A stretch of DNA of 31,727 bases from a virus: positions 1 through 31,727 of IMG/VR virus record IMGVR_UViG_3300047548_000637; one strand, 5' to 3'. The notes under the pieces are model-generated. The model ran no database searches. It was not told the origin of the DNA and worked only from the letters and a program-made list of their open reading frames with translations. Position numbers and translations under genes: made by a program. Every line of letters starts with the position of its first letter. Position 1 is the first letter of the stretch. Positions 1 through 31,727 of this stretch are shown here, in pieces.

Positions 1-843
1 TGCAGCTGCACCCTTCATAGTACGGTATAGATCCCGCAGATGCGGCGATACATATTCTTCTGGGTAGCCGCTAACAATTGCTTGGCGCACAGACTCCCGG
101 TTTGCTACATCCGCTTTCTGCATGTTGATCTGTTGGATCTGGGCCTGGTTTGTCACACCTTGCTGTGCAGCCAGTGCTTGCGCAGCTGCTTGTTCGTTGA
201 CTTTGTACTGGTTGATCATCGTAGCGCCAGAGGCCGCAGGATTGAATGTCAACCCAACAGCTACATCGTAGGGCACTTCTTGCCCGCGTATAATAAAGTT
301 GCCTTTGTCGTTCAAAGTCGAACCTGGGAACATACTGTTGACACGCTCCATACCAACTTTGGAATCTGAGTACGCTTGCATAGCGCCAACATCGCTTCGC
401 TGGCTCATACCGTAGTGCTGTTCCAAGCGCTCAGCGTTGCGCCAATCACCGTTGCGGCGTAAGTTCATAGCTTCTGTAGCTACTAGCCCAGCGCGAATAC
501 CTGACTGCACTTTAGACTGCAGTGTTGCACTGCCCTCCGGTAGTGTAAACTCAGGTGACTCAAGCATCACCTGCCATTTAGGTTTGCCTTGGGCTTTGGC
601 TGCAGCGGATAGGATGTCGCTGGCCTGACTAATAAAGCGGCTGGCTTCTACCGTCTCTGCTTTTTCTTTGTAGTCATCCAGCGCATAGCCCTGTGTCTGC
701 TCTTTGTAAGCCTGATCGCGCTCTTGATACATCATGTCACGATCTTCCTTGGCCTGCTTGCGCCAATAGGTTTCGTCTTCTTTGTTGAGCTTGTCGCCCA
801 GCATCATACCTTCGGCCAAAGCCATGAAATTTACGCCTGCCAT
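1..843 (-). CDS. Probable internal virion (ejection) protein, N-terminal part, runs off the window
   Basis: The reading frame is open from an ATG at 841-843 to the first base of the window, giving 281 residues with no stop, so the C-terminal part is missing. The start is preceded by AAGGA seven bases upstream. The protein begins MAGVNFMALAEGMMLGDKLN and continues as a charged, helical segment rich in Lys, Glu and Gln (residues about 17-65) and then an Ala/Gln-rich segment near residues 225-265. I recognise no enzymatic motif. It is the last gene seen of the late block and follows nozzle-type and two internal-type genes, the place where T7 carries its large internal proteins gp15 and gp16. The internal-protein role is inferred from position and composition only. 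Confidence 0.6.
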   Translation of the reverse strand, partial: MAGVNFMALAEGMMLGDKLNKEDETYWRKQAKEDRDMMYQERDQAYKEQTQGYALDDYKEKAETVEASRFISQASDILSAAAKAQGKPKWQVMLESPEFTLPEGSATLQSKVQSGIRAGLVATEAMNLRRNGDWRNAERLEQHYGMSQRSDVGAMQAYSDSKVGMERVNSMFPGSTLNDKGNFIIRGQEVPYDVAVGLTFNPAASGATMINQYKVNEQAAAQALAAQQGVTNQAQIQQINMQKADVANRESVRQAIVSGYPEEYVSPHLRDLYRTMKGAAA

Positions 844-851
844 ATCGTTCC

Positions 852-1976
852 TTATGAGGGCCAGTTGTTAGGGTTCTGAGGCGTTGTCGCCTTCACTTCG
901 TTTGCGTCTAGGTGGTCGGCATAACCGACTTCAAATTTGTCTAAGTCCACACGGACTACACCACCCTCACCACCGATCACGTCAAATACAACAGACCCTC
1001 GGCGCACGCGATCAACAGGACCATTAAAGTTCTGGTTTGCCCCGTCCCGGTACAGATCTTGGTCATCCGTGTACGGACCAGCGGAAGTGTTGCGTAGATC
1101 GCTTTCACCTATTAGATCGGATGGGGGCATAGTTTCATTGGCGCTTATGTTGGTGGCCAGGCTCCCGCTCTCAGGACCGTACATTGGGGATCCGTAGTTG
1201 CTTTGATAGGATGTCTCGGGGCCGTACATTGTAGCACCGTTATTGCTTTGGTATGTCGTCTCTTCCTGGAACATATAACCCGCTTGCGCTCGTGCATTAG
1301 GGTTCTCCGGCGATAGGTCTGGGCGTATCATAGCCAAGCCAACACCCTTAAGGGCGGAGTTCAAACTCTGCTCATGCCCTGCACCAATGCTGGCCAAGCC
1401 TGCACCAGCGGATTTAATCAAGCCAGAAGCGTCACCTGTTAGCTTACGGCCTAGCGCTGCGGCCTGCTTGCGACGCTCCCAGTTCAAGTCCGTACGGGCT
1501 TGATACTCGGCAAACGCAATGTTGCGACCCAGTGTGCGGGCTGCAGATACAGCAAACGAACGCATTAGGTAAATGTCCTGCAGCGCCTTCTGGGTGGCGC
1601 TGGTGCAGTAGCGGTTCATGTTGCATTTGACCTCGTGGATCTTGGCGGCAAAACCGCCAAGCACCGTGGAAACAAGTCGTCCTGCGTAGCGACGACCCAT
1701 GACCTCGACATCCTCGACGGGTTCAGCAACAGTGAACTCATTTTTGAACTGTTGTTCCGCCGCCCAGAACATAGATTGCTGGCCTTGAATAGCCTCAGCA
1801 ATAGCCTGTGCCCGCTTAGCTAGCTCGTGCTGCTTGCGGTAGTTGTCGATCAGATCCTGGCCGCTTCGGTACGCTTCGTAAACCAGCTGCGCGGATTTAA
1901 GCACCGCGTTGGTTAACGCAGCCGAAGTTCGCAGGTTTTCTGCTGTTGAATATGCGCCATTAGATATGCAACTCAT
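852..1976 (-). CDS. Internal virion-type protein, paralogue of the gene upstream
   Basis: A 374-residue protein whose ATG overlaps the stop of the preceding gene (ATGA). Residues about 1-230 are Ala-rich and helical, with a run NWERRKQAAALGRKL near residue 165. The tail is low-complexity, with a near-duplicate motif ETTYQSNNGATMYGP followed by ETSYQSNYGSPMYGP around residues 240-270. The helical half has the same layout as the 298-residue product encoded immediately upstream: an Ala-rich N-terminus, a central Cys-containing stretch, an Arg/Lys-rich helix ending in LG, then a Gly/Ser/Ala segment. This points to an old tandem duplication. By position it matches the internal virion proteins of T7-like phages (gp14 region), which are ejected into the host to form a channel. 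Function is inferred. Confidence 0.65.
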   Translation of the reverse strand: MSCISNGAYSTAENLRTSAALTNAVLKSAQLVYEAYRSGQDLIDNYRKQHELAKRAQAIAEAIQGQQSMFWAAEQQFKNEFTVAEPVEDVEVMGRRYAGRLVSTVLGGFAAKIHEVKCNMNRYCTSATQKALQDIYLMRSFAVSAARTLGRNIAFAEYQARTDLNWERRKQAAALGRKLTGDASGLIKSAGAGLASIGAGHEQSLNSALKGVGLAMIRPDLSPENPNARAQAGYMFQEETTYQSNNGATMYGPETSYQSNYGSPMYGPESGSLATNISANETMPPSDLIGESDLRNTSAGPYTDDQDLYRDGANQNFNGPVDRVRRGSVVFDVIGGEGGVVRVDLDKFEVGYADHLDANEVKATTPQNPNNWPS

Positions 1977-2872
1977 CAGTACCCCACCGCTCCAGAGTAT
2001 CGACGTGGCTCATCTACGGAATCGGGCAACGGCCTTGATTCTATAATAGCGTTTGTATATGTTTGTTTGTAAGACTGATCCTCAAGCCAGTCGCGTGTCG
2101 GATCAAACTGCGTCTGCAGAGGACCACCAGATAGGACGTTGCGATCTTCCCGAACAGTATGGGTGGTTGCGTTCTGCATAACCTGGGGTGAGTAGCCATA
2201 CTCCCATTGCGGTTTGATTGCGTTCTTGGTCATGGCGAACCCGACCAATTGCGCAGCGGAATGGACACTGTTCATAATCGCGTTGCCAACGTTGCTGGCA
2301 ATGGTGCCCGCCGCTTGACTGTATCCAGCACCCGATCCGAACTTACTCTGCCCCAAAGCCAGCACATCAAGCTGCCGCTTAAAGCGCACATCGTTGAGCG
2401 CCTGTGAACGATTCTCTGCCTGACGCATGGCAAAGTTTCCAACGTCCGCTTCGTTGCGGCGCATCAGTGCAGACCAGCGCCCATCATCACATTTGCTTGG
2501 GGACATGCACAAAGCGCGTGAGGCCTTGAGCCATGCGTCGCGTCCGTAGGTGTTAGCCTCGACGCTGTACTGCGTCCAGCCGGGGGCTAGCGCGTACTCC
2601 GGTGTTGTCTTGGGAATCGCCATGGCAGCAGCCACAAGCGCAGCCTCAGCAGGATAGAAACTGGCAGCATGACCGTGTGCGGCCTCTGCCAACGCCACCT
2701 GACGGTTGGCAATCTCTTCCTTCATGTCGTTGATCTGCTTGGCCACGTTCCGTCGCCATGTGGCGAGGGCTACACTAATAGCCAGCTCAGCAACGCCGCG
2801 ACCCAGCACTGCTAAGCTAGCAGACTGAGCAGCACTAATGTACGCGGAATCCCCGACGCAGACTTGTGGCAT
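1976..2872 (-). CDS. Internal virion-type protein
   Basis: A 298-residue protein coupled to the upstream gene by TAATG. It is Ala-rich and helical at the N-terminus, with a predicted amphipathic stretch at residues 15-70 and a Lys/Arg-rich helix containing VRFKRQLDVLALGQ near residue 170. A Gly/Ala/Ser-rich stretch (about residues 180-220) follows and could insert in a membrane. The C-terminal 80 residues are polar and low in predicted structure. No catalytic motif is visible. It follows a nozzle-type gene and a small gene, as T7 gene 14 does, so a role in the ejected internal core is the best guess. It is related in layout to the next gene in the operon. Confidence 0.65.
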   Translation of the reverse strand: MPQVCVGDSAYISAAQSASLAVLGRGVAELAISVALATWRRNVAKQINDMKEEIANRQVALAEAAHGHAASFYPAEAALVAAAMAIPKTTPEYALAPGWTQYSVEANTYGRDAWLKASRALCMSPSKCDDGRWSALMRRNEADVGNFAMRQAENRSQALNDVRFKRQLDVLALGQSKFGSGAGYSQAAGTIASNVGNAIMNSVHSAAQLVGFAMTKNAIKPQWEYGYSPQVMQNATTHTVREDRNVLSGGPLQTQFDPTRDWLEDQSYKQTYTNAIIESRPLPDSVDEPRRYSGAVGY

Positions 2873-3249
2873 TACATGTCGATTCTATGCACGCGGGACA
2901 GCACGCCCGGTTCGTGTTCGAGTGCTTCATAGGCCAGGTAGCCCATATTAAAAGCTGTTGCGATATTGGTACAGTACGCAATCAGCTTGTCGCGGTCGCC
3001 TCTCATATCAAGGATCATGGCGCTCTCGCGTGAGTCCGTCCATTTCTTGCCGATGGTGAGAAGCGCAGCGCTGACAATCTTGTTGTCGGCGTCAGTCTCG
3101 ACAACCATCTTTGTGCTGCCACCCGTCCATGCGATCAGGAAACCTTCGAGGTCAAGCCCAATGCCTAGGGCCTTGATCCCTTCGTAAAGCCACCTGCCCA
3201 GCACTGGCATCTCAGCTTCGTTTTGTGGGGGTTGAACGATCTTAATCAT
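2872..3249 (-). CDS. Small protein in the T7 gp13 position, possibly acyltransferase-like fold
   Basis: A 125-residue protein starting by ATGA overlap with the nozzle-type gene. The order of segments (helical N-terminus, strand pair with GFLIAWTGGSTKMVVETD, strand VSAALLTIGKKW, then a helix with DRDKLIAYCTNIATAFN and a closing strand/helix) resembles a GNAT-type fold, but I see no convincing acetyl-CoA binding motif. In T7-like phages a small gene (gp13) sits between the nozzle and the internal core genes and is needed for correct internal-protein assembly. Position and size match that role. The assignment is by context and a loose fold resemblance; a plain hypothetical virion protein is the alternative. 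Confidence 0.5.
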   Translation of the reverse strand: MIKIVQPPQNEAEMPVLGRWLYEGIKALGIGLDLEGFLIAWTGGSTKMVVETDADNKIVSAALLTIGKKWTDSRESAMILDMRGDRDKLIAYCTNIATAFNMGYLAYEALEHEPGVLSRVHRIDM

Positions 3250-4853
3250 GCGGATAGCTCTTTGTAACTGGTGGCGACACTAACAAGGCGAACCTTTGCT
3301 GTACCTATAAGGGTAATTTGAAACCGGTAGCCAGAACCCCACGCCGGAAGGACGAAATCTTGGGGCTTTGTAACCGGTCGGCTTTCAATGATTCTATCAT
3401 CAACGCGCATTACGAACTGCTCTGGTCCACGGCTCAAGTGCATGTACGCGGCGCGGAAGTTTTTTACCGTCCCCGACACGATCTCAGGCGACACCCACTT
3501 ATGGGGGCGCAGGTCAGAGCCAGCGTTCCAGCGCAGGAGCTGGGTGTCTTTGAGCATGTAGAGTTCACCGTCGCCACCCGTAAGTGCGTAGGTCACGCGG
3601 TCCGACAGCCAGGAGTGTGAGTCTGCTTGCCAGCCGTTGTTCTCTAGGCCTGACAGCTGCATAACTGCGGATCGGCGCTCACCAAAGAGGTACAGGTAAC
3701 TGTTGTGGTACACCGGAAACACTTTGTTCGGTGGGTATTGATGCCAGTCTTCGGGAGCATACAGCGCCCAAGTCAGGAGCTTAGGTGTCTTGTTGCCAGA
3801 CAACACCACGAAGCCATCCTTGGCCGCGTAGCCTGCGCCGTGAGGCATGGATACCATGGTCGTGTTTACCATGGGGAACGCCTCTTGATGCACGATCACA
3901 TTGCGACAGCCTGCAGTTTTGCAGTCCGCTGATCCTTGGATCACCGCTGGTCTGCCCAAGGTAGCCACGTAAATCGTGTCACCACTTTCCGTGATCGCTT
4001 TTATCGTGTCGTCTACGTCGAGGAAGTACGGCCAATCGTCCATGTTGTTTGCATGACTAAAGTACACCCGCCGCCCGTCGAATCCTGCCAAACAGTTCAT
4101 ACTGGCGACGCGGCAGATACCTTTGAGTGTAGCCGGAGGAGGGCGCACAAAGTCTTCTTCAACAGCGTCGTCGAGACTCTCGAACGGCACGTTGAATGTG
4201 TAGGACACGTCACTAATCGGCACGTCAGCGATGATGAGACTGGACGTGTCCAGTGTGTTCATCGCTTCTTTACCTGACTCGTGGCCAGATACCGCTACCG
4301 ACAGGCGCACATGCGTGACCTGCCAAGACGGATCGGGAATAGCCCAACCGGACAGGATAACCGGTGTGCCTTCATTGAACGACAGGAGATCGCCAGCGGG
4401 TGACGGCTGACCGACCTTGCCGCGTGCGTTCACGTATTGGTAGGTGAACGTAGTGCTCAGCAGATCTTTGCTTGGTGTTGCGTTTGTTGCGATTGATGAC
4501 AGCTTGAACTCTGGGCACGGCACCCCAAGACGTGAGTACACAGGCTCGCAGTCTTCTCCAACAGTGCCGACTTCTGGGTAATCGTTGCGGCCTGTCACGT
4601 AGAAGTCGTTGCACAGGATAGGTCCATCAGTGACATCGACGCACGCATCGAACGGCAACCAGCAGCATCCAACGCGATGCACGCGTATAGTTCCAACAGG
4701 AACTGTTGCAATAGCACGAGGCTCACGCCAAGAGTCTAGCTCACCCGAGTGAAACTTGCAGTCCGTAGCCTCCGCGCTACCATGGGTAGGGATGAGGTGA
4801 TCGGCCAAGCGCGGTGTGCTGGCCTGGAAAAAATTAAAATGAAACCCTGCCAT
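3246..4853 (-). CDS. Tail nozzle-type protein (tail tubular protein B-like)
   Basis: A 535-residue beta-rich protein started by a TAATG overlap with the gene before it. Recognisable nozzle-family features are the strand TTFTYQYVNARGKVGQPSPA near residue 135, which matches the Tyr-x-Tyr-Val...Gly...Pro-Ser-Pro pattern of these proteins, and a propeller-like stretch around residues 255-300 containing GRRVYFSHANNMDDWPY followed by IKAITESGDTIYVATLGRPA. It is shorter than T7 gp12 (about 790 residues). The protein would form the lower part of the short tail, attached to the adaptor encoded by neighbouring genes. It contains a vicinal cysteine pair (GCCW near residue 65). Family assignment is from motif pattern and gene order, not a search. 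Confidence 0.72.
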   Translation of the reverse strand: MAGFHFNFFQASTPRLADHLIPTHGSAEATDCKFHSGELDSWREPRAIATVPVGTIRVHRVGCCWLPFDACVDVTDGPILCNDFYVTGRNDYPEVGTVGEDCEPVYSRLGVPCPEFKLSSIATNATPSKDLLSTTFTYQYVNARGKVGQPSPAGDLLSFNEGTPVILSGWAIPDPSWQVTHVRLSVAVSGHESGKEAMNTLDTSSLIIADVPISDVSYTFNVPFESLDDAVEEDFVRPPPATLKGICRVASMNCLAGFDGRRVYFSHANNMDDWPYFLDVDDTIKAITESGDTIYVATLGRPAVIQGSADCKTAGCRNVIVHQEAFPMVNTTMVSMPHGAGYAAKDGFVVLSGNKTPKLLTWALYAPEDWHQYPPNKVFPVYHNSYLYLFGERRSAVMQLSGLENNGWQADSHSWLSDRVTYALTGGDGELYMLKDTQLLRWNAGSDLRPHKWVSPEIVSGTVKNFRAAYMHLSRGPEQFVMRVDDRIIESRPVTKPQDFVLPAWGSGYRFQITLIGTAKVRLVSVATSYKELSA

Positions 4854-5599
4854 TATGGGATTCCTGCTGCGTCAACCCGTGTTTTCAATGTGTCGTGCGC
4901 TGCTTGCAACGCAGTCAAGTTTGTTTGCAGCAACGCAACCGTATTGGTCAAAGCATTGATGTTTGAGTCTTGGGTGGCTTGTTGCGCATTGAATGTGGCG
5001 ACTAAGCCTGCCGCGTCAAGCGTGATAGCGAGTGAGCCGTCCGTGTTTTTCACAAACGTCATCGCAATACCATTGTTGGTTAGCGACGGAGGATTGACAG
5101 TATGTATCGGCGGCCACCAGCTAGGAAGCTGCTGAACCAAACCGTTGTCAATGATGAACCCGCCTGTGATGTGGTCGAGGCCGCTGGGTGTAGCACCGTC
5201 GATCCCTGCTTCACCAGCAGGTATTGTGATGTTGAGTATGGCCGCATTGTTGGTACCTACGTTTACTACACTAGCAAGTGTGCCTGGCTGACCTGTCGAT
5301 ACAGTTCCGATGGTGATAGTGCCTGCTGCCCCCGCTTCACCTTGGGGGCCGTCAAGCCCAGCACTGCCTGACCCAGTGCCGTTACCGCTGGACGGGCAGC
5401 AAGGATCGGGGGTGTATAGGAATGGATCACCGGATTCGATATGAGAGATACACCCGGACGCGTTTGTGTGTATGGTTGCATTTGTATAAACCTGATTCGT
5501 TGGCAACCCGCACGTCGGCGTAGGCACAGACGTGATCGGTGGCGTAACCACGGGAACGGTTGTGTCGCATACAGGGTCCGTGCAGATTGGGTTTGCCAT
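4853..5599 (-). CDS. Collagen-like, coiled-coil virion protein (fibre or appendage)
   Basis: A 248-residue protein. The first 75 residues are rich in Pro, Thr and Cys (including DPCCPSS). A short Gly-X-Y-like run follows (GLDGPQGEAGAAGT, about residues 81-94), then more Gly-rich beta sequence with GIDGATPSG. The C-terminal 45 residues form a likely trimeric coiled coil (heptads of Leu/Ile/Val around NALTNTVALLQTNLTALQAA). Collagen-like repeats plus a C-terminal coiled coil are typical of trimeric phage fibres and appendages. The gene lies between adaptor-type and nozzle-type genes, so an accessory tail fibre or tail decoration is likely. The start lies just after the upstream stop, with only a weak ribosome binding site, suggesting translational coupling. 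Confidence 0.65.
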   Translation of the reverse strand: MANPICTDPVCDTTVPVVTPPITSVPTPTCGLPTNQVYTNATIHTNASGCISHIESGDPFLYTPDPCCPSSGNGTGSGSAGLDGPQGEAGAAGTITIGTVSTGQPGTLASVVNVGTNNAAILNITIPAGEAGIDGATPSGLDHITGGFIIDNGLVQQLPSWWPPIHTVNPPSLTNNGIAMTFVKNTDGSLAITLDAAGLVATFNAQQATQDSNINALTNTVALLQTNLTALQAAHDTLKTRVDAAGIP

Positions 5600-5600
5600 A

Positions 5601-6272
5601 TTATTTTGGGTTCTCTAAAAGGTCTTCTTGGCGCATGACCACACCAAGCATCTCAAAGAATAACTTGTAGTGGATGGCCGAAGTGCTGTCCGCGCTACCA
5701 GCGTGGCGATCACCTGACAACATGCGTGCCAAAGTGTAGTGCCAAGCAGCGGTGTGAATAAAGCCAGACTCGTCGATCTCAGTGGTGATGGTGGACGCCT
5801 CAGTAGCTCCTCCTGCCTTGGTCACGCACTTGACCAGGACGTACACGTCCTCGTCGCAGGGCACGGGCGGCTCAACCGTAAACCGTCCGTTCATCTGTGT
5901 GTCGATAGTGGTGGCAAGCATGATGTAATTTGCCGTAGCTGACGTAGATGTTACGCAGCTTGGCTTGCGCCATTTGTTCTTGATCTTCTTGGATGTTGTG
6001 GACAACTGCTTGATGATGTTGCCTTTGTCGTCTATCTGATCGACGATGCCCAGCACATGCGAGCAACACTGCCGTGCGTCTTGGTGCTTACCTGCACGCA
6101 GCTTGACTTTTACCAAGTCGATGAAGTCTTCACCTCGATGCTTTGCTACCAAACTCATAGCTGCGTTGTAAGCAGCCACATAATCCCGAAGCGGATAGCG
6201 GTGGAACTCACGCCCAGGTTCCGCGTCGTTAAGCGCGGAGGCAACAGTGATGAGCCAGCTGTGTAGAAGCAT
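5601..6272 (-). CDS. Adaptor-like protein (possible DUF6682-type)
   Basis: I choose the ATG at 6270-6272: it forms TAATG with the upstream stop and has GAGG eight bases upstream, while the ATG six bases earlier leaves only two bases after GAGG. The product has 223 residues. The N-terminal half (LITVASALNDAEPG...HRYPLRDYVAAYNAAMSLVAKHR...VKVKLRAGKHQDA) resembles the small phage adaptor family in which a helix bundle is followed by a strand with Lys-Leu-x-x-Gly-x-x-Gln. The rest has strands (GRFTVEPPVPCDEDVYVLVKC) and a helical C-terminus with HTAAWHYTLARML. It probably helps connect portal and nozzle. A Cys pair (RQCCSH) is present. Confidence in function is moderate. Confidence 0.6.
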   Translation of the reverse strand: MLLHSWLITVASALNDAEPGREFHRYPLRDYVAAYNAAMSLVAKHRGEDFIDLVKVKLRAGKHQDARQCCSHVLGIVDQIDDKGNIIKQLSTTSKKIKNKWRKPSCVTSTSATANYIMLATTIDTQMNGRFTVEPPVPCDEDVYVLVKCVTKAGGATEASTITTEIDESGFIHTAAWHYTLARMLSGDRHAGSADSTSAIHYKLFFEMLGVVMRQEDLLENPK

Positions 6273-7096
6273 TACCATATCCTCGCTTGTGCATAGCCGC
6301 TGTTCAAACGACCACGCGTACCGTGGAACAAAGCCGGTGTCTGTTGGCCTTTGTCCAGGGTAGTGAATTTTGTAGCGTCGCGCTTAGCGAGCAAGGCCGC
6401 ACGCTCGAAGTCTTGCTCAGAGCTTTGGGCCTGCATCAATGCGCGATCCTTGTAGTAGTGCGCCCGCACGTAGCGACGACGCGCTTCGGCTGTGATCACC
6501 GCACGGAACTGTTCGTACAACAGCACGTCGTACTGGCATGCGTCCTCAGTAGGCACAGCCACAACCAAGATCGTGATTACCTGGCCCGCATTGCGGCACA
6601 AGCAGCCTTGATCGGACGTGATATGCACACCGTTCTGGCGGAGATCAAACTCAACGCCAGTGTTGGTGCGACCCATAAACCCAGAGCAGGGTGCGCAGCC
6701 TGTGCGCTCTTGCTTGACACCGACCACGGCAGCAATGCGCTCGCCGGGTAGGGCTGTGACAGGGTAGAAGGTTTCGTCTTTCTGCAAGACGAAGGAAACC
6801 TCGCGCTGTAGCGCCCAAGACTTACGTGCGAAATCAATCGCTGCTTCCCGTATTTTGTCGGCGCAAATATCGTCGTCTGGATCCTCAAGTCCTTCCTGCA
6901 TATTAGGCAGGAAACGCGCCCAGTCATACGTATCCGAAGACACAACCATTGGGACACCGACACAGGCGGCAGCTGCCGTAGCGGGTGTGGTTGTCGGAGG
7001 ACATGCTTGGGGCTGCGGCAAACCGCAGACAGGGAAATTCCAATCGACGATTAGCCAATTGACGGGGCTATAACGAAGACCTTGGGTTGATGCCAT
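6272..7096 (-). CDS. Head-tail adaptor (T7 gp11-like)
   Basis: A 274-residue protein. After a 55-residue Cys/Pro-rich N-terminus comes the classic adaptor pattern: DWARFLPNMQEGLEDPDDDI, CADKIREAAIDFARKSWALQ (helix with Ile-Arg-x-Ala-Ala-x-x-Phe), then strands TFYPVTALPGERIAAVVGVK. The C-terminal part is helical (FRAVITAEARRRYVRAHYY) and carries many Arg/Lys. In short-tailed phages such proteins bind beneath the portal and hold the nozzle. It lies downstream of the capsid genes and upstream of the second adaptor-like gene and nozzle-type gene, as in T7. Cysteines are unusually frequent (CAPCSGF, CLCRN). The start at 7096 has no strong ribosome binding site. Confidence 0.7.
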   Translation of the reverse strand: MASTQGLRYSPVNWLIVDWNFPVCGLPQPQACPPTTTPATAAAACVGVPMVVSSDTYDWARFLPNMQEGLEDPDDDICADKIREAAIDFARKSWALQREVSFVLQKDETFYPVTALPGERIAAVVGVKQERTGCAPCSGFMGRTNTGVEFDLRQNGVHITSDQGCLCRNAGQVITILVVAVPTEDACQYDVLLYEQFRAVITAEARRRYVRAHYYKDRALMQAQSSEQDFERAALLAKRDATKFTTLDKGQQTPALFHGTRGRLNSGYAQARIW

Positions 7097-7109
7097 AGCG
7101 CGAGGTTAT

Positions 7110-7433
7110 TTAGCCTAAGTCTGTCTCTGCAGCTTGCAGCTCTTTGACCAACTTCTCAGCTGCCTTGGCTTCTGCCTTGGACACAGGCTTAGCTTCAACT
7201 TTAACTGCGGTAGCCTGCTCTGCTTCTTTAGCTTCAAGCACAGCGAGCTTGGCTTTAGCGCGTGCCAACTCAGACTTCAATTGATCAGGATCATCAGTGC
7301 GGGTGCTGGTGCTACCATCGTCGATAACACGGCGAGCGTCTTCGCCCACTGAGAAAAAGCGTACCGCAGCGCCCATGTCTGCAGGAATATGCAGCTCAAG
7401 GCCGTTGGTGCGGGAGGTAAATACTTTTGCCAT
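7110..7433 (-). CDS. Small coiled-coil protein, probable virion accessory
   Basis: A longer frame begins eleven codons upstream, but the ATG at 7431-7433 is preceded by GGAG at the right distance, so I take the 107-residue form beginning MAKVFTSRTNGLELHIPADM. The first 45 residues look like a compact beta segment and the last 65 are an Ala/Lys/Glu-rich coiled coil (SELARAKAKLAVLEAKEAEQ onwards). Small proteins with an N-terminal beta hook and Lys/Glu-rich helix occur just after capsid genes in many phages as head fibres or completion factors. Function here is unknown. A strong hairpin lies just upstream. Confidence 0.6.
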   Translation of the reverse strand: MAKVFTSRTNGLELHIPADMGAAVRFFSVGEDARRVIDDGSTSTRTDDPDQLKSELARAKAKLAVLEAKEAEQATAVKVEAKPVSKAEAKAAEKLVKELQAAETDLG

Positions 7434-7448
7434 TTTGGACTCCAAATA

Positions 7449-7485
7449 AATAACGGCGGTCACTTATGCAAGCGCCGCCGTTATT
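7449..7485 (-). terminator. Hairpin after the second head gene, possible attenuator
   Basis: A perfect 11-bp inverted repeat (AATAACGGCGG against CCGCCGTTATT) with a 15-base loop lies between two late genes. Read leftwards, the stem ends in TTATT and runs on into TATTTGGAG, a short U-rich tract. It could trim readthrough from the highly expressed head genes into the tail module. The U tract is interrupted, so termination would be partial. Confidence 0.45.
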
Positions 7486-7488
7486 ATA
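7483..7488 (-). promoter_or_regulatory. TATAAT box before the 107-residue gene
   Basis: A leftward TATAAT overlaps the outer arm of the hairpin that precedes the gene at 7110-7433. No -35 hexamer is recognisable 16-18 bases upstream. It is one of six leftward TATAAT boxes, all near gene starts. Confidence 0.25.
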
Positions 7489-7516
7489 CCGTAACGGGTG
7501 TTTTCCACCCTAGAGC

Positions 7517-8182
7517 TTAAGACTCTGCGCGGTTGATGATGTCGTAAGACACTGACGCAATCACGTCAAACTCACCGGAGATCACACCGCTTGTAGGCAT
7601 TGTGACAACTTCCAACAAGATCTCGTCCGCTTCCAAGCTGAACTCACCGTTGGCATCGCGGCCAAAGATGTACTGCTCGGTTGCGCCAGCAGGTAATGCG
7701 CCGAACGCTGCGGTGATGTCGCCAACACCTTGCGTGCGGACTGGGCAACATGAGTCGCCAGCCACATCAACCTTCAAGCCAACAGCGGTGGGCAATTGCA
7801 AACCGTTACGGGTAACGAGTTTGAATGTCAAGCCTGGCTCTTCGGCCAACACCACGATACCGACGCCAGTGACGAACGAGTATGTAGGGATTGCGAAGAT
7901 AGACAGTTGACCGCCGACACCCACGCTGTTCAAGTGAGCAACTTGTGCTGCGAGGGTTTCCACAGGGAAGCGTTGCTTCTGGAAGTGGAACTTCTCGTTC
8001 GCGCCCGTTGGGTTCTCGTGAGCAGTTGAGTTGTCAAAACGAACGCGGCAACCCAACTTGTCGTAGGTTGATTCCGCAGCCGGTGCGCAGCAGTCGCCTG
8101 CCGTGCGTGCGAATACGTCTGCCTTTGGCTTAGAGCCACGGAAGATTTGCAATGAGCTTGCGCTCTTATCAATACGTGCCAT
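7517..8182 (-). CDS. Second head protein, probable capsid-associated
   Basis: A 221-residue protein with AAAGGA before its ATG, directly after the major capsid gene. It is rich in predicted beta strands (AIPTYSFVTGVGIVVLAEEPG, LTFKLVTRNGLQLPTAVGLK, GEFDVIASVSYDII) with no helical spine. Two vicinal cysteine pairs are present (GDCCAPA near residue 30 and DSCCPV near residue 145). The place and strong ribosome binding site suggest an abundant structural protein, such as a head decoration or cement protein. I do not recognise a named family. Confidence 0.6.
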   Translation of the reverse strand: MARIDKSASSLQIFRGSKPKADVFARTAGDCCAPAAESTYDKLGCRVRFDNSTAHENPTGANEKFHFQKQRFPVETLAAQVAHLNSVGVGGQLSIFAIPTYSFVTGVGIVVLAEEPGLTFKLVTRNGLQLPTAVGLKVDVAGDSCCPVRTQGVGDITAAFGALPAGATEQYIFGRDANGEFSLEADEILLEVVTMPTSGVISGEFDVIASVSYDIINRAES

Positions 8183-8197
8183 GATGTGTGTCCTTTC

Positions 8198-9175
8198 TTA
8201 GACTTTAGAGATGGCGACAGCGACACCGTGCGGGTTGAATACGTGGGTTTCCCACACGAACTCACCAACCAAGTAATCTTCAAATTTGCCTTCGTGCCAC
8301 TTGTCGTTGATCACGTCAAACGCGTGCAACACTTGGCTTGGGTCGATCAACATGACAGGTGCCAATGTTCCGGCCGGACCATAGTTCTTGCCCAGGATAC
8401 GGGTTGAGCTGATCACGTTCATGCCGTACAAGCTACCGATCAAACCAGTACGCATAGCGTTCTTGTCAGAGCAGCAGGTATCGAGATCTTTCATCAATGC
8501 CAAAGCGTAACGCTCCAACTTAGATGGGATCAAGATGGTAGGCATGCCACTGTCGCCAACACCAGCAATAGAACCTTGAGCGCAAACGATACCTGCTTCT
8601 TGTGCAACTTCGCGCAAGTTCAAGATCATTTCTTCAAAGCCTGCTTTGGTATTGCCGTTCAATGCAGCGTTGTCTTGCCAGCCCAGGTCGATGCTGTGTG
8701 ACAGCTTACCCGCGCGGTGACCGACGTTATCCGCGTGAGCAGACGCCATGATTTTTGGGATAGAGTAGTTGTCAACCAAACGCACAACCGCTTTGTCCAG
8801 CTGCTTACGAACGTTGGTTTCCCACGCACCGAAGTTGCCGCACATAATGCGTTTGTCGTTGTTCGTGATCTTGATCTCGAACTTTTGGTTGTTACAAACA
8901 GTCAACGAACCTTCACCCGTGAGCGGACCGCTTGCGGTTTCAGGATGCTCGTTGTTGTCTGTGTCTTGGCTAAACAAGTTGAGGTCTTGCTCGACGCCGA
9001 AGATGACGCGTGAGCCGCAGAACAACTCGTCGTCGCTCAAGAAGTCAGAGCGTGCGATCTGAGGCGTGATAGCGCACTCGTGATACAGCTCGACCGTCTT
9101 TGCAACGATCTTTGGTGGGGCATACAATGAGCCGCGTACACTTTCGTAGCCTGCGGCAGCTTGGTTTTGAGACAT
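8198..9175 (-). CDS. Major capsid protein
   Basis: A 325-residue protein with AAAGGAAAAG ahead of its ATG, lying between the scaffold and second head gene. The N-terminus resembles podovirus coat proteins (VAKTVELYHECAITPQIA). A long central helix-containing region (WETNVRKQLDKAVVRLVDNYSIPKIMASA) and late features of an HK97-type fold follow (GMPTILIPSKLERYALALMKD, then IGSLYGMNVISSTRIL and APVMLIDPSQVLHAFDVI). This late pattern, a Gly-containing strand describing a fixed position in the shell followed by 'G..V..S', is typical of coat proteins of this class. A Cys pair (TCCSD) sits near residue 234. The identity rests on these patterns plus gene order. Confidence 0.8.
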   Translation of the reverse strand: MSQNQAAAGYESVRGSLYAPPKIVAKTVELYHECAITPQIARSDFLSDDELFCGSRVIFGVEQDLNLFSQDTDNNEHPETASGPLTGEGSLTVCNNQKFEIKITNNDKRIMCGNFGAWETNVRKQLDKAVVRLVDNYSIPKIMASAHADNVGHRAGKLSHSIDLGWQDNAALNGNTKAGFEEMILNLREVAQEAGIVCAQGSIAGVGDSGMPTILIPSKLERYALALMKDLDTCCSDKNAMRTGLIGSLYGMNVISSTRILGKNYGPAGTLAPVMLIDPSQVLHAFDVINDKWHEGKFEDYLVGEFVWETHVFNPHGVAVAISKV

Positions 9176-9193
9176 AGCTTTTCCTTTATGGAG

Positions 9194-10192
9194 TTAAGTA
9201 TTGGCTTCGATTTCTGCCATTAGCTTTGCAGCTGCGGCTTTCGACTCCGGGGTTTTGTTGCGGATCAGTTGCTTAAACTTACTCATCTTTTGACGATATT
9301 GTTGTTCGCTCATCTTCACCGCCGCAGTACGGGCTAACGCCGATTGCAGCACAGAACCACCAGCGCTTTTAGGATCAGCGGTTCGTGTATCTGCAGCAGG
9401 CGCTTTGCCAGTTCGGTAGGCAGAGATCAGACGGTTAGCAGCTCGTGCGTAACGGTCAATGTCCGCTGTTGTTGTCGCACCTAAAAAGTGCGTCAACGTC
9501 ATATCGACTTCGGGATTTTCTTCGCAGTGTGCGTTGAACTCAGGGTCTAGGGCCAGAGCCTTGAGCTTACCGATTTCAGTGTTTGTGTCCGCCAGTATCT
9601 TGTTGCGATGGGCGTCCACTGTTTTCTTGTCGCGCTCCGCCAATGCACGAGCAACAATGGCGTCGTGGTCAACTGCGGCTGGCGCTGGGCGTGCAGCAAA
9701 TTTGCTCATCGTCTTGCGCATGAGGGCAATCACGGATGGATCAATAGCCGCTTTGTCTTCGTCGCTGATCAGCTCGTCGATTTCAGCTTCAATGCTCTTG
9801 CGCTCGCGTGCTGTTGTAGCTTCGTCGAGCTGACGGCGTAAGTCCGCCATCTCAGCGTCTTTGGCTTCGCGTGCTGCTTGCAGCTCACGGCTTGAGGTTT
9901 CGTACAGACCTTTGAATGTGTCGGCGTCGCGCTGAGCAGGAGCCACACGGCCTTGCAGTGCTTGGAAATCAGCTTGCAAACGCTCGAACTCAGCCTTGTA
10001 ATCTTTGGTGTCAGCTGCAGGAGTGTGTGTTGGTGCGGCTGCAGCCGGCGTATTTGTTGCGTCGTCAGCTACTTTATCTGTAGCAGCGTCGTCTTTTTTA
10101 ATAGGGATGATCTCACCGTGCTCGTCGTATTGTAAACCGCGTCGTGCTAGTTTTTCGGAGGCGCGTTGTTGTGCAAAGGATTGCTGGGTCAT
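9194..10192 (-). CDS. Scaffolding protein
   Basis: A 332-residue, highly charged protein immediately upstream of the major capsid gene. Residues 25-70 are an Ala/Asp/Thr/Pro-rich linker. Residues about 68-150 form a long coiled coil (FERLQADFQALQG, then SRELQAAREAKDAEMADLRR and EIDELISDEDKAAI). The C-terminal 60 residues are basic and helical (ALARTAAVKMSEQQYRQKMS), matching the coat-binding helix at the end of many scaffolds. Long coiled coils with a basic C-terminus, encoded just before the coat gene, are the hallmark of phage scaffolds that guide procapsid assembly. The start has no clear ribosome binding site, so translation may depend on coupling or context. Confidence 0.8.
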   Translation of the reverse strand: MTQQSFAQQRASEKLARRGLQYDEHGEIIPIKKDDAATDKVADDATNTPAAAAPTHTPAADTKDYKAEFERLQADFQALQGRVAPAQRDADTFKGLYETSSRELQAAREAKDAEMADLRRQLDEATTARERKSIEAEIDELISDEDKAAIDPSVIALMRKTMSKFAARPAPAAVDHDAIVARALAERDKKTVDAHRNKILADTNTEIGKLKALALDPEFNAHCEENPEVDMTLTHFLGATTTADIDRYARAANRLISAYRTGKAPAADTRTADPKSAGGSVLQSALARTAAVKMSEQQYRQKMSKFKQLIRNKTPESKAAAAKLMAEIEANT

Positions 10193-10231
10193 ATTTTTAA
10201 GGCGCTGTTTGTGGAGTGCAGATGCAGTCCT

Positions 10232-10447
10232 TTAGCGGCTTTCCGTGGTTGATATTGTCTTGAGAATATCTTCGATGCCTTCGGCCCTGCCGAGCAAACG
10301 GTTTAGCGCGGAGACATCGTAGACGCCACGAGCTTGACCACGAATCTTAGTCACCTCATCGGTGAACACTTGACGTAACAAATCCTGCAGCCTCTGTGAC
10401 AGAGCTACATCTTTTTTCAGTTCGGCAAGTGCTTGAACCGGTGTCAT
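10232..10447 (-). CDS. Small helical protein before the scaffold
   Basis: I take the ATG at 10445-10447, which overlaps the stop of a 29-residue gene as ATGA, giving 71 residues. The alternative upstream start would be TTG. The protein is helical throughout (ALAELKKDVALSQRLQDLLR, then DEVTKIRGQARGVYDVSALN and a closing helix LLGRAEGIEDILKTI). I do not recognise a family. Because it lies directly before the scaffold gene it may take part in head assembly. No membrane segment is seen. Confidence 0.6.
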   Translation of the reverse strand: MTPVQALAELKKDVALSQRLQDLLRQVFTDEVTKIRGQARGVYDVSALNRLLGRAEGIEDILKTISTTESR

Positions 10448-10533
10448 TTTTTGCGGTTGGCCCCAGGACAAGTACCGCAAGGTACTGGCTTCATTGGTGC
10501 TTTGGCTGGTGCTGATGGTGTCTTAGAAAACAT
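10444..10533 (-). CDS. Overlooked 29-residue Cys-containing gene
   Basis: A 30-codon frame (MFSKTPSAPAKAPMKPVPCG then TCPGANRKK) has GAGG seven bases before its ATG and ends in an ATGA overlap with the next start. Its size is below common gene-finding limits. A Cys-x-x-Cys motif near the C-terminus followed by a basic tail could bind a metal, but a single pair is not a full zinc site. The coupling and ribosome binding site argue for a real gene; the function is unknown. Confidence 0.55.
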   Translation of the reverse strand: MFSKTPSAPAKAPMKPVPCGTCPGANRKK

Positions 10534-10552
10534 AGTATTACCTCGTGCCGTG

Positions 10553-10558
10553 ATTATA
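10553..10558 (-). promoter_or_regulatory. TATAAT box before the head-gene block
   Basis: Leftward TATAAT, 19 bases before the ATG of the 29-residue gene. The predicted start site would leave a short leader holding the GAGG ribosome binding site. No -35 match is seen, so this is a candidate only. Confidence 0.35.
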
Positions 10559-10567
10559 CACAAATGG

Positions 10568-11047
10568 TTATTTAGACTGTACTTTGTGCAGTGTCAAACC
10601 AGCTGAAAGTGCATAGTCCATAATCTCAGAGGGGGTGTGGTTTGTGTGCTCCATACCGAGGATTGTGGCTACCAGCTTAGCGCATTGCATTTTGTCCGGT
10701 AGTACGGATCGGCCAAAGAAAGCGGCAAGCGCTTCGACTTGGCTGTACTCCGTACCGACATAGCCAAGGGCTACTTCTTCTTTCGCTTTGGTCCACACGT
10801 TAAAGTCTGCGATCCAATAGAAGGTGCCAAGTTTTGAGAGCGGATAGATGCGCACTAGGGGCGTGACCGCCTCGATCACGAGGACTCGACCACCGACTAC
10901 CCAGGCCGTGCCGACGTGGGAGTATTCCGATTGTGTGAAGAACCGGACGAGCTGGATTTTCACGTCGTACCAAGAACGCCACCCGCGATGCGACCAAGCC
11001 AGGAGATCCCCAGACTTGATCTTGTCGCGTGCAGATTCGTAGTTCAA
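10568..11047 (-). CDS. Permuted papain-like enzyme (YiiX / NlpC-P60 type)
   Basis: The frame can only begin at TTG (11045-11047), with AAGG eight bases upstream, since no ATG occurs until residue 119. The 159-residue product has the order His first, Cys last: GDLLAWSH at residues 13-20, EYSHVGTAW with His44, IEA with Glu59, and MQCAKLV with Cys121. This matches the circularly permuted NlpC/P60-like (YiiX, DUF830) group, which includes peptidases and amidases acting on peptidoglycan peptides or lipids. The N-terminal Gly-Asp-Leu-Leu motif is characteristic. In a virion region it could be a cell-wall enzyme carried in the particle or a head maturation protease. The catalytic residues are seen; the substrate is not. 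Confidence 0.65.
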   Translation of the reverse strand: MNYESARDKIKSGDLLAWSHRGWRSWYDVKIQLVRFFTQSEYSHVGTAWVVGGRVLVIEAVTPLVRIYPLSKLGTFYWIADFNVWTKAKEEVALGYVGTEYSQVEALAAFFGRSVLPDKMQCAKLVATILGMEHTNHTPSEIMDYALSAGLTLHKVQSK

Positions 11048-11057
11048 ACGTTAGGCC

Positions 11058-11456
11058 TTAGTTTGATATAGCACCAAAGGTTTTCCGTGTACCTGGCGTG
11101 CCACCTGTGACACATACATGCCCTATATTTCCGCCTGCTGTTGGAGCAGAGATGTAAACTGTATCGCCTGCGGTCCAAGTACCTACCGTGGGGGCTGCTG
11201 CTGCATTCACCGCTTCTTGCAACGAAGCGTAGTCTTTAACAGACAAGACATCTTCACCTTTAGACTGGAGTGTTCTGGGTACAGCTCCAGCACCAGGTTG
11301 GATAAACCCAACAAGTCCAGCGCCGGTGTTGAGCGCTAGCTCAGCGCGGAACGCAGAGCCTGCGTCCGTGCGTAAGGCCACACCGCCGGCGCCATTGCTG
11401 TTGGTGTTAGCAAAACTAGCAGCTGCGAGATCTGATTTTTGTAAAACGATTGTCAT
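11058..11456 (-). CDS. Short tailspike-linker protein with cap motif
   Basis: A 132-residue protein with AAGGA before ATG. Residues about 25-85 match the linker of phage tailspikes: FRAELALNTGAGLVGFIQPG, then RTLQSKGEDVLSVKDYASLQ, which normally leads into a beta-helix. Here the beta-helix is missing and the protein goes straight to residues 90-130, GTWTAGDTVYISAPTAGG followed by VCVTGGTPGTRKTFGAI, a motif commonly found in tailspikes and fibres ('W..GD.V....P..GG..G..C..GGTPG.W..F'). It may be a small adaptor or a remnant from which a spike domain was lost. It sits in the fibre cluster. Confidence 0.6.
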   Translation of the reverse strand: MTIVLQKSDLAAASFANTNSNGAGGVALRTDAGSAFRAELALNTGAGLVGFIQPGAGAVPRTLQSKGEDVLSVKDYASLQEAVNAAAAPTVGTWTAGDTVYISAPTAGGNIGHVCVTGGTPGTRKTFGAISN

Positions 11457-11465
11457 GGGTGGTCC

Positions 11466-11831
11466 TTAAGCTGGGAACGCGCGGAATAAAACTGTTACCC
11501 CATCGTTTGCGTAGATAGGCACAGTGCCTGTCAACGCAGCCGTAACGACAGCCGAAGACACGAGTGTAGGTGCAGGGTAGTTACCTGCTAATGCACCCGA
11601 AGCTGCACCTGTTGGTGGAAGGCTTGCAGGTAGGGCGACAGTGTTACCCTCGGAGATACTGAGGTTGTTACCCGCAAGTGTCAATGTCTGTGAGTCCGAG
11701 GATGGAGGGGCCACAAGTAAATGGTGTTGTCCGTCAGCGCCTAAAAGTTCAGTACTGCCATATACTGCAGCGGGGCCTGTAGGCAGTGCGGAGATAGCCT
11801 GTGGCAAACATTGGGTATGGAGAGTTGTCAT
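11466..11831 (-). CDS. Small fibre-type protein with one LSISGGN-like repeat
   Basis: A 121-residue protein with AAGGA seven bases before ATG. Residues about 45-70 (SDSQTLTLAGNNLSISEGNT) form one copy of a 25-residue beta repeat seen five times in the 651-residue fibre encoded upstream. A Gly/Ala/Pro-rich linker (GAASGALAGNYPAPTL) of a type common in phage fibres follows. It may be a fibre adaptor or a piece separated by recombination. The neighbouring genes are fibre parts. Confidence 0.6.
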   Translation of the reverse strand: MTTLHTQCLPQAISALPTGPAAVYGSTELLGADGQHHLLVAPPSSDSQTLTLAGNNLSISEGNTVALPASLPPTGAASGALAGNYPAPTLVSSAVVTAALTGTVPIYANDGVTVLFRAFPA

Positions 11832-11841
11832 GGTCGTTTCC

Positions 11842-12237
11842 TTAAATGGTAGATGCTGCCAAAAATAAATCGTCGAGTTGCGCAGTGTTTAGTCCTAATA
11901 CTGCGCCTAATTGTGCAACCAAAGGCTGAGAGCGTCGCAGAGTGTTCGAGTATCCCCACTCAATGACAGCGGCTTGACCTTGCGCTCCGGTCATACCGGC
12001 GATGGCTGACTCAACATCGTCGAGCAACCCTGCCTGTAGCAAGACCAATCGTGCTTGGCGCATGGTAACTTGTACAGGTTTGGCGTTCTGTGCTGCCTGC
12101 GCATCGGCTTGGGCCAACAGCGCAACGACTTGAGTATCTGTCGCTGTCAAAATAGTAGCTCCAGAGGCGTTAAGCGCTGCCTCTACAGCCGGTGTACCTA
12201 ACGCGACAAGCACGCCATTTTCGATAATATATTTCAT
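11842..12237 (-). CDS. Fibre-associated protein, possible fibre assembly factor
   Basis: A 131-residue protein with AAGGA before ATG. The C-terminal half (TMRQARLVLLQAGLLDDVES, then EWGYSNTLRRSQPLVAQLGA and LDDLFLAAS) is a pattern that I know from small proteins encoded beside tail-fibre genes of many Gram-negative phages; their role is usually listed as unknown or fibre assembly. The N-terminus has an Ala-rich helix of 40 residues. No signal or membrane segment is visible. Confidence 0.6.
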   Translation of the reverse strand: MKYIIENGVLVALGTPAVEAALNASGATILTATDTQVVALLAQADAQAAQNAKPVQVTMRQARLVLLQAGLLDDVESAIAGMTGAQGQAAVIEWGYSNTLRRSQPLVAQLGAVLGLNTAQLDDLFLAASTI

Positions 12238-12246
12238 GGTGTATCC

Positions 12247-14202
12247 TTATCGGTACGCAATGGTTAAAGCATTTGACACTCCGACCAGAAAACCTGTAGC
12301 CGTGCCTCCTCCGGCTGTCGTCCGTTGGACGCGGGCTCGGAACGTGATGACATCGCCTGCGGACACTGCGCGCGCAGCGGTGGATCCAGATAAATGCACC
12401 TCTCCGATACCGTCGATGGCGGACCAGTTAAGGTTGGTAAACAATCCTGTTAACGATGCTACAAAAACACCGTTAATAAAGAGATAGCCCACTGCGTCCG
12501 CGATGTATCGCGTTGCGGTGTTTGTATCTGCGATAAGGCTTCCGTGGGCTGATACGTCAATCACGCCCGCGCGGGGTGCTGTGAGGGACAACACTGTGGT
12601 CGTCCCGTTCAACACTATGTTTGAAGCGCTGGAAACCGTTGTGTAATATTTGTTGTCAACAATCTTCCACCCTAGCCCTGGAGCGTAGTGCAGTGTCTCC
12701 CCTAGGAGGTTGGTGCCCCACACGGATTGAGATGCTGTCGGTGCAGGGATCGACGTAACGTTATTAGACAAACCTGTTTGCGCTACGATGTTCTCCCGTG
12801 CGTACAAGTCAGCAGGGTTAACAATCAAGTTGTTCGCTGTACCCGCAATCGTCTCCGCAGGTGTGGCGAAGTTAGGTATCGCAGTAGCCGGTGGTAACAC
12901 GATGCTTCCACCATTGGTTAGGCTGATGACGTTGCCTGCAATGCTGATTGTTTGGTCGTCACTGTCAGGCAGCGTAACGGTGTTACCCCCTGAAATACTT
13001 AGGTCTTGACCGGAAAGCGTCAATGTAGGTGCGGGTGCCGCAGGAAGAGCGATGGTGTTACCACCGGAAATGCTCAGGTTGTTACCGACAAGACTCAGCA
13101 ATTGGTCGTCGCTGTCCGGTAGGAGCACACTGTTGCCGCCCGAGATACTGAGGGTCTGACCTGAAATGCTTAGTGTTTGGTCGTCGCTGTCCGGTAGGAG
13201 CACACTGTTGCCGCCCGAGATACTGAGAACCTGCCCTAAAACACTGAGCGTGGGGTACACTGCAGGTGCGGTAGCAACGGTTGTGCAGGACTGTATTTCA
13301 TCCGGCGCGCACGTTGATTGATTGGATAGGTATCCTATTGCGGTGTCGCCACCATCATAGTAAGGAACCGTATGCCCGACACCAGCGGTCGGATAGATAT
13401 ATCCTACAGTGTCCCCGTTGCAATCCAGTACAGCCACTGTTGCAGCCGGATCTGTGTTGTCGCCCGTGCGGTACATATAACCGGTTTCCTGCGGACACCC
13501 GCCACACTCGCCGGAGTCCGTGCGTAAAGAAGCGCAGTATTCGACAGGGGGTATGACAGGTACGCACGCCACAACCGTCAAGTCGGGGAATACGCTTCCT
13601 GCGTCAGCACTGAACGTGCATGTTGCGGGGTTGTATGTCGCACCTGAGACAAGAGCTTTAACATCATTGACGAAAGCGGCGACACTGTTATATTGTGTTC
13701 CGCCCCATGTGAAGCATGCAGGCACTGGGCAGATACTGACCGTTGCTGTGTCTGGGGGAGGTGGGGGCGGGATGACAACAGGATCAGCACAGCAGCCACG
13801 CATTGTGTCGCTGGTGATTGTTGATGTGCTCTCGTAAACAATGACCTCGCCGGTGAATGGTGCAGCGCTAAAGTCGTACCCTGTGATCAGGGCACGTAAG
13901 CGAACGGCCTGTGGTGCGTCTAGTACGATGAATGGGTTGGCTGTGTTAACACGAACTGGTTGGCCTTCGCAGCACATGAGTGGCTGCCAAGATGTTTCGT
14001 TTGCAAGTCTATCCAACGGTACTTCGCAACACCCCGGTTGTAAAATGTCGCGCGTAGGAGAGCTAAGCTGCACCATTTCAAACGTTACTGTTGCACCGGG
14101 CGGCAAGCCCAATGCCGCAACCGTTACCTGCTTCTCAATCGTGAAGTTTACCAGCGATACGCCAGAGATAGACGAGGTGTTAAATAGAACTGTTGGTTTC
14201 AT
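12247..14202 (-). CDS. Tail fibre protein with duplicated N-terminal domain and beta repeats
   Basis: A 651-residue protein. Residues 1-140 are nearly the same as the whole 140-residue product of the gene just upstream (MKPTVLFNTSSISGVSLVNF against MLPTVIFNESSITGVSLVNF). A Pro-rich hinge (PPPPPPD) follows near residue 150. Residues about 314-435 hold five 25-residue repeats with LSISGGN and (V/I)xLP motifs, the arrangement of a fibrous beta shaft. The C-terminal 130 residues form a Gly/Thr-rich beta domain that could be the receptor-binding tip. Cys pairs occur at GCCE, MCCE and GCCA. The start has only a weak GGA upstream. A trimeric fibre that binds the host is the natural reading. Confidence 0.72.
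   Translation of the reverse strand: MKPTVLFNTSSISGVSLVNFTIEKQVTVAALGLPPGATVTFEMVQLSSPTRDILQPGCCEVPLDRLANETSWQPLMCCEGQPVRVNTANPFIVLDAPQAVRLRALITGYDFSAAPFTGEVIVYESTSTITSDTMRGCCADPVVIPPPPPPDTATVSICPVPACFTWGGTQYNSVAAFVNDVKALVSGATYNPATCTFSADAGSVFPDLTVVACVPVIPPVEYCASLRTDSGECGGCPQETGYMYRTGDNTDPAATVAVLDCNGDTVGYIYPTAGVGHTVPYYDGGDTAIGYLSNQSTCAPDEIQSCTTVATAPAVYPTLSVLGQVLSISGGNSVLLPDSDDQTLSISGQTLSISGGNSVLLPDSDDQLLSLVGNNLSISGGNTIALPAAPAPTLTLSGQDLSISGGNTVTLPDSDDQTISIAGNVISLTNGGSIVLPPATAIPNFATPAETIAGTANNLIVNPADLYARENIVAQTGLSNNVTSIPAPTASQSVWGTNLLGETLHYAPGLGWKIVDNKYYTTVSSASNIVLNGTTTVLSLTAPRAGVIDVSAHGSLIADTNTATRYIADAVGYLFINGVFVASLTGLFTNLNWSAIDGIGEVHLSGSTAARAVSAGDVITFRARVQRTTAGGGTATGFLVGVSNALTIAYR
13102..13227. 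repeat. 51-bp exact direct repeat in the fibre gene
   Basis: Bases 13102-13152 and 13177-13227 are identical over 51 bp, offset by 75 bp (one 25-codon module). Exact identity at the DNA level implies a recent duplication or active homogenisation, while neighbouring modules have diverged in sequence. Confidence 0.9.
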
Positions 14203-14217
14203 TGATGCGTCCGTGTG

Positions 14218-14640
14218 TTATGGTGTGCAGCAGCCGCGTTTATCGTCGCCCGGGATGGTTGAATCGCTTGGGTAAACAATGACTTCACCTGGGAATGGGC
14301 CGTCGCTAAAGTCGTAGTTCGTCAATAACGCGCGCAGGCGGACGTGCTGCGGAGAGTCGAGCAGGATATATGGGTTGTTGGATGTTACCTTGACCTTGCT
14401 GCCGTTGCAGCACATCAATGGTTGCCATGCGATTTCGGATGCAAACTGGACAGGGGGCATCTCACAAGAGCCGGGGCAGACGGGTTCGTAGCTTGGTGTG
14501 CTAAGCCGTACCATCTCGAAGGTGACTTCGGCACCCACCGGAATACCTAGTGCGGCTACTGTAACCTGCTTGTCAATGGTGAAATTTACCAGTGACACGC
14601 CAGTGATGGAAGATTCGTTGAATATTACGGTAGGCAGCAT
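14218..14640 (-). CDS. Stand-alone copy of the fibre N-terminal domain
   Basis: A 140-residue protein that aligns with residues 1-140 of the 651-residue fibre over its full length, sharing SLVNFTI(D/E)KQVTVAALG, WQPLMCC, VRLRALLTNYDFS and PGEVIVY. The alignment supports the ATG start even though there is no ribosome binding site; TATAAT lies six bases before that ATG. The conserved Cys pairs (MCCN, RGCCT) are kept in both. It may be a base or collar subunit sharing the fibre's attachment domain, or a relic of a tandem duplication. As an N-terminal domain it probably binds the virion. Confidence 0.7.
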   Translation of the reverse strand: MLPTVIFNESSITGVSLVNFTIDKQVTVAALGIPVGAEVTFEMVRLSTPSYEPVCPGSCEMPPVQFASEIAWQPLMCCNGSKVKVTSNNPYILLDSPQHVRLRALLTNYDFSDGPFPGEVIVYPSDSTIPGDDKRGCCTP

Positions 14641-14646
14641 GGCAGT

Positions 14647-14652
14647 ATTATA
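14647..14652 (-). promoter_or_regulatory. TATAAT box 6 nt before an ATG
   Basis: Leftward TATAAT, then ACTGCC, then the ATG of the 140-residue fibre gene. If used, transcription would start at or next to the ATG (a leaderless message). No -35 match. Confidence 0.35.
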
Positions 14653-14664
14653 ACCAAACAGGTA

Positions 14665-15120
14665 TTAAGCGAATCTGCGCGTGCCCTTTTTGTCTATAAT
14701 TAAGCATTGCATACGGGGATTGTGGTCGAACGATATGTGGACCCACCCTGTTTGTCCGCCAGACCAGAACTCAAGGATCAGCTGGTCGTACTTGATGCCT
14801 GATTTTCGGATTGCATTCACAATGTCTAGCGGTGTGCCGAATGCAGAGCACTTAAAGTCCACGGCCTTGCCTTCGCAGTGCTGGCTATTGGCGGATCCCC
14901 CTATGCCTTTATTGATTCGCACGGAGCGATAGGCGCTGGAAATGGTGATCGGGTTTCCGCCTAGCTCTTCACGCACCAGCTCCATGCCTGCAGCCGTGGT
15001 GCGCAGATTGGCTAATGCTACTAGATCAGGAGTGTTGTCGAGGTTACGACGATCCCCGTACTGCGACACTGTGAACTCGTCCAGGTCGAAGTGCGGGGAT
15101 AGCTTAATCAATGTTCTCAT
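14665..15120 (-). CDS. Endolysin, M15-type peptidase
   Basis: A 151-residue protein with the zinc ligands of the M15 (VanY / D,D- or L,D-endopeptidase-like) family: SQHCEGKAVDF gives His81 and Asp88, and GWVHISF gives His128, with Glu117 as a possible catalytic base. The N-terminus (LSPHFDLDEFTVSQYGDRRN) and SSAYRS at residues 61-66 are typical of the peptidase M15_3 subgroup found in phages. It would cut peptide cross-links in host peptidoglycan at the end of infection. It starts by ATGA overlap with the holin gene and has no signal peptide, so export through the holin is expected. Confidence 0.85.
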   Translation of the reverse strand: MRTLIKLSPHFDLDEFTVSQYGDRRNLDNTPDLVALANLRTTAAGMELVREELGGNPITISSAYRSVRINKGIGGSANSQHCEGKAVDFKCSAFGTPLDIVNAIRKSGIKYDQLILEFWSGGQTGWVHISFDHNPRMQCLIIDKKGTRRFA

Positions 15121-15377
15121 CGCTCTGCAATTTGAGTGGCAAGAAACTCTTCTGGGTCCAAACCGTTATGCGCAAGTTTGAAATCGGCCAACTTGATCTT
15201 GTACTCTTTATTTTTAAAGTAGTATGTTACAAGCAGGCCGAGCGTACCAAACAATATGGTTGCCCAAAGACCGTAGACTGCGATAGGTAGATTGCTCATT
15301 CTGTCCGCTATGATGGTGGTGAGGCCACCCAGCACAGTACCGAATTTTGAAATCGTTACTACGAAGTCGTGGTTCAT
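15117..15377 (-). CDS. Holin with two membrane segments
   Basis: An 86-residue protein with two hydrophobic segments (about residues 8-25 and 31-53) and a charged C-terminal tail (KNKEYKIKLADFKLA). Size, topology and place immediately before the endolysin fit a class II-type phage holin that makes membrane holes and lets the M15 endolysin reach the wall. It starts within the stop of the lipoprotein gene (ATGA) and overlaps the endolysin start in turn. The family is not named with confidence. Confidence 0.75.
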   Translation of the reverse strand: MNHDFVVTISKFGTVLGGLTTIIADRMSNLPIAVYGLWATILFGTLGLLVTYYFKNKEYKIKLADFKLAHNGLDPEEFLATQIAER

Positions 15378-15763
15378 TTCGTATTGGGCTTTAATATGCT
15401 GATTGCGGCAGCAGCGTCTTGCTCGGATATAGCAGATGTGCTACGGCGCAAGTCCAACACACCAAGCAACGTCTGTGCCCAAGTACCGTAAATACCTGCG
15501 CCTGCCTGAACTACCTCCGTGAGAATGTTCGTTGGCTTCTCGATCTTCTGCTGGTTGCGTGCTTCTGCATTGGACAACGTGATGATGGCTGCCACCCGTG
15601 CGACAGGATCGTTAGATTCCCGTGCGATGCTGGCGATGTTATCAAGACGCTTGGACTCAGCGTTTGTGCGTGCGGTTTGCGCCGCCGTGTAATTGGCGTA
15701 GTCAGGTGAAGCACACCCGACCAACGCTAAGGCGATACCGAGCGCGAGGAGTGTGCGCTTCAT
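15374..15763 (-). CDS. Lipoprotein of the lysis cassette, possible outer spanin
   Basis: A 129-residue protein with a signal peptide and lipobox: MKRTLLALGIALALVGCAS, with Cys17 as the likely lipid anchor. The mature part is helical and polar, with a Gly/Ala-rich stretch near residues 85-100. A lipoprotein between HU and holin genes in a lysis cassette suggests the outer-membrane half of a spanin pair, but it is longer than many o-spanins and I see no overlapping or embedded inner spanin gene with a membrane segment. A host-surface lipoprotein, for example for exclusion of other phages, remains possible. The start has GAGG eight bases upstream. Confidence 0.6.
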   Translation of the reverse strand: MKRTLLALGIALALVGCASPDYANYTAAQTARTNAESKRLDNIASIARESNDPVARVAAIITLSNAEARNQQKIEKPTNILTEVVQAGAGIYGTWAQTLLGVLDLRRSTSAISEQDAAAAISILKPNTK

Positions 15764-15766
15764 GGT

Positions 15767-16039
15767 TTAGCCCTCAACCACCAGCGCTTTGCTGGGTTTG
15801 AAGCGGATAGTTGCTTTCGCCGGTACCTGCACGGGTTCGCCCGTTGATGGGTTGCGACAGGTGCGAGCAGCTGTAATTTTATGTGTGAAGCTGCCGAAGC
15901 CTGCCAACACAACTGAGTCGCCCGCTTGCACGGAATCGACGACAGCTGCCAGCACTGCGTTCAAAACGTCAGCTGATTGATCGAGGGTCAACTCTGGACG
16001 AGCTGTGCGGATGGCTTCTACTAATTTTGCGCGTGACAT
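15767..16039 (-). CDS. HU/IHF-family DNA-bending protein
   Basis: I take the ATG at 16037-16039 with AAAGGA upstream, giving 90 residues, rather than the longer open frame that overlaps another gene. The protein is full-length HU: MSRAKLVEAIRTARPELTLD, GFGSF turn at about residues 46-50, and the beta-arm signature RNPSTGEPVQVPA ending in RFKPSK. HU-family proteins bend and compact DNA as dimers. Finding one inside a lysis cassette is odd; it may act in DNA packaging, genome replication or be packaged in the particle. Confidence 0.88.
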   Translation of the reverse strand: MSRAKLVEAIRTARPELTLDQSADVLNAVLAAVVDSVQAGDSVVLAGFGSFTHKITAARTCRNPSTGEPVQVPAKATIRFKPSKALVVEG

Positions 16040-16049
16040 GTTGTGTCCT

Positions 16050-16214
16050 TTATGCTTTGGATTTGATTGACCAACCAGCGCCAACGATGGCGAGGATAGC
16101 GCCCACCACGGTATCAACCGCGCCAGGATCGAGATGGCCTTTGGCTGCCAAGTAACCACCTCCGAGGGTGAGTACGTGTCGGACCAAGCCGAGGATCATT
16201 GCTGTGTTCAACAT
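16050..16214 (-). CDS. Overlooked holin-like membrane protein (Pam3-gp28 type)
   Basis: Reading the gap upstream of HU gives a 54-residue frame (MLNTAMILGLVRHVLTLGGG, then YLAAKGHLD and AILAIVGAGWSIKSKA) with AAGGAG six bases before the ATG. The stop is eleven bases before the HU start, so the two are clearly in one transcript. The sequence fits the small Pam3-gp28-type holin family: RHVLT, a Gly-rich helix, a short polar link and a second hydrophobic helix ending with Trp-Ser and Lys. It probably works with the second holin downstream, or regulates it. Confidence 0.75.
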   Translation of the reverse strand: MLNTAMILGLVRHVLTLGGGYLAAKGHLDPGAVDTVVGAILAIVGAGWSIKSKA

Positions 16215-16246
16215 GATGGACTCCTTAATTTAAAGGTTGCAGTATA

Positions 16247-16993
16247 TCACAACTCAACAGACTTCAAGATCCACACGTCGTCGGTCAGGCTCAAATTTGT
16301 AATGTACTGGTAGGACATCCAGTGATGTCCGTTGTTACCCCATCCCTTTCCCCAGCTGTTGCGCACAAGGAACAATTGCTTTTCGTCGTCGTAGCCAACG
16401 ATGGTCATAGCGTGTCCGCCAATTACCGAGGTCGTCAGGTCTGGGTCCGGCATGATGTTGTCCACCAGCTTGTCGTGGTTCTCGTACAGCGTTGAGCCGA
16501 ACACAACAGGGTGTCCTTCTGCAAGCGCTGCTTTGATCACGCTTGACTTTGAGCTGTCAATCTTCTGGTACTCAACCGTCTGGCGTAGTAGTGCGTCTTT
16601 GTACACCGAAGCGGGCGGCTTCATAGTGAACTTGCTTGTAGTGTATGGGTATAGCTTCTCGTTGGCCGCGCCAAGTTTGGCCGTTACCTTCATAGCGTCA
16701 GTGATGTAGCATCCACTGTCTTGGTATTGCCAGCCACGTACCGCTCGGGCCTGGAAGTACAAAGCCAAACGCGATGGCATCACAGCTGCTTTACCGTTCT
16801 TCTTCTGCGCGGCGATGTGGGCTGCTGCTACCGCGTGGGCAACGCACGATCCTATGCTGCCTTGGTTCCAAACCTGGGGCAGTTTGTTGCGCAGATCTAC
16901 CGACTGAGGTAGCGCTTGTGTTGCTTTTGGTGCAAACGCGTATGCTCTCGCGTCTGGCAGGGCAGGCATCCAGCCTAGTTTGCGCTTGCTCAC
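16247..16993 (-). CDS. Papain-family cysteine protease
   Basis: A 248-residue protein with all the elements of a C1 (papain) peptidase: NQGSIGSC with Gln44 (oxyanion hole) and Cys50, GGHAM with His194, and VRNSWGKGWG with Asn212. The N-terminus (LGWMPALPDARAYAF) acts as the usual short lead. There is no signal peptide or membrane segment. Such proteases occur in some phages, and processing of fibre or head proteins or attack on host surface proteins has been suggested. It is coupled by an overlap (16990-16993) to the EF-hand gene before it, so the two probably act together. Confidence 0.85.
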   Translation of the reverse strand: MSKRKLGWMPALPDARAYAFAPKATQALPQSVDLRNKLPQVWNQGSIGSCVAHAVAAAHIAAQKKNGKAAVMPSRLALYFQARAVRGWQYQDSGCYITDAMKVTAKLGAANEKLYPYTTSKFTMKPPASVYKDALLRQTVEYQKIDSSKSSVIKAALAEGHPVVFGSTLYENHDKLVDNIMPDPDLTTSVIGGHAMTIVGYDDEKQLFLVRNSWGKGWGNNGHHWMSYQYITNLSLTDDVWILKSVEL

Positions 16994-17766
16994 AGTGTCT
17001 GCTCCAGTACGACGACGCCAGATTCCTTGTGTGTCACCAATAGCTTCTGTCCAGTAAACCCGGTCTTGATGGTTGTGGTGTAGCTCGATGTAACCGTCTT
17101 GCCTGGAGCGACGACCCGATCCGGTCTGTCGTTGGTACCGACACGCACGATGAACGTAGCGAACTTGGCGGTGTTGTTTGTGTACTGGGTTTTTATGGCT
17201 TTGGGTGCGAATACTCCACGCATAACACTCTTGGGTGGTGTCTCAATCCATGATACTTTTGCTATCAATCCAATAGCATCTGAGGCACCAGGACCGACCA
17301 CTACAGCAGGTTTTATCTTTGCCCGCTCTTCGGCGTCGAACTGCTGGCCTGCTTCCCATTCTTTACGGAGTCTGTCTCGTTCCGCGATGTCGGCTGCGCG
17401 TGTCTCCTCAAACTCTTTGCGTTGCCGTTCACGCTCTAGTCGTGCCTCTTCGCGGACGCGCTCAAACTCTTTACGGTTGCGCTCGTTCTCCTCGCGTTGT
17501 TCAGCTTGTCGCTTCTCTCGAACGGCCTTAGGTTCTACCCCAAGCGCCAACGCCAAGTCTTCTGCGCTCACCCCAAGATTTGTTAGGGTTTGGAAAAGCG
17601 ACTCGTGTGCGTCGTTGGTCTTAGCCTCTTGCTTGCTGATCTCACCGTCGAGGTCGGTGTCGAAAATAGGCATTACTGCCTCGATCACCTCTGCTGGCAG
17701 AGGGGCTATGTCGATGATGGGGCCAAACTCCATCTTGTGTTCTTTGGCTTCTAGTTTTTCGCTCAT
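16990..17766 (-). CDS. EF-hand, coiled-coil and beta-domain protein
   Basis: A 258-residue protein with AAGGACACATC before its ATG. Residues 36-47 (DTDLDGEISKQE) form a complete 12-residue EF-hand loop, with Asp36, Asp38, Asp40, Gly41, Ile43 and Glu47 in the standard places. Residues about 83-155 are a highly charged coiled coil dominated by Arg/Glu, and residues 160-258 look like an immunoglobulin-like beta domain (VSWIETPPKS, then ATFIVRVGTNDRPDR and TVTSSYTTTIKTGF). Calcium sensing or stabilisation is suggested. It lies between the 956-residue fibre and a papain-like protease; it may be a structural arm or regulate the protease. Confidence 0.65.
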   Translation of the reverse strand: MSEKLEAKEHKMEFGPIIDIAPLPAEVIEAVMPIFDTDLDGEISKQEAKTNDAHESLFQTLTNLGVSAEDLALALGVEPKAVREKRQAEQREENERNRKEFERVREEARLERERQRKEFEETRAADIAERDRLRKEWEAGQQFDAEERAKIKPAVVVGPGASDAIGLIAKVSWIETPPKSVMRGVFAPKAIKTQYTNNTAKFATFIVRVGTNDRPDRVVAPGKTVTSSYTTTIKTGFTGQKLLVTHKESGVVVLEQTL

Positions 17767-17775
17767 GATGTGTCC

Positions 17776-20646
17776 TTATGCGTGATGGAAGTGTAAACCG
17801 GCGAGCGATACATATCCGCCGCCGCCGTGTGCTCCGCCGTTCTGGGCCGCTACGTTACCTGCACTTGCGCCGTATAGCCGGATGAATGTGCCATTCTGTC
17901 CGCCGGAGGTATTGTTCTCAAACGTTACGAATCCTGTACTCGGGACGGTATTGTTGCCTGCGTGTCGGATAGTCACACCTGTGATCTGTCCGCTTGAGCG
18001 AGTTTTAACACCGGGTAAGAACCCAATGATTGTGCTATCGGGTACGGCGGCAGTGATGTTGATTCCGCCGTCGAGTACAACTGTTGGGCGTGGGTCTGAC
18101 ATCTCGACACGGATGTTGTACACCGCAGAGCCGTTGGAAATACCCGCGATGGCAGGCAATGCAGCGGTCATACCTGGGCCTGTTTGCCCTGCGGCAACCA
18201 CTGCGCGCCAATCGCCTGACCCCTGTGCATGGTCGTTCTCTGCTACTGTAGTTGTAGCAAGGGATAGCCCTGGTTGGATGTATGATCCGTCTGCAAACTT
18301 AACGCGGGTTTTTCCGTTTCCTGATCCTGCTGGGCCAGAGAATACCTTGGCGATTAGAACAGCTGACGGGGGTACATGCTGGTTTCCCGTGCCGTAGTAG
18401 CTGATCACCCAATCGCCGTTGTTGGAGGTGTACCCACCTACGTTCGCAGGCGGTATAAAGTACAGTGCTTCCCAAAGACCTAGCGGCACATACGCGCGAC
18501 CACCGATGTTGGTTACTACGCGGGTTACGTTGCTATTAGTGCATACTACAGGAATAGCTGCACCGGCTGCAGGTGGGTTTATCCAACTGTAAAGGTTTCC
18601 AAAGTTGGCGTAGCCATCGCTAATACCATACATGAGCGACGATGTAGGCCATGACACCATGACTCCGCTGGAGCCGCCGAGCAAACCATTCGCTGCTGCC
18701 CCAGCAAAGAATGCTGCTGTCGTGAAGCGACAGTATGCGGGCGCGTTTAATTGTATTGTTCCATTACGGCGAACTGCGTCAATAGTAGCATCGTTAGTCG
18801 ATGTGTATCTTGCATCGCCCGCTTTGAGCGCGTACTGTACACCGCCCAAAAGAACTTGTATCGTGCCTTGTCCGCCTGTTGTTTGGCGGGAGGCTACAGG
18901 AAGCCAGTGGACAGGGGTAGTGACAACGCCGGAGTATCCTGCCACAACCCATTGTCCTTCTGTTCCGGTACCAGATTCTAAATTTGGTACAAAATACAAT
19001 GTTTCATTGTCGTTTATATTGACAACTGTGGTGGACGCCGCTGTGATCGGGTCGTTGCCTCGTTGCATGCCGCCGAACCATTCGGGTTTTTCAGCCGCTG
19101 TCATCAATCGCCATGCTCTGTTGGCTGCGCCGTTTACTCCGCGTACAACCTGACCTACTGTGCGGTTGCTTACATCTCTATATCCAGCGCTGTTTACGTT
19201 AACTGTGGACCCACCATCAATCCAACGGATTGTGCCAGTGAAACCAAATGCTGTAGGTGTCGAGGTATTGCCGCCGGGTGAGAAAAAGTATCCCGAACCC
19301 ATGACGCGTTGTTTCATCGCTGTCCAGTTGGCGATAGTCACGCCTGTGCCGCTACCAATTTGAGCGCCTAAGCCCAGTGTGTCGCCGTTGCCCAGTTGGT
19401 AAACCTGGTTGTCACCTTTGCTTGCGATCTTGATCCACTCGTCAGAGTTGGTGTATGGTCCGCTGTTTGTGGTGCCTGCTGTGTAAGGAACAATCAAAAA
19501 GTTTGCAGGTACTGACGCTTGGCCGGTACCGTAAACGTGACGGTAGTACAGAGATTCCCCGTTGTTCAGTAGGATACCGCCGGTATCTACAGCTGAACCT
19601 GCAACTGCTGGAACAACAGCGCGTGTGCCACCGCCAGCGACAGGAACCGCAAAAGCATCGGCGGGCATATCAATGCGGAAGTGACCGCCTGGTTCTGCTG
19701 GGTTGGTGCCATTGGTCATCACCTGGTAAAAACCTGCCCAGCGGATCTCGCCCGCAATAGAGATTTTGGTGTTGGCTTGTGAAGTCCAGCGATGCTGCAA
19801 CGCTGCACGGCCACCTGTTTTTAAAATCCAAGGGTTCCATGTGGTGCCTGTTGCCGACGTGCGATAGTATTCACGGCCATCTTCCAAGAATACGCGCTGG
19901 ATGACTGGGCCGCCGGAGAAGTCAGTGCCTTTTGCGTGGCGGCGTGTAGTCTCAAGGTTGACGTATACGGGGATAGCGGCAAAGCCCGTTCCTGTCAAAC
20001 CAATAGTGGCGGACTGTTTGAACACGTTGCTAAAACCCGCTGCGTAGTCTTGGGGGTTTGGGTTTGTTGCGCGAATGTCGGGCACACTGAGCGCATTGCT
20101 CAAGCGAACCTTGCCGTTCAGGTCAACGCCGATGGCTGTCATGTTGGTATCGGTCACTCCTGCGTCACCCGAGGTGTGTTGCACGCTGTTGCGTGAGCGC
20201 AAGTCGTCAAGCGTAAAGCCTGAATCTCCCGCTGTTGCAGTGTCGATCTTGGTCTGACCGGTTCGTACAATGGGTTCTGACGAATCCGCTACCCCGTCGG
20301 GTACTTGACCGCTAGGGTCTGTACGCCAGAAGTCTGAGCCTGCCAAACCTACGTGCGTGCGCCATGTGGTGCCGTGCCATTCAAAAGCGGAGAAGCTGCC
20401 GGGGCCGATGCTGATGCCGTTCAGGAGAAAGGGTACCGTGCCTGCGTTGGCTACGGACACCGAGCGTCCGTTGCGTGGGTCTGTTGGTGCTGGTAGTGTG
20501 AGTGTTTGGCCTACTGTGGTCTGCGCTACACCGATGTCGCTGATAATATCGACTGTGGCTGCGGCCGTACCGATGACGCCTCCGGCTGCGAAGTTGCCAA
20601 CGTTGACGCGCTCCCTTAATAAATAGCCATTTACTTCGATGCTCAT
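17776..20646 (-). CDS. Large tail fibre (956 residues)
   Basis: The longest gene, with AAAGGAT before its ATG. Residues 1-110 form an N-terminal domain with a Gly/Asn-rich beta pattern. Residues about 110-290 look like a shaft (YYRTSATGTTWNPWI, a phage-fibre 'Y.R....W..W' motif). Three copies of a module of about 90 residues follow, each with ESLYYRH, ETLYFVP or EALYFIP. The C-terminus is Gly/His-rich, ending HGGGGYVSLAGLHFHHA. A His-x-His-type end suggests metal coordination as seen in the T4 long-fibre tip, but this is inference. It is the probable main receptor-binding fibre. Confidence 0.75.
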   Translation of the reverse strand: MSIEVNGYLLRERVNVGNFAAGGVIGTAAATVDIISDIGVAQTTVGQTLTLPAPTDPRNGRSVSVANAGTVPFLLNGISIGPGSFSAFEWHGTTWRTHVGLAGSDFWRTDPSGQVPDGVADSSEPIVRTGQTKIDTATAGDSGFTLDDLRSRNSVQHTSGDAGVTDTNMTAIGVDLNGKVRLSNALSVPDIRATNPNPQDYAAGFSNVFKQSATIGLTGTGFAAIPVYVNLETTRRHAKGTDFSGGPVIQRVFLEDGREYYRTSATGTTWNPWILKTGGRAALQHRWTSQANTKISIAGEIRWAGFYQVMTNGTNPAEPGGHFRIDMPADAFAVPVAGGGTRAVVPAVAGSAVDTGGILLNNGESLYYRHVYGTGQASVPANFLIVPYTAGTTNSGPYTNSDEWIKIASKGDNQVYQLGNGDTLGLGAQIGSGTGVTIANWTAMKQRVMGSGYFFSPGGNTSTPTAFGFTGTIRWIDGGSTVNVNSAGYRDVSNRTVGQVVRGVNGAANRAWRLMTAAEKPEWFGGMQRGNDPITAASTTVVNINDNETLYFVPNLESGTGTEGQWVVAGYSGVVTTPVHWLPVASRQTTGGQGTIQVLLGGVQYALKAGDARYTSTNDATIDAVRRNGTIQLNAPAYCRFTTAAFFAGAAANGLLGGSSGVMVSWPTSSLMYGISDGYANFGNLYSWINPPAAGAAIPVVCTNSNVTRVVTNIGGRAYVPLGLWEALYFIPPANVGGYTSNNGDWVISYYGTGNQHVPPSAVLIAKVFSGPAGSGNGKTRVKFADGSYIQPGLSLATTTVAENDHAQGSGDWRAVVAAGQTGPGMTAALPAIAGISNGSAVYNIRVEMSDPRPTVVLDGGINITAAVPDSTIIGFLPGVKTRSSGQITGVTIRHAGNNTVPSTGFVTFENNTSGGQNGTFIRLYGASAGNVAAQNGGAHGGGGYVSLAGLHFHHA

Positions 20647-20689
20647 GTTTTATCCTTTGATGCCAATGTTGAAAGTGTACCTCAAAGGG

Positions 20690-20935
20690 CTACACGTCGG
20701 TAGAAATCCTTGCAGATGCGACTGCAACAGGTACAAATATTGTAACGCTGTTGGTGCTTTCCGCTACAACACGGACTGCAATCTCTGCGCCTGTGGCCGT
20801 GTTGCGGACTTCTACTTCGCGCGCCGTAAAGCCCGCGTTATCAACGATCACGTTGTTGCCTGCAACCAAGGGCTGCACTACGCGGAATACGTCGTTCTGT
20901 TGGGTGACGATACCATTTACGCCGGATGTTAGCAT
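20690..20935 (-). CDS. Small beta-rich virion-type protein
   Basis: An 81-residue protein with AGGA eight bases before ATG. It is a run of beta strands (GIVTQQNDVFRVVQPLVAGN, then AREVEVRNTATGAEIAVRVV) with no helix or membrane segment. It lies just after a hairpin and before the large fibre. I do not recognise a family; a small fibre-base or connector protein is a reasonable guess from its place. Confidence 0.6.
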   Translation of the reverse strand: MLTSGVNGIVTQQNDVFRVVQPLVAGNNVIVDNAGFTAREVEVRNTATGAEIAVRVVAESTNSVTIFVPVAVASARISTDV

Positions 20936-20945
20936 GTTGTTTCCT

Positions 20946-20981
20946 AAAAACTAAATCGAGGGGCCTGTCGCCAAGCCCCTC
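20946..20981 (-). terminator. Hairpin before the 81-residue gene, partial terminator
   Basis: Inverted repeat GAGGGGC / GCCCCTC with a 10-base loop. Read leftwards, the stem is followed by GATTTAGTTTTT, a U-rich run that is interrupted once. It lies in the gap between two fibre-region genes and could reduce readthrough from the genes upstream. Confidence 0.5.
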
Positions 20982-20991
20982 TGTTTAAAAC

Positions 20992-21429
20992 TTAGGCAGA
21001 TGCCCAGTTCACAACCACATAGCCTGCGGTTGCTGCTGCAGCCACGACCAATGCAGAGGCTTCGACGACGCCTGCGACGGCTGGCACGGTGACTGGCACG
21101 ATGCTGATGCTGTCGATGGAGCCGATAGCCCCCTTCGCTGAGTCGGTCACTCCTTCGTCAGCCAAGTCAAAGCTGTATGTGCCGCCTGCTGGTACGGTGA
21201 ACGCGCGAGTAGCTGCTGCGCCAAGCGCTACAGTACCTGCTGTCAACGTAACGGTGCCGCGAACTACGTTGTTTGACACGTTGTAGATCGTTGCGCCTTG
21301 TTGTGGCTGCAAGTTGTTGAACACCATCGGCACGCCTGCGCCTGCAACGATGGTGCCTACTTGGGACTCAAGCTCTTTGGCTAAGTCTGGGGCGATTGGT
21401 GCTGAAAAGCTGCCGCTAGAGATTGCCAT
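20992..21429 (-). CDS. Beta-rich virion-type protein
   Basis: A 145-residue protein with AAAGGA before ATG. It starts with an Ala/Ser segment, then has strands TIYNVSNNVVRGTVTLTAGT and RAFTVPAGGTYSFDL, and an Ala/Val-rich end (VVEASALVVAAAATAGYVVV). Gly-rich strand pairs such as GTVTLTAGTVALG are usual in phage fibre bases. No signal peptide. It is in a run of fibre-type genes (22.3-17.8 kb). No named family is recognised. Confidence 0.6.
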   Translation of the reverse strand: MAISSGSFSAPIAPDLAKELESQVGTIVAGAGVPMVFNNLQPQQGATIYNVSNNVVRGTVTLTAGTVALGAAATRAFTVPAGGTYSFDLADEGVTDSAKGAIGSIDSISIVPVTVPAVAGVVEASALVVAAAATAGYVVVNWASA

Positions 21430-21447
21430 GGTTTTTCCTTTAAAAGG

Positions 21448-22341
21448 TTAAGGTAATACTGCGGCTGTCACATGGACATCCGTTCCTGTTGCATCAACCG
21501 TGAGAGTGGAGTAACCCAAAGTATCCCACGCATCTTGCCCGCTTACAGCAGACCAGCTCCAAGTTTGCGCAGGGTACAAACGTGTCTGGTTGCCAAAATC
21601 ATCTTCTATTGTGGCCAGCTGCGTGCCTACGTTTGTCACAGTGATAGTCTGTACATGCACGGTGCCTGTTGCAGCTACGATGTCTTGGATTGATCGAGTT
21701 GAGGTAACTGACTCATGCCATATTTTAACTGGTCGATCAGCAATTACTGGTGGGCATGCCCCCACTTGACCTGGGCCAGGGTCTGCTACCGCTGCACCTG
21801 ACTGATCACGCCACAGTGTTGATGCTAGTGTTGGCGGAGTCGTGCTTACATCGTAAAAACTGATGCGTTCGTATGTGAATCCGCCGGAGCAATACTCTTC
21901 GGATACGATGTCCAGCTTTTCGGCTGCGCAATCCACCAACAGCGCACGATCTCCGGCGTATACCGCGCCAGCGAGGGTGTATGTCTCAACGACTGGTGCT
22001 GTAGCCAGGGGTGCGGCTGTGTCCCATGCGGTAACGACGAGCACTTTGGTGCCGTCTGGTGCGCAGAGGGTGGCGTATTCGCGCTCGAACTCGCCTGTTG
22101 GCTTGCAGATTTTAACCATCTGCACCGCGCCTGGCGCTGGTACCGTGAGTACGGCTTTAGGCGCTACGACAGAGATTGGGGCGCCTAGGCAATCTTCACC
22201 AATGATGGGCGCTGGTGGATCTGGCTCACAAATCTTTACGTATGTGGCCATGTCGCACGGGGTTTGGTGTGCGTCTGCTAGAGCGGGGCCAGCTACTGCC
22301 GGTTGCGGAATTGCATTTAAATTTATGCAGCAGTCTGACAT
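21448..22341 (-). CDS. Tail fibre-type or collar protein, Cys-rich
   Basis: A 297-residue protein with GGAG nine bases before ATG. Residues 1-75 are Cys/Pro-rich (DCCIN, VKICEPDPPAP). Residues 76-200 contain a fibre-like stretch: CKPTGEFEREYATLCAPDGT, then VVETYTLAGAVYAGDRALLV. The C-terminal 100 residues are a beta domain with SIQDIVAATGTVHVQTITVT and LGYSTLTVDA. Such Gly/Thr-rich strand patterns with Cys-x-x-Cys-like spacing are common in tail appendage proteins. It begins the fibre cluster downstream of the portal. The vicinal Cys pair at residues 4-5 is retained in other fibre genes here. Confidence 0.6.
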   Translation of the reverse strand: MSDCCINLNAIPQPAVAGPALADAHQTPCDMATYVKICEPDPPAPIIGEDCLGAPISVVAPKAVLTVPAPGAVQMVKICKPTGEFEREYATLCAPDGTKVLVVTAWDTAAPLATAPVVETYTLAGAVYAGDRALLVDCAAEKLDIVSEEYCSGGFTYERISFYDVSTTPPTLASTLWRDQSGAAVADPGPGQVGACPPVIADRPVKIWHESVTSTRSIQDIVAATGTVHVQTITVTNVGTQLATIEDDFGNQTRLYPAQTWSWSAVSGQDAWDTLGYSTLTVDATGTDVHVTAAVLP

Positions 22342-22344
22342 ATT

Positions 22345-22614
22345 TTAGGCTCCGAATTGGGCGTAGGCGGCGTCTAGTAACGCTTGGTACTTTGTAATAT
22401 CGCGGGATGGTACATCGAACTCAAGAGGCTGGTGCCAGCTCAATTGCTTCTTACCGTTGATAAGGCCGCCCGTAGTGAAGGTGTACTTCACGGTCTGGTC
22501 GTTGATACCTTTGATCGTGACGATGCCGGGCTCCGTAACTTTCGCCCAAAGGCGCAAGCCAAGATGGTATACCTCATCGCCTATTTTGGTGGCCTTGCCT
22601 GCTATAGTAGTCAT
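22345..22614 (-). CDS. Small protein downstream of the portal
   Basis: I take the ATG at 22612-22614 (89 residues). Upstream of it is TATAAT followed by seven bases, and the alternative ATG three codons earlier overlaps the end of that TATAAT. The protein has strands KIGDEVYHLGLRLWAKVTEPG, TIKGINDQTVKYTFTTGG and a helical C-terminus (KYQALLDAAYAQF). It looks like a compact SH3-like beta fold. Position after the portal and before fibre genes suggests a small tail or connector part. No family recognised. Confidence 0.55.
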   Translation of the reverse strand: MTTIAGKATKIGDEVYHLGLRLWAKVTEPGIVTIKGINDQTVKYTFTTGGLINGKKQLSWHQPLEFDVPSRDITKYQALLDAAYAQFGA

Positions 22615-22621
22615 GGCCGAC

Positions 22622-22627
22622 ATTATA
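22622..22627 (-). promoter_or_regulatory. TATAAT box 7 nt before an ATG
   Basis: Leftward TATAAT, then GTCGGCC, then the ATG at 22614. Same spacing as at 29068. No ribosome binding site or -35 box is seen, so a leaderless message is possible. Confidence 0.35.
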
Positions 22628-22655
22628 TCGCAGTAGGTATATAGATTATGTATGC

Positions 22656-22661
22656 TATAAT
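22656..22661 (+). promoter_or_regulatory. Extended -10 promoter for the HNH gene
   Basis: TGCTATAAT on the plus strand is an extended -10 box (TGN-TATAAT), which can act without a -35 hexamer. It lies about 102 bases before the HNH ATG, which has its own AGGA ribosome binding site. This would let the gene be read apart from the leftward late operon. Confidence 0.45.
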
Positions 22662-22762
22662 TATGCTGGGCTAGTTCGGACTTAATTACTCCGAGCGAAA
22701 GCGGCGAGCTTCCCGCGCTGTTGCCCTACTATCATACCGGGTTGTGTTTAGGAAGAAACATT

Positions 22763-23374
22763 ATGGGTAAAGCCGCTAATTTATCGGGTGTTGTTTTTGA
22801 GCGCCTAACTGCGCTTCGACGTGTGGAGCGGGTGTCTAACCATGCGCACTGGCTGTGTCTATGCGTATGTGGTTCTGAAAAAATTGTATCTGCTACAAAC
22901 TTAAAGACGGGGCATACCCGCTCTTGTGGATGTATGCCTAGTAAACCTGCACCGCCTAGAGAAAATAAATCTACCGCTATGCCGGGGTACTCATCTTGGG
23001 CGGCTATGATTAACCGCTGTACAGACCCCAAACATGATAATTATGCGCACTATAGTAGTGCAGGTATTACTGTTTGCGCTGAGTGGCTTTCAGACTTTCA
23101 AGCTTTTATTTCTCATATAGGCCCTAAGCCTACAAGCAAGCATAGCGTTGACCGTATTGACAACGCCAAAGGCTACGAGCCTGGCAATGTGCGTTGGGCT
23201 ACAAGCATTGAACAGGCAGCAAATAGAAAGAACACTGCTATGGTGGTGTATCAGGGTGTTAGCCAGCCGTTGTCTCTGCTGGCTCGTTCACATGGGCTAT
23301 GCCCTATGCTAGTAAACAAACGGGTGGTCCGCCGTGGATGGTCTGTAGAAAAGGCACTAGGCCTTTCTACCTGA
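22763..23374 (+). CDS. Free-standing HNH endonuclease (probable homing nuclease)
   Basis: I take the ATG at 22763-22765, preceded by AGGA, giving 203 residues. An N-terminal domain has MGKAANLSGVVFERLTAL with Cys32, Cys34, Cys36, Cys55 and Cys57, a zinc-ribbon-like layout that is usual in this group. The catalytic part has HSVDRIDNAKGYEPGNVRWA, where His127, Asp130 and Asn134 form the HNH core, preceded by YSSWAAMINRC and NYAHYSSAG. Phage HNH enzymes of this type are mobile and spread by cutting phage genomes that lack them. It is on the strand opposite to all neighbours, overlaps the portal stop by eight bases, and looks AT-richer. Confidence 0.88.
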   Translation: MGKAANLSGVVFERLTALRRVERVSNHAHWLCLCVCGSEKIVSATNLKTGHTRSCGCMPSKPAPPRENKSTAMPGYSSWAAMINRCTDPKHDNYAHYSSAGITVCAEWLSDFQAFISHIGPKPTSKHSVDRIDNAKGYEPGNVRWATSIEQAANRKNTAMVVYQGVSQPLSLLARSHGLCPMLVNKRVVRRGWSVEKALGLST

Positions 23375-25376
23375 TAGCTGTCTCCGCGCCACTTGGGCTA
23401 AGCACTGCTCCTTGCGGCATTCCTTGATTAGATCTGCCGTCCAGCTGCGGGATCTGACCCCCTGGCATCATAGATTGCGCAGGCATACCGGCGGCGGACG
23501 CAAGAGCGCTGTCTAGCAGCTCATCTTGCATACCTAGTTGTACGGCTGGAATACCTGCGGCCTCCAGCTCGCGGCGTACCGCGAATGTCTCGATCTCTTT
23601 AGGAATGGTTCCGCGATCCACGCCTGTCATAATCATACCCATTACTGCTTGACGAGAACGTGTAATCTCTTCTTCGGAAAGAAGACCAGACACCCCACGG
23701 ATTTGCAGGTCAACGTCCATGCCCTCCGCAAAACCTTTTTCGTTTTCCATGAGATGATTGAACAGAGCTCTCCAGCTGTTCTCTAGCGCGGTGTCTTCCA
23801 TCAATGCGGCTTCTTTGACGATGCGCATGGCGGACGACAGGCGCGCGCTGAACTCACCGAGGCTGGACTTACCGTAGTCGTTGCCGCTGTAGGCAAATGA
23901 CGGGATGCCGCTGGCGCTGTCCGCCATTTTGATGATCGCGTTGATCTCAGCCATGATCAGGTGGTACTGTGCTGACACCGTGCGCATAGATCGCAGCGGA
24001 TCGGGCGTTGCGCCACCAGTGTACATGTCAGCGATCTCATATTGCTGGCCTGGCGCGATGCTGATTGCGTCGCTTGGGTTCTTGAACACGGTGCTGTTTT
24101 TCATCAGCGGTGGCATTGTCGCCCACGCGATGTTGTTCTCGAACACCTGCATTAGCGTGTTGACCTGCTCCTCGTAATCCCTGATTACGTGGGGGATTCC
24201 GACAACATCATAGATACCTGTGCCGATAACTTGGAACGGGATGATGCTGTATGTGCGATCAAGGCCTCCGGGTGCCTTCTCTGCTTCACAGAGGATGGTC
24301 ATACCGCCGCAGATGACGACATGAGCGTTAACCGTGTCGGTTGCATTGACGCCCTTGACGCCGATCTTCTCCAGATCCTGCCCGTTGAAGAAGCCTTCGT
24401 GGATACATAGGTCGATGTGCTCGTCTGGTTCCCAGTAGCCTGCGGATGTGTCTGGTTTGTAGTTGTCTGATAGCCACGCGCGGTCAGTCTCAGCGAATTT
24501 CGTGAGGATCTTCTCGATCACGTCCTTCTTGTAGCGTTTGTCCTTGGCCATGGCCACAAGCTGCGCCTTGGTGACGCGAGACAACTCGGTATTGCCGGTG
24601 CAGTCGTTGATATTCTCAGCGTCGTCGCTGGAATAGAAGTTTGCAGGATCCACGGAGCGGAACACAGGGCGCATCTCGAACGAACGCTTGGTGCCTTTGC
24701 CGGAATGGTTCAATACCTGCACGTTTTGCCATGACGGGAAGCGAGCAATCCCCATACCATACAGGAATTGGTTGTGTGTGATCTGGCTGTAGGCTTTTCG
24801 GAAGCCGCCTTGGATAATGTGGTCGCGCATCTTCGTAGTTGCACGCTTTGCGCCCTCGGTGGCTACACCAACCAGTCGCATTTGCTCTACAGCCTTGAGC
24901 TTTTGCGCTTCGCGCAGCATGAAATCCTTGACGACCTTCTCAACTTTGCCGTTGGCGTCCACGAGGGTGTCCCCCACCCCATTGCCGCGCTCCAAGACCC
25001 GTTTACGTAGGTCAGTCTCAATGGATTGACGTATTGTTTCACGGGAAAAGTCGTCGAGATCAGGTTCAGGGGTGGGGATACACGTAACAATGCGGTCCAA
25101 AGCGTTGACGGCAAGGGATGTTTTCCATGCGCGCGCGGCATTGACCTTCTCATTGGTGAGGGATACGTATCGGACAGGGCAAAAACCGAATGTCGCTTGG
25201 ATTCGAGCGGCCAAAGCTGGGTCGTACATCTTTTTGTACTGTTCGTTGGCGTGGCGCATCATCACATCGAACGAATTGTTCTGGAATATGGCCTTGGACT
25301 CACGTTTTTGTTTGGCAGCCTGAAGCCTTTGCATCACAAGCGTGGCAATTTCGTCGGCAGCTGCTTCTAAATTCAT
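23367..25376 (-). CDS. Portal protein
   Basis: A 669-residue protein directly after the large terminase, with AGGA ten bases before its ATG. Key family patterns are the N-terminal half with REAQKLKAVEQMRLVGVATE (helix), HNQFLYGMGIARFPSWQNV (strand after a helix), and the late region IKMADSASGIPSFAYSGNDY with GKSSLGEFSARLSSAMRIVK, a helix preceded by 'SASGIPSF', found in portals of N4/T7-type podoviruses. The C-terminus is Gly/Met/Pro-rich. It would form the dodecameric ring through which DNA passes, bound by the adaptor and terminase. It overlaps the end of the HNH gene on the other strand. Confidence 0.82.
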   Translation of the reverse strand: MNLEAAADEIATLVMQRLQAAKQKRESKAIFQNNSFDVMMRHANEQYKKMYDPALAARIQATFGFCPVRYVSLTNEKVNAARAWKTSLAVNALDRIVTCIPTPEPDLDDFSRETIRQSIETDLRKRVLERGNGVGDTLVDANGKVEKVVKDFMLREAQKLKAVEQMRLVGVATEGAKRATTKMRDHIIQGGFRKAYSQITHNQFLYGMGIARFPSWQNVQVLNHSGKGTKRSFEMRPVFRSVDPANFYSSDDAENINDCTGNTELSRVTKAQLVAMAKDKRYKKDVIEKILTKFAETDRAWLSDNYKPDTSAGYWEPDEHIDLCIHEGFFNGQDLEKIGVKGVNATDTVNAHVVICGGMTILCEAEKAPGGLDRTYSIIPFQVIGTGIYDVVGIPHVIRDYEEQVNTLMQVFENNIAWATMPPLMKNSTVFKNPSDAISIAPGQQYEIADMYTGGATPDPLRSMRTVSAQYHLIMAEINAIIKMADSASGIPSFAYSGNDYGKSSLGEFSARLSSAMRIVKEAALMEDTALENSWRALFNHLMENEKGFAEGMDVDLQIRGVSGLLSEEEITRSRQAVMGMIMTGVDRGTIPKEIETFAVRRELEAAGIPAVQLGMQDELLDSALASAAGMPAQSMMPGGQIPQLDGRSNQGMPQGAVLSPSGAETAIR

Positions 25377-25391
25377 GCGCGGGGTCCTATA

Positions 25392-26801
25392 TCAGCCCCA
25401 CATGGAGCCTGTTTGTTTGGTTTGTCGTCGCATTATATCAGACACGCGCGGGTAGGTGCTGCCGTGCTGCAGGATCTCTGGCATTTGTGGGCGTGCAAAG
25501 CCAACATCTCGGGCTTTGGCGCACGCGTAGGTCATCAGGGCATCACAACAATGGCTTGCCCAGTTATGCACAGGCTTGTTGGATGCAACTTTTCGCACTT
25601 CGTCATACTCATAGTGGTATTCTTCAAAACATTCCAGCGCTCGCTCGCATACTGGGTCGCCTGAATCCAGATCCGGTGTGCTGTTGATCACCATTCTGTT
25701 GATAAGCTGTGAACCAAGCGATAGCTGATCGTCTTTTGGTGTGTTACTTACCCGTTTAAAGTTAAGCCCTAGGCGTGCGGCCTGCTCCAGACGGCTTGTG
25801 CCCGCGCCCCATTCACGGTTCTGAATGTCATGCGGCCCCCAGTGCTCTCCATAGTAATAGCCTTTATCTGCTACATACTTGGCGTAATGCTCTAGTCCTT
25901 TTTCCGTGGATTCGTATGCGTCGATGAGGCGTGTCTCGGTGCCGACGTTCTGCCAGAACAAGATCACTGTTGCGTCCCTGACACCCAAGTCCCAGCTTGT
26001 GTCCACTGGGTAGCGTGGGTCGTAACCGCATGCACCGTAGCGCCCTTCTTTCTTGAGCTTGGCCAACTCCGCTGTCCACACACCGCCGATGCGAGCGGCC
26101 TCGAACGAGCACAGATACTCTTGCTCGAACAGCGCATTGCCCATGGCTACACCATGCTCTTGAATGTACTCGTGCCGCTCTTGCTTGAGCTGAGGCTGCG
26201 TAAACACACCGGTGTCGTTGGCGCTGAGCGTAGTGATGAACGAGTTGGGGTTATGGCGGTGAGCCTCCATCAACTTGTAAAAACTGTTCTTGCCCCGTGG
26301 TGAGCTGATGTGCATCGACCAGCCGTTTGTCTCCAACAACATCGGGCGGATAAACGAGAAGGCCGCAGGATTTGAGAGCGCTGCCTCGGACGCCACGTAG
26401 CCGACAATACCCGCACCCACCAGTGAGTCAGGTTGGTCGCTACCTACGAGCTGGATGGTCGAGCCGTTGACCAGCTCGACTAGCATTGACTTGTCATCCT
26501 TCTTGCGGATGATCTGGGGCGGCACTGCGTCGTCAATACGTGTGCGTCCGGTGCGGGCGTTGATACCGGCCCACAAAGCCTTACGCGCCTGGCTGTATTG
26601 CGGCAGGGCGTACAGGTACGAACCAGTGCGTTGCATAGCCGCAATCGTTGTGGCCTGCAGCGCTAGCTCGTCTTTACCAAACCGGCGATGCGCAGCGCAC
26701 ACAACCGTGTTGATCTTTGGATTCATCATCGCGTTCCACGTAGGCATCTGGTCTGCGCGAGGCTTCCAGTTGTACGCGGGTAGCGCTACTACTTTGCTCA
26801 A
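25392..26801 (-). CDS. Large terminase subunit (ATPase and nuclease)
   Basis: The start is TTG (26799-26801): residues 5-22 (VALPAYNWKPRADQMPTWNA) are a conserved part of the family, so no later ATG can be correct, and TTG overlaps the preceding stop (TTGA). The 469-residue product has a deviant Walker A (AAHRRFGKDE), an acidic Walker B-type strand (GYVASEA), a motif III-type SSPRGKN, and a nuclease end with DTSWDLGVRDATVILFW, LIDAYES and SHCCDALMTYA. It packages DNA into the prohead through the portal. Confidence 0.88.
   Translation of the reverse strand: MSKVVALPAYNWKPRADQMPTWNAMMNPKINTVVCAAHRRFGKDELALQATTIAAMQRTGSYLYALPQYSQARKALWAGINARTGRTRIDDAVPPQIIRKKDDKSMLVELVNGSTIQLVGSDQPDSLVGAGIVGYVASEAALSNPAAFSFIRPMLLETNGWSMHISSPRGKNSFYKLMEAHRHNPNSFITTLSANDTGVFTQPQLKQERHEYIQEHGVAMGNALFEQEYLCSFEAARIGGVWTAELAKLKKEGRYGACGYDPRYPVDTSWDLGVRDATVILFWQNVGTETRLIDAYESTEKGLEHYAKYVADKGYYYGEHWGPHDIQNREWGAGTSRLEQAARLGLNFKRVSNTPKDDQLSLGSQLINRMVINSTPDLDSGDPVCERALECFEEYHYEYDEVRKVASNKPVHNWASHCCDALMTYACAKARDVGFARPQMPEILQHGSTYPRVSDIMRRQTKQTGSMWG
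25432..25437 (-). promoter_or_regulatory. TATAAT box before the portal
   Basis: Leftward TATAAT near the 3' end of the large terminase gene, 55 bases before the portal ATG. It is the only leftward TATAAT inside a coding region that I see and is still gene-start proximal. No -35 match. Confidence 0.25.
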
Positions 26802-26980
26802 CTAAGTGTCTTCCAAATAACAAGCCCTACCATAATGTCGTTAAGCGCGACAATGGCGACGAGCTGCGGGGACCAGGTACATAGGCCGAAGGCGATGCCT
26901 ACTGTGTACACGGCCATGGTCACGCCGAACATGCCAGAGGCCAGGAGTATACACAGGAGTAAACGCACTACGCTATCCAT
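26798..26980 (-). CDS. Small membrane protein before the large terminase
   Basis: I take the ATG at 26978-26980, which overlaps the upstream stop as TGATG, giving 60 residues. Two hydrophobic segments are seen (LLLCILLASGMFGVTMAVYT and VAIVALNDIMVGLVIW). The role is unknown. It overlaps the TTG start of the large terminase, so expression of the two is likely linked. Alternatives are a holin-like or host-takeover membrane protein. Confidence 0.6.
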   Translation of the reverse strand: MDSVVRLLLCILLASGMFGVTMAVYTVGIAFGLCTWSPQLVAIVALNDIMVGLVIWKTLS

Positions 26981-27321
26981 CAGCAGCACACCGTGATTGG
27001 TGTTGTGTTTGTGCGCTCTGTAGCCTTGTACTCGGAGACGTTGGCCATTGGCGCGCAGGCGTCAATGAACACGCGGCTATTGAAGCAGCAGCATGTGGGT
27101 GTGCCAACCGTTAGCTGCCAGATCCCGCGTGTTGGGAACGGTGCGGGGATCGTCACCTGCAGCTGTCCAGAGGCGAGGAGGGTGGTGGTCAGCTGCACTG
27201 TCGGCAGGTCGTGCCGTGACAGGCGCGCAGTGAACGCGGGGCTTGTAGCGCTTGAGCTTGGGGCGCAAGGACTTGGGCTTAACAGGAAAGTGGGGTCCGT
27301 ACACGGAGATATTGTTTTCAT
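26980..27321 (-). CDS. Unknown Pro/Thr-rich protein with a Cys-rich end
   Basis: A 113-residue protein started by ATGA overlap. The first 40 residues are Ser/Pro/Thr-rich, followed by strands (TVQLTTTLLASGQLQVTIPA) and a C-terminal half with TPTCCCFNSRV and a final VCC. No family is recognised. The Cys cluster could bind a metal or form disulphides. It lies in a run of small genes between the small and large terminases. Confidence 0.5.
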   Translation of the reverse strand: MKTISPCTDPTFLLSPSPCAPSSSATSPAFTARLSRHDLPTVQLTTTLLASGQLQVTIPAPFPTRGIWQLTVGTPTCCCFNSRVFIDACAPMANVSEYKATERTNTTPITVCC

Positions 27322-27515
27322 AGTACCGCCGATTTTATCACATCAGCGATCCATGCCAGCGCCCAGCCAATACCCCAGAAGATGTAGGCCATTAGGGTAG
27401 CAACGAACGCTGCTTTCCCTAACCCCATCTTTTCGGAGTCGGTTCTAACATCCTCCACCAAACAAATAACAATAGCTATGCACCAGAGCGCGAAGCCAAT
27501 ACCAAATGCGATCAT
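27318..27515 (-). CDS. Small protein with two membrane segments
   Basis: A 65-residue protein with two hydrophobic stretches (IAFGIGFALWCIAIVICLV and AAFVATLMAYIFWGIGWALA) and a polar link of 14 residues. It overlaps the downstream gene by ATGA and starts just after the upstream 51-residue gene. The hairpin-like topology would fit a holin or membrane modulator; I see no family signature. Confidence 0.6.
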   Translation of the reverse strand: MIAFGIGFALWCIAIVICLVEDVRTDSEKMGLGKAAFVATLMAYIFWGIGWALAWIADVIKSAVL

Positions 27516-27517
27516 AT

Positions 27518-27673
27518 TTAATACCTCGGATAGTCTAAACCCCGCTTCACCTCTTCCGGTGGTCTACGGGACTTGATGTGGGAAACGTCAGACCGTAACC
27601 AGCGCTTTAGTAGCTTAGTGGCTACGATCCATCCGGCCAGTGGCGGTGTCTTGGGTGGGCGTTTTACAGGCAT
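27518..27673 (-). CDS. Overlooked 51-residue basic gene
   Basis: The gap holds a frame MPVKRPPKTPPLAGWIVATK that runs to SRRPPEEVKRGLDYPRY, 51 residues, with its stop two bases before the next ATG. It is strongly basic (Lys/Arg-rich) with two Pro-rich parts and an amphipathic helix. The start overlaps the preceding gene by ten bases. Nucleic-acid binding is possible but not shown. Confidence 0.55.
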   Translation of the reverse strand: MPVKRPPKTPPLAGWIVATKLLKRWLRSDVSHIKSRRPPEEVKRGLDYPRY

Positions 27674-27852
27674 AGTCCAGTGATGAAAGCTAAGATGATA
27701 GACGCTGCAATGCGAGCACCTGTGCAGCAGTAGCAGTTCGTGGTATGCAACCGTTGGATTGCAGTGAGCAACGCATGGCCGGGGAGAACTGTGTCGCTGT
27801 CACAAGGATTTAATTTGTACAATTTATATTTTTCGTAGAAACTCAGGACCAT
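27664..27852 (-). CDS. Small protein with a C-terminal membrane segment
   Basis: A 62-residue protein with AGGA seven bases before ATG. A polar N-terminus with NCYCCTGAR is followed by a C-terminal hydrophobic segment (IAASIILAFITGLCL). A tail-anchored small protein is the likely form. It is one of six short genes between terminase genes. The role is unknown. Confidence 0.5.
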   Translation of the reverse strand: MVLSFYEKYKLYKLNPCDSDTVLPGHALLTAIQRLHTTNCYCCTGARIAASIILAFITGLCL

Positions 27853-28043
27853 TTTCCATCCTTAAAATCTTGAGGTGTTACGAACAGATGTCGGTTCTGT
27901 GATATGAACCGTGAGGTCTGCTCTTTGGCGGAACTAGCACAGTTGCATTTCGCGGTTAGGATCGTTGGCTGCCCGCCCGGGGGGTTAGTCTTGCGGTAAA
28001 CGATCATGTTTTGCGCGATTACGATGTCTGCCGGGATTGTCAT
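27843..28043 (-). CDS. Small unknown protein
   Basis: A 66-residue protein that starts in the stop of the ParB-like gene (ATGA). It has a strand-helix beginning (IPADIVIAQNMIVYRKTNPP), two nearby cysteines (KCNCASS) and a polar end (NRHLFVTPQDFKDGKWS). No family recognised. Coupling supports it being a real gene. Confidence 0.5.
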   Translation of the reverse strand: MTIPADIVIAQNMIVYRKTNPPGGQPTILTAKCNCASSAKEQTSRFISQNRHLFVTPQDFKDGKWS

Positions 28044-28387
28044 TCTTTGTACCTACATGGTGTTGGGTTGGTGTCGAAGCGTTTGGCCTTGATCTCGGTG
28101 TGCCCGTTGTAGAGCGCGTGCATGATGCGATGGCGTCCGTCCATGATCTCTCCATCTTCGTCGAGGATGATGGGGTACGCCATGTCCGCATCGACGACTT
28201 GCCGGAAGTGGGTGATCATCTCCCGCATATTACAGTCGTACCGGGTGGGGCTGAGATCCATGCCGTTTAGCGGGATGGTGATCGTTGGTAGGTTGGCCGA
28301 TAGCTGGACTAGGCGAGGTACGCTCCACACCGAACTGCCTAGGTTGCACTCCTGCTGATCGAAAGGGGGTGCTGGTGGTATTAGCAT
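28040..28387 (-). CDS. ParB-like N-terminal domain protein
   Basis: A 115-residue protein with the ParB/Srx-type core: YPIILDEDGEIMDGRHRIMH followed by ALYNGHTEIKAKRFD. The core matches the DGxHRxxAxxxxG pattern used for nucleotide binding in ParB proteins and in phage nucleases of this type. There is no helix-turn-helix domain, so it is not a full ParB. It lies between the small terminase and other small genes and may be a nuclease or NTP-dependent accessory in packaging or host DNA breakdown. It starts by TAATG overlap. Confidence 0.7.
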   Translation of the reverse strand: MLIPPAPPFDQQECNLGSSVWSVPRLVQLSANLPTITIPLNGMDLSPTRYDCNMREMITHFRQVVDADMAYPIILDEDGEIMDGRHRIMHALYNGHTEIKAKRFDTNPTPCRYKE

Positions 28388-28851
28388 TATTCTAAATCAC
28401 TTATGTATGTTGCTGTGGTATCGACGACCAAGGCGGGGGCGTCGGGCTGGAAGGTGTTGATCTGGATCGTGATGGCTGGTGGCGTTACGTCCTTGGCCTT
28501 GGCGAAGTCGGGGTTGCGCACCTCTGCTAGCTTTAGGAGTAGGGTGTCTGAGTATTGCTTTTCGGTGGCAATCCACTCGCCCTTGTAGTAGATGTCTTTG
28601 TCGATGCCGGTGATGGCCCGCCGTGTGATTTCCGCTTCGATCATGTCTGCCCATTGAGCGGCTGCCTCTTGCACGTTGATCTGGAACTGCTCGGCGTCCG
28701 CTGTTTGGGCCTGGCAATACTTCTCGATCTGGCCTTTCGTGACCCCCGCCGCCTGTGCCGCTTTGGTGAACAGCCCATGGGTACGGTAGGCCTGCAGGAA
28801 CAAGTCCTGCTGGCTTGGGGTGATTGCTTGGAGAGATACGTCGCGGGTCAT
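28387..28851 (-). CDS. Small terminase subunit
   Basis: A 154-residue protein. The N-terminal half holds a helix-turn-helix: TPSQQDLFLQAYRTHGLFTK, then AAQAAGVTKGQIEKYCQ, the common small-terminase pattern (helix, 'AA..AGV....V..'). A central oligomerisation helix (EAAAQWADMIEAEITRRAIT, then GIDKDIYYKGEWIATEKQYS) and a charged C-terminus follow. It would recognise the packaging site and guide the large subunit. It is coupled by ATGA to the leader gene. The intervening genes before the large terminase are unusual. Confidence 0.8.
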   Translation of the reverse strand: MTRDVSLQAITPSQQDLFLQAYRTHGLFTKAAQAAGVTKGQIEKYCQAQTADAEQFQINVQEAAAQWADMIEAEITRRAITGIDKDIYYKGEWIATEKQYSDTLLLKLAEVRNPDFAKAKDVTPPAITIQINTFQPDAPALVVDTTATYISDLE

Positions 28852-29060
28852 TGCAGTGTGGTAGACGGCAGATGGAGGTCGTGTATCGCAGGTAAGTTAC
28901 CGATCATTTCGATCTCCTCCGTATCCGCCGGAATGATCCCGTTACCTGTGGCAAAGGCAAACTCTTCGGGAGTGAGTGCGAAGCGCAAGCTCATGGTTAC
29001 GGACCCGTCAGCATTGCTGGCCGGTGTTGAATAAAGGCGGAGGTCGTGGGGGAGTGACAT
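28848..29060 (-). CDS. First gene of the late operon, unknown
   Basis: I take the ATG at 29058-29060 (70 residues); a frame from a start 24 bases earlier exists but would overlap a TATAAT box seven bases upstream of this ATG. The protein has strand SLPHDLRLYSTPASNADGSV and then a mixed region (FALTPEEFAFATGNGIIPAD). No family recognised. It precedes and is coupled to the small terminase by ATGA, so it probably belongs to the packaging block. Confidence 0.5.
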   Translation of the reverse strand: MSLPHDLRLYSTPASNADGSVTMSLRFALTPEEFAFATGNGIIPADTEEIEMIGNLPAIHDLHLPSTTLQ

Positions 29061-29067
29061 GGTTGCG

Positions 29068-29073
29068 ATTATA
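29068..29073 (-). promoter_or_regulatory. TATAAT box 7 nt before the first late ATG
   Basis: Leftward TATAAT, then CGCAACC, then the ATG at 29060. This places a start site at or next to the ATG. No -35 hexamer (best is CAATAG, not a match) and no ribosome binding site. It would drive the packaging block. Confidence 0.4.
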
Positions 29074-29137
29074 CACGAGGCCATAAAACCCTATTGGGTG
29101 AAAGGGTATGTATAGTTTTGGATAGTGTCTTTTAGCC

Positions 29138-29211
29138 TCTAGCAGTCGTGTTTATTGCTTTGGTTGCTATTAAATTGATAGCAACTTCTGGATCATGGCC
29201 TTTGGCCCCGC
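29138..29211. repeat. 74-bp repeat, copy 1, with two hairpins
   Basis: Matches the copy at 29252 in 70 of 74 positions by eye. Contains GTTGCTAT / ATAGCAAC with a 7-base loop (29163-29185) and GGCC-TTT-GGCC (29197-29207). Confidence 0.9.
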
Positions 29212-29251
29212 CTGTCCAGGACTGTGGCTTTTGTACAACAGGTGGTAGGGG

Positions 29252-29325
29252 TCTAGCAGTCGTGTTTATTGCTTAGTATGCTATTAAATTGATAGCAACT
29301 TCTGGATCAAGGCCTTTGGCCCCGC
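29252..29325. repeat. 74-bp repeat, copy 2
   Basis: Same unit, 40 bp after the first. The first hairpin is shortened by one pair set (TGCTAT / ATAGCA), and the second hairpin GGCC-TTT-GGCC is kept. Confidence 0.9.
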
Positions 29326-29412
29326 GCCACCAGGACTAGGGTAGGAGGAGAGCTGTTCTTTTATTCACACATACACGCGCGCATAGTGCGGCGTGGGGGG
29401 TGCATTTCACTC

Positions 29413-29435
29413 GCTAGGCGCTAGGCGCTAGGCGC
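29413..29435. repeat. Tandem GCTAGGC repeat (three copies)
   Basis: GCTAGGC occurs three times head to tail (29413-29433), followed by GC. A 7-bp unit in a non-coding control region may be a protein-binding site or a slippage product. Confidence 0.8.
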
Positions 29436-29442
29436 GGGGGGT

Positions 29443-29503
29443 CTCGAAACCGTTACAACAATCCACCAGCTCGAAACCGTTACAAACTGTTACAACTATC
29501 CAC
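29443..29503. promoter_or_regulatory. GTTACAA boxes before the early operon
   Basis: CTCGAAACCGTTACAA occurs twice (29443, 29470), and GTTACAA boxes lie at 29452, 29479 and 29489. AATCCAC and TATCCAC follow two of them. The last pair forms GTTACAAACTGTTACA, two half-sites one helical turn apart. They lie 65-115 bases before the first early ATG and could bind a regulator or replication protein. A weak TATAGT (29527-29532) follows. Confidence 0.5.
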
Positions 29504-29567
29504 AAGCCACACGCTTAAATCTCACGTATAGTAGAGGGCATCACTAACCAACTGGAGCTAAAACATT

Positions 29568-29786
29568 ATGATTATTTTCCGCAAGTCAACCAATACCAAT
29601 AGCTTCGGGCTACGTGGCTACTGGGCGCACGACAAAGCTACGCTTAGCCTATGGTCATTTGCTACTAGCAACGACCTTGCTATCGGTGATGATGTGAACC
29701 CGCGTGACTACGAGCTGCCGCGCGTAGAGGTACAGTTTCAAACTGTTACACATTTCGACGGATTTTTAAACGTTATTGCCTCATAA
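29568..29786 (+). CDS. Small early protein, unknown
   Basis: A 72-residue protein with GGAG eleven bases before ATG. Mixed strand and helix pattern (IIFRKSTNTNSFGLRGYWAH, then KATLSLWSFATSNDLAIGDD and strand EVQFQTVTHFDG). No family recognised. It is the first gene of a three-gene rightward group that ends at a strong terminator. A GTTTCAAACTGTTACA motif lies inside it at 29735-29750. Confidence 0.6.
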   Translation: MIIFRKSTNTNSFGLRGYWAHDKATLSLWSFATSNDLAIGDDVNPRDYELPRVEVQFQTVTHFDGFLNVIAS

Positions 29787-29812
29787 TAGAGGACTCACAA
29801 CAGGAGCTTAAT

Positions 29813-30106
29813 ATGATTTACATCAACATGGAAACCAACAATGTACCAGCTGCATTGACCGAGCTAAAAGCCATTGGCTTCACGTTCATTACCAGTCGTG
29901 AAGCACAGCCATGGGACGGCAGGCCGCCGGAGACACTGATTATTGCCAGCATCCCTGACTGGTCGATTCATACCGAGCGCGCATTGCGTCGCATTGCAGC
30001 GAACCACGACCAAGATTGCATTGCTGTGCGTTTTTCGCATGGTGTTGGTAAGACCGTAGGTGCCAAGCCAGTGGTTTACAGCGAAGATTTTTTCTCAACT
30101 AAATAG
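29813..30106 (+). CDS. Small early protein, unknown
   Basis: A 97-residue protein with GGAGC before ATG. It starts MIYINMETNNVPAALTELKA and has strand-helix features (WDGRPPETLIIASIPDWSIH, then ERALRRIAANHDQDCIAVRF). The predicted fold is compact alpha/beta. The gene is second in the rightward early group. No family recognised; the role is unknown. Confidence 0.6.
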   Translation: MIYINMETNNVPAALTELKAIGFTFITSREAQPWDGRPPETLIIASIPDWSIHTERALRRIAANHDQDCIAVRFSHGVGKTVGAKPVVYSEDFFSTK

Positions 30107-30115
30107 GAGCATACT

Positions 30116-30337
30116 ATGCATGGCTTAAATACTATATATTCACTGAATGAAGAGGCTGCGCGTTTCGAGTACGACCGCAAGCTGAAGGATTTAAAAAACA
30201 AGGGTTTGATTGTCGTATGGAAGCAGGACGACTTAGGGCTGTGTGACATCACCGCCCCACCCTTGGGCTTTGAGACTGTGGCTTTGGCACAACAGTCCGT
30301 GTTAGGGAAGGAGGGCAACTGGCAAATATTGAAATAA
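30116..30337 (+). CDS. Small early protein, unknown
   Basis: A 73-residue protein with AGGAG seven bases before ATG. Sequence is MHGLNTIYSLNEEAARFEYD, charged helix, then DLKNKGLIVVWKQDDLGLCD and a mixed end. It is the last gene before the terminator at 30356. No family recognised. Confidence 0.6.
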   Translation: MHGLNTIYSLNEEAARFEYDRKLKDLKNKGLIVVWKQDDLGLCDITAPPLGFETVALAQQSVLGKEGNWQILK

Positions 30338-30355
30338 CTGTTGTATTTTAGATAC

Positions 30356-30394
30356 AAGCCCCACGCTTTTTGATTAAGGCGTGGGGCTTTTGCT
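30356..30394 (+). terminator. Strong rho-independent terminator
   Basis: An 11-bp stem (AAGCCCCACGC / GCGTGGGGCTT) with a 12-base loop, followed by TTTTGCTTT. It ends the first early group, 18 bases after the stop of the 73-residue gene. Confidence 0.85.
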
Positions 30395-30400
30395 TTAAAT

Positions 30401-30557
30401 AAAAATAAAACAAAAAGATATATTGGTAATCAGCCCCAATCCTATCGTAAAAAGTGCTATTTTATATTCTATTATTTTCTCGCGTGTAATAAGATAATAT
30501 AAGGTCTGTAATGAAAGCCTTTGAACAAACTCCAATATATCTTTTTGTTTTATTTTT
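30401..30557. repeat. 157-bp AT-rich element with 26-bp perfect inverted repeats
   Basis: Bases 30401-30426 and 30532-30557 are exact reverse complements over 26 bases, with 105 bases between. A second imperfect inverted repeat (TTATATT...TTATT / AATAA...AATATAA, 30462-30502) is nested inside. It may be a cruciform-forming origin, a small mobile element or an RNA structure. Confidence 0.9.
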
Positions 30558-30576
30558 CTTTTGTGGTATACTATGA
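30511..30576 (+). CDS. Possible 21-residue hydrophobic peptide gene
   Basis: MKAFEQTPIYLFVLFFFCGI plus Leu, with AAGG six bases before ATG. The hydrophobic part is coded by the T-rich right repeat arm, so chance is a real alternative: T-rich DNA always reads as Phe/Leu. If translated it would be a single-span membrane peptide or leader. Confidence 0.25.
   Translation: MKAFEQTPIYLFVLFFFCGIL
30545..30572 (+). promoter_or_regulatory. Extended -10 promoter for the second early group
   Basis: TGGTATACT (TGN-TATACT, -10 at 30567-30572) with TTGTTT 16 bases upstream (30545-30550, three of six matches). The start site would be about 30579, a short leader before the ATG at 30602. The -35 overlaps the right arm of the inverted repeat. 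Confidence 0.45.
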
Positions 30577-30601
30577 ACTCATAAATCCAAAGGCTTAAAG
30601 C

Positions 30602-31003
30602 ATGAATCTCCCTTCTTATCTCAAATTGACAGAATCCGAACGCGCCTTCGAGTTAAAGCGCCGACAGTTAAAAGCCGCCTTGTCAGAGGCCACCGCCGCG
30701 ACCAAGAGACGGACATCACCCACAAAACCCGTGGATATGCTGACACCCACCCAACTAAGGCAATTCGAGAAGTTGACCGCAGGACGAACACTCACTATGC
30801 CCGACGTTCACAATATAAAGTCATATGGTAAGTTCAAAGAACAACGGGCAGAGTGTCAGCGCCGATTCGACCTGAATCAAAAATACTATGCTGACACCCT
30901 AGCGGCTCAACACCAGCGCCAAGAGCTGCAGCGAGCAGAACAGGCAGCACGCCAAGCATACGCCGACCACCTAAACACAGCACCAGCGAGCGACCTCGAA
31001 TGA
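30602..31003 (+). CDS. Helical charged early protein, unknown
   Basis: A 133-residue protein with AAAGG nine bases before ATG. It is helical and charged (SERAFELKRRQLKAALSEAT, then a basic TKRRTSPTKPV stretch and FKEQRAECQRRFDLNQKYYA and QELQRAEQAARQAYA). Coiled coil and a central basic region suggest a DNA- or protein-binding role. No family recognised. The next small frame overlaps its stop by ATGA. Confidence 0.65.
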   Translation: MNLPSYLKLTESERAFELKRRQLKAALSEATAATKRRTSPTKPVDMLTPTQLRQFEKLTAGRTLTMPDVHNIKSYGKFKEQRAECQRRFDLNQKYYADTLAAQHQRQELQRAEQAARQAYADHLNTAPASDLE

Positions 31004-31144
31004 GCGTACGCCAAGAGTTAGCAGTCCTAATACACTGCCGCCCTACGCATAGAGCGCATCAAGGCGGACTTCGCCGCACTCACACCGCGAGCCAAGGCGG
31101 AATTGTTACAAACGCTTACACTTTCCGCTAACCAAACGGAATAA
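31000..31144 (+). pseudogene. Small gene with an apparent +1 frameshift
   Basis: ATG at 31000 overlaps the previous stop (ATGA) and starts MSVRQELAVLIH, but this frame becomes unlike a protein after that. From about 31036 the +1 frame gives RIERIKADFAALTPRAKAEL and then LQTLTLSANQTE, ending at TAA 31142-31144. Together they would be a natural small helical protein of about 48 residues. A one-base change near 31030-31040 (mutation, sequencing error or programmed shift) would explain this. Confidence 0.5.
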
Positions 31145-31183
31145 ATCCACAGTAAACTATCAACACCAACATAGGAGAATTTC

Positions 31184-31453
31184 ATGTACCAAGGTCACTT
31201 GCCCAACGCGTCACCCATCCAACGCCACAGCGTTGACGACAGCGTTTTCCCATACGTAATAATCTACCGTGCCCCCGTCTCGAACGCGTGGTTCATACGG
31301 ACACCGAGCGGGACGGTGCTACCAACACCCTACGACACACACCAGCAGGCTGAGGCCGCTATTAAAACGCTCAAGTACGCAGCCTTGAACGACAGCGGCA
31401 GCAACACAGAGTTAATAAGGCGCGTTAACGCAGCAATCAAGGAAGCACAATGA
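31184..31453 (+). CDS. Small early protein, unknown
   Basis: An 89-residue protein with AGGAG before ATG. The centre has VFPYVIIYRAPVSNAWFIRT (beta hairpin) and a helical C-terminus (QQAEAAIKTLKYAAL, then ELIRRVNAAIKEAQ). This pattern of a short sheet then helices recalls small phage proteins of unknown role. It overlaps the next start by ATGA. Confidence 0.6.
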   Translation: MYQGHLPNASPIQRHSVDDSVFPYVIIYRAPVSNAWFIRTPSGTVLPTPYDTHQQAEAAIKTLKYAALNDSGSNTELIRRVNAAIKEAQ

Positions 31454-31727
31454 TAACCACACTTAACCAAATCCGTTCGCACTCACCCTGCATAGAGGGC
31501 TGGACTAAGCTCTTAAAGCACCTAGGCAAGGCCACAGCCGATGACGAACCACTCAGCCTTCTGACCGTTCTCAACAGTAACGGCTTGGACGATGCAATCT
31601 GGTGCTTACGCACCGAGGCCACGCCTGAGCGCATCCAGCGCTTCGCCTTGGCCGTGGCCAGACGTGTTGAGCACCTGCACCCGCAGACCAAGGCCACACT
31701 AGACATCGTGGAGCGTTACCTAAGAGG
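31450..31727 (+). CDS. Conserved phage/plasmid-type hypothetical protein, cut at the window end
   Basis: ATG at 31450 overlaps the previous stop. The 92 residues seen include NQIRSHSPCIEGWTKLLKHL, GKATADDEPLSLLTVLNSNG and LDDAIWCLRTE, a pattern I recognise from phage and plasmid proteins of unknown function, in which 'NQIR.H.PC..GW.KLL..LGK...DD.PLSL..IL..NGLDDA.WCLR' is conserved. The C-terminus is beyond the window. The role is unknown. Confidence 0.7.
   Translation, partial: MITTLNQIRSHSPCIEGWTKLLKHLGKATADDEPLSLLTVLNSNGLDDAIWCLRTEATPERIQRFALAVARRVEHLHPQTKATLDIVERYLR

Follow-up and report, generated by a model that had tools for sequence, protein, structure and literature searches.

A perfect inverted repeat enclosing AT-rich DNA between two early operons of a phage contig raises the question of what this element does, and the initial annotation had offered three answers: a replication origin, a small non-autonomous mobile element, or a stem that controls the next operon. 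We addressed this question in the linear contig of IMG/VR record IMGVR_UViG_3300047548_000637, which was taken whole as the window (31,727 bp) and came from an uncultured, probably short-tailed group of phages. The structural genes between 852 and 29084 are nearly all transcribed leftward, with late-module products comprising a portal or head-tail adaptor, TerL, TerS, an internal virion protein, an endolysin, and a holin, and the small early genes run rightward starting at 29568. A blastn search against 50,697 phage records returned no match to the window, and the closest characterized TerL showed 42% identity. In addition, an HNH endonuclease gene (22721-23374, plus strand) was observed on the opposite strand between the late genes; the DNA alignments of three relatives (L004, L005, and L012) are gapped at this gene, and thus these relatives appear to be without it.

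The coordinates and exact complementarity of the two 26-bp arms, 105 bases apart, were confirmed (table 1), and when the arms were extended to 30 bases, 29 of 30 positions paired (30397-30426 with 30532-30561); the nested inverted repeat that had been reported between them is present but imperfect. The judgment that such a repeat is far beyond chance also held, as the longest perfect arm among 2000 sequences of 220 bp, simulated to equal composition with a first-order Markov model, was 16. Likewise, perfect inverted repeats with arms of at least 20 bp and a short span were observed only three times in 86 loci covering 1.34 Mb of the window and related phages, namely those of the window and the relative L011 and one in L068 that is GC-rich. 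The AT-rich character was equally borne out, since the element has the lowest GC content of any 165-bp stretch in the contig (24.8%), compared with 38.8% for the next lowest stretch elsewhere and 53% for the contig. No direct repeats or iterons were found in the window element. When the suggested folding was run, the z-scores were -5 to -7 for the window element and -14 to -15 for that of L011, and the RNA folds were strong on both strands. An inverted amplification chimera was rejected, because the repeat is internal, its flanks are unique, and the L011 contig has an inverted repeat of its own.

Table 1. Positions of the inverted-repeat element, its neighbors, and related features in the window and its relatives.
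Feature	Sequence	Position	Strand	Remark
First early operon (P0004, P0003, P0002)	window	29568..30337	+	neutral strand composition, A+C about 0.50-0.51
Intrinsic terminator of first early operon	window	30356..30389	+	14 pairs, 8 GC; directly left of element
Left arm	window	30401..30426	+	perfect over 26 bp; one mismatch over 30397-30426
Spacer	window	30427..30531		AT-rich, non-coding, 105 bp, 30% GC
Nested imperfect inverted repeat	window	30462..30502		15-nt arms (30462-30476 / 30488-30502), 87%, 11-nt loop
Right arm	window	30532..30557	+	exact reverse complement of left arm; one mismatch if extended to 30561
Extended -10 promoter TG-G-TATACT	window	30564..30572	+	resembles the other early promoters of the group
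P0001 gene	window	30602..31003	+	133-aa helical protein, directly downstream of element
A+C change-point	window	30561..30702		best 30576; right arm ends 30557
Arms of counterpart element	L011	5000-5039 / 5194-5233		perfect over 40 bp; one mismatch over 51 bp
A+C change-point	L011	5021		supported 5036-4962; inside right arm (5039-5000)
Heptamer tandem array CGCTAGG x3.4	window	29412..29435		upstream of first early promoter
Heptamer array TTAGGGC x6	L007	726-767		upstream of first early promoter
Heptamer array CAGCCCA x9	L009	1143-1206		upstream of first early promoter
Heptamer array TAGGGCT x9	L011	6130-6192		upstream of first early promoter
Heptamer array GCCCAGC x8	L013	772-830		upstream of first early promoter

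We then compared the locus among relatives. A TerL search of viral contigs yielded ten close contigs, nine of which (L003 to L009, L012, and L013) stop short of the inverted repeat; even L003, with 99.6% DNA identity to the window, ends before it. The sole relative found to span the early region was L011, another metagenome contig with a TerL identity of 69%, and both it and the window are fragments. Searches of viral contigs with P0001, P0002, P0003, and P0005 found no relative covering the inverted repeat, the P0001 family was represented among 28 related records by L011 only, and no comparable repeat was found in a scan of five characterized phages with related TerL proteins.

In L011, a longer perfect inverted repeat (table 1) surrounds a 154-bp spacer of 21% GC, which is more AT-rich than that of the window, and this element is also the lowest-GC stretch of its contig (23.6%, vs 33.3% for the next lowest). 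It is preceded by the orthologue of P0003 and by a hairpin rich in GC (about 5258-5235) that occupies the same place as the window terminator, and 18 nt separate the arm of the element from the ATG of a P0001 orthologue of 129 aa (4592-4981), with which P0001 aligned end to end in a single pairwise comparison (29% identity, E 5e-5). The two elements have no alignable sequence in common, nor did they share iterons or a conserved protein box. Since such inverted repeats are rare, their presence at homologous places is not a matter of chance. Thus, in these two genomes, the place and the form of the element were kept and the sequence was not; the prospect that related phages lack the repeat was borne out for its sequence but not for its form in the one relative available. 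A 9-mer, CAGCCCCAA, lies beside the left arm in both elements and was discounted, as such a match is not unlikely by chance, and an AT-rich inverted repeat in L078 was set aside as a different thing, an array of CTTAACTG/CAGTTAAG repeats. Elsewhere in L011, a duplicated early-gene family (178-696 and 1675-2237; LNAIR..TEGWAKLLKHLGK..) with Ala-rich repetitive tails matched the DNA of the window right end (31450-31694).

The different inverted repeat at the same place in L011 bears directly on the proposed mobile element, which would be a MITE inserted between the terminator and the promoter, because two unrelated insertions would then be needed. The length of 157-165 bp, the terminal 26-bp repeats, and the AT-rich, non-coding sequence would suit a MITE; however, the L011 arms are without a target-site duplication, and the window has only a 4-bp CTTT, which is offset by 4 bp and was equalled by half of the shuffled flanks. 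Copies were sought with searches that caught exact or near matches only. At these sensitivities, the arm sequence was single copy in the contig, the exact arm was absent from the scanned viral contigs, the arm-spacer-arm pattern was absent from the scanned bacterial and archaeal genomes, and blastn of the region against phages and plasmids gave no match. We therefore regard the mobile element as a disfavored and very unlikely explanation. Even less probable is an invertible switch (inverton), in which a recombinase would flip the spacer between the arms. Such inversion would keep the arms identical, and perfect arms of suitable size flanking a short spacer are compatible with it; nevertheless, the window promoter lies outside the arms and would be unmoved by flipping, the arms are unrelated between the two relatives, unlike a common recombinase site, and the window proteins that were scanned included no recombinase.

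The element divides two operons in both genomes, which raised the possibility that the first early operon is insulated from its successor by the terminator and the inverted repeat. In an RNA version, the read-through transcript would form a long double-stranded hairpin acting as an RNase III site or a 3' block; in a DNA version, the right arm would carry or hide the -35 of the next promoter; and a change in strand composition at the element would merely mirror two expression classes. The strong RNA folds on both strands agree with such a boundary, as does the flanking arrangement in the window, where the strong terminator and the extended -10 promoter reported by the initial annotation were both recovered directly to the left and right. 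The sequence downstream of the -10, TATACTATgAACTCAtaAAtCC, resembles the early promoters of relatives (e.g., TATACTATCAACTCACCAACCC in L009), and a plain sigma-70 scan did not list this promoter. Its -35 position (about 30544-30549, TTTGTT) lies inside the right arm, as had been claimed, but matches the consensus poorly, and between the arms there was one weak, chance-level minus-strand promoter match. Several observations argued against the boundary. We infer that transcription in the window starts near 30579, downstream of the repeat, and the next mRNA would thus be without it; in L011, no promoter was visible in the few nucleotides between the arm and the gene. Moreover, among the 81 stem positions pooled from the two elements, 79 were Watson-Crick pairs, 2 were mismatches, and none was G-T, although RNA would tolerate G-U, and the identity of the arms looks maintained at the DNA level. 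The repeat itself, with its 105-nt loop and AT-rich arms, is unlike an intrinsic terminator, and Rfam gave no family at gathering score, its matches being chance or generic long hairpins (the miRNA-like matches of L011 were far under cut-offs and reflect the long hairpin). The RNA form of this reading was weakened by the start downstream of the repeat and by the lack of G-U pairs. Control of the next operon by a stem therefore keeps the overlap of the right arm with the -35 position in its favor and has the missing L011 promoter against it, and we consider it a serious rival, the main one, possible but rather doubtful. TGTTACA boxes, often paired about 10 bp apart (AAACTGTTACA), were also observed upstream of several early promoters (window 29472-29494 and 31098-31120, L007 706-725, and L009 497-516), and are possible activator or repressor sites.

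As an independent signal, the strand composition also changed at the element. In both genomes, top-strand A+C stepped from 0.40 in the leftward genes that adjoin the early region to 0.51 in the first early operon and then to 0.61-0.62 on the right of the inverted repeat, giving three levels, and the levels on either side of the repeat were nearly equal between the window and L011. The change-points at the repeat (table 1) had likelihood gains of 12.7 in the window and 23.9 in L011, compared with permutation maxima of 8.0 and 7.3, and the left/right difference at four-fold sites was significant in both genomes (p 0.006 and 5e-6). Transcription direction failed to explain this change, since both sides of the repeat are transcribed rightward. 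Gene identity also failed: P0002 and P0004, to the left of the window repeat, had third-position AT skews of +0.07 and -0.28, and their homologues, to the right of the L011 repeat and transcribed in the same direction, had skews of +0.51 and +0.49. Codon usage or expression class could nevertheless account for the skew. The neutral A+C level is inexact across the group, as the first-operon stretches of the partial relatives L007, L009, and L013 ranged from 0.46 to 0.57. The leftward late genes (window 852-29084) showed a position-dependent strand bias, as their four-fold AT skew increased from left to right, in the direction of the early region, with rho 0.68 and p 1e-5. The A,C-rich strand runs away from the element, which reverses the leading-strand bias usual in bacteria; read by bacterial convention, the element would be a terminus rather than an origin.

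A second composition change was placed at 29441 in the window, at the early/late divergence, and at 6538 in L011. In five related phages, tandem arrays of heptamers are found shortly before the first early promoter (table 1), and they represent a second feature conserved in form, with a constant period of 7 and a different unit sequence. The distance from the array to the second change-point is short in the window and about 350 bp in L011. These features make the array region a rival origin site: the true origin could be at the divergence (about 29.41-29.5 kb), with the inverted repeat in a secondary role as a lagging-strand initiation hairpin, a fork barrier, or a second start. Ceduovirus origins, which lie at the early/late junction (PMC7150918), would agree with such a position; however, the window array is short, no array was detected in L004, and the AT-rich minimum lies outside the array region, and we consider this placement quite unlikely. 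In the same late/early non-coding gap, an 86-bp direct repeat with 91% identity was observed (window 29138-29223 and 29252-29337).

Taken together, the results from the two genomes suggest that the inverted repeat is a real cis element that is probably functional. The AT minimum, the change in composition, and the conservation of place all agree with a DNA site, and we tentatively favor a cis-acting site whose shape would count for more than its sequence and that is most likely a core part of the replication-start region of the phage. In both the window and L011, no other part of the contig has a GC content as low as that of this non-coding early-region element, and a composition change-point lies at the right edge of the repeat. 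On the other side, iterons are lacking in the window element, its visible promoter reads away from the AT region, and no replication protein was recognized on either contig, both of which are fragments. We kept the origin assignment at this tentative level because of the opposite skew sign, the lack of replication genes, and the second change near 29.44 kb. Thus, the initial proposal of a replication origin gains support from the kept place and form, the AT minimum, and the composition change, and stays a tentative reading.

Cruciform extrusion from duplex DNA unaided is unlikely with a spacer of 105-154 bp, and a hairpin should therefore form on single-stranded DNA or RNA. We proposed that the AT-rich spacer might melt or become exposed as single-stranded DNA, whereupon the arms could pair to form a hairpin in the displaced strand or the lagging strand. 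This hairpin might be recognized by its shape or by a fast-evolving phage protein, for which P0001, helical in a low-confidence AlphaFold model, is an unproven candidate. The hairpin would mark the loading or strand-switch point of the replication machinery, and template switching between the arms during replication could re-perfect the repeat while its letters drift between relatives. In its fullest version, which we regard as unlikely, a replication-start or replichore-boundary element would be selected for its form alone, an AT-rich core enclosed by a long perfect hairpin, with its sequence free to turn over through template switching, and would bound a small neutral early cassette with the heptamer array on the opposite side. 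If the element is an origin, similarity searches between relatives would miss such origins, whereas a search for form, combining a long inverted repeat, an AT minimum, and a composition change, would find them; this would open a way to the origins of uncultured phages and offer a clean system in which to ask if a replication start site can be specified by shape alone.

Several known systems share parts of this arrangement. In T7, promoters of the phage polymerase read through the AT cluster of the origin, whereas the window promoter reads away from its AT stretch and no phage RNA polymerase was recognized on the window contig. The likeness to the T7 primary origin, an AT-rich cluster (3761-3821) among early genes (PMC12839067), is one of position and composition. 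In the herpesvirus oriS and oriL, inversely oriented arms flank an AT-rich spacer and form a hairpin on unwinding (PMC12543377); this is an analogy only, as the herpesvirus arms contain boxes for an origin-binding helicase, whereas the arms of the window and L011 are unrelated to each other and have no known protein of this kind. Bacterial MITEs and other small palindromic elements resemble the window element in being short and non-coding with terminal inverted repeats like its 26-bp arms, but the window element showed no target duplication and no further copies in the searches, and a different sequence stands at its place in L011. Template switching is a known process that perfects quasi-palindromes (PMC7202029), and would account for perfect arms without sequence conservation, although it is a mutational process and not a function, and its action here is proposed. 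A parallel in organization is found in the Ceduovirus phages c2 and bIL67, in which a non-coding stretch also lies by the early promoters and the early and late modules also diverge. Their origins differ in being at the divergence itself, in lacking a long inverted repeat (none of at least 11 bp in c2 and one of 14 bp in bIL67), and in having a function proven by plasmid replication, whereas that of the window element is inferred. The expected flanks of a c2-type origin are the first two early promoters, and the window element has an early promoter on its right and a whole early operon on its left; the window region gave no blastn match in phages that would relate it to the c2 or bIL67 origin. 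Nevertheless, the origin types of the c2 group lie between early promoters at the same place with no sequence in common (PMC7150918), and Ceduovirus thus sets a precedent for origins that stay in one place while their sequence changes.
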